Assembly (NCBI GenBank): GCA_030431825.1
Contig: JAUIIJ010000020.1
Coordinates: forward strand, 1-64,000
Source of the DNA: Alphaproteobacteria bacterium
GTDB lineage: Bacteria; Pseudomonadota; Alphaproteobacteria; Rhodobacterales; Rhodobacteraceae
Direction: 5' to 3'
DNA length: 64,000 nt
Notes under the pieces: generated by a model
Databases searched by the model: none
What the model saw: only the letters and a program-made list of their open reading frames with translations
What the model was told of the DNA's origin: nothing
In this document: piece by piece, positions 1 through 64,000 of the stretch
Numbering within the stretch: the stretch's first letter is position 1
Layout: each line of letters begins with the position of its first letter
Translations under genes and position numbers: made by a program

Positions 1-1
1 G

Positions 2-1648
2 GACGATGAGAGGCCCGAGATACCACCGGTTGGCTTCTTGCGGCGCGGCTCGAAATGGCATCGCCATCTGAATGCCCGGGAGGAAGACGGCCACCGGCTC
101 TGGGAAGTGGCGGTGTTGTTCCACCTGTGGGACGCCTTCCGCTCAGGCGATATCTGGGTGCCTCATTCCCGGCGCTACAGCGATCTGAAGCAGGCTCTGG
201 TTCCGGCCGAGGTGGTGAAAGACATACCAAGACTGGCCGTGCCGCTTGATCCGGAAACCTGGCTTGCCGACCGCAAGGCACGCATGATCGATGGCCTGGC
301 GCGGCTGGCCAAGGCGGCGCGTGCGGGGGCCATCCCCGGCGGGTCGATCGAGAACGGTATCCTGAAACTCGATCGTCTGACCGCCGCTGTGCCCGAAGAG
401 GCGGACGAGATGGTGCTCGATCTCTACGACCGGCTGCCCGCCATACGGATCACCGAGCTGATGCAGGAGGTCGATACGGATATCGGCTTCACGGAAACCT
501 TCACCAACTCGCAAACCGGCGCGCCCTGCAAAGACCAGATCGGCATGCTGACGGTGCTCTTGGCCGAAGGCCTGAACCTCGGTCTCAGCAAGATGGCGGA
601 GGCAACCAACATTCATGATTACTTCCAGCTCTCCCGTCTGTCGCGATGGCATGTGGAGAGTGACGCCATCAACAAGGCCCTTGCCATGGTGATCGAGGCG
701 CAGTCTCAGTTGCCCATGGCCGAGTTCTGGGGTGGTGGCGTCACCGCCTCCAGCGACGGGCAATTCTTCCCCGCCGCCCGGCAGGGCGAAGCCATGAACC
801 TCATCAACGCGAAATACGGTTCCGAGCCGGGCCTCAAGGCCTATACCCATGTCTCTGATCAGTTTGGGCCCTTCGCGACCCAGAACATTCCGGCCACCGT
901 GAGCGAAGCGCCCTACATCTTGGACGGGCTGTTGATGAACGAGGCTGGGCGAAAAATCCGCGAGCAATATGCCGACACCGGCGGATTCACCGATCACGTC
1001 TTTGCCGTGACCTCGCTGCTTGGGTTCCGGTTCATCCCGCGCATCCGCGACCTGCCATCCAAACGGCTCTACCTGTTCGACCCCGCAGCAGCGCCGGGCG
1101 AACTACGTGGTCAGATCGGGGGTAAGATCCGCGAGGGCCTTGTCGTCCAGAACTGGCCCGGCGTGTTGCGGTCCGCGGCCACGATGGTGACGGGCGTCAT
1201 GCCGCCCAGTCAGTTGCTCAAGAAGTTCGCAGCCTATCCGCGCCAGCATGAGCTGGCCCTCGCGCTCCGCGAAATTGGGCGCGTCGAGCGCACGCTCTTC
1301 GTCATCGAATGGCTCCTCGATGCTGACATGCAGCACCGGGCCCAGATCGGCCTGAACAAGGGTGAGGCCCATCACGCCCTGAAAAACGCCCTGCGCATCG
1401 GGCGGCAGGGCGAAATCCGCGACCGTACCGCCGAGGGGCAGCACTATCGCATGGCCGGCCTCAATCTGCTCGCCGCCATCATCATCTATTGGAACACCAA
1501 GCACCTCGGTCAGGCCGTGGCCGCGCGGCAGCGGGCCGGGTTGAACTGCGACCCCGCTCTGCTCGCGCATATCTCGCCGCTCGGGTGGGCCCACATCCTG
1601 CTCACCGGCGAATATCGGTGGCGGCGGCAAGCCGGGGCACGGTTGTGA
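2..1648 (+). CDS. tnpA: Tn3-family transposase, C-terminal part (5' end outside window)
   Basis: Transposase of a Tn3-type replicative transposon. The frame is open from the first bases of the window, so about 548 codons are visible of the roughly 950-1000 usual for the family; the N-terminal DNA-binding part lies outside. The DDE catalytic residues are visible: Asp in SSDGQFF (codon at 755), Asp in GGFTDHVFA (codon at 992) and Glu in LNKGEAHHALK (codon at 1364). The C-terminus (IIIYWNTKHLGQAV, then SPLGWAHILLTGEYRW) is typical of Tn3 transposases. The gene ends 116 bp before a 38-bp terminal inverted repeat, so this is the right end of the element. No frame damage is seen in the visible part, so it may be intact. 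No resolvase or cargo gene lies on this side. Confidence 0.95.
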   Translation, partial: DDERPEIPPVGFLRRGSKWHRHLNAREEDGHRLWEVAVLFHLWDAFRSGDIWVPHSRRYSDLKQALVPAEVVKDIPRLAVPLDPETWLADRKARMIDGLARLAKAARAGAIPGGSIENGILKLDRLTAAVPEEADEMVLDLYDRLPAIRITELMQEVDTDIGFTETFTNSQTGAPCKDQIGMLTVLLAEGLNLGLSKMAEATNIHDYFQLSRLSRWHVESDAINKALAMVIEAQSQLPMAEFWGGGVTASSDGQFFPAARQGEAMNLINAKYGSEPGLKAYTHVSDQFGPFATQNIPATVSEAPYILDGLLMNEAGRKIREQYADTGGFTDHVFAVTSLLGFRFIPRIRDLPSKRLYLFDPAAAPGELRGQIGGKIREGLVVQNWPGVLRSAATMVTGVMPPSQLLKKFAAYPRQHELALALREIGRVERTLFVIEWLLDADMQHRAQIGLNKGEAHHALKNALRIGRQGEIRDRTAEGQHYRMAGLNLLAAIIIYWNTKHLGQAVAARQRAGLNCDPALLAHISPLGWAHILLTGEYRWRRQAGARL

Positions 1649-1764
1649 AATAATCATCCCTATATCTTGCCACCTTCACGGCCAGAAAACGCGCGCGCAA
1701 AGCTCATCGCCGCCAGGAAAGCGAGCACAGCGCTCAAACTGAAAGAAAATGATGGGGCGAGAGG

Positions 1765-1802
1765 CTTAGGGTGTCATCCTGCCCCCTACCGGAATCTACC
1801 CC
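1765..1802 (-). repeat. 38-bp terminal inverted repeat of the Tn3-family element (right end)
   Basis: Read on the minus strand from 1802 inward, the segment begins GGGGTAGATTCC and ends CCCTAAG, exactly 38 nt. That is the length and end signature (GGGG at the outer end, CTAAG at the inner end) of Tn3/Tn21 inverted repeats. Tn3 elements normally duplicate 5 bp of target, so 1803-1807 (TTCCG) is the predicted target duplication; the matching copy would lie beyond the other transposon end, outside the window. Confidence 0.8.
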
Positions 1803-2167
1803 TTCCGGTGCGAATCGCTTGGCATCAGGGCGCAGATTTCGGTTTTCGGAGCCAAATGCGTCGGCACGCGCGATCCGGGCGCTCACGGCAATGATTCATG
1901 GTGCAGTAAACCGTGATCAATTTCGCGATTTGGGGGTAAAAACTTCAAGTCCTGTTCACGCAAACGTGTCGGAAATAGCGTTGCGTGACCGAACTTTGCC
2001 AGTGTTGTTACAGCCGTGAGCCAAGATTGGCTCATGCGGCCGAACTTTTTTCTGAAACGCCTTGTACGGCGCCGAAGGGCTTCTATGTACGCGTACTGAG
2101 CCGGCAGAGACCAATCACAAGCGTCCGGTTTGAACGACAATACAACTACTCCGAAGGAGCAATAGTA
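1803..2167. other. Non-coding stretch between transposon end and outer-membrane protein gene
   Basis: No reading frame here has convincing coding character. It contains the predicted 5-bp target duplication, the rightward terminator at 2013-2051, and an AT-rich, purine-rich stretch just before the next gene that includes its ribosome-binding site (AAGGAG near 2154-2159). The promoter of the downstream gene should lie between 2052 and 2150, but I could not fix it. Confidence 0.5.
2013..2051 (+). terminator. Intrinsic terminator with no annotated gene upstream
   Basis: A perfect inverted repeat TGAGCCAA-GA-TTGGCTCA (2017-2034) is extended by GCCG/CGGC with a small bulge and followed by six T at 2046-2051. 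It points rightward. Upstream, between the transposon end (1802) and the hairpin, I see no convincing gene, so the transcript it ends is unknown; downstream is the outer-membrane protein gene. Confidence 0.55.
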
Positions 2168-2797
2168 ATGATTAGAACAACAGCACTCGCGATGCTCATG
2201 TCCACCGCCGCAGGCGTTGCGGTTGCAGGCAACACGGCGCCCGCACCGGTAGATCCGGTTATCACGGTTCCGGCCCCGGTCGTCGAGGCACCGTTCTGGG
2301 AAGGTTTCTACCTTGGTGGACAACTCGGATACGCGTTCAGCGATTTCAACATCGATTCCAACACCCTCAGCGATTTTGACGAAGACAACGTCATCGGCGG
2401 TATCACCGCAGGTTACCTCTGGTCGCTCGGCAATGGCTGGTACATGGGTCCCGAATTCCAGTACGACCTCACCGACATCTCGGTGACCGACGCAGCCACC
2501 GGCACCACCACGTCGCTCGACGGTGTTGCGCGCCTGAAGCTGCTGGCCGGTTACGAACTGGGTAACGGCATGCTCTATGGTAACGTCGGCTTTGCCTATG
2601 CGGATTTCGACAGCCCGGACTCGGTGCTTGATTTCGATTCCAACAGCTATGTGGTCGGTATCGGCTATGACTGGCGCGTGGGTGAAAACTGGACCGTTGG
2701 TGCGGAATACATGTACCAGACGTTTGACGGTGCCGGTTCCAACGGCGGTGATGTCGATCTGAACTCGATCTACTTCAAGGCGGCCTACCGCTTCTGA
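2168..2797 (+). CDS. Outer-membrane beta-barrel protein, porin-like (Omp25/RopB type)
   Basis: Predicted 209-residue small outer-membrane beta-barrel. It has an N-terminal signal peptide (MIRTTALAMLMSTAAGVAVA, cleavage near AVAG), a short Pro/Val-rich linker, then the typical opening FYLGGQLGYAFSDF, alternating hydrophobic strands with aromatic girdles, and a terminal aromatic strand ending in AAYRF with C-terminal Phe, the BAM recognition signal. The ATG at 2168 is chosen because it follows an AAGGAG ribosome-binding site and begins the signal peptide; longer versions of the frame have no such features. A strong terminator follows at once, so it is monocistronic. Family function is structural or permeability; specific cargo is unknown. 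Confidence 0.85.
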   Translation: MIRTTALAMLMSTAAGVAVAGNTAPAPVDPVITVPAPVVEAPFWEGFYLGGQLGYAFSDFNIDSNTLSDFDEDNVIGGITAGYLWSLGNGWYMGPEFQYDLTDISVTDAATGTTTSLDGVARLKLLAGYELGNGMLYGNVGFAYADFDSPDSVLDFDSNSYVVGIGYDWRVGENWTVGAEYMYQTFDGAGSNGGDVDLNSIYFKAAYRF

Positions 2798-2830
2798 TCC
2801 GATCGAGAGGTCAGAACCTGACTTCGAAAC

Positions 2831-2863
2831 GGCCATTGCAGGGAGACCTGCAATGGCCTTTTT
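2831..2863 (+). terminator. Rho-independent terminator after outer-membrane protein gene
   Basis: A perfect 12-bp stem (GGCCATTGCAGG / CCTGCAATGGCC) with a GAGA loop is followed by TTTTT at 2859-2863. It sits 33 bp after the stop of the outer-membrane protein gene and 15 bp before the end of convergent hisE, which it may also terminate. Confidence 0.92.
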
Positions 2864-2878
2864 CATGTATTGCCCGGC

Positions 2879-3196
2879 CTAACCGTTCGGCCTCGATGCC
2901 TTTTCGGCAATCCCGCTGGTGCCCTGGCGGCGGGCCAGCTCGGCCAGCACGTCGTCCAGCGCCACATCCCGTGCCTGCAGCATGACCAGCAGGTGAAAGA
3001 GCACATCCGCCGCCTCTCTGGTCAAGGCGTCGCGATCACCGCGGACCGCTTCGACGATTGCCTCGATTGCCTCTTCGCCAAACTTCTCCGCGCATTTTTC
3101 CGGCCCCTTTGCCAACAGTCTGGCGGTCCAGCTGCTGTCGGGGTCCGCATCCTCGCGTGCGGCGATCGTGGCGGCAAGATCGGTCAGAACGCTCAT
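2879..3196 (-). CDS. hisE: Phosphoribosyl-ATP pyrophosphohydrolase
   Basis: Second step of histidine biosynthesis: hydrolysis of phosphoribosyl-ATP to phosphoribosyl-AMP. The 105-residue product has the MazG-like all-alpha NTP pyrophosphohydrolase signature, with metal-binding acidic residues in [14 protein letters not shown] and [13 protein letters not shown]. Length is normal for a stand-alone HisE, not fused to HisI. Its ATG overlaps the hisF stop by ATGA (3193-3196), so the two are translationally coupled. hisI is not in the window. Confidence 0.96.
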
Positions 3197-3954
3197 GTCA
3201 GCCTCATTGGGATGCCCGCGTCTGCCATGTGCTGCTTGGCTTCGCGGATCGTGTAGTCGCCAAAGTGAAAGATCGATGCGGCAAGCACGGCGCTCGCGCC
3301 GCCCTCGGTCACGCCTTCGACCAGGTGATCGAGCGTGCCGACACCGCCCGAGGCGATCACCGGGATATCGACCGCATCGGAAATCGCGCGGGTCAGTGGC
3401 AGATTGAAGCCCGCGCGGGTGCCGTCGCGATCCATGCTGGTCAACAGGATTTCGCCGGCCCCCATGGCGGCTACGGTTCGGGCGAACTGCACCGCGTCGA
3501 TGCCGGTCGGCTTGCGGCCGCCATGGGTGAAGATCTCCCACTTGCCGGGGCTGACTGTCTTGGCGTCGATGGCCACGACGATGCACTGGCTGCCAAACCG
3601 GTCGGCGGCCTCGGCGACCACGTCGGGGCGGGCAACGGCGGCAGAGTTGAAGCTCACCTTGTCGGCCCCCGCCAGCAGGAGATCGCGCACATCCTCGCGG
3701 GTGCGCACACCACCGCCCACGGTCAGCGGGATATAGCATTGCTCGGCGGTGCGCCGGACCACGTCGAACATGGTGCCGCGGTTTTCGTGGGTCGCGTGAA
3801 TGTCGAGAAAGCAAAGCTCGTCGGCGCCGGCGGCATCATAGGCGCGGGCGGATTCGACGGGATCGCCTGCGTCGACGAGATCGACGAAGTTGACCCCCTT
3901 GACCACGCGGCCATCGGCGACGTCGAGACAGGGAATGATGCGTGTCTTGAGCAT
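3193..3954 (-). CDS. hisF: Imidazole glycerol phosphate synthase, cyclase subunit
   Basis: Cyclase half of the HisH-HisF enzyme: uses ammonia from HisH to convert PRFAR into imidazole glycerol phosphate and AICAR. The 253-residue TIM barrel has both catalytic aspartates (Asp11 in [10 protein letters not shown], Asp130 in VVAIDAK) and phosphate-binding glycine loops ([14 protein letters not shown]). The start at 3954 gives the canonical [12 protein letters not shown]-terminus. It heads a two-gene unit with hisE. A plus-strand gene for an exported protein separates it from hisA, so it probably has its own promoter in 3955-4075. Confidence 0.97.
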
Positions 3955-4075
3955 GTCCGGTCCTTTTGGCCCATCTCCTAAAGGCAAAGCCGCGCCGATA
4001 CCAGAGATGTGATTGGACCCTCGCGCGGTATCGTGAAGACATGCACGCGGGAAACCCAACAGGAGAGAGATCGAC

Positions 4076-4528
4076 ATGCGAGGAAATACCATACTGGCGG
4101 CGGCGATGGCCCTGTCCGGCGCGGGGCAGGCGATGGCCGATGACCTGGTGAAGGTCAAGACCGACAAGACCGTGGATGCGGCGATGGATGCGCTTCAGGC
4201 CGCCGTCGAAGGGGCCGGTGCAACGGTCTTCGCTCGCGTCGATCACGCCGCCGGTGCAAAAAAGGTCGAAATGGAGCTGGGCGATGCGCAGGTGCTGATC
4301 TTTGGCAATCCCAAGCTGGGCACGCCGGTGATGCAGGCCGATCCGCTGGCCGGGCTGTTCCTGCCGCTCAAGGTACTGGCCTACGCGGATGCCGACGGGC
4401 AGGTCTGGTTCGCCTACGAGGATCCCGAGGATATGCTCGATGATCTGGCTATCGACGACAATCTGCCGGCCATCGGCATGATGCAGGGCGCGCTGGCCAA
4501 GCTGACCGGCAAGGCGGCAGAATCGTGA
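4076..4528 (+). CDS. Exported DUF302 protein
   Basis: A 150-residue protein with a signal peptide ([21 protein letters not shown], cleavage before DDLV), then one DUF302 domain: a [30 protein letters not shown] segment pattern, followed by [32 protein letters not shown] conserved positions. DUF302 proteins are small periplasmic or soluble proteins of unknown role. The ATG follows AGGAGAGAGA. It lies on the strand opposite to the surrounding his genes, between hisF and the DUF2867 gene. No catalytic motif is recognisable, and function is unknown. Confidence 0.85.
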
Positions 4529-4536
4529 TCACCGGC

Positions 4537-5010
4537 CTACGGGTGCGCTGATCTGGCGCGTTTGGCGACGCGTGCGAGTATGTGTTTCGTTATGAAAACG
4601 TGAAACGGCATGACACCCGCCAGATAGGCGCGCCCGAGCCAGTTGTGACGATGCACCCACGTCGCGCAATAGACATGGCCATCGCGCGACAGGATGCTGA
4701 TCCGGAAATCCAGGTGCTTGTCGTCAAAGCCGAGCACGAGTTCCTGTTCGGTGTCCTTGCAGACCGGAAAGATCGCGATGCTGTCCTTGCCCGAGCCTTC
4801 CCCTTTGAGGCCGAACGGCCACATGATGATCTGACGCAGACCGAGCAGGGCGCGGACCCAGACCGGAAATTTCATGGCGATTTGTGCCGCCTCGCGGGGC
4901 GCATAGGGTGCCTTTACCCGATAACCATCGATGAAATCGCCGGACCGATACAGTGCCCAGAGCGCGCTGTCCCGGGGCAACGGGGCGGTCTCGACCGACG
5001 GAAACAGCAT
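4537..5010 (-). CDS. DUF2867-like protein, coupled to hisA
   Basis: A 157-residue protein resembling DUF2867 domains, with conserved elements such as FIDGYRV near the N-terminus, KGEGSGKDSIAIFPV in the middle, and DKHLDFRISI and the C-terminal HRHNWLGRAYLAGVMPFH. No signal peptide is evident. Its ATG overlaps the hisA stop by one base (TGATG at 5008-5012), so it is translated from the hisA message; the same neighbourhood is common in related bacteria. No function is known, and a role in histidine synthesis is not implied by the sequence. Confidence 0.75.
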   Translation of the reverse strand: MLFPSVETAPLPRDSALWALYRSGDFIDGYRVKAPYAPREAAQIAMKFPVWVRALLGLRQIIMWPFGLKGEGSGKDSIAIFPVCKDTEQELVLGFDDKHLDFRISILSRDGHVYCATWVHRHNWLGRAYLAGVMPFHVFITKHILARVAKRARSAHP

Positions 5011-5732
5011 CAGTCCCTGAGCGCGGCCAGCGCGTCCCGCAGGTTCAGTGCTCCGTCATAGAGCGCGCGTCCGGAAATCGCACCGTTCAGCTTGGCGCCG
5101 CAATCGCGCAGGGCGATCAGATCCGCGAGTGAACTGACACCGCCAGAGGCGATGACCGGAATCGAAACGGCGCGGGCGAGGGCGGCTGTGGCCTCGATAT
5201 TCGGCCCCTGCATCGCGCCGTCGCGGTTGATGTCGGTATAGATGATCGCGGCGACACCGGCATCCTCGAAGGATCTGGCGAGATCGGTCACCTCGACATC
5301 GGTTTCCTCTGCCCAGCCCTTGGTTGCGACCATGCCGTTGCGCGCGTCGATGCCGACGGCGACCTTGCCCGGAAAGACCCGCGCCGCTTCGCGCACGAGA
5401 TCGGGATTTTCGACCGCAACGGTGCCGAGGATTACCCGCGCGAGGCCCTTTTCGATCCAGCTTTCGATCGTAGCCATGTCGCGGATACCACCGCCAAGTT
5501 GTACCGGCACGTCACAGGCCGCGAGAATCGCCTCGACCGGGGCGGCATTGACCGGCTCGCCCGCGAAGGCGCCATTCAGGTCCACAAGGTGCAGCCATTC
5601 GCAACCGGCCTCGACAAAGGCGCGGGCCTGCGCCGCCGGATCGTCATTGAACACCGTGGCCTTGTCCATCTCACCGCGCACGAGCCGCACGGCCTGTCCG
5701 TCCTTGAGATCAATGGCGGGGTAGAGAAGCAT
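5010..5732 (-). CDS. hisA: ProFAR isomerase (HisA)
   Basis: 1-(5-phosphoribosyl)-5-[(5-phosphoribosylamino)methylideneamino]imidazole-4-carboxamide isomerase, the Amadori rearrangement feeding HisHF. The 240-residue TIM barrel is related to HisF, with catalytic Asp8 ([10 protein letters not shown]) and Asp129 ([10 protein letters not shown]) and the glycine-rich phosphate loops QLGGGIRD and ASGGVSS. The chosen start yields the standard [13 protein letters not shown]-terminus. It is followed by the overlapping DUF2867 gene, and is separated from hisH by a plus-strand DUF2147 gene. Confidence 0.97.
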
Positions 5733-5862
5733 GTCGCGGCCTTTCGCTGGAGAGTCGGCGCGATATGGCATGGCGCGGCGCGGGAATGCAATGCGACCCA
5801 AGGTCAGTCTTGCCAGACTCGCGCGCGGTGAGCAGAGTGTCCGCATATGGGAGGATTGCACG

Positions 5863-6249
5863 ATGAAAAAGCTGCTTCTGGGCGTCACGATTGCGTTTGG
5901 TCTGGCCGGGATGGCACTGGCCGATCCCGCCGAAGGCACCTGGAAAACCGAAGTGGACGACGGGTCCTATGCCTATATCGACATGAGCATGTGCGGCGCT
6001 GCCGTCTGCGGGGTCATCGCGCGGACTTTCAACAGCGATGGCGAATACGCCTCGCCGAATATCGGCAAGACGCTGGTGATCGATATGGTGCCCGGCGGTG
6101 ACGGTTCCTACGCAGGCAAGGTGTGGAGACCGTCCAACGACAAGATCTATGTCGGCAAGATGCAGTTGAACGGCAACTCGCTGGCCCTGCGCGGCTGCGT
6201 GGCCGGTGGTCTGATCTGTTCGAAACAGACCTGGAGCCGGGTCAACTGA
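5863..6249 (+). CDS. Exported DUF2147 protein
   Basis: A 128-residue protein with a signal peptide ([20 protein letters not shown]) and a single DUF2147 domain. The domain opens with [20 protein letters not shown], has a Cys pair ([12 protein letters not shown]), [18 protein letters not shown], and the closing [17 protein letters not shown]. The four cysteines could form disulfides after export. The start follows GGGAGG at about 5849-5854. DUF2147 proteins are periplasmic and of unknown function. It lies on the opposite strand between hisA and hisH, the second exported protein gene embedded in the his region. Confidence 0.85.
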
Positions 6250-6258
6250 TCCCGCCGC

Positions 6259-6897
6259 TCAGGGCGACCAGCGCAGAAAGTTCGATATGAGCCGCAGACC
6301 GGTGGCCTGGCTCTTCTCCGGGTGGAACTGCATCCCCAGCATGGTGTTGCGACCGATGACCGCTGTGACGTCGCCGCCATACTCCACATGCGCCAGCCGA
6401 TCGTCGGGATTTGAAACGTCGAACTGGTAGGAATGTACGAAATAGGCGTGATCTCCCGTTGTCACACCATCAAAGACCGGGTGGTCGGTATCGATGACCA
6501 GATCGTTCCAGCCCATATGAGGCACCTTGAGGGCCGGGTCCGAGGGGGCGATCCGCACGACTTCGCCATCGACCCAGCCAAGCCCGCGCGTGTCTTCGTA
6601 TTCGCGCCCCCAACTGGCCATCAGTTGCATGCCGACGCAAATTCCAAGGAATGGCCGGCCACGGGTCTCGACCGTTTCGACCAGCGCGTCAAACAGCCCC
6701 GATTTCCCCCGCAATGCCGCCGCGCAGGCCGGAAAGGCCCCATCGCCGGGCAGCACCACGCGGTCGGCGCGCGCAACCTCATCCGCGTCGGACGTGACCA
6801 CGACGGTGCCGGCATCAACTTCGCGGGCCATCCGCTGAAAAGCCTTTTCGGCGGAATGCAGGTTGCCGCTTTCATAATCGATGATGGCGGTCAGCAT
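6259..6897 (-). CDS. hisH: Imidazole glycerol phosphate synthase, glutamine amidotransferase subunit
   Basis: Class I glutamine amidotransferase that supplies ammonia to HisF. The 212-residue product has the nucleophile Cys87 in LGICVGMQL and the His192/Glu194 pair in GMQFHPEKS, completing the Cys-His-Glu triad. The ATG lies 4 bp downstream of the hisB stop, so hisB-hisH form an operon. The start at 6897 gives the canonical MLTAIIDYESGNLHS N-terminus. Confidence 0.97.
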   Translation of the reverse strand: MLTAIIDYESGNLHSAEKAFQRMAREVDAGTVVVTSDADEVARADRVVLPGDGAFPACAAALRGKSGLFDALVETVETRGRPFLGICVGMQLMASWGREYEDTRGLGWVDGEVVRIAPSDPALKVPHMGWNDLVIDTDHPVFDGVTTGDHAYFVHSYQFDVSNPDDRLAHVEYGGDVTAVIGRNTMLGMQFHPEKSQATGLRLISNFLRWSP

Positions 6898-6901
6898 GGT
6901 G

Positions 6902-7489
6902 TCACAGGGTCCCTTTTGTCGACGGGACGGCATCTGCTTTGCGCTGATCGGTTTCGACGGCTTCGCGCAGCGCGCGGGCAACGGATTTGAAGGCCGCCTC
7001 GGCGATGTGGTGGCTGTTCAACCCGTGCAGGGCATCGACATGCAGCGTGATGCCGCCATGCGTCGAGAATGCCTGGAAGAACTCGCGCACGAGCTCGGTA
7101 TCGAAAGTGCCGATCTTGGCGGTGGGCATGTCCACGTTCCACACCAGATAGGGGCGCGCGGACAGGTCCAGCGCGGTGCGTACAAGCGCATCATCCATCG
7201 GCAGCAGGCAAGCGCCATAGCGCCGGATCCCGCGCTTGTCGCCAAGCGCTTCGGTCAGGGCCTGCCCCAGTGCGATGCCGACATCCTCGACCGTGTGGTG
7301 ATCGTCGATGTGATAGTCGCCCTTGGCCCGTATCGTCATGTCGATGAGCGAGTGCCGGGCAAGCTGGTCCAGCATGTGATCGAAAAAGCCGACGCCCGTC
7401 TGGTTGTCGTAGCTTCCCGATCCGTCCAGATCCAGAGTCACCGAGATATCGGTTTCCGCCGTTTTACGGGTTACGGTCGCGTTGCGCAT
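6902..7489 (-). CDS. hisB: Imidazoleglycerol-phosphate dehydratase
   Basis: Manganese-dependent dehydration of imidazole glycerol phosphate to imidazole acetol phosphate. This is the monofunctional 195-residue form without the histidinol-phosphatase domain found in enterobacteria. Metal-binding repeats are clear: [35 protein letters not shown] and [12 protein letters not shown]. It is the first gene of the hisB-hisH unit, with a candidate promoter just upstream on the minus strand. Confidence 0.97.
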
Positions 7490-7518
7490 CCTTGGTCCTC
7501 GCTGCCGGTTGCCCGGCC

Positions 7519-7546
7519 CTTATAGATGCTGGACCGGGCAGGTAAA
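7519..7546 (-). promoter_or_regulatory. Candidate sigma70-type promoter of hisB-hisH
   Basis: On the minus strand TTTACC (7541-7546) is followed after 16 bp by TATAAG (7519-7524), 30 bp upstream of the hisB ATG. Box quality is moderate. I saw no His-rich leader peptide between it and hisB. Confidence 0.4.
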
Positions 7547-7745
7547 GCCGTCACCGGCCTGCGCCGGTCTGGAAAACACCCGACATCGCGGCAAACGTGA
7601 TGTCGATACGTCACGGAAGTTTCCCGATCCCACGTCGCCGCGCCGGATGCCCGCCGATCAATCCGTTTGTCCTGCCCTGCCGAGGGGGATTGCACCTGTT
7701 CGCACCCCGTGCCAGCCTGTCTGCACAACCAAGCAAGGGCCGCCC

Positions 7746-7985
7746 ATGTCTACCTGTGTCTACGTCCAGATCCGTTGCAAACCCGGCACCACCTACAAGG
7801 TGGCCGAGGAAATCGCCCTGCGCGAAATCCACTCTGAACTTTATTCCACGAGCGGTGATTACGACCTGCTGATGAAGCTCTATATTCCCGAAAGCGAAGA
7901 TGTCGGGAAATACATCAACGATCAGTTGCTCGACATACCCGGTATCGAACGGTCGCTGACCACCATGACCTACAAGGCGTTTTGA
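7746..7985 (+). CDS. Stand-alone Lrp/AsnC ligand-binding (RAM) domain protein
   Basis: The 79-residue product corresponds only to the C-terminal alpha/beta RAM domain of Lrp/AsnC regulators: CVYVQIRCKPG at the start, then SGDYDLLMKLYIPESEDVGKY and the closing PGIERSLTTMTYK. There is no helix-turn-helix, so it cannot bind DNA by itself. Such stand-alone domains bind amino acids as octamers or partner with full regulators. It is divergent from hisB across about 256 bp, and a link to amino-acid sensing is only an inference. Start fixed by the first residues of the domain. Confidence 0.85.
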   Translation: MSTCVYVQIRCKPGTTYKVAEEIALREIHSELYSTSGDYDLLMKLYIPESEDVGKYINDQLLDIPGIERSLTTMTYKAF

Positions 7986-7994
7986 CCGCTGCGC

Positions 7995-8732
7995 TCATAT
8001 TCGCCTGCGCCGTGCCGCGCCTGCATCGCTGATCACCGGACAGCCCAGCGTCTGCCGAAGCGCCTGCACGAGTTCATCGACGGTTTCGGTCGAGAGATAG
8101 AGCCCGCCCGTGCGATCCGCGAGACATTGCGAGGGGCTGGACGGGACTTCGAAATCGGGGTTGCCATCGCCGCCCTCCCACCCGAAAAAGCTGCTCCGCA
8201 CCTTGAAACCGATCACGTGCACCACGAGAGAAGGGGCCGTCCTGGCCAGTTCCGCGGCCAGTTGGCAAGGGGCGCCGCCGCAGGTCTCCTTGCCGTCACT
8301 GACCACAACCACGACCCCGGGACGTTCCGGCGCGCCAAGAACGCGGGCCGCCTCGGCCACGGCACGGCTGAGCGCGGTGTTGCCGTCCGGTTCGATCGCG
8401 TCGATCTCGGCGAGGATTCTCGCCGAGGCATCCGGCGCCGGGGGCAGGCGCAGGGCGACATGGCTGCAGGCCTGTTCATCGCCGCCCGGCCCGTAGGTGA
8501 TCAGCCCGACATTGCGCAAGGGCGTGATGTCGGGAAGCACCTTGTGCAGCGCGGCGCGCGCGTCGACGATGCGCGGCGTGTCTATCCCGTTGTAACCCAT
8601 CTCTGCCATCGATCCCGAAGCATCGAAAACCAGCATGGCGTCGGCATTGCAGCGCTCCTGTGACAAGGCGGTGCCGGTGCCGCCCAGGGCGAACGTGGCG
8701 CAGAACGCGAGCGTGGCGATCTTTTGCTTCAT
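7995..8732 (-). CDS. Exported von Willebrand factor A domain protein
   Basis: A 245-residue protein with a signal peptide (MKQKIATLAFCATFALGGTG region, cleavage near ALSQ) and one vWA domain. The MIDAS metal site is DASGSM, with a following Thr-Ala (DGNTALSRAV) and Asp (VVVVSDGKETCGG). Cysteine pairs (CNAD; ETCGGAPC; CLAD; LGCP) suggest disulfides in the periplasm. vWA domains mediate protein contacts. Downstream of two unknown envelope-type genes on the same strand (74 bp gap), it may share their transcript. The substrate or partner is unknown. Confidence 0.85.
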   Translation of the reverse strand: MKQKIATLAFCATFALGGTGTALSQERCNADAMLVFDASGSMAEMGYNGIDTPRIVDARAALHKVLPDITPLRNVGLITYGPGGDEQACSHVALRLPPAPDASARILAEIDAIEPDGNTALSRAVAEAARVLGAPERPGVVVVVSDGKETCGGAPCQLAAELARTAPSLVVHVIGFKVRSSFFGWEGGDGNPDFEVPSSPSQCLADRTGGLYLSTETVDELVQALRQTLGCPVISDAGAARRRRI

Positions 8733-8806
8733 GCGGAACCTCCGGCCCGGATTATCGCGGTGCGCGCATCGGACGTCCATTGCACATTGGTCCCGATGCA
8801 ACGGGG

Positions 8807-9388
8807 TCAGGAAGCAAACGGGTCGCCGGTCTTGGGGCTGCGTTCCCGTGACGCGGCGGACCGGGCGGCGCGGGCCTTGCGGTGAAACTCATGGCATTGG
8901 CGCACCGCGGTGAAGGCGTTGTTCGACCCGGATAGCGAGAAGGTCCCGAGCGTCTGGTCCGCGTGCCGCCACAACATGACGCGCTCGCGCTTGAATTCCC
9001 GGGTGAATTGCCGGGCCGAGGGGGTATCCGCATCGATCAGGATGTGAAATCCCGGATATCCGTTCAGCACCACCCCGTCCATGTTCAGCGTCCATGCCGC
9101 CTGATCTCCGAACCGCAGGCGCACGGGATATTCCTCGCCATGCTCGATCATGTCCCACGCCGAGTTGAGCAGCGTGACATCCAGCGCCGGATTATCGCCC
9201 TTGCCGTCAAAACCGATGAAAAACGCGGTTTCCTCGTCAAACAGGGTGAAGGCCTGACAGCCCTTGGAGCCGGGGTAATAGGCCACGTCCCAGCCGTCGA
9301 CATTGGCCCAATCCACCGGCTCGGCGCGCGCCCCGGTCGTGAGCAGCGTGACCGCGAAGAGAGAGGGAAGAACGCGGGTGCGGATCAT
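8807..9388 (-). CDS. Exported protein of unknown function
   Basis: A 193-residue product with a signal peptide (MIRTRVLPSLFAVTLLTTGARA, cleavage before EPVDW). The mature part begins with a WANVDGWDVAYY segment and reads as a compact globular domain (FDEETAFFIGFDGKGDNP, then AAWTLNMDGVVLNGYPG). The C-terminus is basic. I do not recognise a family. Its start codon overlaps the stop of the upstream membrane-protein gene by ATGA (9385-9388), so the two proteins are very probably made together. Confidence 0.7.
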   Translation of the reverse strand: MIRTRVLPSLFAVTLLTTGARAEPVDWANVDGWDVAYYPGSKGCQAFTLFDEETAFFIGFDGKGDNPALDVTLLNSAWDMIEHGEEYPVRLRFGDQAAWTLNMDGVVLNGYPGFHILIDADTPSARQFTREFKRERVMLWRHADQTLGTFSLSGSNNAFTAVRQCHEFHRKARAARSAASRERSPKTGDPFAS

Positions 9389-10119
9389 CTGAGCTCGGCC
9401 ATGGATTTTCCAAGCCGGAACGGCGCGGCAAAGGCCACGAGACAGAGCGCGAGGGTCTGCAAGACGAGGATCGCGGCGCTGGCGCGCAGGAACTCCCACT
9501 CGGCCATCAGGCTGCGCACCTGTTCGATCAACCCGTCATAGGTGCTGGCAAGTATCTGGAAATCGGCGGCTATCGCGGGCTGCGGTTCGCGCAACCGGAC
9601 AAGCGCCGGGCGCGTGGTGTCGTCCAGTGCCACAAAGGCCAGGAACGCGGCGTCCTCGAAGGAGCCGGCGGTCATGGGGTCGGCGGCCTCGGGTTTGGAG
9701 AACAGTGGCAACCGGCGCAGCTGGCCGGTCGATTCGGTGATGGCAAGGAACAGGGGCAGGTCGGCATTGCCGGCCGTGGATGCGGACAGGAACTCGACCT
9801 TGTTGCAAAGCGCCCGCACATCGCCCCCGTCGCCCGTCTCGCAATAGCGCAACCGGAACCGCGCCGCGTCGCGGTCGAACGCGTCGGTCAGCGCATAGGC
9901 GATCCCGATCTGCCGGTCGAGCCGGGAACTGTCGGACGTGTAGATCCCGGCCAGGACGGCGGTCACCGCGCCCAGCCCGCCCAGCACCACCCACAGCAGG
10001 TCGGCCAGCTGCCACGCCCGCGATCCCGCAGGCGCACAATAGATTACGGACGTGCCGACACAGCCCAGGACAAAGCAGGCAAAGAGCAGGGCAAGCTGAT
10101 GATCCAGAACAAAATTCAT
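9385..10119 (-). CDS. Membrane protein of unknown function
   Basis: A 244-residue protein with two N-terminal membrane helices (about residues 8-30 and 39-62), a soluble region of about 150 residues containing a Cys pair (RYCETGDGGDVRALCNK), and a third helix near residues 213-235. The topology suggests a periplasmic or cytoplasmic sensor-like central domain, but no known domain is recognised. First gene of a minus-strand set with the exported protein (ATGA overlap) and the vWA protein. Confidence 0.7.
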   Translation of the reverse strand: MNFVLDHQLALLFACFVLGCVGTSVIYCAPAGSRAWQLADLLWVVLGGLGAVTAVLAGIYTSDSSRLDRQIGIAYALTDAFDRDAARFRLRYCETGDGGDVRALCNKVEFLSASTAGNADLPLFLAITESTGQLRRLPLFSKPEAADPMTAGSFEDAAFLAFVALDDTTRPALVRLREPQPAIAADFQILASTYDGLIEQVRSLMAEWEFLRASAAILVLQTLALCLVAFAAPFRLGKSMAELR

Positions 10120-10469
10120 CCGGCGGAGTTTACGTCGCAAAACGCCGGACGCAAGATTGCAGTTTGTGTTTGCTGTCGCTGCCTCACGAGAAGGCCGCGC
10201 CAGAGGCCCGGCGCATTGTTGCAGGATCGAAGGGGCGGAACCCCGGACGTAGCGGCCATATTGCAGAACAGGAGGGCCGCGCCCGACTTCGGGCCGGAGA
10301 GCGTCCTGCAACTTGTCCGCCAGGCTGTTTCCAGTTCGACAAAGCAGAACCTTCGCGGGGGCGGTCCGGGCGTGTTCCAAGCTCGACCTCTCGTTTACGC
10401 GAATTAGTCTGGAAACGGTTGCCGATAGCTGTATTTCTGTCGATTGCGATATGTGCTTGGAGAAATACA
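10120..10469. other. Non-coding stretch between divergent genes
   Basis: No convincing gene is seen. It holds a short stem GCCCG-ACTT-CGGGC (10281-10294) and a separated inverted pair TTGCAGGA (10219-10226) / TCCTGCAA (10304-10311). The right-hand 60 bp become AT-rich and include the ribosome-binding site TTGGAG of the HEPN-like gene. The change of base composition marks the left edge of the AT-rich islet. Confidence 0.4.
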
Positions 10470-11150
10470 ATGAATGAAGACGCCAAAGACCTCTTTGAGC
10501 ACGTTATAAAAGATTTTTTTACTTTGAGACTGGAATGGCGTCTGTATCGCTCCTTTTGGGGGACGAACAAGGAAACTTTCGATTTTCTCAAATCAATATC
10601 GGCGACTACCTCTCAGATGTTAGAGACCATTGTTTTCGAGAGGGTATTGCTTGGTTTAAGAAAGCTGACCGACCATCCAGGAAGCGAACGTCGAGAGAGA
10701 CGGACAGTGACCATGCGTGCGCTACCCAAATATTTTGATGACGAAGACAAGAGCCTTCAAAAGTTAGTGACACGTTTTGTTACGTCAGCCGATGCTGCAC
10801 GCAACTGGTCGGATAAAAAAATAGCTCATTCAGATTTCAAATTCCGCCAAGGTGATTATTCTCTAAAATCAATATCAAGGGAAAATATTGAAAGTGCGTT
10901 GGATCGCGGTTCTGACGTGATCTGTTGGATTTCTCATAACCATTTCAACGTAACCCAAGGAACTCATCCAATGACTGGCGCTGAAGATGAACGTGCTTTT
11001 CTAAAATGTCTCTATCACGGTAAGAAGGCAATGGAGCAGAAAAATCAGCTTTATCGGGAGCTACATGAAAAGCGAGAATACGCCAAGCTCCGCGCTCTTT
11101 ATGAGATACCCGCTTGGTTGGAACGCAAAGATCCCCCGTTCAATGCCTAA
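10470..11150 (+). CDS. HEPN/AbiU2-like protein
   Basis: A 226-residue protein whose first about 130 residues resemble the HEPN domain of AbiU2-type proteins: a helical segment with WRLYRSFWGTNKETFDFL, a second with TIVFERVLLGLRKLTDHPG, and the signature ARNWSDKKIAHSDFK. HEPN domains are often RNases in toxin-antitoxin or phage-defence systems. The usual Rx4-6H motif has Ser where the arginine next to the tryptophan normally stands (W113-S114-D115-K-K-I-A-H120); the nearest Arg is R111, eight residues from H120. Codon use and GC are far lower than in neighbours, indicating horizontal transfer. No antitoxin partner gene is adjacent. It ends 3 bp from the end of convergent parE. Confidence 0.7.
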   Translation: MNEDAKDLFEHVIKDFFTLRLEWRLYRSFWGTNKETFDFLKSISATTSQMLETIVFERVLLGLRKLTDHPGSERRERRTVTMRALPKYFDDEDKSLQKLVTRFVTSADAARNWSDKKIAHSDFKFRQGDYSLKSISRENIESALDRGSDVICWISHNHFNVTQGTHPMTGAEDERAFLKCLYHGKKAMEQKNQLYRELHEKREYAKLRALYEIPAWLERKDPPFNA

Positions 11151-11153
11151 GGT

Positions 11154-13109
11154 CTAAACATCCAATTCCTCCACGAACCGCGCGTTCTCCTGGATATACT
11201 GGAACCGCATTTCGGGTTTCTTGCCCATCAGCCGTTCCACCAGGTCGCCGGTTTCGCCGGGTTCGTCTTCGTCGATGGTGACGCGGATCAGCTTGCGGGA
11301 ATTCGGGTCCATCGTGGTTTCCTTGAGATCCTTGGCGTCCATTTCGCCAAGACCCTTGAAGCGCGAGACGTCGATCTTGCCCTTGCCGCCCAGACCCTTT
11401 TCCAGCCAGGCGTCGCGCTCGGCCTCGTCGGTGCAATAGACACGTTTTGCCCCCTGCGTCAGCCGGAACAGCGGCGGGCAGGCGAGATAGAGGTGCCCGG
11501 CGTCGATCATCGGGCGCATCTGGGTAAAGAAGAAGGTCATCAGCAGCGACGCGATATGCGCGCCGTCCACATCGGCATCGGTCATGATGATGACCTTGTC
11601 ATAGCGCAGGTCGTCCACGTTGAACCTGGAACCCAGCCCGACGCCGAGCGCCTGCGTCAGATCGTTGATTTCCGCGTTTGATCCCAGTTTGGAACTGGCC
11701 GCGCCGAGCACGTTGAGGATTTTTCCCCGCAGGGGCAGCAGCGCCTGTGTCTTGCGGTCGCGTGCCATCTTGGCCGAGCCGCCGGCGCTGTCGCCCTCGA
11801 CGATGAACAGTTCCGTGCCCTCGCGGCTGTTTGACGAACAGTCGGTCAGCTTGCCCGGCAGGCGCAGTTTCTTGGTGGCGGATTTGCGGGCGGTTTCCTT
11901 TTCCTGTTTGCGGCGCAGACGTTCCTCGGCCCGCAGGACGAGGAAGTCGAGGATCGCCCCGGCGGATTTGGTATCGGCGGCGAGCCAGTTGTCGAAATGG
12001 TCGCGGACCGAATTTTCCACCAGCCGCTGCGCCTCGGTCGTGGCGAGCCGGTCCTTGGTCTGGCCGACGAATTCAGGCTCGCGGATGAAACAGGACACCA
12101 GCGCACAGCCGCCGGTGACCAGGTCGTCGCGGGTGATCTGGCCGGCCTTCTTGTTGCTGACCAACTCGCCATAGGCCTTGATCCCCTTGAGGATGGCGGC
12201 CCAGAAGCCCGCCACATGGGTGCCGCCTTCGGGGGTGGGGACGGTGTTGCAGTAGGACTGGATGAACCCATCGCGGGAGGGCGTCCAGTTGATCGCCCAT
12301 TCCACCTTGCCGGGGGTGTCGAATTTCTCTCTGAAGTCGACGGTGCCGGAGAAAGGCTTGTCGGCATAGGTGCTGGCCGCGCCGAGCGTTTCGGTCAGGT
12401 AGTCGGAGAGGCCGCCGGGAAAATGGAAGCTCGCCTCGGTCGGGGTCTCGCCGTCGTCTATGGCGGATTTCCAGCGGATTTCGACACCCGAGAAAAGATA
12501 GGCCTTGGAGCGGATCGACTTGAACAGCCGGGCAGGCTTGAAACGGTGGTGGCCGAAGATTTCCTCGTCGGCGTGAAAGGTGACGGTGGTGCCGCGCCGG
12601 TTGGGGGCCGCGCCGACCTTTTCCACGGGCCCAAGCGGAATGCCGCGCGAGAAACGCTGTTCGTAGAGTTCCTTGTTGCGGGCGACCTGCACCACCATGG
12701 AATCCGACAATGCGTTCACTACCGAGGCACCGACCCCGTGCAGACCGCCCGAGGTCTCATAAGCCTTGCCCGAGAACTTGCCGCCCGCATGGAGCGTGCA
12801 GAGGATGACCTCCAAAGCCGATTTTCCGGGAAATTTCGGGTGCGGGTCGATCGGAATGCCACGGCCGTTATCGCGGATGGTGACAGCGTAATCTTCGTGC
12901 AACTCGACCTCGATACGGTTGGCGTGCCCGGCCACGGCCTCGTCCATGGAGTTGTCGAGCACCTCTGCCACGAGGTGGTGCAGGGCCCGCTCGTCGGTGC
13001 CGCCGATATACATGCCGGGACGTTTGCGAACCGGTTCCAGGCCTTCGAGCACTTCGATCGAGGAGGCATCGTAATCGGAGGGGCCCGAGGGCGTCAGGAG
13101 ATCGTTCAT
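11154..13109 (-). CDS. parE: DNA topoisomerase IV subunit B
   Basis: ATPase subunit of topoisomerase IV, which decatenates daughter chromosomes with ParC. The 651 residues run in order: GHKL ATPase (VRKRPGMYIGG, EVLDNSMDEAVAG, IRDNGRGIPID, GLHGVGASVVNALS), transducer, TOPRIM (VEGDSAGGSAK, MTDADVDGAHI) and the C-terminal FKGLGEM motif. The short TOPRIM without the long GyrB insertion, and overall length near 650 rather than 800, favour ParE over GyrB. It is convergent with the AT-rich HEPN-like gene and appears intact. Confidence 0.93.
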   Translation of the reverse strand: MNDLLTPSGPSDYDASSIEVLEGLEPVRKRPGMYIGGTDERALHHLVAEVLDNSMDEAVAGHANRIEVELHEDYAVTIRDNGRGIPIDPHPKFPGKSALEVILCTLHAGGKFSGKAYETSGGLHGVGASVVNALSDSMVVQVARNKELYEQRFSRGIPLGPVEKVGAAPNRRGTTVTFHADEEIFGHHRFKPARLFKSIRSKAYLFSGVEIRWKSAIDDGETPTEASFHFPGGLSDYLTETLGAASTYADKPFSGTVDFREKFDTPGKVEWAINWTPSRDGFIQSYCNTVPTPEGGTHVAGFWAAILKGIKAYGELVSNKKAGQITRDDLVTGGCALVSCFIREPEFVGQTKDRLATTEAQRLVENSVRDHFDNWLAADTKSAGAILDFLVLRAEERLRRKQEKETARKSATKKLRLPGKLTDCSSNSREGTELFIVEGDSAGGSAKMARDRKTQALLPLRGKILNVLGAASSKLGSNAEINDLTQALGVGLGSRFNVDDLRYDKVIIMTDADVDGAHIASLLMTFFFTQMRPMIDAGHLYLACPPLFRLTQGAKRVYCTDEAERDAWLEKGLGGKGKIDVSRFKGLGEMDAKDLKETTMDPNSRKLIRVTIDEDEPGETGDLVERLMGKKPEMRFQYIQENARFVEELDV

Positions 13110-13207
13110 ACCGCTGCTCTGTTGTTGTTTTGCGTATTATGGCAAGTTGGCGGGCAATGGGGAAGGGCGAAGGTGACCGCCGGTCGCGGTGTCATGTGCC
13201 GGTGACC

Positions 13208-14140
13208 TCAGCCCAGCAGTGTCAGCCACATCCAGATGCTGAACAGGGATGTGCCGGTCGCGATCAGCACCGAGGAGGCCGCGACCCGCTTGGCGCGGCC
13301 ATACATGCTGGCAAAGATATAGGCATTGACCCCCGGTGCCATTGCCGCGTTCAGAACGCCGGAGCGAAACATGTCCTGCGGCAGCGCGAACGCCCGACTG
13401 AACAGCCAGACCAGCGCGGGATGCATCAACAGGGCGATGACGCAGACATAGGCAATGGTGCGCAGGTCGCCTTCGGGGCGGTATTGCACCAGCAGCCCGC
13501 CAAGCGCGAAGAGGGCGCAGGGCAGGGCGGCACGGGTGATGATCGACAGGGCATCGTCCGCGACCTCCGGGATGGTGAGGCCGCTGAGATTGAACAGGAA
13601 CCCGAGCGCGATCCCGAGAATAAGAACGTTCTTGAACATCGCCCTGAGGGTCGCGCGCGCGGTATCGATACCGCGGCCCCCGCGATTTGAAACGATCTCC
13701 ATGGCGGTGATGCCAAGCCCGTAACAGAACGGTGCGTGAAAGGCGATAATGGCGTAGTTTCCGGCGAGATTGTCCGCACCATAGGCCCGTTCGGTGATCG
13801 GCAGCCCCAGGAGCACGGAGTTCGAGAACAGGCAGCAGAAGCCGATGGCGATGCAGTCTTCCCAGTCGCGGCCGAAGAGGAAGCGGGCACCGTAGATGCC
13901 CAGCAGAAAGCAGATCAGGGCGCCGCTGTAGAAGCTGATCAGCAGGCCGGTGTCCAGCCCCCTGGAGAGATCCAGCGTGGCGATGGCACGAAACAGCAGG
14001 CAGGGGATTGCAAACGCCTGCGCAAAGCGCATCAACGCCTCCATCTGGTCGAGTGAAAAATAGCGATACCGCGTTGTCAGGTAGCCGGAGCCGATGACCA
14101 GGAAAACCGGGAGGATGACGGTGATCAGTGTCTGGAACAT
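13208..14140 (-). CDS. AEC-family (auxin efflux carrier type) transporter
   Basis: A 310-residue integral membrane protein with about ten predicted helices in two five-helix halves. It opens MFQTLITVILPVFLVIGSGY and carries the family FSNSVLLGLPITERAYG motif in the first half and a PCALFALGGLLVQ segment in the second. AEC proteins move organic acids or similar anions, but the substrate is not readable here. It lies between parE and the metallo-hydrolase gene, each on the same strand; gaps of 98 and 76 bp make co-transcription uncertain. Confidence 0.88.
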   Translation of the reverse strand: MFQTLITVILPVFLVIGSGYLTTRYRYFSLDQMEALMRFAQAFAIPCLLFRAIATLDLSRGLDTGLLISFYSGALICFLLGIYGARFLFGRDWEDCIAIGFCCLFSNSVLLGLPITERAYGADNLAGNYAIIAFHAPFCYGLGITAMEIVSNRGGRGIDTARATLRAMFKNVLILGIALGFLFNLSGLTIPEVADDALSIITRAALPCALFALGGLLVQYRPEGDLRTIAYVCVIALLMHPALVWLFSRAFALPQDMFRSGVLNAAMAPGVNAYIFASMYGRAKRVAASSVLIATGTSLFSIWMWLTLLG

Positions 14141-14173
14141 GGGCGAACGCAGGGACCGCCGCGAAGGACGGAC

Positions 14174-14207
14174 GCCTCCGGCGGGAGTATTTGGACAAAG
14201 ATGAAGG
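14174..14207 (+). repeat. 34-nt intergenic repeat, copy 1
   Basis: Identical over 34 nt to 57355-57388. It starts GCCTCCGGCGGGAG, has a CTCC/GGAG mini-hairpin, and continues TATTTGGACAAAGATGAAGG. Both copies are preceded by CGGAYG. This copy runs opposite to its two flanking minus-strand genes. Confidence 0.9.
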
Positions 14208-14216
14208 GCGGGCCGC

Positions 14217-15014
14217 TCACAGCGGGAAGCGAAGGGTCAGGCCGTCATGGGCGGCGATGACATTGTCGGGGGTTTCGGCCATGACGGTGTCGTAATCCAT
14301 GTCGATATGCATGTTGGTCAGCACCGCCTGCCTGGCCCCGACATGTTCAATCCAGCCGAGCGACTGTTCGAGATGCGTATGGGTGGGATGGGGCGTGCGC
14401 CGCAACGCATCGACGATCCAGCAATCGAGATCTTCGAGCGCGGGCCATGCGTCATCGTAGATGGCCGCGACATCGGGCAGGTAGGCGACTTTGCCGATGC
14501 GGAAGCCCAGCGAATCGATCGAGCCATGCCCGACGCGGAAGGGCAGGAAGGGGATAGGTCCGCCCGGCCCGTCGATCCGGAACGCGCCGTCGATGGTTTT
14601 CATGTCGAGGATCGGCGGGTAGGGCGAGCCTTCGGGCTGCACGAACGCATAGCCGAACCGCGAGAGCAGGGCATTCTGGGTATCGCCATCGGCCCAGACC
14701 GGCAGGCGGGTGCGCATGTTGAAGACGATCATGCGAAGGTCGTCGATCCCATGGACGTGATCGGCATGCGCATGGGTGTAGACGACCCCGTCGAGGCGCC
14801 CGGTGCCGCTGTCGAGAAGTTGGCTGCGCAGGTCGGGCGAAGTGTCGATCAGCACCGACGTGGTGCCCTCGGACCCGTCCCTCTCGACCAGCAGCGAACA
14901 GCGGCGGCGGCGGTTCTTCGGATTGGCGGGGTCGCAATCACCCCAGTGTCCGCCAAGACGGGGCACGCCACCGGACGATCCGCAGCCGAGGATGGTGTAA
15001 CGGATATCAGCCAT
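14217..15014 (-). CDS. MBL-fold metallo-hydrolase, PhnP-like
   Basis: A 265-residue metallo-beta-lactamase-fold phosphodiesterase-type protein. The metal site is THAHADHVHGIDD, with further ligands in PFRVGHGSIDS, LPDVAAIYDDA and the C-terminal LTNMHIDMDYD. The N-terminal GCGSSGGVPRLGG followed by the CDPANPKNRRRRCS zinc-type patch is typical of the PhnP/YcbX-like branch. Its start overlaps the tatD stop by one base (TGATG), placing it in the tatD-holB-tmk run. A substrate is not known for this genomic context; it could be the missing cyclic phosphodiesterase of phosphonate use, but there is no direct evidence. Confidence 0.85.
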   Translation of the reverse strand: MADIRYTILGCGSSGGVPRLGGHWGDCDPANPKNRRRRCSLLVERDGSEGTTSVLIDTSPDLRSQLLDSGTGRLDGVVYTHAHADHVHGIDDLRMIVFNMRTRLPVWADGDTQNALLSRFGYAFVQPEGSPYPPILDMKTIDGAFRIDGPGGPIPFLPFRVGHGSIDSLGFRIGKVAYLPDVAAIYDDAWPALEDLDCWIVDALRRTPHPTHTHLEQSLGWIEHVGARQAVLTNMHIDMDYDTVMAETPDNVIAAHDGLTLRFPL

Positions 15015-15820
15015 CAGGCGGCGGCCTCGTAGCGCGCGACCCTGGTGAACAGGCGGTCAAAATTCCGTTGTGTCCGGGCGGCGAATTCGGCGTAGTCGAG
15101 TCCGAAAACCTCGGCGCCTCTCCGCGCGGTATGCGCGGTATAGGCCGGCTCGTTTCGTTTGCCCCGATGCGGCGGCGGTGCCAGATAGGGCGCATCGGTT
15201 TCCACCAGTATCCGGTCGAGCGGGGCGGCGGCGAAGATGTCGCGCAACTCTTGGCTCTTGGGGAAGGCGGCAATGCCGGACATCGACAGGTAGAACCCGA
15301 GATCGAGTGCTGCGCGGGCAAGTGCCGCGGACGACGAAAAGCAATGCATTACGCAGGTGAAGGCACCGTTTGCATATTCCTCGGTCAGGATGCGCGCCAT
15401 GTCATCATCCGCCTCGCGGGCGTGGATGATCAGGGGCAGTCCGGTGTCACGGGCTGCGGCGATGTGAACGCGCAGGCTCTCTTGCTGAATCCGGGCGCTG
15501 TCGGCGGTGTAGTGATAATCGAGCCCGGTTTCGCCGATACCGACGAATTTGGGATGATCGGCCAACGCCACGAGGTCGTCGACAGTCACCAGCGGGACGT
15601 CTGCCGCGCTCATCGGGTGGGTGCCGGCGGCGTAGAATACCGGCGCATGGGCCTCGGCGATGGCCCGCACTGCCGGTTCATTGGCCAGCTTGGTGCAGAT
15701 GGTCACCATGCGGGTGACACCGGCGGCGGCGGCTCTGGCGATGATGTCGTCAAGCTGTCCGTCGAAATCGGGGAAATCGAGATGGCAATGGCTGTCGGTA
15801 ATCTGGGGTGTGTCTGTCAT
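15014..15820 (-). CDS. tatD: TatD-family metal-dependent hydrolase/DNase
   Basis: A 268-residue amidohydrolase-fold protein. The motifs are SHCHLDFPDFD at the N-terminus, the Glu in GIGETGLDYHY, HAREADDDM, the His in CVMHCFSSS, and the Asp in LVETDAPYLAPPPHRGKRNEP. These define TatD/YcfH-type nucleases. It lies between holB (16 bp gap) and the overlapping metallo-hydrolase gene, the usual order in proteobacteria (tmk-holB-tatD). Confidence 0.95.
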   Translation of the reverse strand: MTDTPQITDSHCHLDFPDFDGQLDDIIARAAAAGVTRMVTICTKLANEPAVRAIAEAHAPVFYAAGTHPMSAADVPLVTVDDLVALADHPKFVGIGETGLDYHYTADSARIQQESLRVHIAAARDTGLPLIIHAREADDDMARILTEEYANGAFTCVMHCFSSSAALARAALDLGFYLSMSGIAAFPKSQELRDIFAAAPLDRILVETDAPYLAPPPHRGKRNEPAYTAHTARRGAEVFGLDYAEFAARTQRNFDRLFTRVARYEAAA

Positions 15821-15836
15821 GGCCCTTGGTCCGGGC

Positions 15837-16964
15837 CTAGCCCGCGGCGGTTTCCTGCATCTTGAAAACCGTATCTAGGACAAGCGCGGCAGGGTCAAGG
15901 TTGACCGCCTGACCATGTCGTGCGCGCCGGGTGATCGTGGCCGCAATTCCGGCCCAGGCGCGGGCTTTTCGGTTATCCTGTGAAAGTCGGGTCAGGATGG
16001 CGGCCTCGTTGGGGGCGGCCTCGGGCAAGGGGGCTGTCCCGGCGGCGCCGGTGCGGGCGAGCCGCGCAAGTGCCGTCTCGATCAGCGTCAGCAGGAGTTC
16101 GAACCGCTCGCCCGCGCCGCGTTGTGCCGCCAGATCCGCCAGGGCCAGCGTCCGTTGGCGATCGAGCCTGGGCAGCGAATCGAGAATCGCGAAGAGTTCG
16201 GCATAAAGCCTGAGGCCGTCATGTGTGACGAGCCGAAGCGCTTCGCCCACGGAACCGGAGGCCAGTGCCGCGAGGCGTGAGGCCTGATCCGAGCCGGTGG
16301 GGATGTCCGCCCCTGCCTGGGCGAGCGCCACTTGCATGTCGGGCGGGCCGAGGGGGGCAAGCCGCAGCGTCCGGCACCGGGATCGGATGGTCGGAAGCAG
16401 CGCCGAAGGCTGGTGCGAAATCAGCAGCAGCGTGGTGCGGTCCGGCGGCTCTTCGAGCATTTTTAGCAGGGCATTGGCGGCCGAGACGTTCATCTCGTCG
16501 GCGGTATCGACGATGACCACGCGCCGCCCGCCATCTGCCGCGGACAGTCCGAAAAAGCGGTTGAGCTTGCGGATATCGTCCACGACGATCTCGTTGCGCA
16601 TGCGGCCGGTCTTTTCGTTGATACTGCGCGTGATCGAGACAAGGCCCGGATCGGCACCTGCGAGGATCCGCCGGGCCACGGGATGCTCCGGGTCGATATC
16701 GAGCGTGTCGGGCGGTGGCGGCGCGTCGAACAATCCGCCGCCTTCCACGTCCGGCGTTGCCAGCAGGAAGCGCGCAATCCGCCAGGCCAGCGTTGCCTTG
16801 CCGATCCCGCGCGGTCCGGTCAGCAGCCAGCCGTGATGCAGCCGACCGGCGGTGAAAGCGTCGAGAAACGCTGCCTGTGCCGCGTCCTGACCGATGAGGC
16901 GGGGGCAGTCCCTGGGGTGGGGCGCGCCCGGAACCTGGTCGGGCGGAGGGGGCGTGTCGGTCAT
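15837..16964 (-). CDS. holB: DNA polymerase III subunit delta'
   Basis: A clamp-loader subunit that, with delta and tau/gamma, opens the beta sliding clamp. The 375 residues have an AAA+ fold: the residue 50-58 P-loop GPRGIGKAT, then VVIVDTADEMNVSAANALLKMLEEP, and the sensor-1 area LLISHQPSALLPTIRSRC with the SRC motif. Start and end overlap neighbours: the ATG overlaps the tmk stop by 4 bp, consistent with an operon. Length and motifs are normal. Confidence 0.95.
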   Translation of the reverse strand: MTDTPPPPDQVPGAPHPRDCPRLIGQDAAQAAFLDAFTAGRLHHGWLLTGPRGIGKATLAWRIARFLLATPDVEGGGLFDAPPPPDTLDIDPEHPVARRILAGADPGLVSITRSINEKTGRMRNEIVVDDIRKLNRFFGLSAADGGRRVVIVDTADEMNVSAANALLKMLEEPPDRTTLLLISHQPSALLPTIRSRCRTLRLAPLGPPDMQVALAQAGADIPTGSDQASRLAALASGSVGEALRLVTHDGLRLYAELFAILDSLPRLDRQRTLALADLAAQRGAGERFELLLTLIETALARLARTGAAGTAPLPEAAPNEAAILTRLSQDNRKARAWAGIAATITRRARHGQAVNLDPAALVLDTVFKMQETAAG

Positions 16965-17599
16965 GTCAGCAGCGCCCTGGTCGCGGCAAGGACATCGCGG
17001 GCCACGCTTTCGACCGGCCGGTTGCCGTCAATGACGCGGAAACGTTCGGTAAATTCCGTGGCCAGTCCGAGGAAACCGGCGCGCATCCTGTGTTGCAATT
17101 CGGGGCCGAAATCCTCGAACCGCTCTTCGCTGCCCTGACGCTCCCGGGCGCGGCGCAGCCCGGTTTCGGGGTCCATGTCGATCAGCACGGTCATGTCCGG
17201 TTCGCGCCCGATCATCAGGTCGTGCAGCGTATCGACCAGCCCGCGCAAATCGCCGCGTGACAGCCCCTGGTACATGCGGGTGCTGTCGGTAAACCGATCG
17301 CAGATCACGACCTTGCCCTGCGCGAGAGCGGGCAGGATCGTACGCTCCATGTGATCCCGGCGGGCGGCGGTGAACAGCAGGATCTCGGTTTCCGCCGACC
17401 AGCGGTCGGGATCGCCTTCGAGCACCAGGCGACGAATTTCTTCGGCACCTGTCGACCCGCCCGGCTCCCGGGTCAGCACCACGTCGTGCCCATTCTCGCG
17501 CAACCGCCCGGCCAGCAACCGTGCCTGTGTCGATTTACCGGACCCGTCAATACCTTCGAAAGTCAGAAAGACGCCGCTCCCGGCCCGCCGGTCGGTCAC
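16961..17599 (-). CDS. tmk: Thymidylate kinase
   Basis: Phosphorylates dTMP to dTDP. The 212 residues have a P-loop FEGIDGSGKST near the N-terminus, the DRX/REPGG motif (TREPGGST), VICDRFTDSTRMYQG, and a lid region with arginines (RRARERQGSEERFE). It starts with GTG at 17599, overlapping the stop of the upstream carboxypeptidase gene (GTGA), and ends in a 4-bp overlap with holB. Confidence 0.96.
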   Translation of the reverse strand: MTDRRAGSGVFLTFEGIDGSGKSTQARLLAGRLRENGHDVVLTREPGGSTGAEEIRRLVLEGDPDRWSAETEILLFTAARRDHMERTILPALAQGKVVICDRFTDSTRMYQGLSRGDLRGLVDTLHDLMIGREPDMTVLIDMDPETGLRRARERQGSEERFEDFGPELQHRMRAGFLGLATEFTERFRVIDGNRPVESVARDVLAATRALLT

Positions 17600-18765
17600 A
17601 TTGCCTCCGTCTGGGGGCCGTTGAGGAACTGGGTGATCAGGTATTGCGCCGCGGTCCTGACCCGCACGATGAAGCCGCCGTTGCCCACCGCATGTCCCGC
17701 CACCAGCGGCAGGCGGGTTTCCGGCAATCCCTCGGGCGAAATCACCAGTTCGGCGAGTTCCTGTCCCTGGGCGATCGGTGCCCTGATGGGGCCGTTGTAG
17801 ACCACTTCGGCGTTCAGGTTTCCGCTGCCAAGAACCGGCAAGAGGATTGTCATGTCTTCGGCAGGAACCAGGTCTACCGTGGGCTGTCCGCCCATCCAGA
17901 CCTCGGCTTGCGTGACCGGCGTTCCCGTTCTTGCGATGGTTTTTTCGGCAAATTGGCGAAACGACCAGTTAACAATGGCTTCGGCCTCCTCTGCGCGGCG
18001 GGCTTCGGTGTCGAGACCGGAAATTACGAAAATCACCCTGCGGTCGCCCTGTTTGGCCGAACCGACAAGCCCGTACCCCGCCTCTTGCGTGTGGCCGGTC
18101 TTGAGCCCGTCCGCGCCGATGTCGAGGGTCAGCAACGGGTTGCGGTTGCGGGTATTCGACGGGGCGCGGCCGTCAAAGGCAAATTCACGCTCGGCGAAAA
18201 GCGGGTAGAACTCGGGGAAGTCGGTGATGAGACGGTTGGCAAGCACCGCGAGGTCATGCACCGACATGCGATGCCCGGCCTGCGGCCAGCCGTTCGAGTT
18301 GGTGAAGGTAGAATTGGTCATGCCGATCTGGCGCGCACGCTCGGTCATGTAGCGGGCAAATCCCGGCTCGGTGCCGTCAGGGCTGAGAGCTTCGGCAATG
18401 ACGGCGCAGGCATCGTTGCCCGACAACACGATGATCCCCCGCAGCAGGTCCTCGACGCGCACCCGGTCATTGGTGTCCAGGAACATGGTCGAACCCTTGT
18501 AGCTCATCGCGTGGGTGGAGACCGGCAGACGTTCGTCCAGCGTCAGCCGCCCGTCGCGGATGGCTTCGAACGCGACATAGAGCGTCATCAGCTTGGACAT
18601 CGAGGCAGGCGGCAGCGGTTCATCCGCGTTTTTCGACAACAGAACGGTGCCAGTGGTCTGGTCCAGAACATAGGCGGCGGCGGCGGAGGTATCAAAGGCA
18701 TGTGCTGCAATCGGCTGCGTCAGCAGCACCGCAACGGCCAGGACGGATTTGATAAGACGTTTCAC
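17596..18765 (-). CDS. D-alanyl-D-alanine carboxypeptidase (penicillin-binding protein 5/6 type)
   Basis: Periplasmic, membrane-anchored enzyme that trims the terminal D-Ala of peptidoglycan stem peptides. The 389 residues include a signal peptide (MKRLIKSVLAVAVLLTQPIAAHA), then SxxK at Ser55-Lys58 (ASMSKLMT), SGN at 115-117 (VLSGNDA), KTG at 222-224 (DGLKTGHT) and a C-terminal PBP5-like beta domain. The start codon is GTG at 18765 preceded by AGGGAG; longer frames lack a signal peptide. First of a coupled chain into tmk-holB-tatD, and 16 bp after a lipoprotein gene. Confidence 0.93.
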   Translation of the reverse strand: MKRLIKSVLAVAVLLTQPIAAHAFDTSAAAAYVLDQTTGTVLLSKNADEPLPPASMSKLMTLYVAFEAIRDGRLTLDERLPVSTHAMSYKGSTMFLDTNDRVRVEDLLRGIIVLSGNDACAVIAEALSPDGTEPGFARYMTERARQIGMTNSTFTNSNGWPQAGHRMSVHDLAVLANRLITDFPEFYPLFAEREFAFDGRAPSNTRNRNPLLTLDIGADGLKTGHTQEAGYGLVGSAKQGDRRVIFVISGLDTEARRAEEAEAIVNWSFRQFAEKTIARTGTPVTQAEVWMGGQPTVDLVPAEDMTILLPVLGSGNLNAEVVYNGPIRAPIAQGQELAELVISPEGLPETRLPLVAGHAVGNGGFIVRVRTAAQYLITQFLNGPQTEAM

Positions 18766-18781
18766 GGGGAAGTCTCCCTGC

Positions 18782-19582
18782 TCAGGTGGTGGAGGGCTTG
18801 GTTTTCGCGAGCCGGAGTTGCGCGGACCGGTGCCGGGCGGGGGCGGATATGCCGTTGTGGTCGCGATCCCGCAGGGCGGCCGCCTCTTCAGGCGGCTCCA
18901 GCGGCGTTTCCAGAACATCGGCGGGCGCGTCGAGCGGTGTAATCACGCTGTCGGTCGCTGCGTCGTCATTCCGGGATCTGGACCAGGGCCAGCGGAATTT
19001 CCTTTCTTTCGGCGCGGGCGCATCCGGCTCAACGGAGGTGACTGCACCGGCAACGATGTCGTCGTCGACAGGTCCGGTCGCATGGCTGTCCTGTGCGTCT
19101 GTTTGCGGGGTTTCGGCCTCGGCTTCTTCGGCGACGGGCTCGCGCAGCAGCGCGGTGACGTGCAGGTTTACCGGTGCGCCGGGCAGCATGGCCAGCGCCT
19201 CGGCCGCGTCCGACGATGCCTGGATGCGCGGGCCGGGTATATCGCGTTCCCTCCGGAACAATGCGCCGACAACCGAGGTGTCGTTCGACGTGTTGCGGAT
19301 GATGACGCGATGCGGATCGGTCACGTCAGGATGCGCCACCCAGATGCCGCCGAGCGAAGGGCGGCCATCCCACAGGCCGGCTTCGGAGATGTCAAATACC
19401 TCGGGGGCTTCGATATCGCGCTGAGTGCCTTTGGTGTCGGTTCTGGTCACGGTGTTCTCGGTCTCGGAACCGGCGCTTTTCAGCCACGGACCGTTATCGC
19501 CGCAGGCCGAGAGTGCCGCCGCGATCAGGACTGCCGCGGTCAAACGAAAGGATGGCCCGAGGCCAGGTTTCATTCGGTTCAT
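18782..19582 (-). CDS. Lipoprotein, possibly RlpA-like
   Basis: A 266-residue lipoprotein: signal with lipobox LSAC, lipidated Cys27 in the MNRMKPG start form. The start at 19582 is chosen for an AAGGAA site 6 bp upstream. Mid-protein, the segment GIWVAHPDVTDPHRVIIRNT, continuing to ALAMLPGAPVNLHVTALL, resembles the double-psi barrel of RlpA-type septal lytic transglycosylases, but the usual catalytic Asp/His pattern is not obvious. The C-terminal 110 residues are acidic, low-complexity and probably disordered, with a PWSRSRNDD patch. It lies upstream of the carboxypeptidase gene, a peptidoglycan context compatible with RlpA. Confidence 0.7.
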   Translation of the reverse strand: MNRMKPGLGPSFRLTAAVLIAAALSACGDNGPWLKSAGSETENTVTRTDTKGTQRDIEAPEVFDISEAGLWDGRPSLGGIWVAHPDVTDPHRVIIRNTSNDTSVVGALFRRERDIPGPRIQASSDAAEALAMLPGAPVNLHVTALLREPVAEEAEAETPQTDAQDSHATGPVDDDIVAGAVTSVEPDAPAPKERKFRWPWSRSRNDDAATDSVITPLDAPADVLETPLEPPEEAAALRDRDHNGISAPARHRSAQLRLAKTKPSTT

Positions 19583-19874
19583 GCCAAATTCCTTGCCTGC
19601 AAACAGGCGTTTCATGCGCCCTGGCCGGTTTTCCGGTCATACTGCTTTGGCGCAAACCGCCATTTTTGCGGCATCATAGCCCGGCAAGCCGGGCATTGAA
19701 AGTCCACAGGCAAGGGCTTGGCAAGAATTCCCCTGAAATCGCGGACACGTGAAGCCGTGATGAAACGCGCGCAGGACAAGGCAATCGGCCTGGGCGCATT
19801 CATCTGGTTGCGTGATGCGGTGTCGCACAAAACCGAATAACATCGGCGTATCGTTTTGATGTATGGAAATAGTC

Positions 19875-20468
19875 ATGGATATTGACCTTTTTCTCGCACT
19901 TGCGCTCTTTGCCTTTGTCTCGTCGATCACTCCGGGGCCGAACAACCTGATGCTGATGACCTCGGGTGCGAATTTCGGCTTTCGCCGCACCATCCCGCAT
20001 ATGTTGGGCGTCGGACTGGGGTTCGTGGTGATGATCCTTTTGCTGGGCGCGGGTCTGGTCGGGCTGTTTGAGGCGTTTCCGGTGGCATATGACCTGCTCA
20101 AGGGGATCAGCGTGGTCTACCTGCTGTTCCTTGCCTACAAGATCGCCACCGCCGCACCGACCGATGAAGCCGCGGCTGTGGGCCGGCCAATGACCTTTCT
20201 TCAGGCAGCGGCGTTTCAATGGGTCAACCCCAAGGCCTGGGCCATGGCGCTGACCGCGATCAGCGCCTATACCCCGACGCAGAGCTTTGGGTCGGTCGTG
20301 CTGGTGGGGCTGGTCTTTGGCGCGATCAACCTGCCTTCGGTGGGCAGCTGGACGCTGCTGGGGCAACAACTGGCGCATATTCTCACCAACCGGACCCGGC
20401 TCGTCGCGTTCAACTGGACCATGGCCGTGCTGCTCGTGGCCTCGCTCTATCCGGTGCTCTGGCCCTGA
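19875..20468 (+). CDS. LysE/RhtB-family amino-acid exporter
   Basis: A 197-residue integral membrane protein with about six helices. The family motif SSITPGPNNLMLMTSGANFGF lies in the first helix region, followed by NPKAWAMAL in the second half, both hallmarks of LysE/RhtB exporters of amino acids and derivatives. The start at 19875 follows GGAA seven bases upstream; an in-frame ATG at 19863 has no ribosome-binding site. Substrate unknown. It is divergent from the lipoprotein gene. Confidence 0.88.
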   Translation: MDIDLFLALALFAFVSSITPGPNNLMLMTSGANFGFRRTIPHMLGVGLGFVVMILLLGAGLVGLFEAFPVAYDLLKGISVVYLLFLAYKIATAAPTDEAAAVGRPMTFLQAAAFQWVNPKAWAMALTAISAYTPTQSFGSVVLVGLVFGAINLPSVGSWTLLGQQLAHILTNRTRLVAFNWTMAVLLVASLYPVLWP

Positions 20469-20592
20469 CGGGCCGCAGGGCATGACGCGCAAATTCACCG
20501 GTTTGAACGCCGCAACGCGGCAACCGTGATCTCCGGCAATTGCAAACCCCCGCGCCATTGGTCATATACGCATCAATCACGGGAGCCCGACT

Positions 20593-21555
20593 ATGACCCA
20601 GTATCTGGATTTCGAAAAACCCCTTGCCGAAATCGAAGGCAAGGCTGAAGAGCTGCGTGCGCTGGCGCGCGCGAACGAGGAAATGGATGTTGCGGACGAG
20701 GCGACGGCGCTGGACCAGAAGGCGGCCAAGCTGCTTGACGATCTCTATTCCGACCTGACGCCCTGGCGTCGGTGCCAGGTGGCCCGCCACCCGGGACGAC
20801 CCCATTGCAAGGATTACGTCAAGGCGCTGTTCACCGAGTTCACACCGCTGGCGGGTGATCGGAATTTTGCCGACGACCTTGCGGTGATGGGCGGTCTTGC
20901 CCGGTTCCACGACCGGCCGGTGATGGTGATCGGGCATGAGAAGGGCAGCGACACCAAATCGCGTATCGAGCACAATTTCGGCATGGCGCGCCCCGAGGGC
21001 TATCGCAAGGCCGTGCGCCTGATGCAGCTCGCCGACCGGTTCAACCTGCCGGTGGTGACGCTCGTGGACACGACCGGCGCCTATCCGGGCAAGGGCGCTG
21101 AGGAACGTGGCCAATCCGAGGCGATCGCCCGCTCTACCGAAGCCTGCCTGCAAATCGGTGTGCCGCTGGTCAGCGTGATCATCGGCGAAGGCGGGTCGGG
21201 CGGGGCGGTTGCCTTTGCCACGGCGAACCGGATCGCGATGCTCGAGCACTCGGTGTACTCGGTGATCTCGCCCGAAGGCTGTGCCTCGATCCTGTGGAAG
21301 AACTCGGAAAAGATGCGCGAGGCCGCCGAAGCGTTGCGCCTGACGGCGCCCGATCTCAAGAAACTGGGCGTGATCGACCGGATTATCCCCGAGCCCAAGG
21401 GCGGCGCACATCGCGACAAGGCGGCGGCGATTGCCGCGGTCGAAAAGAACATTGCCGCCATGCTCGGCGAACTTGGCGACAAGGACAGGGCGACGCTGAT
21501 CGCGGATCGCCGGAACAAATATCTTGAAATGGGTGCCCGGGGCCTGGCGGCCTGA
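20593..21555 (+). CDS. accA: Acetyl-CoA carboxylase carboxyltransferase subunit alpha
   Basis: The alpha subunit of the carboxyltransferase that moves CO2 from biotin to acetyl-CoA, the committed step of fatty-acid synthesis. The 320 residues include [49 protein letters not shown] and [12 protein letters not shown], all conserved in AccA. No membrane segments. accD lies elsewhere, as usual in alphaproteobacteria. Two hairpins follow the gene. Confidence 0.97.
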
Positions 21556-21561
21556 TAACCG

Positions 21562-21626
21562 ACCCGGCGTCCGTCGTCGATGCCGGGCGTATTCCTTCGG
21601 ATGCCCGGGGGGCGGCGCGCCGCCCT
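21562..21626 (+). terminator. Tandem hairpins after accA, possible terminator
   Basis: CCCGGC (21563-21568) pairs with GCCGGG (21582-21587), followed by CGTATTCCTT; then GGGCGGC-GC-GCCGCCC (21610-21625) followed by TTGCTTGT. Neither has a full T tract, so efficiency is doubtful. Confidence 0.35.
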
Positions 21627-21694
21627 TGCTTGTACATTCCGGAAGCCTCCCCATATCTCATTCGTTGGGAATGAAAGAGGTTCCGGAGACGGCA

Positions 21695-22612
21695 ATGGGC
21701 TATGTAAAGACCGCGATGTTGATGGCGGCGATGACCGCGCTCTTCATGGGTGTCGGGTATCTGATCGGTGGCTGGGGCGGCGCGTTGATCGCGCTCGTCG
21801 TTGCCGCCGCGATGAATGTCTTTACCTGGTGGAATTCGGACCGCATGGTCCTGCGGATGCACTGCGCGCAACCGGTCGCACCGGGCGACCGGATGGGCCT
21901 TCATGCGCTGACCGCCGAACTGGCCCGGAACGCCGGCCTTCCGGAACCCAAGGTCTATCTGATCGACACACCGCAACCCAATGCCTTTGCCACCGGGCGC
22001 AATCCGGCCAACGCGGCGGTGGCGGTGACATCCGGCCTTCTGCGCAGCCTGAGCCGCGAGGAACTGGCCGGGGTGATCGCCCACGAACTGGCCCATATCC
22101 GCAGCCACGATACCGCGATCATGACGGTCACGGCGACATTTGCCGGGGCGATCTCGATGCTGGCCAATTTCGCCCTGTTCTTTGGCGGCTCACGCGAGCG
22201 GCTGGGCCTTTTGGGTACGCTCTTGATGATGATCCTCGCGCCGCTTGCCGCGACGCTGGTACAGATGGCAATCAGCCGGACGCGGGAATATGCCGCCGAC
22301 AAGGCGGGGGCCGAGATCTGCGGGCATCCGCTCTGGCTGGCCTCTGCGCTGGAGAAGATCGCGATGGGCGCGGCGCGGATCGACAATGACGCTGCCGAAC
22401 GCAACCCGGCGACGGCGCATATGTTCATCATCAACCCGTTGCATGCGCACCGGCGCGACAACCTGTTCACCACCCATCCGGCCACCGAGAACCGCGTCGC
22501 CGCGCTGCGGGCGATGGCGGGCCAGACGCGCCGCGCGCCCGAACCTGCGGTTGCGCCAAGCCGTGTGCCGAAGGTACGCAGGCCCGCCGGTTCCAGAGGG
22601 CCCTGGTCCTGA
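21695..22612 (+). CDS. htpX: Membrane zinc metalloprotease HtpX
   Basis: M48-family integral membrane protease for quality control of membrane proteins. The 305 residues have two N-terminal helices ([20 protein letters not shown] region), the zinc motif HELAH at 130-134 ([14 protein letters not shown]), two further helices, and the third-ligand region [14 protein letters not shown]. The start at 21695 follows GGAGAC at proper spacing. The C-terminus continues with a Pro/Arg-rich tail. It is convergent with phnM, with 9 bp between stops. Confidence 0.95.
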
Positions 22613-22621
22613 CCCCGGGCC

Positions 22622-23764
22622 TCAGCCGATCCGCAGCCCGCGACACCAGACCGCACGCACCATCGGCGTGTTTCCGGCCATGGCCACACGCAGCACGTCA
22701 CCGCGTTGCCCCGGCACCAGATCGCCGCGATCGGTGAGTCCCGCAGCGCGCGCCGGGTTGCGGGTGACGCAGGCGATGGCGCGCGGCAGATCCTGCCAGA
22801 CCTCGGCCAGCCGGAATGCGGACAGCAGCAGCGCCGACGGTACATAGTCGGACGAGACGATGTCGAGCAATCCCGCGTCGGCCAGCTCGAGCGCGGCGAC
22901 GTTGCCGGAATGCGACCTGTTCCGGATGATGTTGGGCGCCCCCATCATCACCGCGACGGCATGCTCGCGGCAGGCGGCCGCCGCCTCGTGGGTGGTTGGA
23001 AATTCGGCAAAGGCGACGCCTTGCGTGCGCGACACCGCCACCTGGTCCGCCGTGGTATCGTCATGGCTCGCCAGAACCGCGCCGAGCCGGCGCGATTCGG
23101 CGACCGCCCCGGCCTGGTGCTTGTCGCCGTTGGCAGCTTGCAGCGCCTTCAGGTTCTCCACATGCTCGGCAAATTCGACGTCGTCAAAGCCGCGTTTTTT
23201 CGAAAGGTAGGTCTTGAGCGCCGCCAGATCGCGGAACTGCCGCTGGCCCGGCGTGTGATCCATCAGGCTCAGGATGCCCACGCGGTCCTCGGGGCCGAAC
23301 TCGGCCAGCTCTTCGAGCAGCGTTTCCGAACAGATCTCGGCACGCAGGTGCAGAAAGTGGCTGACCCTGAGATGGCCTGCGGCGCGTGCGGCCAGAAGTT
23401 CGTTCGCAAGGGTACGCGCATAGGGCGCATATCGCATCTGGCCGCCATGGATGGAGCCGACGCGCAGCGCGTCGAACACCGTTGTGATGCCGGTCGAGGC
23501 CAGTTCCGCATCATGGGCGAGAATCGCGGGCAGGTGGGGCCAATCCACTTTCGGACGTGGTTCGATATGGCGCTCCAGATTGTCGGTGTGCAGTTCCACA
23601 AGGCCCGGAATGACAAAATCGCCATCGCAGTCGATCGCGCTATCGGCAACCATGCCGCCCTCCGAGATGGAGTCGATCACGCCGTCCCTGATCGTGAGGC
23701 AACCCGTCACCACCGTGTCGTCAAGAACCAGTCGGGCATTGGCAAGACGGAGTTCCTCTGACAT
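22622..23764 (-). CDS. phnM: Alpha-D-ribose 1-methylphosphonate 5-triphosphate diphosphatase
   Basis: Amidohydrolase that removes pyrophosphate from the ribosyl-phosphonate triphosphate made by PhnGHIL, before C-P cleavage by PhnJ. The 380 residues include the metal-site start FVIPGLVELHTDNLERH, the lysine/histidine area HFLHLRAEICSE, SLMDHTPGQRQF, ASHDDTTADQV and the C-terminal SSDYVPSALLL. It is separated from the phnG-N run by the plus-strand DUF1045 gene and starts only 49 bp from that gene, back to back. A longer start at 23815 would overlap the divergent start codon; ATG 23764 is preferred (AAGG upstream). Confidence 0.95.
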   Translation of the reverse strand: MSEELRLANARLVLDDTVVTGCLTIRDGVIDSISEGGMVADSAIDCDGDFVIPGLVELHTDNLERHIEPRPKVDWPHLPAILAHDAELASTGITTVFDALRVGSIHGGQMRYAPYARTLANELLAARAAGHLRVSHFLHLRAEICSETLLEELAEFGPEDRVGILSLMDHTPGQRQFRDLAALKTYLSKKRGFDDVEFAEHVENLKALQAANGDKHQAGAVAESRRLGAVLASHDDTTADQVAVSRTQGVAFAEFPTTHEAAAACREHAVAVMMGAPNIIRNRSHSGNVAALELADAGLLDIVSSDYVPSALLLSAFRLAEVWQDLPRAIACVTRNPARAAGLTDRGDLVPGQRGDVLRVAMAGNTPMVRAVWCRGLRIG

Positions 23765-23813
23765 GGAACCTTTACCGGCGGATGCGAGGGATGTCGGTAC
23801 GATAGGAGAGTTC

Positions 23814-24485
23814 ATGTCATATACTCGCTTTGCGATCTACTTCGTTCCGCCCGATGGCGCGTTGGCCGGATTCGGGGCGCGTTGGCTGGGATGGGATTTG
23901 GCAACCGGCAGCGCGGTGGCACAGCCGGACCTTGACGGGCTTGCCACGATCACGCGAACTCCGCGCAAATACGGGTTTCACGGCACGCTCAAGCCGCCAT
24001 TCCGGCTGGCCGACGGATGCGATCCGGACGGGCTGGAAAGGGCGGTGCAGGCCGTGGCGGCAGCTTGTGCACCTGCGTGCTGCGAGGGTCTCTACCTGTC
24101 GCGGATCGGCCGGTTTCTGGCCCTGACGCCTGTCGGGGATACGGGTGGCATCGAACGGGTGGCGGCAACCTGCGTTCGCGCGCTCGACGAGTGGCGCGCG
24201 CCCCCGGATGCGGCAGAGCTGGAACGCCGCCGCCGTGCGCGCCTGACCGAACGGCAGGACGCGTTGCTGACGCGTTGGGGCTATCCCTACGTGATGGAAG
24301 AGTTCCGTTTTCACATGACGCTGACCGGTCGCGTGGCTCCTGACGAGGTGGATCGGTGGCGCGAAACCGCCACCGCGCACATGCCGGAGCTGCCCGCCCC
24401 GTTTGAGCTGGACGCGATTGCCCTCGTCGGCGAGCGGAAGGATGGGCATTTCGAATTGATCCAACGCTACACCCTCACCGGCTGA
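23814..24485 (+). CDS. DUF1045 2H-phosphoesterase, phosphonate-associated
   Basis: A 223-residue two-histidine phosphoesterase-like protein of the DUF1045 family, which typically sits inside C-P lyase loci. Both H-x-T motifs are visible: HGTLKPPF in the N-terminal half and HMTLTGR in the C-terminal half. 2H enzymes act on cyclic phosphodiesters; in a locus lacking phnP it is a good candidate for opening 5-phosphoribosyl-1,2-cyclic phosphate, but this is inference. The ATG follows GGAGAG. It faces phnM back to back and overlaps the end of phnN by 19 bp on the opposite strand. Confidence 0.85.
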   Translation: MSYTRFAIYFVPPDGALAGFGARWLGWDLATGSAVAQPDLDGLATITRTPRKYGFHGTLKPPFRLADGCDPDGLERAVQAVAAACAPACCEGLYLSRIGRFLALTPVGDTGGIERVAATCVRALDEWRAPPDAAELERRRRARLTERQDALLTRWGYPYVMEEFRFHMTLTGRVAPDEVDRWRETATAHMPELPAPFELDAIALVGERKDGHFELIQRYTLTG

Positions 24486-25012
24486 AGCGCCGCCAGCGCC
24501 ATTTCGACGGTATGCTCCAGCGATCCGTCATTGCATATCTCGATCACATCCAGACCATCGGGCAACGGTTTCGCAGCCTGTGTGAGCCGACGGTCGATTT
24601 CATTCTCGGATTCGCGCCCGCGTGCGACCAGGCGCTGGCGCAGCACCGATGGGCTGGCCGTCATGTTGAGCACGCGCAGGCGGGGAAAGATGGCATCCGC
24701 CTGCACCAGCGCGCTCCGCGAGAGATTCGCAATGCAAGTGATCCCGGAGCGGACATCCGCCAGCACATCGGCGGGAATGCCATAGTGCAACCCGTGCGCC
24801 TGCCAGTTCACGCAGAATGCGCCATCGCGTGCCATCTTTGCGAATTCCGATCCGGTGACCGCGTCATAGTCTTCTCCGCCCAGACCGGGGGCGCGGGTGA
24901 TGACGCGGCGCACCAGCCGGAATGCCGGTTTCGCGGCGGCGATGCCGGACATCACGCTGTCCTTGCCGACGCCGGAGGGACCGACAACCGCGATCAGGGC
25001 CGCGGCGCTCAT
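24467..25012 (-). CDS. phnN: Ribose 1,5-bisphosphate phosphokinase
   Basis: Phosphorylates ribose 1,5-bisphosphate to PRPP, the last step that recycles the ribose part during phosphonate breakdown. The 181-residue guanylate-kinase-like protein has a P-loop GPSGVGKDS (residues 11-19) and the region VRRVITRAPGLGGEDYDAV. Its ATG overlaps the phnL stop by ATGA. The 3' end overlaps the convergent DUF1045 gene. Confidence 0.94.
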   Translation of the reverse strand: MSAAALIAVVGPSGVGKDSVMSGIAAAKPAFRLVRRVITRAPGLGGEDYDAVTGSEFAKMARDGAFCVNWQAHGLHYGIPADVLADVRSGITCIANLSRSALVQADAIFPRLRVLNMTASPSVLRQRLVARGRESENEIDRRLTQAAKPLPDGLDVIEICNDGSLEHTVEMALAALQPVRV

Positions 25013-25692
25013 GCGGCTTGCTCCGGTGTGAATCGTCCGACATCGATCTCGCGGTCGCAGACCCGGTTTCTGGCATCGGTGTCGTGAAAGATGCCGACAA
25101 TGGCCGCCCCGCGCTGTTTCGCGGTTTCGATCAGGCCGAGAACGATGTCGCGGTTTTCAGGATCGAGGCTCGCCGTGGGTTCATCCAGCAACAGCGCCGG
25201 ATAGGGATGCACGAAACCCCTTGCGATGTTCACCCGCTGTTGCTCGCCGCCGGAAAAGGTTGTCGGCGACAGCGACCAGAGGCGTCGTGGAATGTTCAGC
25301 CGGGTCAACAGATCGCGGGCCTGCGCCTCGGCACGGTCTGGCGGCGCGCCGATGGCGCGCAGCGGTTCGGCGACAACCTGAAGTGTCGGAACGCGGGGCA
25401 CGACGCGCAGGAACTGGCTGACATAGCCCAGTGTCTCGCGCCGGATGCGGATGATCTCGCGCGGTTCGGCCTGAACCAGATCGACGCCCCCGACGCGGAT
25501 CACGCCGCTCCGGGCCATGTAATTGCCATAGATCATCCGCATCAACGTGGATTTGCCCGCCCCGGATGACCCGGTCAACGCCACACATTCGCCGGGCCGG
25601 ACATCGAGATCGACATGCGCAAGCACGTTGATGACGGCGCTGCCCTGGTTGTGCAGCGTGAAGGTCTTGGAAACATTTCTGAGTTCGATCAT
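25009..25692 (-). CDS. phnL: Phosphonate C-P lyase system protein PhnL
   Basis: ABC-type ATPase that joins PhnGHI in forming the ribosyl phosphonate triphosphate. The 227 residues have Walker A GSSGAGKST (41-49), signature FSGGEQQRVNIARGF and Walker B LLLDEPTASLD. There are no membrane segments, as expected for this soluble ABC protein. The start at 25692 gives MIELRNVSKTF; longer frames lack similarity to the family. Coupled to phnN, 10 bp after phnK. Confidence 0.95.
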   Translation of the reverse strand: MIELRNVSKTFTLHNQGSAVINVLAHVDLDVRPGECVALTGSSGAGKSTLMRMIYGNYMARSGVIRVGGVDLVQAEPREIIRIRRETLGYVSQFLRVVPRVPTLQVVAEPLRAIGAPPDRAEAQARDLLTRLNIPRRLWSLSPTTFSGGEQQRVNIARGFVHPYPALLLDEPTASLDPENRDIVLGLIETAKQRGAAIVGIFHDTDARNRVCDREIDVGRFTPEQAA

Positions 25693-25702
25693 CTTCGTGC
25701 CC

Positions 25703-26473
25703 TTACACCTGCAATACCGAACTGACGAGCAACTGCGTATAGGCGTGTTGCGGATCGTCAAGTACCCGGTCGGTCAGCCCGTGTTCCACCACGCGCCCCG
25801 ATTTCATCACCATCAGCCGGTCCGCCAGAAGTCGCACGACCGCAAGATCATGGGTAACGATGATCGCCGAGAGCCCCATGTCGCGCACCAGCCCGCGCAG
25901 CAGGTCAAGCAGCCGCGCCTGCACGCTGACGTCCAGCCCGCCCGTCGGTTCGTCCATGAAGACCAGCCTTGGTCCGGTCACGAGGTTTCGCGCGATCTGA
26001 AGCCGTTGCTGCATGCCGCCGGAAAACGTGACCGGACGGTCGTCGATGCGCCCCGCGTCGATCTCGACCCGGTCCAGCCAGTCGATTGCGTGTCCGCGAA
26101 TGTCGCCGTAATGGCGGTTGCCGATCGCCATCAGGCGTTCGCCGACATTGCCGCCCGCCGACACCCCCATGCGCAGCCCGTCGCTGGCGCGCTGGTGGAC
26201 AAAGGCCCAGTCGGTCCGGCCGAGCATCCGGCGTTCTGGTTCCGACATCGTCACGGTGTCGCGCGGGCCGTGCCCCCGCGTGTCGTAGATCACCGATCCG
26301 GCATCCGGCGTCAGGTGACCCGCCAGACAGTTCAGCAGGGTGGACTTGCCCGACCCGCTCTCGCCGACGATGCCCATGACCTCGCCGGGGTAGAGATCGA
26401 ACGACACGTCCGAACATCCAAGATGGTTGCCGTAGCTGCGGGTCATGCCCTGCACTGAAAGCAGCGGGGTCAT
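25703..26473 (-). CDS. phnK: Phosphonate C-P lyase system protein PhnK
   Basis: ABC-type ATPase that docks on the PhnGHIJ core complex. The 256 residues have Walker A GESGSGKST (37-45), signature FSGGMQQRLQIARNL, Walker B LVFMDEPTGGLD and His switch VTHDLAVVRLLADR. ATG overlaps the phnJ stop by 4 bp. The sequence resembles oligopeptide-type ATPases, as PhnK does generally; its place between phnJ and phnL secures the call. Confidence 0.96.
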   Translation of the reverse strand: MTPLLSVQGMTRSYGNHLGCSDVSFDLYPGEVMGIVGESGSGKSTLLNCLAGHLTPDAGSVIYDTRGHGPRDTVTMSEPERRMLGRTDWAFVHQRASDGLRMGVSAGGNVGERLMAIGNRHYGDIRGHAIDWLDRVEIDAGRIDDRPVTFSGGMQQRLQIARNLVTGPRLVFMDEPTGGLDVSVQARLLDLLRGLVRDMGLSAIIVTHDLAVVRLLADRLMVMKSGRVVEHGLTDRVLDDPQHAYTQLLVSSVLQV

Positions 26474-27321
26474 CCTGCGTCCTTTCCGCGATAGCCGGCA
26501 TTTTGCCGCGTCTCGCAATGATCTGTGTCGGAACAGACGAACATCCGGCCGCCGGCATCGTCCATGATCACTTCGTCCAGATAGGTTTCAACCGATCCGC
26601 AGAGACCGCAGGGGTGATCGGCCCTGGACGGATCAAACGGATGATCGTCGAAATCGAGGCTGGCCACGGTGGTATAGGGTGGCAGCGCGTATATCCGTTG
26701 CTCGCGTCCCGCGCCAAAGAGCTGGATCGCCGCGCAGTCCGACAGTTTCGGATTGTCGAATTTGGGGATTGGCGACGGATCCATCACATAGCGCTCCTCG
26801 ACCTTGACCGGGTAGGCATAGGTCGTCGCGATATGGCCGTGGCGGCTGATGTCCTCGTAGAGCTTGACGTGCATCAGGCCGTATTCCGCGAGGCTGTGCA
26901 TCTTGCGGGTCTCGCTTTCGCGCGGTTCGAGAAAGCGCAACGGTTCCGGGATCGGGACCTGATAGACCAGAATTTGCCCTTCGCGCAGCGGCTCTTCGGG
27001 GATGCGGTGGCGGGTCTGGATCACCGTCGCGTCACGCGTCGCGGTGGTCGTGGCGATACCGGCCGTCCGTTCGAAGAAGCGCCGGATCGACACCGCATTG
27101 GTCGTGTCGTCGGCCCCCTGGTCGATCACCTTGAAACGATCTTCGGGCGTCAGCACCGCGGCCGAAACCTGAACGCCCCCGGTGCCCCAGCCATAGGGCA
27201 TCGGCATTTCGCGGCTGGCGAATGGCACCTGGTAACCGGGGATGGCCAGCGCCTTGAGGATCGCGCGGCGGATCATCCGCTTGGTCTGTTCGTCGAGATA
27301 GGCGAAATTGTATCCGCTCAT
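26470..27321 (-). CDS. phnJ: Alpha-D-ribose 1-methylphosphonate 5-phosphate C-P lyase
   Basis: Radical-SAM enzyme that breaks the carbon-phosphorus bond, releasing methane (or alkane) and cyclic ribose phosphate. The 283 residues contain the special CX2CX21C cluster motif: Cys238, Cys241 and Cys263, with Cys269 (catalytic thiyl position) five residues further, matching the E. coli pattern. The glycine in AIPGYQVPF and the conserved PYGWGTGGV are present. All catalytic residues known for the family are visible, so the enzyme should be active. ATGA overlaps on both sides. Confidence 0.98.
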   Translation of the reverse strand: MSGYNFAYLDEQTKRMIRRAILKALAIPGYQVPFASREMPMPYGWGTGGVQVSAAVLTPEDRFKVIDQGADDTTNAVSIRRFFERTAGIATTTATRDATVIQTRHRIPEEPLREGQILVYQVPIPEPLRFLEPRESETRKMHSLAEYGLMHVKLYEDISRHGHIATTYAYPVKVEERYVMDPSPIPKFDNPKLSDCAAIQLFGAGREQRIYALPPYTTVASLDFDDHPFDPSRADHPCGLCGSVETYLDEVIMDDAGGRMFVCSDTDHCETRQNAGYRGKDAG

Positions 27322-28403
27322 TCGGCTGCCTCCCGCGTCTGGGCATTCGCTTCGCGCCGCATCTTGCGCACCAGTTCCAGTTCGGACTGAAAATCGACGT
27401 AATGGGGCAGCTTGATATGTTCGAGAAAACCGGACGCCTGAATATTGTCGGCGTGGTAGAGGACGAATTCGGCATCCTGCGCCGGGGCGCCCGAGTTGTC
27501 TTCGCCCAGTTCCTCCCACCGCAGGGCGCGATCGACCAGCGCCATCGAGATTGCCTTGCGCTCGGAATGACCAAAGACCAGGCCGTAACCCCGGGTGAAT
27601 TGCGGCGGCTCGGTGCGCGAGCCCTTGAACTGGTTCACGGTTTCGCATTCGGTCAGGGTGATTTCCCCGATCTCGACGGCGAAACCCAACTCCGGGATTT
27701 CCATTTCGACCGGAACGGTCCCGACGCGCAGTTCTCCGACAAAGGCGTGGTTGCGCGCATAGCCCCGCTGGGTCGAATAGGCCATGGAGAGCGTGAACCC
27801 CTCGTCCGCGCGGCTGAGCGCCTGAAGCCGCAATGCGCGCGCCGCCGGGAGTTCCAGCGGTTCGCGGGTCAGGTCTGGCGGGGGCGTGTCGTCCCGCGGC
27901 GCTTCTTCGATCAGCGATTCGCGGTTCAGGAATTCGGTGACATGCGGAACCGGGGCGGGGTCTGCATCCCGCTGCTCCGCCGTCACCGGTTCGCCCTCGG
28001 CGGCCAGCTTGAAGTCCAGCAGACGATGGGTGTAGTCGAAGGTCGGCCCGAGGACCTGACCGCCGGGAACATCCTTGAACGTGGCGCTGATCCGCCGGTC
28101 ACAGGCCATTTCGGCGGTTTCGACCGGTTTGGTCGTACCGAACCGGGGCAGGGTCGTGCGATAGGCGCGGATCAGGAAAATCGCCTCGATCAGGTCGCCG
28201 CGTGCCTGCTTGATCGCGAGTGCGGCGAGGTCGGGATCATGCAGCGATCCCTCGGCCATGACCCGGTTGACAGCGAGGCTCAGCTGTTCGCGTATCTGCT
28301 GAATGTCGAGTTCCGCAACATCCGTGTCGCCCCTTCGTTCCTCGGCGAGCCATGCGTGCGCGTTTTCAATCGCACGTTCGCCTCCTTTGACTGCAACATA
28401 CAT
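27318..28403 (-). CDS. phnI: C-P lyase core component PhnI
   Basis: Nucleosidase-type subunit of the PhnGHIJ core; with PhnGHL it couples phosphonate to the C1 position of ATP ribose, releasing adenine. The 361 residues begin MYVAVKGGERAIENAH and include the conserved TRGYGLVFGHSERKAISMALVDRA and HADNIQASGFLEHIKLPHYVDFQ. It overlaps phnH by one base (TGATG) and phnJ by four. Confidence 0.97.
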   Translation of the reverse strand: MYVAVKGGERAIENAHAWLAEERRGDTDVAELDIQQIREQLSLAVNRVMAEGSLHDPDLAALAIKQARGDLIEAIFLIRAYRTTLPRFGTTKPVETAEMACDRRISATFKDVPGGQVLGPTFDYTHRLLDFKLAAEGEPVTAEQRDADPAPVPHVTEFLNRESLIEEAPRDDTPPPDLTREPLELPAARALRLQALSRADEGFTLSMAYSTQRGYARNHAFVGELRVGTVPVEMEIPELGFAVEIGEITLTECETVNQFKGSRTEPPQFTRGYGLVFGHSERKAISMALVDRALRWEELGEDNSGAPAQDAEFVLYHADNIQASGFLEHIKLPHYVDFQSELELVRKMRREANAQTREAAE

Positions 28404-28966
28404 CAGGACACCTCGGTTGTGCGGGGCAGGGCCGCCAGTTGGCTGCCGCTGGTAAAGATGAAATCGAGCCCCAGCGGAAAATGCGCGCGATTGGTCCGGA
28501 AGGCTTCGGTGTCCGGCAACGACAGGCGTGCGGTTTCCCTGATCCCGGGGCCCCGCAGCGTTGCGCCAGAGGCAGCGAGTTCCGCGCATTCGACGATCAG
28601 TGTTGCCGAACGGTCCGGATATTCCGAGGTGCCGACCGGATAGCTGGACAAGGGCGCAAGCGCCCCCCATTCCCCTACTGCGAGCATGCAATGCGATGGC
28701 CCTGACAAGGGCGCGCCCGTGTGAAAGGCAAGCCACGTGCGCACCGCGTCACAATCGGTCGCGCCGGCCAGATGAACCGGTGTTTCGGTATCACACAGTG
28801 TCAGCAGAACCGCGCCCGCGGCCCTGGACAAGGGTGCAGGGGGCTCTGCTCCGGCGATATCATGGATCGTACCGGGACGCGCCATCGCCTCCATGACGGC
28901 GCGAAACGCGTGCGCCGACTGGACGGACGGATCGGTGAAGCCTCCGGATAGGTTTTCCGTCCGCAT
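28403..28966 (-). CDS. phnH: C-P lyase core component PhnH
   Basis: Structural subunit of the C-P lyase core, of PLP-transferase-like fold without cofactor. The 187 residues begin with a FTDPSVQSAHAFRAVMEAMARPG signature split over the first 35 positions, and contain GTSEYPDRSATLIVE and PGIRETARL. One-base TGATG overlaps with phnG and phnI. Confidence 0.96.
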   Translation of the reverse strand: MRTENLSGGFTDPSVQSAHAFRAVMEAMARPGTIHDIAGAEPPAPLSRAAGAVLLTLCDTETPVHLAGATDCDAVRTWLAFHTGAPLSGPSHCMLAVGEWGALAPLSSYPVGTSEYPDRSATLIVECAELAASGATLRGPGIRETARLSLPDTEAFRTNRAHFPLGLDFIFTSGSQLAALPRTTEVS

Positions 28967-29406
28967 CAGTCCTCTCCTCTGACCATCGTGAAGAAATCGA
29001 CCTTGGTGGCTGCTGCCTTGGCGGCGCGGCAGTGTCTGGCTCTCGCGGCGTCTTCTGCCAGGGGGCCGAGTACCTTGCTGCGCATCAGGGTTTCGGCCGG
29101 TGTCTGCATCAGTGCGTCAACCACGGCGGCGGCTTCGGCGTCACCCTTGCGACGTCCCTTGAGACAGGCATGACCGACCTCGCCGCTGCTCAGTCGCAGG
29201 GTGCAGCGCGTCACGGTCATTTCGCCCAGGTTGAATGGCGCGCCGGTTCCGCCGGTGCGGCCCTGCACCATCACGCTGCCGATTTCCGGGGCGCGCAGCC
29301 ATTCGAAATCCGGGCTGGGTCCGGCCTGCCCGAGCAATTCGGGGACGCGGCCTGCGTCCGCCCTGGCCAACAGGCCCATCCAGGTCTGGCGTTTGGTATC
29401 CTTCAT
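28966..29406 (-). CDS. phnG: C-P lyase core component PhnG
   Basis: Small subunit of the C-P lyase core. The 146 residues include RQTWMGLLARADAGRV, RAPEIGSVMVQGRTGGTG with FNLGEMTVTR, and the C-terminal KVDFFTMVRG. First gene of the phnGHIJKLN run; the promoter should lie in the 81-bp AT-rich gap to phnF. Confidence 0.95.
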   Translation of the reverse strand: MKDTKRQTWMGLLARADAGRVPELLGQAGPSPDFEWLRAPEIGSVMVQGRTGGTGAPFNLGEMTVTRCTLRLSSGEVGHACLKGRRKGDAEAAAVVDALMQTPAETLMRSKVLGPLAEDAARARHCRAAKAAATKVDFFTMVRGED

Positions 29407-29420
29407 CTCGACAACTTCGC

Positions 29421-29450
29421 CTATTACTATACAACTAGACATATCATAGC
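29421..29450. promoter_or_regulatory. AT-rich divergent promoter/operator region phnG-phnF
   Basis: The 81-bp gap between phnG and phnF is the only markedly AT-rich segment nearby (CTATTACTAT, then ACAACTAGACATATCATAG). On the minus strand it offers TATAGT as a -10 for phnG. CTAT and ATAG flank a CTAG core, which may be the PhnF operator, but symmetry is imperfect. Confidence 0.4.
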
Positions 29451-29487
29451 AGAGACGACGATTCGCGACAGCAGGGATTTGTGAATT

Positions 29488-30210
29488 TTGTATGAACATG
29501 ACCGCCCCCGCACACCGGTCTGGCGTGCCATCGCAAATGCATTGCGCAGTGACATCGCGGAGGGCCGCTACCATCCGGGAGACAAGTTGCCGACCGAGGC
29601 AACGCTGGCGGCGCGGTTCGGGGTCAATCGGCATACGGTGCGCCGCGCGCTGGCCGATCTTGTCGAGGCCGGGCTGGTCCGCACCCGCCGCGGGTCGGGC
29701 GCCTTTGTGGCCGCGACTCCAGCGAGCTATCCGATCGGCCAGAGGGTGCGGTTTCACGAAAACCTGCTGGCGGCCGGACGTATCCCTCTCAAGCGTGTGT
29801 TGCAGGTTGAAATCCGTGCCGCAACACCGGCCGAAGCAGAGACGCTTGCCATTGCGGCGGGCAGCGAGGTCTGCGCCTATCACGGCCTGTCGCTGGCGGA
29901 TGGCGTCCCGATCGCGGTGTTCGAAAGCGTGTTTCCGATGCAGCGGCTGGCGGGAATCGACGCGGCATTGGCCGAGACCAGCAGTGTCACCGAGGCACTG
30001 CGCCGCGTAGGCATTCCCGATTATACCCGCGCCTCCACGCGCCTGACCGCGGTGCTGGCCGATGCGACGCAGGCCCTGCATCTCGAAATCCGGGAAGGCG
30101 ACCCCCTGATGCGGACCACAAGCGTGAATGTCGATGACGGCGGGACACCGGTGGAATATGGCCGGACGTGGTTTTGCGGCGACAGGGTGACGCTGACGGT
30201 GGATGTCTGA
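29488..30210 (+). CDS. phnF: Phosphonate-locus transcriptional regulator, GntR/HutC family
   Basis: A 240-residue regulator with an N-terminal winged helix-turn-helix (GDKLPTEATLAARFGVNRHTVRRALADLVEAG, positions about 31-63) and a C-terminal UTRA ligand domain (from RVRFHENLLAAGR to the closing VEYGRTWFCGDRVTLTVDV). Divergent from phnG, it most likely represses the phn genes. The start is TTG at 29488: an in-frame TGA lies two codons upstream, so no ATG or GTG start is possible before the HTH. AGGGA lies about 11 bp upstream. Confidence 0.92.
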   Translation: MYEHDRPRTPVWRAIANALRSDIAEGRYHPGDKLPTEATLAARFGVNRHTVRRALADLVEAGLVRTRRGSGAFVAATPASYPIGQRVRFHENLLAAGRIPLKRVLQVEIRAATPAEAETLAIAAGSEVCAYHGLSLADGVPIAVFESVFPMQRLAGIDAALAETSSVTEALRRVGIPDYTRASTRLTAVLADATQALHLEIREGDPLMRTTSVNVDDGGTPVEYGRTWFCGDRVTLTVDV

Positions 30211-30302
30211 CGCGTGGTGCGCCAAATGGGCGATTTGGTCCCATTGCCCTTGCCCGGCGCGCGACGCATAAGGTCGTGACCAAAGCAGATGAGGAAAGAT
30301 TC

Positions 30303-30707
30303 ATGATCGGACGCCTGAACCATGTTGCCATCGCCGTACCAGACCTCGAGGCTGCGTCAGCGCAATATGCCGGTGCTCTTGGTGCCAAGGTCGGTGCGCC
30401 ACAGGACGAACCCGATCACGGGGTGACCGTGGTGTTCATCGAATTGCCGAATACCAAGATCGAACTTCTTTACCCGCTGGGAGAGAACAGCCCGATTCAG
30501 GGGTTTCTCGACAAGAATCCCTCGGGCGGCATCCATCACGTGTGCTATGAGGTCGAGGACATTCTCGCGGCGCGCGATCACCTGAAATCGACGGGTGCGC
30601 GGGTGCTGGGCGACGGTGATCCCAAGATCGGCGCCCACGGCAAGCCGGTGCTGTTCCTGCACCCCAAGGATTTCAACGGCTGTCTTGTCGAACTGGAGCA
30701 GGTCTGA
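30303..30707 (+). CDS. mce: Methylmalonyl-CoA epimerase
   Basis: Interconverts (2R)- and (2S)-methylmalonyl-CoA in propionyl-CoA and ethylmalonyl-CoA metabolism. The 134-residue vicinal-oxygen-chelate protein has metal ligands in GRLNHVAIAVPDL, the Glu/His pattern in IELLYPLGENSPI and GGIHHVCYEVEDI, and the final Glu in NGCLVELEQV. Start ATG at 30303; followed by DUF1467 after 30 bp, a conserved alphaproteobacterial pair. Confidence 0.95.
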   Translation: MIGRLNHVAIAVPDLEAASAQYAGALGAKVGAPQDEPDHGVTVVFIELPNTKIELLYPLGENSPIQGFLDKNPSGGIHHVCYEVEDILAARDHLKSTGARVLGDGDPKIGAHGKPVLFLHPKDFNGCLVELEQV

Positions 30708-30737
30708 GCAACGGCCTACTGAAAACGGGAGTCTCGC

Positions 30738-31013
30738 ATGTCCATCGCATCGGCAATCGTTCTGTTCGCGATCATCTGGTTCATGACCTTCTTCATCGCC
30801 CTGCCGATCCGGCTGAGGACGCAGGGCGACATGGGAAAGGTCGAACCGGGCACCCACGCCGGGGCGCCTGAAATTCACAATATCAGGAAAAAGGCGCTGA
30901 TCACCACGGGTGTGGCGCTGGTGATATGGGGGGTGGTCGTTGCCATCATCCTGTCCGGCGTGATCAGCGTGCGCGATCTCGACTGGTTCAACAGGATGGG
31001 GCCGGAGGGCTAG
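30738..31013 (+). CDS. DUF1467 small membrane protein
   Basis: A 91-residue protein with two membrane helices (residues about 4-23 and 53-75) separated by a loop with RLRTQGDMGKVEPGTHAGAPE, the DUF1467 signature. These proteins commonly follow mce in alphaproteobacteria; their role is unknown. Confidence 0.9.
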   Translation: MSIASAIVLFAIIWFMTFFIALPIRLRTQGDMGKVEPGTHAGAPEIHNIRKKALITTGVALVIWGVVVAIILSGVISVRDLDWFNRMGPEG

Positions 31014-31022
31014 AGCGCCGTT

Positions 31023-31211
31023 TCAGCGCTCGATCGGCAATATGTTGTGAAGACGGTGATACGGCGCCGATTTGACGCTTTTGCTGACATCCGGCACCGC
31101 CTCCGCCTGACGCGCGCGAAAGCTCATGTACGACGCAGCGCCCAGGCCGATAAGACCCGCACAGACGCTGGTTCCCAGTATCAGGCCATCCAAACCAAGA
31201 GTCTCAAACAT
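31023..31211 (-). CDS. Small single-span membrane protein
   Basis: A 62-residue product with one hydrophobic segment (LDGLILGTSVCAGLIGLGAAS) followed by a basic stretch (FRARQAE). It is supported by a strong AGAAGGAG ribosome-binding site 8 bp before the ATG at 31211. No family recognised. It is convergent with DUF1467, ending 9 bp away. Confidence 0.55.
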   Translation of the reverse strand: MFETLGLDGLILGTSVCAGLIGLGAASYMSFRARQAEAVPDVSKSVKSAPYHRLHNILPIER

Positions 31212-31335
31212 CACAGAACTCCTTCTCTGAACCCAATATAGGCGATCCCGGACAAGATTTCCACTATCGACAGGCGCGAATATGCCCGGAATTCGTGTCG
31301 AAACCGGCAGGTCCACCCGAATTGCGCGAGATATA

Positions 31336-31356
31336 CCGGAACACCCGCTGTTCCGG
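31336..31356. repeat. Perfect hairpin in gap between minus-strand genes
   Basis: CCGGAACA-CCCGC-TGTTCCGG, an 8-bp perfect stem with a 5-nt loop, 58 bp after the stop of the 31414-31914 gene. It may terminate that minus-strand transcript, though no T tract follows. Nothing else is seen in this 202-bp gap. Confidence 0.5.
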
Positions 31357-31413
31357 GCGCGACAATAACGCGTAGCACATTGTGAGCAAAGGATTCGTTA
31401 CGACGGCTCCGCG

Positions 31414-31914
31414 CTACCGCGAATCCTGCACGTTTCGCAGCAAATGCTCGGTTTCCTCACGCTCCCGGCCAATGGCGGCCTGCCCCCTGCGCAGCCGCAA
31501 CCTGCCGAGCGCCACGGCGATTCCCCCCACCGCGGGCACCGCCAGCGCCGCAATGGCGGACGTGCCGATCAGGGCACCGGCAACGGCCGCACCCGCCGCC
31601 GCCAGAAGTGCCCCGGCACTCAGCCGCTGGGTCCAGACACCGATCACCTCGTCAAGGTCGCGCAGGCCGCTTTCGCGTTCGCGCAGTCGCGCGATCCGTC
31701 GCCCGATCAGGTCGCACAGCACAAAGGTCATCTCGTCGTGGTTGACCTGCTGCAAGGCCGACACCAGCGCGGCCCGTTCGGCGGGATCGGCGCAGACCGA
31801 ATCGACAAGCGCGTCAACCTCGGCAAGTGCCACCGGCTCTTCCATGGAAAGAGCGCGGACAAAGGCGATCAGCGCGGTCGCCGGGCGGCGTTTCTTGGGC
31901 AGGGGGGCGGTCAT
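31414..31914 (-). CDS. Hypothetical protein with C-terminal membrane hairpin
   Basis: A 166-residue protein. The N-terminal about 90 residues are helical and charged (FVRALSMEEPVALAEVDALV, then AALVSALQQVNHDEMTFVLCDLIGRRIARLRERES). An Ala/Gly-rich pair of membrane segments follows (AGALLAAAGAAVAGALIG; AIAALAVPAVGGIAVALG). The tail is basic. I do not recognise the family. A longer reading frame extends upstream but runs antisense through the glycine riboswitch, so the ATG at 31914 with AAGGA upstream is preferred. Divergent from the riboswitch-gcvT unit. Confidence 0.6.
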   Translation of the reverse strand: MTAPLPKKRRPATALIAFVRALSMEEPVALAEVDALVDSVCADPAERAALVSALQQVNHDEMTFVLCDLIGRRIARLRERESGLRDLDEVIGVWTQRLSAGALLAAAGAAVAGALIGTSAIAALAVPAVGGIAVALGRLRLRRGQAAIGREREETEHLLRNVQDSR

Positions 31915-32017
31915 GCAGGCATCCTTGCCCCCAATCGCGCGAACGGCAACCGGATTATGCCGCGCAAGGCGCATTAGCACGATCCCGCAATCGCCCCGAC
32001 AGGTCGCAAGCAGGGGG

Positions 32018-32046
32018 TTGCCGGATATTCGCGGTGACGTTACGGT
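32018..32046 (+). promoter_or_regulatory. Candidate promoter of the riboswitch-gcvTHP transcript
   Basis: TTGCCG (32018-32023), a 17-bp spacer, then TACGGT (32041-32046). Transcription would start near 32053, just before the first glycine aptamer. Confidence 0.35.
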
Positions 32047-32055
32047 ATACGAAAG

Positions 32056-32210
32056 CATGCGGGAGAACCGGGCGAATCGTCCGGTGCCGAAGGAGCAACC
32101 GCCCCGGAAACTCTCAGGCGAAAGGACCGTCTGCTTATCGAACTCTGGAGAGTGACGCCTGGCGTCCGCCGAAGGGATAGCGATCTCAGGCGAAAGGACA
32201 GAGGGGGCAT
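32056..32210 (+). ncRNA. Tandem glycine riboswitch
   Basis: Two consecutive glycine aptamers upstream of gcvT. Aptamer 1 (about 32058-32138) has GCGGGAGAACC, GCCGAAGGAGCAA and CTCTCAGGCGAAAGGACCG. Aptamer 2 (about 32143-32208) has CTCTGGAGAGTGACGC, GCCGAAGGGA and TCTCAGGCGAAAGGACAGAG. The repeated CUCAGGCGAAAGGAC core is diagnostic. Glycine binding turns on the cleavage system. Between the riboswitch and the gcvT ATG are 78 nt, with GC-rich pairings but no clear T-tract terminator, so control may be translational. Confidence 0.95.
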
Positions 32211-32288
32211 CGTGCCGCGCCACATCGCGCGGGTTTGGGGTGCCGGGATGATTCTACATAATCGCATCGGCCTGTGACAGGAGCAGGT

Positions 32289-33413
32289 ATGACCGATCTG
32301 AAACACACGCCGCTGCATGCGCTGCATGTCGAGTTGGGCGCACGTATGGTTGGCTTTGCCGGATATGACATGCCGGTACAATTTCCCGACGGGATCATGG
32401 CGGAACACAGCCACACGCGGCAAAGCGCCGGGCTGTTCGACGTCAGCCACATGGGGCAGGTCATCCTGTCCGGCGCGCCGATGGCCGACATCGCCGCCGC
32501 TTTTGAAACGCTTGTTCCGATGGACGTGGCGGGCCTGCCCGAGGGGCGGCAGCGGTACGGTCTGTTCCTGAACGACGAGGGCGGCATCCTCGATGACCTG
32601 ATGTTCGCCAACCGGGGCGATCACCTTTACGTGGTGGTCAATGCCGCTTGCAAGGACGCGGATATCGCACGCATGAAGGCGGCTCTGGAACCGGCTGTTT
32701 CGGTGACCCCTGTCACCGACCGTGCGCTGCTCGCGTTGCAGGGGCCGGCAGCCGAGGCCGTGTTGGCCGGGCTGAACCCGAGTGTCGCCGAGATGGCATT
32801 CATGGATGTCGCGACCCTGGAACTGGATGGCGCGGATTGCTGGATCTCGCGGTCGGGCTATACCGGTGAGGACGGGTTTGAAATCTCGGTTCCCGAACAC
32901 CATGCCGAGTCGCTGGCGCGCACCCTGCTGTCCAATGACGCGGTTGCACCCATCGGCCTTGGCGCGCGGGATTCCCTGCGTCTGGAAGCCGGGCTGTGCC
33001 TTTATGGCCATGACATTGATGAAACCACTCTGCCCGCCGAGGCCGGGCTGACCTGGGCGATCCAGAAGGTCCGCCGTGCCGGGGGCGACCGTGCCGGCGG
33101 CTTCCCCGGGGCCGAGGCCGTGCTGGGGCAAATCGCTTCGGGGCCGGATCGCAAGCGCGTCGGCCTGAGGCCGCAGGGCCGGGCACCGATGCGCGAGGGC
33201 GTTGCCTTGTTCGCCGAGACCGAAGGGGGCGAACAGATCGGCGCCATCACATCCGGGGGCTTTGGCCCGAGCGTTGGGGGGCCGGTCGCGATGGGCTATT
33301 TGCCTGCCGACCTCGCGACACCAGACACCACCGTATACGGCGAGCTGCGCGGCAAGCGCCTGCCGCTCACGGTCGCGAAGCTGCCGTTCGTGACCGCCAA
33401 TTTCAAGCGCTAG
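32289..33413 (+). CDS. gcvT: Glycine cleavage system T protein (aminomethyltransferase)
   Basis: Transfers the methylene group from lipoyl-bound aminomethyl to tetrahydrofolate and releases ammonia. The 374 residues begin [20 protein letters not shown] and contain [41 protein letters not shown] and [20 protein letters not shown], all conserved in GcvT. ATG 32289 follows GGAGCAGGT. First gene after the glycine riboswitch. Confidence 0.97.
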
Positions 33414-33433
33414 TCCAAGAGGGAAAACCGGAC

Positions 33434-33793
33434 ATGAAATTTACCGAAGAACATGAATGGCTGCTGGAAGAAGGTGAACTGATCGTTGTCGGCATCACCG
33501 AGCACGCGGCGGAACAACTGGGTGACGTTGTTTTCGTGGAACTGCCCGAGGCCGGCAGCGCGGTCAGCAAGGATGACGAGATCGTCGTGATCGAGAGCGT
33601 CAAGGCGGCGAGCGATATTCTCGCCCCGCTGGATGGCGAAATCGTCGAAGTGAACGAGGCGCTGGCCGACAATCCGGGGCTGGTCAACGAGGACGCGCAG
33701 GGCGAAGCATGGTTCTTCAAGATCAAGCCGTCCGACACCGGCCCGATGGCGGATTACATGGATGAAGCCGCCTACAAGGATTTCATCGCATAA
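33434..33793 (+). CDS. gcvH: Glycine cleavage system H protein
   Basis: Lipoyl carrier that shuttles the aminomethyl group between GcvP, GcvT and the L protein. The 119 residues are the normal length; the lipoylated residue is Lys57 in [11 protein letters not shown]. Start ATG follows a GAGGG site, 20 bp after gcvT. Confidence 0.97.
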
Positions 33794-33800
33794 ACGTCCC

Positions 33801-33827
33801 GCGCGCCGGGATTTTGTTCTGGCGCGC
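33801..33827 (+). other. Hairpin between gcvH and gcvP
   Basis: GCGCGCC (33801-33807) and GGCGCGC (33821-33827) form a 7-bp stem in the 103-bp gcvH-gcvP gap. It may act as a processing or partial termination point within the operon; the T tract is short. Confidence 0.35.
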
Positions 33828-33896
33828 ATCTTTGCGGCACGAGAATGACGAACGGGGCGCCGATGGGACCGGCCCCGCCTTTTCTGGAGACACCCG

Positions 33897-36746
33897 ATGC
33901 CTTTTGAGCCAACCGACTATCTGCCTTATGATTTTGCCAATCGCCGTCATATCGGCCCGTCCCCGCAAGAGATGGACGAGATGCTGGCCACGGTCGGCGC
34001 CGAGAGTATCGACGCGCTGATCGACGACACGGTGCCAAAGGGTATCCGGCAGAAAGACAAGCTTGATTTCGGTCGCGCCAAATCCGAGCGCGAATTGCTG
34101 CACCACATGCGCCTGACGGCGGGCAAGAACAAGGTCCTGACCAGCCTGATCGGTCAGGGCTATTACGGCACGATGACGCCGCCGGCGATCCAGCGCAACA
34201 TCCTCGAGAACCCCGCCTGGTACACCGCCTATACGCCCTATCAGCCGGAGATCAGCCAGGGACGGCTCGAGGCGCTGCTGAATTACCAGACCATGATCAG
34301 CGACCTGACCGGGCTGGAGATCGCAAATGCGTCGCTGCTGGACGAGGCGACCGCCTGTGCCGAGGCGATGACCATGGCGCAGCGCGTCGCGAAATCCAAG
34401 GCCAAGGCGTTCTTTGTGGATCGCGACTGCCATCCGCAGAACATCGCGGTGATCCAGACCCGTGCGGCACCATTGGGAATCGAGGTGATCGTCGGCAATC
34501 CGGACAAGCTCGAAGCGGACAAGGTATTCGGCGCGCTCTTTCAGTATCCCGGCACCTACGGGCATGTGCGCGATTTCACCGACCAGATCGCGGCACTGCA
34601 CGAGAACAACGCGATTGCCGTGATGTCGGCGGATCCGCTGGCGCTGACCCTGCTCAAGGAACCGGGGGCAATGGGTGCGGATATCGCCGTGGGCAGCACC
34701 CAGAGATTTGGTGTTCCGCTTGGCTATGGCGGGCCGCACGCGGCCTATATGGCAACCAGGTCGAACTATGCCCGTGCGATGCCCGGTCGGCTGGTCGGGG
34801 TCAGCGTCGACAGCCACGGCAACCGCGCCTATCGCCTGTCGCTGCAAACCCGCGAACAGCACATCCGCCGCGAGAAGGCGACCAGCAATGTCTGCACGGC
34901 ACAGGCGCTGCTGGCGGTAATGGCGTCGATGTATGCGGTGTTTCACGGACCCAAGGGTCTTCAGGCCATTGCGCAGCGGATCCACCGCAAGACCGTACGC
35001 CTTGCCCGCGGACTGGAAGAGGCGGGCTTCAAGGTCGATCCCAAGTCGTTCTTTGATACCATTACCGTTGATGTGGGGCCGTTGCAGGCGGCGGTTCTGA
35101 AATCCGCCGTGGATGAAAACATCAACCTGCGCCGCGTCGGCGAGCACCGCGTCGGGATCAGCCTGGATGAATGCACACGCCCCGAAAATGTCGAAGCGGT
35201 CTGGCGTGCCTTTGGCATCGTCCGCAAGGATGACCAGTTCGAACCGGAATACCGGGTGCCCGCCGAGCTGCATCGTACGAGCGAATATCTGACCCACCCG
35301 ATCTTTCACATGAACCGCGCCGAAACCGAGATGATGCGCTATATGCGCCGTCTTGCGGACCGTGACCTTGCACTGGACCGGGCGATGATCCCGCTTGGCA
35401 GCTGCACGATGAAGCTGAACGCCGCTGCCGAGATGATGCCGGTGAGCTGGCGCGAATTCGCCCGTCTGCACCCGTTCTGCCCGGCGGATCAGGCGCAGGG
35501 CTATCACGAACTGATCACGGACCTGTCGAGCAAGCTGTGCCAGATCACCGGTTACGATGCGATCTCGATGCAGCCGAATTCGGGCGCGCAGGGCGAATAT
35601 GCCGGTCTCTTGACCATCGCGGCCTATCACCGCGCGAATGGTGAAGCGCACCGCAACATCTGCCTGATCCCGATGAGTGCGCATGGCACCAACCCCGCAA
35701 GCGCCAACATGGTGGGGTGGAAGGTCGTGCCGGTGAAATCGGCGGCAAACGGCGACATCGACCTGGAGGATTTCCGCGCCAAGGCGGAAAAACACGCGGA
35801 CGACCTCGCCGGGTGCATGGTCACCTATCCCTCGACGCACGGGGTGTTCGAGGAAACCGTCATCGAGGTCTGCAGGATCGTGCACGAGCATGGCGGGCAG
35901 GTCTATATCGACGGTGCGAACATGAACGCCATGGTCGGCCTGTCGCGTCCTGGCGATCTGGGCGGCGACGTGAGCCACCTGAACCTGCACAAGACCTTCT
36001 GCATCCCGCATGGCGGGGGAGGGCCCGGCATGGGGCCGATCGGGGTCAAGGCACATCTTGAGCCGTATCTGCCGGGACATCCGGCCACGGGCGGACAGGA
36101 GGGGCCTGTCTCGGCGGCGCCTTATGGCTCGCCCTCGATCCTGCCGATCAGCTGGGCCTATTGTCTGTTGATGGGCGGAGACGGTCTGACCCAGGCGACG
36201 CGGGTTGCCATCCTCAACGCCAACTATATCGCCAAGCGGCTGGAGGGGGCCTATGACGTCCTGTATCGTGGCAAGACCGGCCGTGTGGCGCATGAGTGCA
36301 TCATCGATACGCGCCCCTATGCCGAGAGTGCGGGCATCACCGTCGATGATATCGCCAAGCGCCTGATCGACAACGGTTTTCATGCGCCCACGATGAGCTG
36401 GCCGGTTGCCGGAACCCTGATGATCGAGCCAACCGAGAGCGAAACCAAGGCCGAGCTTGACCGCTTCTGCGACGCGATGCTCGCGATCCGTGAAGAGATC
36501 CGCGATATCGAAGAGGGTCGCATCGACAAGGACAACAACCCGCTCAAGAACGCGCCTCACACCATGGAGGATCTGGTCAAGGACTGGGATCGTCCCTATT
36601 CGCGCGAACAGGGGTGCTTCCCGGCGGGCGCGTTCCGGGTCGACAAGTACTGGCCGCCGGTGAACCGCGTGGACAACGTCTATGGCGACCGCCACCTGAT
36701 CTGTACCTGCCCGCCGATGGAGGATTATGCCGAGGCCGCTGAGTAG
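33897..36746 (+). CDS. gcvP: Glycine dehydrogenase (decarboxylating), P protein
   Basis: PLP enzyme that decarboxylates glycine and loads GcvH. The 949 residues are a full-length fused P protein (homodimer type). The PLP lysine is Lys699 in [20 protein letters not shown]. Other conserved parts are [18 protein letters not shown] near the N-terminus, [34 protein letters not shown] and [11 protein letters not shown]. Last gene of gcvTHP. Confidence 0.98.
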
Positions 36747-36853
36747 CGCGATCAGATACGAACCTGCATCATCCGGCGCGGCCTGAACATCAGCGCGTTG
36801 GGTGGTGCATGATGTGCTGCGCCGAACCGAGCCGATGCACCTGCGGTGTCAGG

Positions 36854-37621
36854 TCAGCCAAACGGGTCGTGAGGATAGCGCACCGCGGCCAGGTACAGCC
36901 CCTGTGGCGGGCAGACAGGTCCGCAGGCGGCGCGATCGCGGGCATTCAGGGCGGCTTCAACATCGTCGGGCGTCCATGCGCCACTGCCGACACGTTCCAG
37001 CGTTCCGACAAAGCTGCGCACCTGGTTATGCAGGAATGACCGGGCCCGGACGTGAAACCGCACTTCGCGACCCGACAAACCGTCGATCTCTTCGACGCGC
37101 AGTTCGTCCAGCGTCTTGAGCGGGCTTGCCGCCTGACAGATCGAACTGCGGAAGGTGGTGAAATCGTGTCGGCCGATCAACCGGTCGGCCCCGGCCTGCA
37201 TCGCGTCCGCATCCAGCGGATGCTTGACCTGCCAGACCTGACCATCCTCGTGCGTTGCGGGCGCGCGGCGGATCAACAGGCGAAAGAGATAGCGGCGCTC
37301 GATGGCGGAAAACCGGGCATGCCAGTCATCGCTTACGGCGGCGCAATCGACGATCGCGATCGGGTCCGGTTTCAGGTGATAGTTCAGGGCTTCCGACAGG
37401 CGGAAAGTATCCCAGTCCCGCAGCATGTCGCAATGGGCCACCTGGCCAAGCGCATGCACCCCGGCATCCGTTCGTCCGGCGGCGGCGATCGTATGGTCGC
37501 GGGGTTCGAGCCGGGCAAGCGCCGCCTCGATTGCGCCCTGTACCGATGGCAGGTCTTTCTGCCTTTGCCAGCCGGCAAAGGGTGCACCCTGATATTCAAC
37601 TTTGAGAGCGTAACGCGGCAT
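36854..37621 (-). CDS. truA: tRNA pseudouridine(38-40) synthase
   Basis: Modifies uridines 38-40 in the tRNA anticodon stem. The 255 residues carry the catalytic Asp52 in [17 protein letters not shown], the N-terminal [14 protein letters not shown] and the C-terminal [17 protein letters not shown]. It is convergent with gcvP. A duplicate-free normal TruA. Confidence 0.96.
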
Positions 37622-37721
37622 GGCGCGCTGCTACCGCGCGCCGCGACAAACGGCAAGGCTGGTAACACCGGCGTGCCCGCCCTATCTTGGGGCTGACAAT
37701 GCGAGACAGGGTGCGGGTTTG

Positions 37722-39134
37722 GTGATTTCTTCGATAGCGGACGGGCTGGTGCGCAGTGTCGAGAGCGTGGGCGACACGATCAGCGAAACGCTGTTCGAGC
37801 CGGTGATCCGCCTGGGTGTGACCGGCCTTGCGCGGTCCGGCAAGACGGTGTTCATCACGTCGCTCGTGGCCAACCTCATGGATCGCGGACGCATGCCCGG
37901 CCTTGCCGCCGCGCAGGAGGGACGGATCGAGGCCGCGTTCCTGCAACCGCAGCCCGATGATACGGTGCCGCGCTTCGACTATGAAACCCATCTGGGCGCG
38001 CTGACCGCGAGCGAGCCGCGCTGGCCGGACAGCACGCGCGCGATCAGCGAATTGCGCCTGTCGCTGCGCGTGCGCCCGACCGGCCTGCTGTCCGGGATCA
38101 AGGGACCGCGCACGATCCACCTGGACATCGTGGATTATCCGGGGGAGTGGCTGCTCGACCTGGCGCTTCTCGACAAATCCTATGCGCAGTGGTCGGAGGA
38201 GACGCTGGAGAGATTGCGCGATCGCCCCTCTGCAGAAGATTACCGCCGGGCGCTTGCCGCCGTCGATCCGCTTTCGGCGCTTGAGGAACCCGTGGCGCAA
38301 AACCTGGCGCGGGCATTCACCGGCTACCTGAACGCGGCGCGGGCCGCGGGCTATTATGATTGTACGCCGGGGCGGTTTCTGCTGCCCGGAGATCTCGCCG
38401 GGTCGCCGGTGCTGACCTTTGCGCCGCTGCCTGCGCAGGGCAGCGCCCCGCGCCGATCGCTCGCGCGCGAGATGGAACGGCGGTTCGAGGCCTACAAATC
38501 CGAAGTGGTCAAACCCTTCTTTCGCGATCATTTTGCGCGCATCGACCGGCAGGTCGTTCTGGTGGATGCCCTGGGCGCGATCCACAAGGGGCCGCGCGCG
38601 GTCGAGGACATGCGAGGGGCGATGACCGATATCCTCGCGGCGTTTCGCCCGGGCACGAATGCCTTTCTGACCAGGCTGCTCCTGGGGCGGCGGGTCGAGA
38701 AGATCCTGTTCGCCGCGACCAAGGCGGATCACCTGCATCACCTTCAGCACGGACGCCTGACCGCGATCATGCAGGCCCTGACCCGCGAGGCCCGGGATCG
38801 TGCGCAGTTTGCCGGAGCAGACACCGCCGCGATGTCGATTGCCGCCCTGCGCGCCACCACCGAAGAGGTGCGCAGCCACGAGGGGCGCGATCTGAACTGC
38901 GTGCGCGGGCGGTTGCTCGATACCGGCAAGGCCGCGGCCTTCTATCCCGGCGAATTGCCGCAGGACCCGGCGCAATTGCTCGGCCCGGCGCGTGAAGGGG
39001 CAGAGGCGTGGCTGGACGCGGACTACCAGGTGATGTCCTTTGCACCCGCGCCGCTGGAGTTGCGGCCGGGGGATGGCCCGCCGCATATCCGGCTTGACCG
39101 CGCGGCGCAGTTTCTGATCGGTGACCGGTTGTGA
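37722..39134 (+). CDS. ycjX: YcjX-family GTPase-like protein
   Basis: A 470-residue P-loop protein of the YcjX/DUF463 family: Walker A GLARSGKTVFITS near the N-terminus, LDIVDYPGEWLLDLALLDKSY as the Walker-B/G3 region, and the G4-like KADHLHHLQ. In enterobacteria ycjX pairs with ycjF in a stress-related operon, and here the ycjF homologue follows with one GNAT gene between. Start GTG at 37722 chosen by family length; TTG at 37719 is equivalent. Stop overlaps the next gene (GTGA). Confidence 0.88.
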   Translation: MISSIADGLVRSVESVGDTISETLFEPVIRLGVTGLARSGKTVFITSLVANLMDRGRMPGLAAAQEGRIEAAFLQPQPDDTVPRFDYETHLGALTASEPRWPDSTRAISELRLSLRVRPTGLLSGIKGPRTIHLDIVDYPGEWLLDLALLDKSYAQWSEETLERLRDRPSAEDYRRALAAVDPLSALEEPVAQNLARAFTGYLNAARAAGYYDCTPGRFLLPGDLAGSPVLTFAPLPAQGSAPRRSLAREMERRFEAYKSEVVKPFFRDHFARIDRQVVLVDALGAIHKGPRAVEDMRGAMTDILAAFRPGTNAFLTRLLLGRRVEKILFAATKADHLHHLQHGRLTAIMQALTREARDRAQFAGADTAAMSIAALRATTEEVRSHEGRDLNCVRGRLLDTGKAAAFYPGELPQDPAQLLGPAREGAEAWLDADYQVMSFAPAPLELRPGDGPPHIRLDRAAQFLIGDRL

Positions 39135-39580
39135 ACGTCGTCCTGCGCGCGGCAACTCCGCTGGATGCGGGGGCAACCGGGGATATCCTGTGGCAGTCGC
39201 TGCGACAGGTCGCGAGTGACGAACTGAGCTCTGCGGCAGAGGCGATCGGCTGCTGCGACGTGATGATCGCGCGCAACTGGATGACCGTGGCGGTGAACGC
39301 GGCCGGCGTGCAGGCGTTCCTGGCGCGGGACGGTCAGGAAATATGCGCGCTGTATACCGCGGCCGAGGCGCGGGGCCTCGGGATCGGCCGGCAGCTGGTG
39401 CAAGAGGCAAAACGCAATGTCTCGCGGCTGCACCTGAAAACGCCTGCGGCGAATACGGGCGCGCGCCGCTTTTACGCGCGAGAGGGGTTCGTGCCCGTTG
39501 ACCCGGTCGGTGTCGTGCCGTGGGACGAGACGCCCGACGCCGCACGGACCTATGTCTGGCAAAAGGAGATCGCGGCATGA
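39131..39580 (+). CDS. GNAT-family N-acetyltransferase
   Basis: A 149-residue acetyltransferase-fold protein. The acetyl-CoA motif is LYTAAEARGLGIGRQLVQEAK, followed by the motif-B region HLKTPAANTGARRFYAREGFVPV. GTG start within the ycjX stop (GTGA) and ATGA overlap with the next gene show a coupled three-gene unit. The substrate is unknown. Confidence 0.85.
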   Translation: MNVVLRAATPLDAGATGDILWQSLRQVASDELSSAAEAIGCCDVMIARNWMTVAVNAAGVQAFLARDGQEICALYTAAEARGLGIGRQLVQEAKRNVSRLHLKTPAANTGARRFYAREGFVPVDPVGVVPWDETPDAARTYVWQKEIAA

Positions 39581-40572
39581 CAAGGGGCCCGATTCTGATC
39601 GACCTGGAAGACCGCGAACCGCCCGTATCGGTCGCCGATGCGCCGCCGGTGCCCGATGCGCCCGCACCTGACGGACAGGCCATGCAGATGGCGGCCCGGC
39701 TGGCGGCGCGTCGGCCCTCGCGGCTCGCCAGCTGGTTCTGGGGGCTTGCGGGTGCGGTGGTGGGCGCGATGGTTTCCGTTGCGGCGTGGGATTTCGTGAC
39801 CGGCCTGCTGGCGCGCGCGCCGGTGTTTGGCATGATCGTCACGGTCCTCTTCGTCGCCATGCTGGGTGTCCTCCTGGTGATCGCGCTGCGTGAACTGGCG
39901 GCGATCGCGCGGCTGGGCCGGATCGACAGCCTGCACCGCGCCGCGGACACGGCCCTGGCCGAAGAAGATCTGGAACAGGCACGTGCCGTGACCAAGCGGT
40001 TGCTCGCGTTCTATGCCGGTCGCGACGATACGCGCTGGGGTCGGTAATCGCTGAGCGAGCGGATGGACGAACAATTCGATGCCTCCGGGTTGCTGAACCT
40101 CGCCGAGGTAGAACTGCTTGCGCCTCTGGATGTCGCCGCCAGCCGCGAAGTCGAGGCGGCCGCCCGGCAGGTCGCGGCGGTAACCGCGCTTGTTCCCCTG
40201 GCGCTGGCGGATGTGGCGACCGCGCTCGCGGCGAACCTGCGCATGATCCGGCGGATCGCCGAGATCTATGGTGGGCGCTCGGGTCTGATCGGAAGCTGGC
40301 GGCTGACGCGCGCGGTGTTCACACATCTCGTGGCGACCGGCGCTGTCGCGGTGGGCGATGACCTGCTCGAACCGTTGCTTGGCGGGTCGCTGCTCTCAAA
40401 GTTGTCGCGGCGCTTTGGCGAGGGGCTGGTGAACGGCGCATTGTCGGCGCGGGTGGGGGTGGCCGCGATGGAAGTCTGCCGACCCTTGCCCTTCTCGCCA
40501 AGGCGCAAGCCCTCGGTGCGCAAGATCATCAAGAACGCGCTCAGCGGCCTCTTCGGTACAAAAGAGGCATAA
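39577..40572 (+). pseudogene. ycjF: YcjF-type (TIGR01620/DUF697) membrane protein, interrupted by in-frame stop
   Basis: The frame from ATG 39577 to 40572 would encode about 331 residues, the normal length for the YcjF/TIGR01620 family, but a TAA sits at 40045-40047. The first part (156 residues) has two membrane helices (FWGLAGAVVGAMVSVAAW; APVFGMIVTVLFVAMLGVLL) and the conserved RLLAFYAGRDDTRWGR just before the stop. After it the same frame continues SLSERMDEQFDASGLLNLAEVELL with the rest of the family domain (ARQVAAVTALVPLALADV, GGRSGLIGSWRLTRAVFTHL). No frameshift is needed; one codon is wrong, for example CAA to TAA. Re-initiation at ATG 40063 could make a 169-residue second half. Confidence 0.8.
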
Positions 40573-40653
40573 AGCTGCCGGTAATATTTCGTGTGTTGAC
40601 GTTAGGTCATTTTGTGACGGTATGATTACGTGACACCCTGCGGGAGATGTGCA

Positions 40654-41484
40654 GTGACGGAGCTTTCCGAAGTCGCGAAACACTATTCCAGCACTGCGCT
40701 GCTTGACCGTATAGAGGACGCCCTTGAAAAGGTCGGCGCGCGTCGGCCGCTGGATCTCGAAACCCTTGCGTTGTTCGACGAGTTCCATATCGGCGGGCGC
40801 AGGGCCACGCATCACCTGCTTGAAAAGCTGATGGTCTCGGCGGGCAGCAAGGTGCTGGATCTCGGATGCGGCCTTGGCGGCCCGGCCCGGTATGTTGCCA
40901 AGACCCGCGGCGCACGTGTCACCGGCCTCGATCTCAGCGCGGATTTTGTCACGGCGGGCAATGCGCTGACCGGTCAGGCCCTGATGGCGGATCTTGTCGA
41001 GTTGCGACAGGGCAGCGTGCTGGACATGCCGTTTGACGACGATCAGTTCGACGTCGCCTATATGATCCATGTCGGCATGAATATCTCGGACAAGCCGGCT
41101 CTTGCCGCCGAGGTTGCGCGGGTTCTGAAGCCGGGCGGCGTATTCGGCATATTTGACGTGATGGCCGTGGGCGACGCCGATCTGTCCTATCCGGTTCCGT
41201 GGGCGAGTGGTCCTGAGCAAAGCGCGCTCAGCCCGCCGGCGGCCTATCGCGACGCGTTGACGGGCGCGGGGTTCGATATCCGCTCGGAAACCGACCGAAG
41301 CGAATTCGCGCTGGAGTTTTTTGCCCGCATGATGGCGCGACAGAACAAGAGCGAAGGCCAGCCGGTGCTGGGATTGCACCTTGTGATGGGGCCGGAGGCC
41401 GGGCTCAAGATCAGCAACATGGTCGCTGCCCTGCAGGGTGGGCAGATTGCGCCGGTCGAGATGATCGCACGCCTTGGTTCCTGA
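40654..41484 (+). CDS. Class I SAM-dependent methyltransferase
   Basis: A 276-residue Rossmann methyltransferase: motif I SKVLDLGCGLGGPARYVA, motif II GLDLSADFV, motif III QGSVLDMPFDDDQFDVAYMIHVGMN, and LKPGGVFGIFDVM. The N-terminal VAKHYSSTALLDRIEDAL plus the overall arrangement resemble sarcosine/dimethylglycine and UbiE-like small-molecule methyltransferases; the substrate cannot be assigned. GTG start at 40654 follows GGGAG; an upstream GTG at 40630 is less likely. Confidence 0.85.
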   Translation: MTELSEVAKHYSSTALLDRIEDALEKVGARRPLDLETLALFDEFHIGGRRATHHLLEKLMVSAGSKVLDLGCGLGGPARYVAKTRGARVTGLDLSADFVTAGNALTGQALMADLVELRQGSVLDMPFDDDQFDVAYMIHVGMNISDKPALAAEVARVLKPGGVFGIFDVMAVGDADLSYPVPWASGPEQSALSPPAAYRDALTGAGFDIRSETDRSEFALEFFARMMARQNKSEGQPVLGLHLVMGPEAGLKISNMVAALQGGQIAPVEMIARLGS

Positions 41485-41655
41485 CTCGCAACACGGGATC
41501 GGCGGGATGAGACCCGCGGAACGCGCGAGACGATGACCGGGGCGAACGCCATGCCGGAGGCAGCCTTTTATGACGCCGGGCGCAGCCAGGGGTAGATCGC
41601 CCAACGGATCGGAGTGCCCGTTTTTACTGCGCGCCTGCGGCGCGTCCGGAGTCTC
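41485..41655. other. Non-coding stretch between methyltransferase gene and ileS leader
   Basis: No gene is seen. AACGG-N10-CCGTT followed by TTT near 41603-41625 may be a weak terminator of the methyltransferase transcript. The remaining 175 bp before ileS are described as the leader region. Confidence 0.35.
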
Positions 41656-41684
41656 TGGACCATCCGTTCGCCGCGCCCTATAAG
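41656..41684 (+). promoter_or_regulatory. Candidate promoter of the ileS leader transcript
   Basis: TGGACC (41656-41661), a 17-bp spacer, and TATAAG (41679-41684), the same -10 hexamer as the candidate hisB promoter. The expected start point (41691-41692) coincides with the A of the leader ATG, so the message would be leaderless. Confidence 0.45.
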
Positions 41685-41691
41685 CCGGATC

Positions 41692-41742
41692 ATGATGCGC
41701 ATGGTACGGATCATTATTCGAATTATATCCCCGGCGCTCTGA
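41692..41742 (+). CDS. Putative isoleucine-rich leader peptide of ileS
   Basis: A 16-codon frame, MMRMVRIIIRIISPAL, stopping with TGA at 41740-41742. Five of 16 codons are Ile (ATC ATT ATT at 41710-41718, ATT ATA at 41722-41727), in a strongly GC-rich genome where such an AT-rich string stands out. The frame lies 86 bp before ileS, and its last codons form the 5' arm of a strong hairpin. This is the layout of amino-acid attenuators. There is no strong ribosome-binding site, but a leaderless start fits the predicted promoter, as for trpL in alphaproteobacteria. Rival explanation: a chance AT-rich promoter segment. Confidence 0.55.
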   Translation: MMRMVRIIIRIISPAL

Positions 41743-41757
41743 CCCTGAGACGCCGGG
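41730..41757 (+). promoter_or_regulatory. Hairpin overlapping the end of the ileS leader peptide
   Basis: CCCGGCGCTC (41730-41739) pairs with GAG-A-CGCCGGG (41747-41757), 7+3 bp with one bulge. It includes the leader stop codon. A ribosome stalled on the Ile codons would occlude or free the 5' arm. No T tract follows, so it is either a pause/antiterminator element or acts on Rho access or ileS translation. Confidence 0.45.
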
Positions 41758-41828
41758 CAAAGGTGTTTGAGTGTTCGCACCGACCGCTTTCAATCCTTCC
41801 GACTTGACTGATCCAGAGGACGCCACCC

Positions 41829-44753
<2,925 letters not shown>

Positions 44754-44761
44754 CACGCACG

Positions 44762-44809
44762 CCGGCCCCGCCTCGGGGCCGGACCCATCCCCGCTCGTGT
44801 TGTGCGGGG
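44762..44809 (+). terminator. GC hairpins after ileS
   Basis: CCGGCCCC-GCCTC-GGGGCCGG (44762-44782) and, further on, CCCCGC/GCGGGG (44790-44809). Stable stems without T tracts; possible but weak terminator signals. Confidence 0.3.
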
Positions 44810-44857
44810 CGTGGATCGGGGGCAATGTGGTCGCATGCAGGATGCGGAGACCATGAG

Positions 44858-45310
44858 ATGCGTCGACTGACGGTGCCGACGCCCACCGGTGCGGTGACGA
44901 TCACCGAAGAGAACGGCGCGATCACGCGGATCGACTGGGGTGGGGCATGCACCGAGCATTCCGCACTGCTGGATCAGGCGGCGCGCCAGTTCGCCGCCTA
45001 TTTCGATGATCCCGAAAACGGGTTCGACCTGCCGCTCAGGGTCGCGGGCAGCGCGTTCCAGAAATCCGTGTGCGACGCGATGCGGGCGATCCCGGTCGGT
45101 CATACGCGGACATATGGCGACATCGCCCGCGATTTGAATGTCCCGGCCCAAGCGGTGGGCCAGGCGTGCGGCGGAAATCCGATCCCAATCATCATCCCCT
45201 GTCACCGGGTACTTGGCGCCAGCGGGCTGGGCGGGTTTTCCGGTGCCGGCGGGATCGAGACCAAGGTGGCCCTTTTGCGCCACGAAAGGGCGGCGGGTTT
45301 GCTTATCTGA
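44858..45310 (+). CDS. ogt: Methylated-DNA--protein-cysteine S-methyltransferase
   Basis: Suicide repair of O6-methylguanine. The 150-residue Ogt/MGMT-type protein has the acceptor Cys115 in IIIPCHRVLGASG, the recognition helix region TYGDIARDLNVPAQAVGQACGGNP, and a short N-terminal domain. No Ada-type regulatory N-terminus. ATG 44858 gives the normal compact form. Confidence 0.94.
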   Translation: MRRLTVPTPTGAVTITEENGAITRIDWGGACTEHSALLDQAARQFAAYFDDPENGFDLPLRVAGSAFQKSVCDAMRAIPVGHTRTYGDIARDLNVPAQAVGQACGGNPIPIIIPCHRVLGASGLGGFSGAGGIETKVALLRHERAAGLLI

Positions 45311-45394
45311 CGGGTCGCCATGTTGTTTCGATTGCAAGTTGTGGCCACGATGACCACTTTATCATGAATGCCCTTCAGCAAGAGGAAATCGACC

Positions 45395-45859
45395 ATGAAC
45401 AACCAAGACCCCGCCGCGTTGAAACAGGCCCTGCGCGACAAGTTGATGACGCTGGAAGAGGGCGAACTGGCCGAGGCCAAGGCGCATTACGAGAGTTTCC
45501 TGCGCGAGGCGCAACTCGACGACCGCGAGGCGCATGACAAGGACGATATCGCGGATGCACGCGAAAATGCGGATCTGGCGGCTGCGTTCGATCACCCGGT
45601 TCATGCGCATCACGCCAAGATCGACGTGATCGAAAACACCGATTTTTCAGTTACGGACAGGGTGCGACCCGGCGCCGTGGTATCATTCAACGGGCGACAT
45701 TTCGTCGTCGTGGTGTCAACGACCAGATTCGAATGCAATGGTGTGACATATATGGGGATTTCGACGCAGAGCCCCATCTACAAGGCAATCGACGGATTGG
45801 GAAAAGGTGATCGCTTTACCTTCAACGGGAGCGAGATCACGCTGGACGAGGTGATGTGA
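45395..45859 (+). CDS. Gre-like protein (divergent transcript-cleavage-factor fold)
   Basis: A 154-residue protein whose architecture matches Gre factors. It has an N-terminal helical, charged region (ALKQALRDKLMTLEEGELAEAKAHYESFLREAQ) with an acidic tip (LDDREAHDKDD), then a C-terminal FKBP-like domain (VRPGAVVSFNGRHFVVVVST, GISTQSPIYKAIDGLGKGDRFTF). The ISxxSPixkAi segment parallels ISVNSPIARGLIG of GreA. Overall similarity is low and it is not the housekeeping GreA, so it may be a competing or specialised factor. ATG 45395 follows AGGAAATC. Confidence 0.6.
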   Translation: MNNQDPAALKQALRDKLMTLEEGELAEAKAHYESFLREAQLDDREAHDKDDIADARENADLAAAFDHPVHAHHAKIDVIENTDFSVTDRVRPGAVVSFNGRHFVVVVSTTRFECNGVTYMGISTQSPIYKAIDGLGKGDRFTFNGSEITLDEVM

Positions 45860-45871
45860 CGGGTTGCGCGG

Positions 45872-46582
45872 CTACGGGTTGGTGTTCTGGTCGGATTTGG
45901 GGGGAATGATCTGCTGCGCGATACCTGCGAACAACAGGTAGAGCGAGGTGACCACCAGACCCCAATGCGCCCAGCTCTGCGGATGAAAATCGACCCAGGC
46001 CGCCCAGCCCGCAAAGAATGTCCAGGCCAGCGCCATCGGCAAAGTGACCGGCCGCCAACGCTCGGTGCGCACCGGATGCACGAATTTCAGCGGCGTGAAC
46101 ATCGTGATGGCGAGTGCGGTGACAATGGCGAGAATGACCCAGAAATTCGGATGAAGCGCAAAGATGACCAGCACCACCATGTTCCAGCATCCGGGAAAGC
46201 CGGAAAAGGAATTGTCCTTGGTCTTCATGCGTGTGTCGGCGAAATACAATGCGCTGGTAAAGGTGATGACGATGATCGCGAACCAGCCCGTCCAGCCATC
46301 CATCAACCCCGACTGGAACAATGCAAAGGCCGGGATGAACACATAGGTCAGATAGTCGATGATCAGGTCGAGCAGCACCCCGTCGAACTCCGGGGCATAA
46401 TGTTTGACCTGATAGCGGCGGGCAAGCGGTCCGTCGATCCCGTCGACGACAAAGGCCACCACCAGCCACAGGAACATCAGGCTCCATTCGGTCTGTGCAG
46501 CGGCGAGCATCGCGAGCATGGCGAAAACCGCACCGGTTGCGGTGAAAAGGTGAACGAGAAGGGCGCGAATATTCGGAGTCAT
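45872..46582 (-). CDS. pcs: Phosphatidylcholine synthase
   Basis: Condenses choline with CDP-diacylglycerol, making phosphatidylcholine in one step, a pathway typical of alphaproteobacteria. The 236-residue membrane protein has the CDP-alcohol phosphotransferase motif in its Pcs form: DGPLAR, 12 residues, G, three, D, three, D (up to LLDLIID). About eight membrane helices. The start at 46582 gives MTPNIRALLVHLFTATGA. Convergent with the Gre-like gene. Confidence 0.95.
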   Translation of the reverse strand: MTPNIRALLVHLFTATGAVFAMLAMLAAAQTEWSLMFLWLVVAFVVDGIDGPLARRYQVKHYAPEFDGVLLDLIIDYLTYVFIPAFALFQSGLMDGWTGWFAIIVITFTSALYFADTRMKTKDNSFSGFPGCWNMVVLVIFALHPNFWVILAIVTALAITMFTPLKFVHPVRTERWRPVTLPMALAWTFFAGWAAWVDFHPQSWAHWGLVVTSLYLLFAGIAQQIIPPKSDQNTNP

Positions 46583-46652
46583 GGCACTGCTTGTGCCGGA
46601 TGTGTTGCGGCGATGCAAAGCAAAACCTGCGGTATTTTCCGGCCGTGATCCT

Positions 46653-47573
46653 TCATGCCTTTGGGTGGGTGCGGTCGTAAACTTCCATCAGACGCGCGGT
46701 ATCGACGGCGGTATAGGCCTGGGTCGTTGACAGCGAGGCGTGCCCGAGCAGTTCCTGTATCGCGCGCAGATCACCCCCGGCGCTCAGCAGGTGGGTGGCA
46801 AAACTGTGGCGCAGCGCGTGCGGCGTCGCCGTCGATGGCAAGCCAAGCTGCATGCGCGTGCGCGCCATCACGCCCTGGATAAGTCTGGCGTGCAGAGGGC
46901 CGCCGCGCACGCCGCGAAACAGTGGCGCGTCCTGTTCGAGAGGGTGGGGGCAAAGCCGGACATAGGTGTCAACCGCCTCGCGGGCGGCATCCAGCACGGG
47001 AACCATGCGTTCCTTGCCGCCCTTGCCGACAATCCGCAGCGAGGCGGGCAGCGGGCTGTCCGCGCCCCTGAGACCGAGCGCCTCGGAAATGCGCAATCCA
47101 CACCCGTAAAGCAATGTCACCACGGCCACGTCGCGCGCTCCGACCCAGCCCTGCGCCGATTGCAACTCGATCGTGTCGAGCACCGCCTTTGCGGCGTCCT
47201 CCGCCAGCGGTCTTGGCAGTTTCTTCTGAAATTTGGGAGAACGGGTCGAGAGCACGGCGGTGGGTTCGAACCCTGCGCGCTCGGCCAGCCAGCGGTAGAA
47301 ATTCTTGACCGCCGAGAGCTTGCGGGCGAGCGATCGGGCGCCGACGCCATCCGCACGGGCCTGGGCCATCCATGCGCGCATATCCGAAATCGAGATCCGC
47401 TCCAGCGCGCCCAACCCTTGCGGACTGCCGTGATGCGTCGTCATGAAGGACAGGAAATCCCCGACATCGCCGCGATAGGCGACGATGGTGTTTTCCGACG
47501 CCCCTGCAAGTGCCCGTTGTCCGTCAAGCCAGGTTTGCAACGCATCGCGACACGCCGGCGATACCAGCGTCAT
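46653..47573 (-). CDS. xerC: Tyrosine recombinase XerC
   Basis: Site-specific recombinase that, with XerD, resolves chromosome dimers at dif. The 306 residues include the SAM-like core-binding domain (to about residue 105) and the catalytic set Arg161 (GCGLRISEAL), Lys185 (GKGGKER), His252-Arg255 (PHALRHSFATH), His278 (LLGHASL) and Tyr287 (TQAYTAV). Its start overlaps the DUF484 stop (ATGA), the standard alphaproteobacterial pair, which favours XerC over an integrase. Confidence 0.93.
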   Translation of the reverse strand: MTLVSPACRDALQTWLDGQRALAGASENTIVAYRGDVGDFLSFMTTHHGSPQGLGALERISISDMRAWMAQARADGVGARSLARKLSAVKNFYRWLAERAGFEPTAVLSTRSPKFQKKLPRPLAEDAAKAVLDTIELQSAQGWVGARDVAVVTLLYGCGLRISEALGLRGADSPLPASLRIVGKGGKERMVPVLDAAREAVDTYVRLCPHPLEQDAPLFRGVRGGPLHARLIQGVMARTRMQLGLPSTATPHALRHSFATHLLSAGGDLRAIQELLGHASLSTTQAYTAVDTARLMEVYDRTHPKA

Positions 47574-48277
47574 GACAGCCAGCGCCGCATTGTTCTCTCG
47601 AATACCCCGGTAAAGAACGCCAGGATATCGGTCGCCTGTTGTGGCACAAAATGCGTCGGTTCCGCCGCGCCCATGACCAGCAGGCCGGGCAGCTTGTCGG
47701 GGCCGAAGTCGAGCTTCATGCAGGCTTCCGAGCCGATCTCCGGGGCCTTGTCGCCATAGACCCTGACATCGGCGTCGCGCACGGCGCGCAGGCTGACCTG
47801 ACGCGGGGCGCCTTTGCGTCCGCGTGCGAGATAGCTGTCGACAAAGCCCGGTTCGGCCAGCACAAGCGTGCCGTTGAGATGCCGGCCTGCCGTGTCGTGA
47901 TCGCTCTGCGTGGTTTCAAGCACCAGCGTGATCGCCTCGACGCGCAGGATGCCGGCAACCGGGCCGCCAAGATCGCGCAGAAAGGTTTCGAACTCGGTCG
48001 CATCGAGCATGCGGAGGATCGCGCGATGCACCTGGTTGGTGCTCGACAGGTTCTCATAGGCCGCTTCGATCACGCTGCGATGGGTGTCTTCGAGCCGGTC
48101 AAGCCGTGCCTCCAGACGCTCCATGGCGACGCCGCGCAGGTCGATGATGTTGTCGCCTTTTGATCGGTCGTCCGCCGCGATCAGCGCCTGCATCACCGCC
48201 TGATCATCGAGAATCGCATCGGGTTTGGCGATGATCGCATCGCGCAGGGTTTCTTCCAGCTTTGGGGTGCTGCTCAT
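47570..48277 (-). CDS. DUF484 protein upstream of xerC
   Basis: A 235-residue DUF484 protein: an N-terminal helical part (EETLRDAIIAKPDAILDDQ, LRGVAMERLEARLDRLEDTHR) followed by a GAF-like domain (ILRVEAITLVLETTQ, then ESACMKLDFGP-type region GSEACMKLDFGPDKLPGLLVMGA). DUF484 genes regularly precede xerC; the biochemical role is unknown. SD-like GAGGCAGAC before ATG. Confidence 0.9.
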   Translation of the reverse strand: MSSTPKLEETLRDAIIAKPDAILDDQAVMQALIAADDRSKGDNIIDLRGVAMERLEARLDRLEDTHRSVIEAAYENLSSTNQVHRAILRMLDATEFETFLRDLGGPVAGILRVEAITLVLETTQSDHDTAGRHLNGTLVLAEPGFVDSYLARGRKGAPRQVSLRAVRDADVRVYGDKAPEIGSEACMKLDFGPDKLPGLLVMGAAEPTHFVPQQATDILAFFTGVFERTMRRWLS

Positions 48278-48410
48278 GTCTGCCTCGTTGTTTTTTTATC
48301 GCGTATATCACGGGTGCGGACTCTGATGTGGTGAAAATGCCCTGATCAAGGCGAAATTTCCTGGACTGTGGCCAAGGTGTTTTCCCGGACACTGCCGCCG
48401 AATGGCAAAG

Positions 48411-48439
48411 AAAAACCCATCGCTCCCTTTTGATGGGTT
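48411..48439 (-). terminator. Minus-strand intrinsic terminator of unknown transcript
   Basis: On the minus strand AACCCATC (48432-48439) and GATGGGTT (48414-48421) form an 8-bp stem with a 10-nt loop, followed by a run of T (A at 48411-48415 on the plus strand). No minus-strand gene ends here; the DUF484 gene starts 134 bp further on. Confidence 0.5.
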
Positions 48440-48530
48440 GGCGCTGGCACGGCTTGGGCTTACCTCGTATTCAGTGATGCGGTCGGCTTCCGGGTTCGAT
48501 ACCGCGCAATCGAAAGCGAGGTTGGAACCG

Positions 48531-50738
48531 TTGTCGCCCCCCAAGGCCCCCAGGAGTTTTTTCGATCAGGGTGAACTGGTTGCGGTCCTGACGACGCAGC
48601 CACTGGACAGGCTGCTTGACTACAAGGCGCCCGAAGGGGGCTGTTTCGCCGGTGCCTATGTCGAGGTGCCGCTGGGTCCGCGCAAGGTGATGGGTGTGGT
48701 CTGGGGCGCGGGCAGCGGCGATTACGACCACAGCAGGGTCCGCTCTGTGATCCGGGTTCTCGATGTGGCTCCGATGCGTGAGGAGATGCAGGTTTTTCTC
48801 GGGCGCGCGGCGGATTATACGCTGACGCCGATGTCGGCGATGTTGCGGCTGGCGACACGGGCGCCGGGGCTGAGCGATCCGCCATCCATGCGCAAGGTGT
48901 ACCGGCTGGGCAATGGTGTGACCGAGCGGATGACCGACGCCCGCCGGCGGGTCCTGGATACGCTGTCCGACTATGGCGGGCTGTCCTTCACGCTCAGGGA
49001 ACTGGCCGAGACGGCAGGCGTCACACCGTCGGTTGTCAAGGGGCTGGTCAAGCTCGACGCGGTGCGCGAAGAGGAAAGCCCGCGCGACCTGCCATTGCCG
49101 GGTCTGGACCCGACGCGGCGGGGCAAGGCTTTGACCGAGGATCAGGCGGCGGCCGCCGCGCATCTGGGCGCGGCGATCGACGGCGGGCGCTATGGCACGA
49201 CCCTGCTCAAGGGGGTCACCGGGTCGGGCAAGACCGAGGTTTATCTCGAAGCCGTGGCCGAAACCCTGAAACGCGGACGGCAGGCGCTGGTGCTGCTGCC
49301 CGAGATTGCGCTGACCGCCGAGTTCCTGACCCGCGTCGAGGCACGGTTCGGCGCGCGTCCGGCCGAGTGGCATTCCGGCGTCACCATGACAGAGCGGCGG
49401 CGCATCTGGAAAATGGTCGGGCAGGGCGACGCGCAACTGGTGGTGGGTGCGCGGTCGGCGCTGTTCCTGCCGTTTCGCGACTTGGGCCTGATCATCGTGG
49501 ATGAAGAGCACGACACCTCCTACAAGCAGGAAGACGGCGTGCTCTACAACGCGCGCGACATGGCGGTGTTGCGGGCGGCGATCTGTGGTGCGCGTGTGGT
49601 CCTGGCCAGCGCGACACCCAGCCTCGAGAGCTGGTCGAACGTGCAGGCGGGCAAATATGACATGGTCGAACTGACGTCGCGGTTCGGCGCGGCGGTGATG
49701 CCCGACATGCGGGCAATCGACATGCGCGCGGAACAGATGCAGGCGGGTCGCTGGATCTCGCCAACGTTGCAGACGGCCATTGCCGACCGGCTCTCGCGGG
49801 GTGAGCAGGCGATGCTGTTCATGAACCGGCGCGGTTTTGCACCGGTCACGTTATGCCGGGCCTGCGGGCAGCAGATCGGCTGTCGCCAATGCGACGCGCG
49901 CATGGTCGAGCACCGGTTCCTGAAACGCCTGATGTGTCACCAGTGCGGCGAGACCACACCCATTCCCACGACCTGCCCCTCTTGCGGGGTCGCGGACAAG
50001 CTCGCGCCGGTGGGACCCGGCGTGGAACGCATGGGAGAAGAGGCGGCGGCGCTGTTTCCAGAGGCCCGGATCGCGGTTCTGAGTTCGGACCTGTTCGCCA
50101 GCGCCCGCGCCCTGAAGGAGGGGATCGAAAAGATCGCCCAGGGCGAGGCCGACATCATCATCGGCACGCAACTGGTTGCCAAGGGGCACAATTTTCCGCT
50201 GCTGACACTTGTCGGTGTCATCGACGCCGACCTGGGTCTGCAGGGGTCCGACCTGCGCGCCGCCGAGCGGACATTTCAGCTCATGCGCCAGGTGGCCGGC
50301 CGGGCCGGGCGGTCCGACAAACCCGGCAGCGCGCTGCTGCAGACCTTTCAGCCAGAGCATCCCGTCATTCACGCCATCCTGTCCGGTGACGAGGACGGGT
50401 TCTGGCGGGCCGAGGCGGCAGAGCGCGAGGCGGCGGGCGTTCCGCCGTTCGGACGCATGGCAGGGATCATTCTGTCGGGCACGGATGTCGCACAGGTGTT
50501 CGATCTGGGAAATGCGCTGGCGCGCTCGGACGCCCCCCTGCGCGAAATCGGCGCGCAGGTCTTTGGGCCTGCCCCCGCTCCGATCGCACGGATACGCGGA
50601 CGGCACAGGGTGCGATTGCTGGTCAAGGCCGCCAAGGGCGCGCCGCTGCAGGATGCCCTGGCGCGATGGACCGGCGCCTTGCGCCTCAAGGGCGATCTGC
50701 GTCTCAGCATCGATATCGACCCACAGAGTTTCTACTGA
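48531..50738 (+). CDS. priA: Primosomal replication restart helicase PriA
   Basis: 3'-5' helicase that reloads the replisome at stalled forks. Conserved parts: N-terminal DNA-binding domain (ELVAVLTTQPLDRLLDYKAP, AYVEVPLGPRKVMGVVW), Walker A GVTGSGKTEVYLE, DEEH box IIVDEEHDTSYKQEDGVLYNARDMA split over two motifs, and the eight-Cys zinc module (LCRACGQQIGCRQC ... MCHQCGETTPIPTTCPSCG). TTG at 48531 gives 735 residues, the family length, and follows GAGGTTGGA. The frame is open to ATG 48402 and ATG 48477, but that part has no similarity I recognise and overlaps a minus-strand terminator. Confidence 0.93.
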   Translation: MSPPKAPRSFFDQGELVAVLTTQPLDRLLDYKAPEGGCFAGAYVEVPLGPRKVMGVVWGAGSGDYDHSRVRSVIRVLDVAPMREEMQVFLGRAADYTLTPMSAMLRLATRAPGLSDPPSMRKVYRLGNGVTERMTDARRRVLDTLSDYGGLSFTLRELAETAGVTPSVVKGLVKLDAVREEESPRDLPLPGLDPTRRGKALTEDQAAAAAHLGAAIDGGRYGTTLLKGVTGSGKTEVYLEAVAETLKRGRQALVLLPEIALTAEFLTRVEARFGARPAEWHSGVTMTERRRIWKMVGQGDAQLVVGARSALFLPFRDLGLIIVDEEHDTSYKQEDGVLYNARDMAVLRAAICGARVVLASATPSLESWSNVQAGKYDMVELTSRFGAAVMPDMRAIDMRAEQMQAGRWISPTLQTAIADRLSRGEQAMLFMNRRGFAPVTLCRACGQQIGCRQCDARMVEHRFLKRLMCHQCGETTPIPTTCPSCGVADKLAPVGPGVERMGEEAAALFPEARIAVLSSDLFASARALKEGIEKIAQGEADIIIGTQLVAKGHNFPLLTLVGVIDADLGLQGSDLRAAERTFQLMRQVAGRAGRSDKPGSALLQTFQPEHPVIHAILSGDEDGFWRAEAAEREAAGVPPFGRMAGIILSGTDVAQVFDLGNALARSDAPLREIGAQVFGPAPAPIARIRGRHRVRLLVKAAKGAPLQDALARWTGALRLKGDLRLSIDIDPQSFY

Positions 50739-50828
50739 GCCATCCGCGCCTGCACAGTGCCCCTGAACCCGGATCGGCCATGCGGATTTGGTCTCGCCAA
50801 TCCCGCTGAACGGGCGTATGGCAAATTC

Positions 50829-52061
50829 ATGGCCAGCTACGTTCCGATATCCGAGGCGCGGCAATTGCCGTTCTGGCGGCGTCCGACGACATTGCTCTTC
50901 GTGATGGCGATGACCATGCCGGTGTCGTTTTACACATGGTATGCGCTGCTCAACAATTTCGTCGTCGAGATCGCCGGTTTCGACGGCGCGGACATCGGAC
51001 TGCTGCACACGATACGCGAAATCCCCGGTTTTCTGGCCGTCGGGGTCATCGCGATCATCATGTTCGTGCGCGAGCAGGTCCTGGCGCTGATGTCGCTGGC
51101 GCTCCTCGGTGTGGCCACGGCGTTTACCGCGTGGTTTCCAAGCCTGGGCGGCCTGCTGTTCCTGACACTGCTGAGTTCGATCGGCTTTCACTATTACGAA
51201 ACGGTCAACCAGTCGCTGCAATTGCAATGGTTGCCCAAGGCGCGCGCGCCCCAGATCCTGGGCTGGCTCATGGCGGCTGGATCGGCGGTCACTCTGCTGG
51301 TTTTCGTGCTGATCGTGATCATGTGGGAGCCGCTGGGCCTGACCTACAATCTTGTGTTCATGGTTGCCGGGGGCGTGACCTTCGGTCTGGCCCTTCTGTG
51401 TCTGATTGCCTATCCGCAATTCGAGGCGCCGCATCCGCAGATCAAGAAGATGGTGCTGCGCCGGCGTTACTGGCTGTATTACGCGCTGCAGTTCATGTCG
51501 GGCGCGCGGCGCCAGATTTTCATGGTCTTTGCCGGTTTCATGATGGTCGAGCGCTTCGGGTTCGAGGTGCACGAGTTGACCGGACTCTACCTGATCAACC
51601 TGATCGTCAACATGCTGGTCGCGCCGTTCCTGGGCAAGGCGGTCGGCCGGTTCGGCGAACGCCGCACGTTGACATGGGAATATGTCGGGCTGACCATTGT
51701 TTTCACGCTATATGGCGGGCTCTACTGGTTCGGCTGGGGCGTGGCGCTGGCGGCGACGCTCTATGTTGTCGATCACATCCTGTTCGGCCTCGCGCTGGCG
51801 CTCAAGACCTATTTCCAGAAGATCGCCGACCCGCGCGATATCGCCCCGACGGCGGCCGTCGCCTTTACCATAAATCACATCGCGGCGGTATTCCTGCCGG
51901 TGCTCCTGGGTCTGCTCTGGGTGGTCTCGCCGGCGGCGGTGTTCGGCCTCGCGGCGGCGATGGCGATGATCTCGCTGTGTCTGGCTCTGATGATCCCGCG
52001 CGACCCCGAGCCGGGGCATGAAACAATCTTTGCGCGCGGCCTGCCCGCGCCTGCGGAATAG
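50829..52061 (+). CDS. MFS-type transporter
   Basis: A 410-residue protein with about 12 predicted helices in two halves, opening FWRRPTTLLFVMAMTMPVSF and with paired loops (LPKARAPQILGWLMAAGSAV; LGKAVGRFGERRTLTWEYVG) typical of the major facilitator superfamily. No substrate motif recognised. The start at 50829 is the first ATG before the first helix and no strong ribosome-binding site is seen. It lies 90 bp after priA and 9 bp before the MATE gene, so the two transporters may be co-transcribed. Confidence 0.82.
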   Translation: MASYVPISEARQLPFWRRPTTLLFVMAMTMPVSFYTWYALLNNFVVEIAGFDGADIGLLHTIREIPGFLAVGVIAIIMFVREQVLALMSLALLGVATAFTAWFPSLGGLLFLTLLSSIGFHYYETVNQSLQLQWLPKARAPQILGWLMAAGSAVTLLVFVLIVIMWEPLGLTYNLVFMVAGGVTFGLALLCLIAYPQFEAPHPQIKKMVLRRRYWLYYALQFMSGARRQIFMVFAGFMMVERFGFEVHELTGLYLINLIVNMLVAPFLGKAVGRFGERRTLTWEYVGLTIVFTLYGGLYWFGWGVALAATLYVVDHILFGLALALKTYFQKIADPRDIAPTAAVAFTINHIAAVFLPVLLGLLWVVSPAAVFGLAAAMAMISLCLALMIPRDPEPGHETIFARGLPAPAE

Positions 52062-52070
52062 GCGACGGGA

Positions 52071-53465
52071 TTGGCGGGCAAGGGGCGTTTTCTGACCGGA
52101 TCGACCATGGGGCATGTGGTTCGCATGACGATGGCCGGCGCCATGGGCATCACCTTTGTCTTCCTGGTGGACGCGGCGAACCTCTACTGGATCGCAAAGC
52201 TGGGCGATCCGCAACTGCTCGCCGCGGTGGGTTTTGCCTTTGCGGTACAGTTCTTTTCGGTCTCTTCGGGCATCGGTCTGATGATCGCCTCGACGGCGCT
52301 GATCTCGCGCAGCATCGGGGCCGGACGTCGAGACATGGCGCGGCGGCAGGCGACCAGCGCCGCAGTGATTGCCGGGGTGTGGCAGTTTGCCGTGGCCAGC
52401 CTGATCATTCTGTTCCGGCATGAGATTGTCGCGATGATCGGCGCGACCGGCGAAACGGCGGCGCTTGCCGCGAGATATCTTGCCATCTCGCTGCCATCGC
52501 TGGGAATCATGGCCGTCAGCCTGATCGCCAACGGCGCGCTGCGGGCCGAGGGGGACGGGCGGCGCTCGATGCTGGTGACGCTGCTGTCCGGAGCGGTGGC
52601 GATGGTGGTCGACCCGGTGCTGATCTACGGGATGGGACTCGGGCTTGACGGGGCGGCCTACGGGATCACGCTGTTCCGCTTCGTGATGCTGGCGCTCGCG
52701 CTGAAGTTCGCGATCGGCACCCATGACCTGTTGGCGCGTCCGGCAATGGCCGATATCCGCGATACCCTGCGTCCCTATCTTGCGATTGCCGTGCCTGCGA
52801 TCCTGACGCAGCTGGCGACACCGGTGGGCAACTTCCTTGCCACGACGGTCATGGCCCCGTTTGGCGACGATGCGATGGCGGGCTGGGCGGTGGTTGGCCG
52901 GCTGACGGTTGTTGCCTTTGGCGGGATATTCTCGCTCGCGGGCGCAATCGGGGGCATTTTCGGCCAGAACTTCGGAGCCTGCGCCTACGACCGGGTGCGC
53001 AGCACCTATCGCGACGCGCTGGTATTCGGACTGTGCTACACTCTGGTGACATGGGCGATACTGGCCGCGCTTGGCCACCGCATCGCCGGGCTCTTCGAAC
53101 TGACGCCGCAAGGGATCGAGGTGGTGCTCGCCTTTACCAGCATCGGCGCGGGCGGCTACGTGCTTGGCTCGGCGCTGTTTGTCGCCAATTCGGCCTTCAA
53201 CTCCCTGGGCAAGCCGACGCGCTCGACACTGATCAACTGGGTACGGGATGGGGCGCTGACCCTGCCGCTGGCGCTGCTCTTTGCGTCGTGGTTCGGGGCG
53301 AATGGCGTGATCTACGCACAAGCGGCGGCAAGCACGATTGTCGGGCTGTTTGCAGGGCTCTGGGGATGGCGCTATGTGGTCGGCTTGCAGCGGCGCACCG
53401 TTCCGCCGCTTGACCTCGCACCGCCGCGCCCCTACGCGCATGCGGATCGATTCAGGAGACGATGA
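52071..53465 (+). CDS. MATE-family efflux transporter
   Basis: A 464-residue protein with about 12 helices. The N-terminal FLTGSTMGHVVRMTMAGAMG, the SRSIGAGRRDMARRQA loop and the second-half GQNFGACAYDRVRSTYRDAL follow the MATE pattern of Na+ or H+ coupled drug and metabolite efflux. The TTG start at 52071 is needed to include the conserved LTG segment before the first helix; ATG 52107 would lose it. Stop overlaps the next gene's start. Confidence 0.87.
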   Translation: MAGKGRFLTGSTMGHVVRMTMAGAMGITFVFLVDAANLYWIAKLGDPQLLAAVGFAFAVQFFSVSSGIGLMIASTALISRSIGAGRRDMARRQATSAAVIAGVWQFAVASLIILFRHEIVAMIGATGETAALAARYLAISLPSLGIMAVSLIANGALRAEGDGRRSMLVTLLSGAVAMVVDPVLIYGMGLGLDGAAYGITLFRFVMLALALKFAIGTHDLLARPAMADIRDTLRPYLAIAVPAILTQLATPVGNFLATTVMAPFGDDAMAGWAVVGRLTVVAFGGIFSLAGAIGGIFGQNFGACAYDRVRSTYRDALVFGLCYTLVTWAILAALGHRIAGLFELTPQGIEVVLAFTSIGAGGYVLGSALFVANSAFNSLGKPTRSTLINWVRDGALTLPLALLFASWFGANGVIYAQAAASTIVGLFAGLWGWRYVVGLQRRTVPPLDLAPPRPYAHADRFRRR

Positions 53466-54337
53466 TGCCGACCTTTACCGCGCTGACGACCTTGAAGGGC
53501 AAAAAAGACGCCGAAGCCCTCGGCGAAGCGATGGAGCGCCTGTCGCCGGAGCCGACCGGGGTCGGGGTCTTCGAAGTCGAGGACGGGTCCGGTCTCTGGG
53601 AAGTGGGGGGATATTTCGAGGGGCCCCCCGACGCGGCTGCGCTTGCGGTGCTGGCTGTCGCGTTTGGCGCGAACCCTTTCGTGGTGTCCGAACTGCCGGA
53701 AACCGATTGGGTCGCCCATGTGCGCCGCGAACTGGCACCGGTTCGGGCAGGGCGCTTCTTTGTGTACGGCAGCCATGATGCGGACAAGGTGCCTGACGGC
53801 GTGGAGCCCTTGCTGATCGAGGCGGCGATGGCATTCGGCACAGGTCATCACGGCACGACGCTGGGATGCCTGAAGGCGCTCGAGACCCTGATCGCAGACG
53901 GGGTCAACGCAAAGCGCGTCGCGGATATCGGATGCGGCACCGCGGTTCTGGCGATGGCGGCGGCGCGGGTATGGGACGCGACGATCCTGGCAAGCGATAT
54001 CGATCAGGTCGCGGTTGACGTGGCGCGGGCGAATTTACGCGCAAACGGCATCGAGAACGGGGTCGAATGTATCGAGGCGGCCGGTTTCGATCATCCGGCC
54101 CTGCACGAAAACGCCCCCTATGACCTGATCTTCGCCAATATTCTGAAAGGTCCGCTGGTCGCGCTGGCGCCTGACATCGTGGCGCATCTGGAAACCGGCG
54201 GCCACGCGATCCTGTCGGGTATCCTGAACGAGCAGGCGCGCGAGGTGATCGGCGTGTATCTTGAAAGCGGAACCGAACTGGTCTCTCACGAAGAGATTGG
54301 CGACTGGTCCACGCTTATCCTTGAAAAGACCGCCTGA
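53465..54337 (+). CDS. prmA: Ribosomal protein L11 methyltransferase
   Basis: Trimethylates L11 of the large ribosomal subunit. The 290 residues have the N-terminal substrate-binding domain, then motif I VADIGCGTAVLAMAAARVW, ASDIDQVAVDVARANLRANG, and the NP-type motif FANILKGPLVALAPD. AFGTGHHGTT precedes motif I as in PrmA. Two adjacent ATGs (53462, 53465) are possible after AGGAGACG; 53465 has the better spacing. Confidence 0.93.
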   Translation: MPTFTALTTLKGKKDAEALGEAMERLSPEPTGVGVFEVEDGSGLWEVGGYFEGPPDAAALAVLAVAFGANPFVVSELPETDWVAHVRRELAPVRAGRFFVYGSHDADKVPDGVEPLLIEAAMAFGTGHHGTTLGCLKALETLIADGVNAKRVADIGCGTAVLAMAAARVWDATILASDIDQVAVDVARANLRANGIENGVECIEAAGFDHPALHENAPYDLIFANILKGPLVALAPDIVAHLETGGHAILSGILNEQAREVIGVYLESGTELVSHEEIGDWSTLILEKTA

Positions 54338-54398
54338 AGCGCGTCCCGGATTGCGACCGGTTTCCGGTTTGGAAAAAACGCGCGGTCCAAGGTTCCGG

Positions 54399-54466
54399 GT
54401 CGATGGCGGGCGACCCTGTGGGAGCATCTTGTTCACAGGATGTCGCCCTTGGTTCATGGATCGACC
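54399..54466. other. Strong composite hairpin between prmA and DUF1127 terminator
   Basis: GGGCGACCCTGTG (54408-54420) pairs with CACAGG-AT-GTCGCCC (54434-54448), 13 bp with a 2-nt bulge; an outer pair GGTCGAT / ATCGACC can extend it. No coding sequence. It may mark the prmA 3' end or a structured RNA; no T tract. Confidence 0.45.
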
Positions 54467-54489
54467 ACGGCGTTCTGGTTTCTGGTTGC

Positions 54490-54522
54490 AAAAACGCCGT
54501 AACCCCGAGGAGGTCACGGCGT
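54490..54522 (-). terminator. Terminator of the DUF1127 gene with CCUCCUC loop
   Basis: On the minus strand an 11-bp stem (ACGCCGTGACC / GGTTACGGCGT, one G-U pair) is followed by TTTTT. The stem top and loop read CCUCCUCGG. It lies 34 bp after the DUF1127 stop. The exposed anti-Shine-Dalgarno-like loop recalls CcsR-type small RNAs. Confidence 0.85.
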
Positions 54523-54555
54523 CCTTGTCGTGATGAGTGGTGTAGGTAGAGAGTA

Positions 54556-54774
54556 TCAGAGGTGGCAGGTGCGCGTGGCGACTGCATCGATATCTCCGCG
54601 TACGAGCCCGATATCGTCCAGTTCACGATTGCTCAGGCGCGACAATGCGTTGCGGGTCATGCGCACGTCGTTCCATGCAACGATGGAGTCGCGTGCCGAT
54701 ACGATAAGAGTGCCAATACGGCCGATCAGGCCGAATGAGCCGTGGGTGGTGCGGTTCGTGTCAAAAGCAGCCAT
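54556..54774 (-). CDS. DUF1127 small protein
   Basis: A 72-residue protein ending in the DUF1127 signature: RNALSRLSNRELDDIGLVRGDIDAVA, preceded by a basic helical region. Such small Arg-rich proteins are abundant in alphaproteobacteria; in Rhodobacter sphaeroides one (CcaF1) binds RNA and its mRNA tail is processed into small RNAs. A good ribosome-binding site (AGAGGACAAGG) precedes the ATG. Monocistronic, with its own terminator. Confidence 0.92.
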   Translation of the reverse strand: MAAFDTNRTTHGSFGLIGRIGTLIVSARDSIVAWNDVRMTRNALSRLSNRELDDIGLVRGDIDAVATRTCHL

Positions 54775-55121
54775 ATCCTTGTCCTCTGATTTAATGGTTC
54801 AGTTGCTCGTTTCGTCCGAGCGCAGATATGGAGCGACAAGGGGGCGCGCAAGTCACAAGATTGCATGGGTTCCATGCAATTTCCGCATGTGTCCTTCTGC
54901 GTGTAAACCTTTGCAATTTAATGAAAAATAGACGTTCTTGGTGTCGCTTTCAGGCTGCGGGATGTCGGAAATATGCCTGGGGGTCGCTGCCGAGCCTTCA
55001 GGTGCCGTTTTTGGCAACCGGCTGCAAAACGCGTGGACCATGTTCGCGTTTCGTGCTAATGCGTCAAAAAAGCAACAAGCCGGCGCGGCAGAGCGGGCAG
55101 ACAGGCAGGATCGGGCAGGAC
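54775..55121. other. Divergent intergenic region DUF1127-ruvC
   Basis: 347 bp without a convincing gene. The left part, with the palindrome at 54860-54880, is probably the DUF1127 promoter region. An AT-rich segment at about 54900-54935 (CTTTGCAATTTAATGAAAAAT) may carry promoters in either direction. The remaining 180 bp before ruvC is featureless to me. Confidence 0.4.
54860..54880. repeat. Perfect 9-bp palindrome, candidate operator
   Basis: ATTGCATGG-GTT-CCATGCAAT, two perfect 9-bp arms around a 3-bp spacer, centred 96 bp upstream of the DUF1127 ATG and about 250 bp upstream of ruvC. No T tract. Size and symmetry suit a dimeric repressor or activator site. Confidence 0.6.
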
Positions 55122-55619
55122 ATGCGGATATTGGGCATTGATCCGGGGCTTCGAACCCTGGGATGGGGGATCATCGATTCGCACGGTTCGAAGCTGAGCC
55201 ATGTCGCGAACGGGCAAATTCACTCCGAGGGCAAGGATCTGCCGGTGCGCCTGTTGTCGCTCTATGGCCAGTTGCAGGACGTGTTGCACCGGTTCGCGCC
55301 GGATGCCGCCGCTGTCGAGCAGACCTTTGTCAACAAGGACGGTGCCGGGACGCTGAAGCTGGGCCAGGCGCGGGGGATTGCCTTGCTGGTTCCGGCGCAG
55401 GCCGGACTTTCGATCGGTGAATACGCGCCGAACCGGGTGAAAAAGACGGTCGTGGGCGTGGGACACGCGGACAAGGCGCAGGTGTTGCATATGGTGCGGT
55501 TGCAACTGCCCGGCTGCGAACCGGCGGGACCGGACGCGGCGGATGCGCTGGCGATCGCGATCTGTCATGCCTACTATGGCCCGGCAGCGGACATCGAACG
55601 ACGGGAGGTGCGGGCATGA
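55122..55619 (+). CDS. ruvC: Holliday junction resolvase RuvC
   Basis: Endonuclease that resolves Holliday junctions together with RuvAB. The 165 residues have the four acidic metal ligands Asp7 ([13 protein letters not shown]), Glu66 ([10 protein letters not shown]), Asp138 and Asp141 ([15 protein letters not shown]), matching the E. coli positions. ATG 55122 gives the canonical MRILGIDPG start. Stop overlaps the ruvA start (ATGA). Confidence 0.97.
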
Positions 55620-56284
55620 TCGGTTATCTGCGTGGACGGCTGCAATATCGCGGGGCCGACCACGTGCTCATCGATGTGCAGGGCGTTGGATATATCGTCT
55701 ATTGTTCCGACCGGACCCTTGCGACGCTGCCCGGACCCGGCGCGCCGGTCGCGCTGTTCACGGATCTGGTGGTGCGCGAAGACCTGATGCAACTGTTCGG
55801 CTTTCCCAGCCTGGTCGAAAAGGAATGGCATCGACTGCTGATGAGCGTGCAGGGGATCGGTGCCAAGGCCTCCCTGTCCATTCTCGGAGCACTTGGCGCC
55901 GATGGTGTCGGGCGGGCCATTGCCCTTGGCGACTGGAAAAGCGTGACCGTGGCCAAGGGGGTCGGCCAGAAAACCGCGCAGCGGGTGGTTCTCGACCTGA
56001 AGGACAAGGCCCCAGGGGTCATGGCGATGGGCGGCACGATGGTCGAGGCGGTCGAGGGCCCCGAGCCGGTCGTTGAACCTGTACAGGTTGTTACCGCGAC
56101 CCCAGCACAAAGGCCCGTGGCCACGATGTCGGCGCAGGCCGACGCCCTTTCCGCGCTGTCGAATCTTGGTTATTCGCCGGGCGACGCGGCGGGGGCGGTG
56201 GCCGAGGCGGCGGGCGCCGCGCCCGACGCGAGCGAAGCGGACCTGATCCGTGCGGCCTTGAAACTGCTGGCGCCGAAAGGGTAG
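55616..56284 (+). CDS. ruvA: Holliday junction branch-migration protein RuvA
   Basis: Tetrameric junction-binding subunit. The 222 residues have the N-terminal OB fold ([21 protein letters not shown]), two helix-hairpin-helix motifs ([36 protein letters not shown]), a flexible linker and the C-terminal RuvB-binding helical domain ([22 protein letters not shown]). Coupled to ruvC, 41 bp before ruvB. Confidence 0.97.
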
Positions 56285-56325
56285 GGCGGCATGACTGAAC
56301 TGATTCACCGCCCCGGAGTTGCCGC

Positions 56326-57345
56326 ATGATGGACTCGGACCCGACAGTCCGGCCAGACCCGTTGCCCGACGACAACGACCGGGCGCTGCGGCCGCAGGCG
56401 CTGGACGAATTCATCGGGCAGGCCGAGGCCCGCGCCAATCTGCGGATTTTCATCGAATCCGCAAGACGACGGGGCGAGGCGATGGATCACACGCTGTTTC
56501 ACGGGCCGCCGGGATTGGGCAAGACGACGCTGGCGCAGATCATGGCCCGTGAACTCGGGGTCAATTTCCGCATGACCAGCGGTCCGGTGCTGGCCAAAGC
56601 CGGGGATCTGGCAGCCATCCTGACCAATCTCGAAGCGCGCGATGTGTTGTTCATCGATGAAATCCATCGGTTGAACCCGGCGGTCGAAGAGGTGCTCTAT
56701 CCGGCGCTGGAGGATTTCGAGCTTGATCTGGTGATCGGTGAGGGGCCGGCGGCGCGCACCGTGCGGATCGAATTGCAGCCCTTCACGCTGGTCGGGGCGA
56801 CGACGCGCATGGGTCTGCTGACCACGCCGCTGCGTGACAGGTTCGGCATTCCGACACGGCTGCAATTCTACACGGTTGACGAGTTGCACGAGATCGTCAG
56901 CCGCAACGCGCGCAAGCTGGGCGCGCCGGCAGATGCGGACGGCGCGCGTGAGATCGCACGACGCGCCCGCGGTACGCCGAGAATCGCGGGACGTCTGCTG
57001 CGCCGGGTGGTCGATTTTGCCGTGGTGGAAGGCGACGGCACCATCACGCGGGATCTCGCCGATGGCGCGCTGACCCGTCTCGGGGTCGATCACCTCGGGC
57101 TGGACGGTGCGGACAGGAGATACCTGCACCTGATTGCGGAAAACTATCAGGGCGGTCCGGTGGGGATCGAAACGCTCTCTGCGGCGCTGAGCGAAAGCCG
57201 CGATTCGCTGGAGGATGTGATCGAGCCGTTCCTGCTGCAGCAGGGGCTGATCCAGCGCACGCCGCGCGGCCGGATGCTGGCGCACAAGGCCTGGACGCAT
57301 CTGGGCATGGCACCGCCAAAGGCGCAGAGCGATCTTTTCGAGTAA
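56326..57345 (+). CDS. ruvB: Holliday junction branch-migration helicase RuvB
   Basis: Hexameric AAA+ motor that drives branch migration. The 339 residues have [19 protein letters not shown], Walker [10 protein letters not shown] (60-68), Walker [12 protein letters not shown], sensor-1 LVGATTRMG, arginine-finger region TPLRDRFG, and the C-terminal winged helix ending [15 protein letters not shown]. The tandem ATGs at 56326 and 56329 are equivalent. Confidence 0.98.
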
Positions 57346-57354
57346 GCGTCGGAT

Positions 57355-57388
57355 GCCTCCGGCGGGAGTATTTGGACAAAGATGAAGG
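57355..57388 (+). repeat. 34-nt intergenic repeat, copy 2
   Basis: Identical to 14174-14207. Here it lies 9 bp after ruvB, and its last bases (GATGAAGG) supply the ribosome-binding site for the gene starting with GTG at 57396. Confidence 0.9.
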
Positions 57389-57395
57389 AACGGCT

Positions 57396-58019
57396 GTGAC
57401 TCCAGACGAGATCGAAGCGTGTTTTACCTCGGCGGCGGGCGCCTACAGGTTTGCGCGGTGGGGGCGGCCGATCGTGCCGGTGATTTTCGGGGTCGAAGAG
57501 GAGACGCTGCCCGTCATCAAGGGGGCGTTCGAGGCGGTCTGCACGCTTGCCGGGCATCAGATGGCCGAGACCGACCCGGAGCTGGGCACCAATTGCATGG
57601 TGTTCTTTTTCCGGGACTGGGCGGAGCTGTTGGAGGTGCCGGATCTTGACCGGCTGATCCCGGAACTCGCTCCATTGGTGGCGCGTTTGCAGGCGGCAGG
57701 GGCCAATCAATACCGGTTGTTCCGGTTTGACGCGGATGGGGCGATCAAGGCGGCCTTTGTCTTTCTGCGGATGGATGACGCGCTGTCGGACCTGCCGGCC
57801 GAGACCCTGGCGCTGGGGCAGGTGGTGCAGGTCATGCTGCTTTGGTCGGACGTCGCCTTTCGGGAGCGGTCGCCGCTGGCGCTGGTGGCGGATACCACGA
57901 TCTTGCGTCCGGATATCGCCAGCGTGATCCGGGCGGCCTATGATCCGGCGATGCCGGTCGCCGCGGCGGATGGCGCACATGCCTTGCGCCTGTTCGCGCG
58001 CCTGGGTGAGGCATCTTGA
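57396..58019 (+). CDS. Conserved hypothetical protein between ruvB and ybgC
   Basis: A 207-residue soluble protein: TPDEIEACFTSAAGAYRFARWG at the N-terminus, PVIFGVEEETLPVIKGAFEAV, then ELGTNCMVFFFRDWAELLEVPDL and GQVVQVMLLWSDVAF in the C-terminal half. No signal peptide, membrane helix or known motif is recognised. Start GTG at 57396 is preferred over TTG 57372, which lies inside the 34-nt repeat; the repeat's AAGG serves as ribosome-binding site. Function unknown; codon use is that of the host. Confidence 0.75.
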   Translation: MTPDEIEACFTSAAGAYRFARWGRPIVPVIFGVEEETLPVIKGAFEAVCTLAGHQMAETDPELGTNCMVFFFRDWAELLEVPDLDRLIPELAPLVARLQAAGANQYRLFRFDADGAIKAAFVFLRMDDALSDLPAETLALGQVVQVMLLWSDVAFRERSPLALVADTTILRPDIASVIRAAYDPAMPVAAADGAHALRLFARLGEAS

Positions 58020-58157
58020 TCTGTCGGATCGGGATCGATCTTGAGCATTGCGCCCATGATCGGGGTGGTGCATCGGTAGCGGAGCGCTAAACGCGTGCGT
58101 CGAATGCCTTTGGAGTCTGCATGTCGGCATCCGCCGGAGTTTCAGGAGACCAGAACC

Positions 58158-58553
58158 ATGTCCGATCCGATCCATCGTTTCCCGGTCCAGGTCTATTACG
58201 AGGACACCGACATGGGCGGTATCGTCTATCACGCCAACTACCTGCGCTTTATCGAGCGGGCGCGCAGCGCGTGGGTCAGGGCATTGGGGAATGACCAGAA
58301 CGCGATGCGGGACGGCGGGCTGGTCTGGGTCGTGCGCAGGATCGAGGCGGACTACCTGTCGACGGCCCGGTTCGAGGATACGCTGATCGTCGAGAGCACC
58401 GTGCGCAAGGTGACACCGGCGCGGCTGGTGATGGACCAGGTGGTCAAGCGCGATGGGCTGCCGATTTTCACGGCGGTCGTGACGGCGGTCTGCATGAACG
58501 CCAAGGGCCAGCCGGTGCGTTTGCCAGCGGAGATTCGCGCATTGATGCAATGA
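58158..58553 (+). CDS. ybgC: Tol-Pal-associated acyl-CoA thioesterase YbgC
   Basis: Hotdog-fold thioesterase that regularly opens tol-pal operons. The 131 residues contain VYYEDTDMGGIVYHANYLRFIERAR, with the catalytic Asp in the first half of the motif, and the central LIVESTVRKVTPARLVMDQVV. Start ATG follows AGGAGACC. About 100 bp separate it from tolQ. Confidence 0.95.
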   Translation: MSDPIHRFPVQVYYEDTDMGGIVYHANYLRFIERARSAWVRALGNDQNAMRDGGLVWVVRRIEADYLSTARFEDTLIVESTVRKVTPARLVMDQVVKRDGLPIFTAVVTAVCMNAKGQPVRLPAEIRALMQ

Positions 58554-58657
58554 TGCATTTGTGAACGCGGGTTCTATTGGCAATGGCCGATCAGATCGGT
58601 TAACGTCCCGACAAGAAAAAGACCGGGAACAAACGGTCGCGAGAAAAGAGCAGGCAG

Positions 58658-59353
58658 ATGGAAGCAGAAACCCTTGCGTTGGCGCAGGAGATTGATTTCT
58701 CCCTGTGGGGCCTATTCGCGCGTGCAACCTTTACCGTCAAGCTGGTCATGCTGATGCTGATTCTGGCGTCATTCTGGTCGTGGGCGATCATCATACAGAA
58801 ACTGATTGCCTACCGGGCAGCGCGGACCGAGGCCGGCATTTTCGATCGCGCCTTCTGGTCCGGGGAACCGCTGGACGGGCTCTTTGACCAGATCGGCGCC
58901 CAGCCGGACGGGAGTTCGGAAAAGGTGTTTGCCGCGGGCATGATCGAGTGGCGTCGCAGTCATCGCAGCGATGGCGGATTGATCGCCGGTGCGCAGTCGC
59001 GCATCGACCGGTCGATGGATGTGGCGATCAACAAGGAGGCCGAAACCCTGCAGAAGGGTCTGCCGATCCTGGCAACGATCGGTTCGACTGCGCCATTCGT
59101 GGGTCTGTTCGGCACCGTGATGGGTATCATGAACGCCTTTATCGAAATCGCGGAGCAGCAGAACACCAACCTGGCGGTTGTCGCCCCGGGGATTGCCGAG
59201 GCGCTGCTGGCAACCGGACTGGGGCTGCTGGCCGCGATTCCGGCGGTGATTTTCTATAACAAGCTGAGTGCGGACAGCGAACGTATCGTGTCGGGCTATG
59301 AAGCCTTTGCAGACGAGTTCGCGACGATCCTGTCGCGCCAGCTGGACACCTGA
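58658..59353 (+). CDS. tolQ: Tol-Pal system protein TolQ
   Basis: Proton-channel subunit of the Tol motor (ExbB/MotA family). The 231 residues have three membrane helices: about 15-37 (LFARATFTVKLVMLMLILASF), and two later ones in GLPILATIGSTAPFVGLFGTVMGIM and ALLATGLGLLAAIPAVIFYNKL, with the conserved Thr/Gly pattern. Forms the inner-membrane complex with TolR and TolA. Confidence 0.96.
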   Translation: MEAETLALAQEIDFSLWGLFARATFTVKLVMLMLILASFWSWAIIIQKLIAYRAARTEAGIFDRAFWSGEPLDGLFDQIGAQPDGSSEKVFAAGMIEWRRSHRSDGGLIAGAQSRIDRSMDVAINKEAETLQKGLPILATIGSTAPFVGLFGTVMGIMNAFIEIAEQQNTNLAVVAPGIAEALLATGLGLLAAIPAVIFYNKLSADSERIVSGYEAFADEFATILSRQLDT

Positions 59354-59356
59354 CAG

Positions 59357-59827
59357 ATGGGGGCCGCCGTACAGCAAGCCGAGCGGGGCGGGCGCCGTCG
59401 TGGCCGCGGCCGCAATCGCGCGCGGCCGATGTCGGAGATCAACGTGACGCCGTTTGTCGATGTCATGCTGGTGCTTCTGATCATATTCATGGTCGCCGCG
59501 CCGCTGCTGACTGTCGGGGTTCCGGTCGAGCTGCCCAAGACCGCCGCAAATGCGTTGCCCTCCGATTCGGAAGAACCGCTGACCGTTACGATCACCGCGA
59601 CCGGCGATGTGCAGATTCAGACCACCACCACCCCGCGTGATGGTCTGGTCGGCAAGTTGCGGGCGATTGCGGCAGAACGTGAGACCGACCGGGTGTTCCT
59701 GCGGGCGGATGGCCGTGTTCCCTATGAAGACGTGATGCAGATCATGGGGGCGCTGAATGCGGGCGGGTTTTCCAATGTCGGCCTGGTGACTGATGTCGGC
59801 GGCCCGACGCTGGATGATGACAAGTAG
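59357..59827 (+). CDS. tolR: Tol-Pal system protein TolR
   Basis: Single-span partner of TolQ (ExbD family). The 156 residues start with a basic cytoplasmic tail (RGGRRRGRGRNRARP), then the family motif MSEINVTPFVDVMLVLLIIF with the protonatable Asp, and a periplasmic domain. The stop of tolQ is 3 bp upstream. Confidence 0.96.
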   Translation: MGAAVQQAERGGRRRGRGRNRARPMSEINVTPFVDVMLVLLIIFMVAAPLLTVGVPVELPKTAANALPSDSEEPLTVTITATGDVQIQTTTTPRDGLVGKLRAIAAERETDRVFLRADGRVPYEDVMQIMGALNAGGFSNVGLVTDVGGPTLDDDK

Positions 59828-59839
59828 TGAGGTGGCGGA

Positions 59840-60862
59840 TTGCAGACCGGCACCAAGATTTCGGGTATTGCCCATCTCGGGCTGATCGCCATCGCCATCT
59901 TTGGCGGTGCGTTTCGCAGCGAACCCTTGCCGTTCGAGGTGCGTGAGGTGTCGGTGATCTCGTCCGAGGAATACGCGGCGCTCAGCAACCCGAGCCGGCC
60001 ACCCGAGATCGCGGAGCAACCGACCGCGCCATCCGAGCCGGAACCGGCAGAACCGGTGGCCGAAACGCCCACGCCCGTCGCACGGCCCGAGCGTGATCCG
60101 GTGCCGCCTGAACCCGAACCCGTTCCGGAACCGGACGCACCCGAGCCGGCCCTGCCGCCCGAAGATGCCGCGACGCCGGATGTCGACCGGGTTGCACCCG
60201 AACCTGTGCCCACACCGCCGCAGGATGCCAGGCCGGATGTTGTCGAGCAGACCGAGGTCGCGCCGGAAGAAGGCGCGGACATCCCGCAGGAGGCACAGCA
60301 GGCCACGGCGCCCGAACAGGCGACCGACCGGATCGTGACCGAAGCGGTCGAAACCGCTCCGATACGTTCGCCCCGACCGCCACGGACCCGTCCGACCGCG
60401 CCGACGCCGACACCGGTTGCGCAGGCCGAACCTACGTCTGAGCCCGAGCCGGAGCCCGCCCCCGATCGCTCCACTGCGGTGGATGCCGCCCTGGCAGAGG
60501 CCCTCGCCGGACCCGCCGCGGAACCGGATGCCCCGGTCGGACCCCCCTTGTCGGCGGGTGAAAAAGAGGCGTTGCGCGTCGCGGTCTCGCAATGCTGGAA
60601 CGTTGACGTCGGCGGGCGATCCTCGCAGGTTGTCGTGACGGTTGGCATGTCGCTGGATCAATCCGGCAAGGTGGTGGGAAACAGCGTCCGGCTTATCGAT
60701 TCCCAGGGTGGCAACGATCAGTCGGTCCAGACCGCCTATCAGGCCGCGCGGCGCGCCATCCTGCGTTGTCAGAAAGACGGCTATGACCTGCCGGCCGAGA
60801 AATATGCGCAGTGGCGTGATATCGAGATGACGTTCAACCCCGAAAGGATGCGGATCAAATGA
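59840..60862 (+). CDS. tolA: TolA-like protein with Pro/Glu-rich linker
   Basis: Inner-membrane protein that bridges the envelope from TolQR to TolB-Pal. The 340 residues have an N-terminal helix ([17 protein letters not shown]), an about 190-residue linker rich in Pro, Glu, Ala and Thr (for example [20 protein letters not shown]), and a C-terminal TonB/TolA-like domain ([20 protein letters not shown] ... [15 protein letters not shown]). The linker replaces the long Ala/Lys helix of enterobacterial TolA. TTG start at 59840 after GAGGTGG; stop overlaps tolB (ATGA). Confidence 0.9.
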
Positions 60863-62178
60863 AGAAAATCCTGGCCAGCCTCCTGCTTGGTGCGACCCTG
60901 TTCTCTTCGCCGCTCGCGGCGCAGGACGGACCGCTTCGGATCGAAATCACCGAAGGCGTCATCGAGCCTCTGCCGTTCGCCGTGCCGGGTTTCGTACCCG
61001 AATCGCCGGCAGCCGCGTCTCAGGCCGAGCAATTGACGAGGGTGATCGCCGCCGACCTGACCGGAACCGGGTTGTTCCGGGAGATTACCGCCGATGCCCA
61101 TATCGGGCAGATCACGGATTTCTCCGCGCCAATTCAATATGCCGACTGGAAGGCGATCAATGCGCAGGCGCTGATCACCGGATCGGTCGGGGTTTCGGGC
61201 AATCGCGTGACGGTGCGCTTTCGGGTCTGGGACGTGTTTTCGGGAGCGGAACTGGGCAGCGGGTTGCAGTTCGTGGGATCCACCGACGGTTGGCGGCGGA
61301 TGGCGCACAAGGTGGCCGATCAGGTCTACAGCCGTATCACCGGTGAGGGCGGCTATTTCGACAGCCGTGTGGTGTTCGTGTCCGAGACCGGCCCCAAGGA
61401 CGACCGGCGCAAGCGCCTGGCAATCATGGATTATGACGGCGCGAACGTGCAATACCTGACCGACAGCTCGTCCATCGTGCTGGCCCCGCGATTCTCGCCG
61501 CGCGGTGACAAGGTACTCTACACCAGCTACGAGAGCGGTTTTCCGCATATCCATGTTCTTGATGTCGGGAACGTGCAGCAGCGGGTTCTCGAGCAGTCCG
61601 AAGGAACAATGAGTTTCGCACCGCGCTTTGCCCCGGACGGGCAAACCGTGGTCTATTCGCTTGAACAGGGCGGCAATACCGACCTTTATACCCTTGATTT
61701 GGCAAGCGGAAATCGCACACGGCTCACCAATGCGCCGTCTATCGAAACCGCGCCCAGCTATTCACCGGATGGCGCGCAGATCGTTTTCGAAAGCGACCGT
61801 TCGGGCAATCAGCAGCTTTACGTGATGCCCGCCCGCGGCGGCGAGGCACGCCGGATCAGCTTTGGACAGGGTCGCTATGGCACGCCCGTCTGGTCGCCGC
61901 GCGGCGACATGATCGCCTTTACCAAGCAGAACAACGGGCGGTTCCACATCGGCGTCATGCGCGTGGATGGCAGCGAAGAGCGCCTGCTCACCGCGTCGTT
62001 CCTCGATGAGGGCCCCACATGGGCACCCAATGGCCGGGTGTTGATGTTCGCGCGGGAAACACAAGGGGCGGCGGGGCGCTCTTCGCTCTATTCCGTGGAC
62101 ATTTCCGGGCGCAACCTGCGACCGGTTCGCACGCCTGACGGCGGGTCGGACCCGTCCTGGTCGCCGCTCCAGCAATAG
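60859..62178 (+). CDS. tolB: Tol-Pal system beta-propeller protein TolB
   Basis: Periplasmic partner of Pal. The 439 residues have a signal peptide ([20 protein letters not shown]), an N-terminal alpha/beta domain ([32 protein letters not shown]) and a C-terminal six-bladed propeller with repeated motifs ([55 protein letters not shown]). Confidence 0.97.
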
Positions 62179-62247
62179 TCGCGCTTTCACAATGAAACCA
62201 AGCTGTGCTAAAAAGTACTAACAAAATATGATGGTGAGGCATCGGGC

Positions 62248-62760
62248 ATGAGTTTTCTGAATAAGTTCATCACGGTTGGCGCGCTTCTGGCGCTGGCGGC
62301 GTGTAACGATCCGTCCCAGCTTGGCGGCGGTGCCGGCGGTTCAGGCAGCGCGGGCGGCGGAATCGGTGCCGCGGGATCGGTCTCCGATCCCACGTCGGTT
62401 GCCTATTTCCAACAGGCCGTCGGGGATCGCGTGCTGTTCGCCGTGGACCAATCGACCATCACGCCCCAGGGGCAGACAACGCTGGATGCACAGGCGAACT
62501 GGTTGATCCGGAACGGGGATTATACGGCGGTGATCGAAGGACACGCCGATGAAAAGGGCACCCGCGAATACAACCTCGCGCTTGGCGCGCGGCGGGCGAA
62601 TGCGGTCCGTGAATACCTCGTATCGCGGGGTGTGAGCGGAACCCGTTTGCGGACCGTGACCTATGGCAAGGAACGTCCGATCGAAATCTGTAGCGAGGAA
62701 AGCTGCTACGCGAGGAATCGCCGCGCCGTGACCGTTCTCGCGGGTGGCTTGACCGGGTAG
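62248..62760 (+). CDS. pal: Peptidoglycan-associated lipoprotein Pal
   Basis: Outer-membrane lipoprotein that binds peptidoglycan. The 170 residues have a lipobox LAAC (Cys19), a Gly/Ser-rich linker, and an OmpA-like domain (DRVLFAVDQSTITPQGQ, VIEGHADEKGTREYNLALGARRA, TVTYGKERPIEICSEESCYARNRRAV). Confidence 0.97.
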   Translation: MSFLNKFITVGALLALAACNDPSQLGGGAGGSGSAGGGIGAAGSVSDPTSVAYFQQAVGDRVLFAVDQSTITPQGQTTLDAQANWLIRNGDYTAVIEGHADEKGTREYNLALGARRANAVREYLVSRGVSGTRLRTVTYGKERPIEICSEESCYARNRRAVTVLAGGLTG

Positions 62761-62765
62761 GGCCG

Positions 62766-63608
62766 ATGATGCGCGTTCTGAGAGTCGGGTTTACCGTCGC
62801 ATTGATGTCCTCGGCGCTGGCCACGGGCACCGCTGCGCAGGATCAGCAGACCCTCGCCGACATCCGGCAGGAACTGACCGTGCTTTATGTCGAGGTGCAA
62901 AAGCTCAAGCGCGAATTGTCCACGACGGGCGGACCATCGGTGAACGTCGCCGGTGACAGCGTTCTGGATCGGGTCGCGGCCATGGAGTCGGAATTGCAGC
63001 GCCTGACCGCGAAATCCGAGGAACTCGAAAACCGTGTAAACCGGGTCGTGACCGACGGGACAAACCGGATCGGCGATCTCGAATTCCGTCTGGTTGAGCT
63101 GGAAGGCGGCGATGTCAGCCAGCTCGGCGAAACCACCACCCTCGGCGGCGATGCGGGAACTTCGGCGCCGGCGGTCGCGACACCTCCTCCCGCGGGCACG
63201 GGCGCGACGCCCGGCAGCGAGCTGGCGGTCGGTGAAGAGGCCGACTACCAGGCCGCGACGCAAGCCCTTGAGTCGGGAGACAATGCGCGAGCCGCGGAAT
63301 TGTTCGCACAGTTCAACCAGTCCTATCCCGGCAGTCCGCTTGCCGCCCGGGCCGAATTGAACCGTGGCCGGGCGCTGGCCGCCACCGGAGACACGCGTGA
63401 GGCGGCCCGGGCCTTTCTCGCCAGCTTCTCCACCGACGGCACCGGACCCGACGCGCCGGTCGCCCTGTACGAACTTGGCGCGGCGCTTGGAACATTGGGA
63501 CAGACCAGCCAGGCCTGCCTGACGCTCGCCGAGGTCGGAGTGCGCTTTCCATCGTCCGACATGGTGTCTTCCGCTCAACAGGAAATGGCCGCACTGGGCT
63601 GCTCTTGA
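62766..63608 (+). CDS. cpoB: Cell division coordinator CpoB (YbgF)
   Basis: Periplasmic TolA-associated protein that coordinates peptidoglycan synthesis with outer-membrane constriction. The 280 residues have a signal peptide, a coiled coil (RQELTVLYVEVQKLKRELST, SELQRLTAKSEELENRVNRV), a linker and C-terminal TPR repeats (EADYQAATQALESGDNARAAELFAQF, GDTREAARAFLASF). Last gene of the tol block before tilS, coupled by TTGA. Confidence 0.95.
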   Translation: MMRVLRVGFTVALMSSALATGTAAQDQQTLADIRQELTVLYVEVQKLKRELSTTGGPSVNVAGDSVLDRVAAMESELQRLTAKSEELENRVNRVVTDGTNRIGDLEFRLVELEGGDVSQLGETTTLGGDAGTSAPAVATPPPAGTGATPGSELAVGEEADYQAATQALESGDNARAAELFAQFNQSYPGSPLAARAELNRGRALAATGDTREAARAFLASFSTDGTGPDAPVALYELGAALGTLGQTSQACLTLAEVGVRFPSSDMVSSAQQEMAALGCS

Positions 63609-64000
63609 GCAAGGCCGACGCCGATATTCTGGCGCAGGTCAGGTCAGCCTTCGGGAACGCACCGCCTTCCCGTCTTGGGGTTGCGGTGTCGGGCGGCGGC
63701 GATTCCATCGCGCTGCTGCATGTGCTGACCCGATGTTTCGCACCGGGTTCGGTCGAACTCTTTGCGGTGACGGTCGATCACGGGTTGCGGCCCGAGGCCG
63801 CGGACGAGGCGCGACGGGTGCGTGCGCTGTGTGATGACCTCATGGTGCCGCATACGACGCTGCACTGGACGACCTGGGATGGCGTCGGCAACCTGCAGGA
63901 GCGCGCGCGCGAGGCGCGGTATCGGTTGATCAGCGATTGGGCCAGAACCCTTGATGTTGCCGCCTTCGCGGTGGGGCATACCGCCGATGACCAGGCGGAA
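63605..64000 (+). CDS. tilS: tRNA(Ile)-lysidine synthase, N-terminal part (runs off window)
   Basis: Converts C34 of the CAU-anticodon tRNA-Ile to lysidine so that it reads AUA. The frame begins with TTG at 63605, overlapping the cpoB stop (TTGA), and is open to the window end (132 codons). The PP-loop SGGGDSIALLHVL (residues 29-34 SGGGDS) and VTVDHGLRPEAADEARRV followed by VGHTADDQAE identify the family. Position after cpoB is usual in Rhodobacterales. Confidence 0.9.
   Translation, partial: MSKADADILAQVRSAFGNAPPSRLGVAVSGGGDSIALLHVLTRCFAPGSVELFAVTVDHGLRPEAADEARRVRALCDDLMVPHTTLHWTTWDGVGNLQERAREARYRLISDWARTLDVAAFAVGHTADDQAE

Follow-up and report, generated by a model that had tools for sequence, protein, structure and literature searches.

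The window, by which we mean the whole 64,000-nucleotide stretch of DNA analysed, carries at 41829–44753 on the forward strand the ileS gene for isoleucine–tRNA ligase, which matches TIGR00392 with 769.6 bits against a cut-off of 621.4. Upstream of it, a 344-nt intergenic region follows a methyltransferase gene on the same strand that ends at 41484, and holds a short translated leader. The features concerned are listed here with what each call rests on.

41656–41661, + strand: putative –35 hexamer TGGACC (sequence; conservation of best hexamers)
41679–41684, + strand: putative –10 hexamer TATAAG (conserved spacing to the leader ATG)
41692–41742, + strand: leader frame MMRMVRIIIRIISPAL and its stop, leaderless type (sequence; frame conserved)
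41710–41727, + strand: Ile window, codons –3, –2 and –1 (ATC ATT ATT), CGA, +1 ATT and +2 ATA (107 family-type leaders)
41719–41725, + strand: invariant core CGAAUUA, containing GA|AUU (IleS-selected relatives; hairpin-selected matches)
41730–41757, + strand: hairpin I, 4 nt 3′ of the core, with the UGA stop in its loop (covariation)
41762–41781, + strand: hairpin II, GGUGU..GA/UC..GCACC (most leaders of the family alignment)
41782–41814, + strand: C-rich, G-poor stretch 5′ of the Shine–Dalgarno sequence (composition in 102 leaders)
41815–41820, + strand: Shine–Dalgarno sequence AGAGGA of ileS (sequence; alignment columns)
41829–44753, + strand: ileS (TIGR00392 match)

The first-pass annotation had placed a TGGACC-N17-TATAAG promoter before the leader, with transcription starting near 41692. 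This spacing indeed gives an expected +1 at about 41691–41692, and its relation to the leader is conserved: in 92 of the 113 leaders with a recognised box, 12 or 13 nt separate the T of the –10 box from the ATG, a distance that matches leaderless initiation, and the commonest best –35 hexamers among the 113 are TGGAC[CG] (45) and TTTAC[CG] (32). A strict sigma-70 scan of 41485–41900 returned no promoter and no terminator, and the promoter call therefore rests on conservation.

The frame MMRMVRIIIRIISPAL runs from the ATG at 41692 through 16 codons to a TGA at 41740–41742, with isoleucine at codons 7, 8, 9, 11 and 12, just as had been described. We collected 147 distinct ileS leaders, of which 113 had a recognised –10 box (the pattern found none in 34); six of the 113 come from other families, and the other 107 are referred to as family-type. 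The first ATG 3′ of the box is in frame with the invariant core in 113/113 leaders, and isoleucine accounts for 28% of the residues that precede the core (255/901) versus 20/788 and 16/788 (2–3%) in the other frames. With codons numbered from the CGA of the core, isoleucine occurs in the 107 family-type leaders 72 times at –3, 82 at –2, 76 at –1, 107 at +1 and 47 at +2, and is scarce outside this window (4/107 at –4 and 1/107 at +3), named contigs being assigned to the family by genus name in these counts as in the TTTT counts below. The Ile window was noticed post hoc, after inspection of the data, and lies outside the core pattern by which the leader sets were chosen; the leaders are related by descent, and exact P values mean little. 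Thinning from 113 to 103 less similar leaders kept the pattern (4 at –4, 62 at –3, 73 at –2, 66 at –1, 103 at +1, 42 at +2 and 1 at +3). Synonymous isoleucine codons are mixed among the 113 leaders, with 58 ATC and 12 ATT at –3, and 45 ATT and 34 ATC at –2. Conservation of frame, core and hairpin rules out a chance frame, while the varying synonyms and the displaced-stop leaders L036, L053 and L060, which keep the frame, rule out a conserved hairpin with an accidental frame. Judged from sequence, the isoleucine-rich frame before ileS is real and far beyond chance.

On the same comparative grounds, the most conserved part of the module is the RNA core, CGAATTA-N4-hairpin, rather than the isoleucine run. 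Among 28 family loci selected only by IleS similarity, 25 have exact CGAATTA-N4-CCCGGC upstream of ileS, and in three (L013, L019 and L024) the module is absent there. When 198 family genomes were searched by the hairpin letters only, 74 matches were found in 73 genomes, with none for the reversed control, and CGAATTA stood four bases 5′ of the hairpin in 74/74; 58 of these coincide with rows of the core search, and the remaining 16 were fetched, all with CGAATTA. Searching with the core pattern itself matched 177/198 genomes of the family (control match in 6) and 68/289 of the class (control match in 11), some of these matches being chance occurrences in coding sequence (L034 and L039). Named records sharing the leader are Ruegeria, Sulfitobacter, Roseovarius and Paracoccus, and the family to which the genome of the window belongs fits Rhodobacteraceae. 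The first-pass annotation had suggested a comparison with relatives, and in it frame, isoleucine codons and hairpin are all kept upstream of ileS.

No synonymous codon replaces the CGA or ATT of the core in the 25 of 28 leaders that are intact or in the 74/74 hairpin-selected matches, which bears on whether the peptide, ..I-R-I-x-x-P-A, might stall its own ribosome and sense free isoleucine or some other signal. R, I, P and A are invariant in the 113 pattern-selected leaders, partly through the pattern itself, and likewise in the IleS-selected leaders with exact core. However, selection on the peptide needs neither an arginine that is always CGA nor a following isoleucine that is always ATT; the P and A codons overlap a hairpin arm, and residues +2 and +3 are variable. 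We regard such nascent-chain arrest as improbable.

Hairpin I pairs CCCGGCGCTC (41730–41739) with GAGACGCCGGG (41747–41757) and uses the last codons and the stop of the leader; proposed in the first-pass annotation, it is confirmed here by covariation, with 96.0% of cells paired and four pairs changed on both sides across 96 sequences. In hairpin II, pair 57–76 of the alignment is CG in 51, UA in 31 and UG in 3 of the 96. Taken together, the two hairpins are paired in 93.2% of cells and show two-sided changes in 81, with 0/500 shuffles comparable on four of five measures and 2/500 on the fifth, in an alignment that omits 10 of 106 leaders, namely six from other families and the family leaders L164, L184, L188 and L191, whose stretch after hairpin I is short or different, an omission that favours hairpin II. 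The predicted probability exceeds 0.5 for hairpin I in 99/102 leaders and for hairpin II in only 37/102, and the core is mostly unpaired in the folding average. Since the single-window free-energy z-score is only –1.8, the evidence for these structures is comparative, not thermodynamic.

A leader of this kind invites explanation by classical ribosome-mediated transcription attenuation, in which a stall at the isoleucine codons would block hairpin I, acting as pause or terminator, and RNA polymerase would read into ileS. A cognate-codon frame does adjoin a GC hairpin, and the target gene matches the cognate amino acid. However, the T-tract terminator that the first-pass annotation had found missing is indeed not seen in 41485–41900, and TTTT follows hairpin I in 0/95 family leaders. 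The antiterminator pairing 2:3, between the 3′ arm of hairpin I and the 5′ arm of hairpin II, was rejected as unsupported both by covariation, where 237/500 shuffles reach its score, and by simulated stalls, where its probability exceeds 0.5 in at most 4/102 states. The placement of the isoleucine codons in the family also argues against this explanation. A ribosome covers about 12–13 nt past the first A-site base; by that footprint, a stall at +3 would melt hairpin I, and isoleucine is found there in only 1/107 leaders, while it is enriched at –3 to –1, where a stall would leave hairpin I folded. Outside the family, attenuation fares better, with TTTT within 10 nt after hairpin I in 12/48 other-family ileS leaders (for example, L126 and L128 of Rhizobium) and isoleucine at +2 in 29 of the 48; TTTT is similarly placed in 5/27 leaders of the ACT-like genes described below. 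Thus, of the amino-acid attenuator proposed in the first-pass annotation, the isoleucine-rich leaderless-type frame and the hairpin stand, whereas the family has no U-tract and no supported antiterminator. We consider classical attenuation possible but rather doubtful.

The ileS start region was also evaluated by folding. Sequestration of the Shine–Dalgarno sequence, whose A-G-G-A columns reach at least 90% in the alignment of 96 sequences, was rejected, as its mean unpaired probability shows no average effect (0.43 free, 0.44 with a stalled ribosome and 0.45 with a ribosome at the stop). The start codon is predicted to be somewhat more open with a ribosome stalled (0.57) or at the stop (0.56) than in the free leader (0.46; 102 leaders), and translation may therefore contribute to ileS control. 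For the leader of the window itself, stalling shifts the predicted values from 0.64 to 0.23 for the Shine–Dalgarno sequence and from 0.01 to 0.60 for the AUG, and the stalled and stop states are the same. Alternatively, leader translation might govern the loading of Rho on the C-rich stretch before ileS, given that the region from hairpin II to the Shine–Dalgarno sequence averages 39% C and 16.5% G over a mean of 31 nt in 102 leaders. However, in the Paracoccus leaders L164 and L191, which possess the module, the ileS start follows hairpin I after only about 40 nt, and outside the family neither hairpin II nor the C-rich stretch is fixed, as judged by eye. We give Rho-dependent control little credence.

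Other alphaproteobacterial families likewise have the module before ileS. Reading 19 further genomes of the class by position identified the exact module in one (L096), CGAATTA with an altered hairpin arm in two (L091 and L098), a CGAATTC variant in one (L092) and no module in 15; L030, from a twentieth genome of the class, possesses it. The fetched loci contain 242 core matches (inter-collection duplicates included), of which 200 have the hairpin and an in-frame ATG within 120 nt; the 42 that lack the ATG frame or hairpin include 3 that precede ileS. By downstream gene, 190 of the 200 fall to ileS (143), an ACT-like gene (27), an ACT-like gene followed by ileS (1), an AAA_33 kinase gene (14), an NTF2-like gene (4) or an ilvA-like gene (1), in classes named after the loci had been inspected and with several of the 10 leftover matches at contig ends. 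The ilvA-like case is a single contig labelled Marinimicrobia, perhaps mislabelled.

The ACT-like protein scores under the cut-off of the Pfam ACT models; its structural model (mean pLDDT 81.8) retrieves ACT domains with Foldseek, IlvN being second, and relatives are labelled acetolactate synthase small subunit in some sources. Its 27 leaders have isoleucine at 25/81 codons from –3 to –1 versus 1/81 from –6 to –4 (23/69 versus 1/69 when thinned to 23 leaders). A TTGAC box occurs in 17/27, with an ATG 35 or 36 nt on in 14, and 24/25 ATGs at 30–41 nt from the box are in frame. The corresponding step is not significant in the 48 other-family ileS leaders (23/144 versus 13/144, p 0.11). Among individual ACT-type loci, L186 has the module, an ACT-like gene and then ileS in one apparent operon that links both targets; L255 and L257 have tandem modules with separate frames and hairpins before one ACT-like gene; and in L090, L120, L233 and L234 the frame extends well beyond the hairpin and may at its end run into the next gene.

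Core and hairpin also stand before the AAA_33 kinase gene in 14 loci, including L141, L154, L177, L038, L256 and L272, and these leaders retain the core but have no Ile window (1/42 at –3 to –1 versus 0/42 at –6 to –4). This, together with the fixed bipartite CGAAUUA-N4-CCCGGC and its free spacer, would suit a binding site for an unknown RNA-binding regulator, to which the Ile window adds a tRNA input in some branches only. However, we have no candidate protein, and mere binding does not need a core in frame with the first ATG in 113/113 leaders; this explanation appears to us an unlikely one. In one family of the class, the module precedes genes for NTF2-like proteins (L069–L072), of which DUF6841 exceeds its cut-off for L072 only among three tested.

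Matches and leaders elsewhere were also considered. A trpS leader was rejected as a second case, CGAATTA being absent from 12/12 trpS upstream regions; the only trpS-upstream frames with two or more Trp codons (L295) lie over 400 nt upstream and were taken as unrelated. Non-alphaproteobacterial matches without an in-frame ATG (13/119 stretches), including a planctomycete palindrome, were likewise set aside as unrelated. In the planctomycete contigs L134, L135, L146, L166 and L187, and likewise in L198, L199, L202, L205 and L216, copies of CGAATTAAAA[GT]CCCGGC are followed by an AT-rich palindrome, and 7 of the 10 share a GAATT/GAAAT box ~10 nt upstream of the repeat; these copies are an unrelated repeat or terminator family.

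The reading that we prefer, which draws on sequence comparison and which we hold as plausible though somewhat short of probable, is that the leader senses isoleucine tRNA, in that ribosomes which stall on the isoleucine codons would mask the core and thereby raise ileS expression. Transcription would start at the A of the leader ATG, and scarcity of charged tRNA-Ile would slow ribosomes at the isoleucine codons. With the A site at any codon from –3 to +2, a ribosome would cover GAAUU, and at –4 it would not: across this window, the leading edge is expected at about core nt +3 to +18, lying at +3 to +4 for an A site at –3, as against 0 to +1 for one at –4. The Ile window of the family would then equal the set of stalls covering GA|AUU. 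Stalls at –3 to –1 would leave hairpin I, whose first base is nt +11, in its folded form, and only those from about codon 0 onward would open it; for this reason we place the switch on the core rather than on the melting of a terminator. Bare core and hairpin I together would be the target of a negative factor, from which masking would spare the mRNA; RNase E stands first among the candidates, since GA|AUU suits its preference for AU-rich sites. For RNase E, a preference for AU-rich sites is described in R. sphaeroides and one for a U at +2 in E. coli (PMC6238624), and stalled ribosomes can mask RNase sites, with a longer half-life for ermC (PMC7509114). The sign of the response, with starvation leading to more ileS, would follow the logic of synthetase control. 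An older terminator logic may still operate in the other families, where U-tracts after hairpin I are commoner.

Masking of the core is consistent with a frame kept in 113/113 leaders, an Ile window from –3 to +2 and the same step in the ACT leaders. It also accords with constraint at the RNA level, in that the 25 intact leaders and the 74 hairpin-selected matches show no synonyms for the CGA and ATT codons, and with a core predicted to be mostly unpaired beside two covarying hairpins. The targets, ileS, an IlvN-like ACT protein and one ilvA-like gene, fit isoleucine sensing. The stall window fits the ribosome footprint in the family and the ACT leaders, but not clearly in the other-family ileS leaders, where isoleucine at +2 (29/48) and TTTT (12/48) fit terminator melting better. 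RNase E alone does not account for a CGAAUUA whose C and final A are invariant, for a spacing fixed at 4 nt or for the letters CCCGG/CCGGG. The kinase leaders, with isoleucine at 1/42 codons from –3 to –1, keep the core without the Ile window, and 3/28 family ileS genes lack the module altogether, which further count against masking.

A broader reading, which we advance only tentatively, would see an alphaproteobacterial isoleucine regulon on one translated module, with the stalled ribosome shielding a site of cleavage or binding in a codon-gated manner. The CGAAUUA-N4-GC hairpin, read as Arg-Ile-x-x-Pro-Ala, might conceivably let such a mask replace terminator and antiterminator, and it is possible, if uncertain, that ileS, the IlvN-like ACT gene, ilvA and others share the module as members of this regulon. 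If true, alphaproteobacteria would sense charged tRNA-Ile by means of a translated RNA module that is compact and works without a terminator or a riboswitch. The regulon would span several orders, which from genus names we take to be Rhodobacterales, Hyphomicrobiales, Caulobacterales and Rhodospirillales, and an unnamed ACT protein family would gain a likely role. The leader would also offer a simple system for how a leaderless mRNA ties codon hunger to mRNA fate, with the invariant core as a sharp handle for mutation.

Among known systems, the trp, ilvBN and pheST attenuators are alike in having a short cognate-codon frame, a hairpin over its end and a target in the matching pathway; unlike them, the ileS module has an invariant RNA core at the control codon, and in the family its control codons are bounded at –3, which sets it apart from classical attenuators. 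The trpL/rnTrpL leader of Sinorhizobium meliloti is a terminator-type attenuator and differs in its Trp codons, and the stall in the ermC leader is drug-induced, whereas a hungry-codon stall is proposed for ileS. The former is nonetheless alike as a leaderless leader-peptide mRNA of an alphaproteobacterium (PMC10117765), and the latter in the proposed logic, by which a stalled ribosome protects the mRNA (PMC7509114). Synthetase genes under attenuation include pheST and Streptomyces trpS and leuS, and in Actinobacteria a T-box stands upstream of ileS (PMC1262725). The T-box is alike in making ileS control dependent on tRNA-Ile; unlike it, sensing at the present ileS would go via a translated frame. 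In an Rfam cmscan of 41400–42000 that admitted E values up to 5, the only match was a weak one to a family other than the T-box, and among 18 related loci there was no T-box or other match at the gathering score. Another comparable case is CCNA_03934 of Caulobacter crescentus, an ‘ileS leader CDS’ from a ribosome-profiling study (PMC4117421) whose accessible part names the CDS at ileS without sequence, motif or mechanism. A Caulobacter sp. MAG (L219) has the module before ileS, and CCNA_03934 is presumably the same module. A literature search, with subscription journals mostly outside its scope, returned no account of how an ileS leader works in this group. Overall, leader-peptide control of amino-acid genes is already known, and it is the module that looks new, together with its Ile window and the set of genes that it targets.
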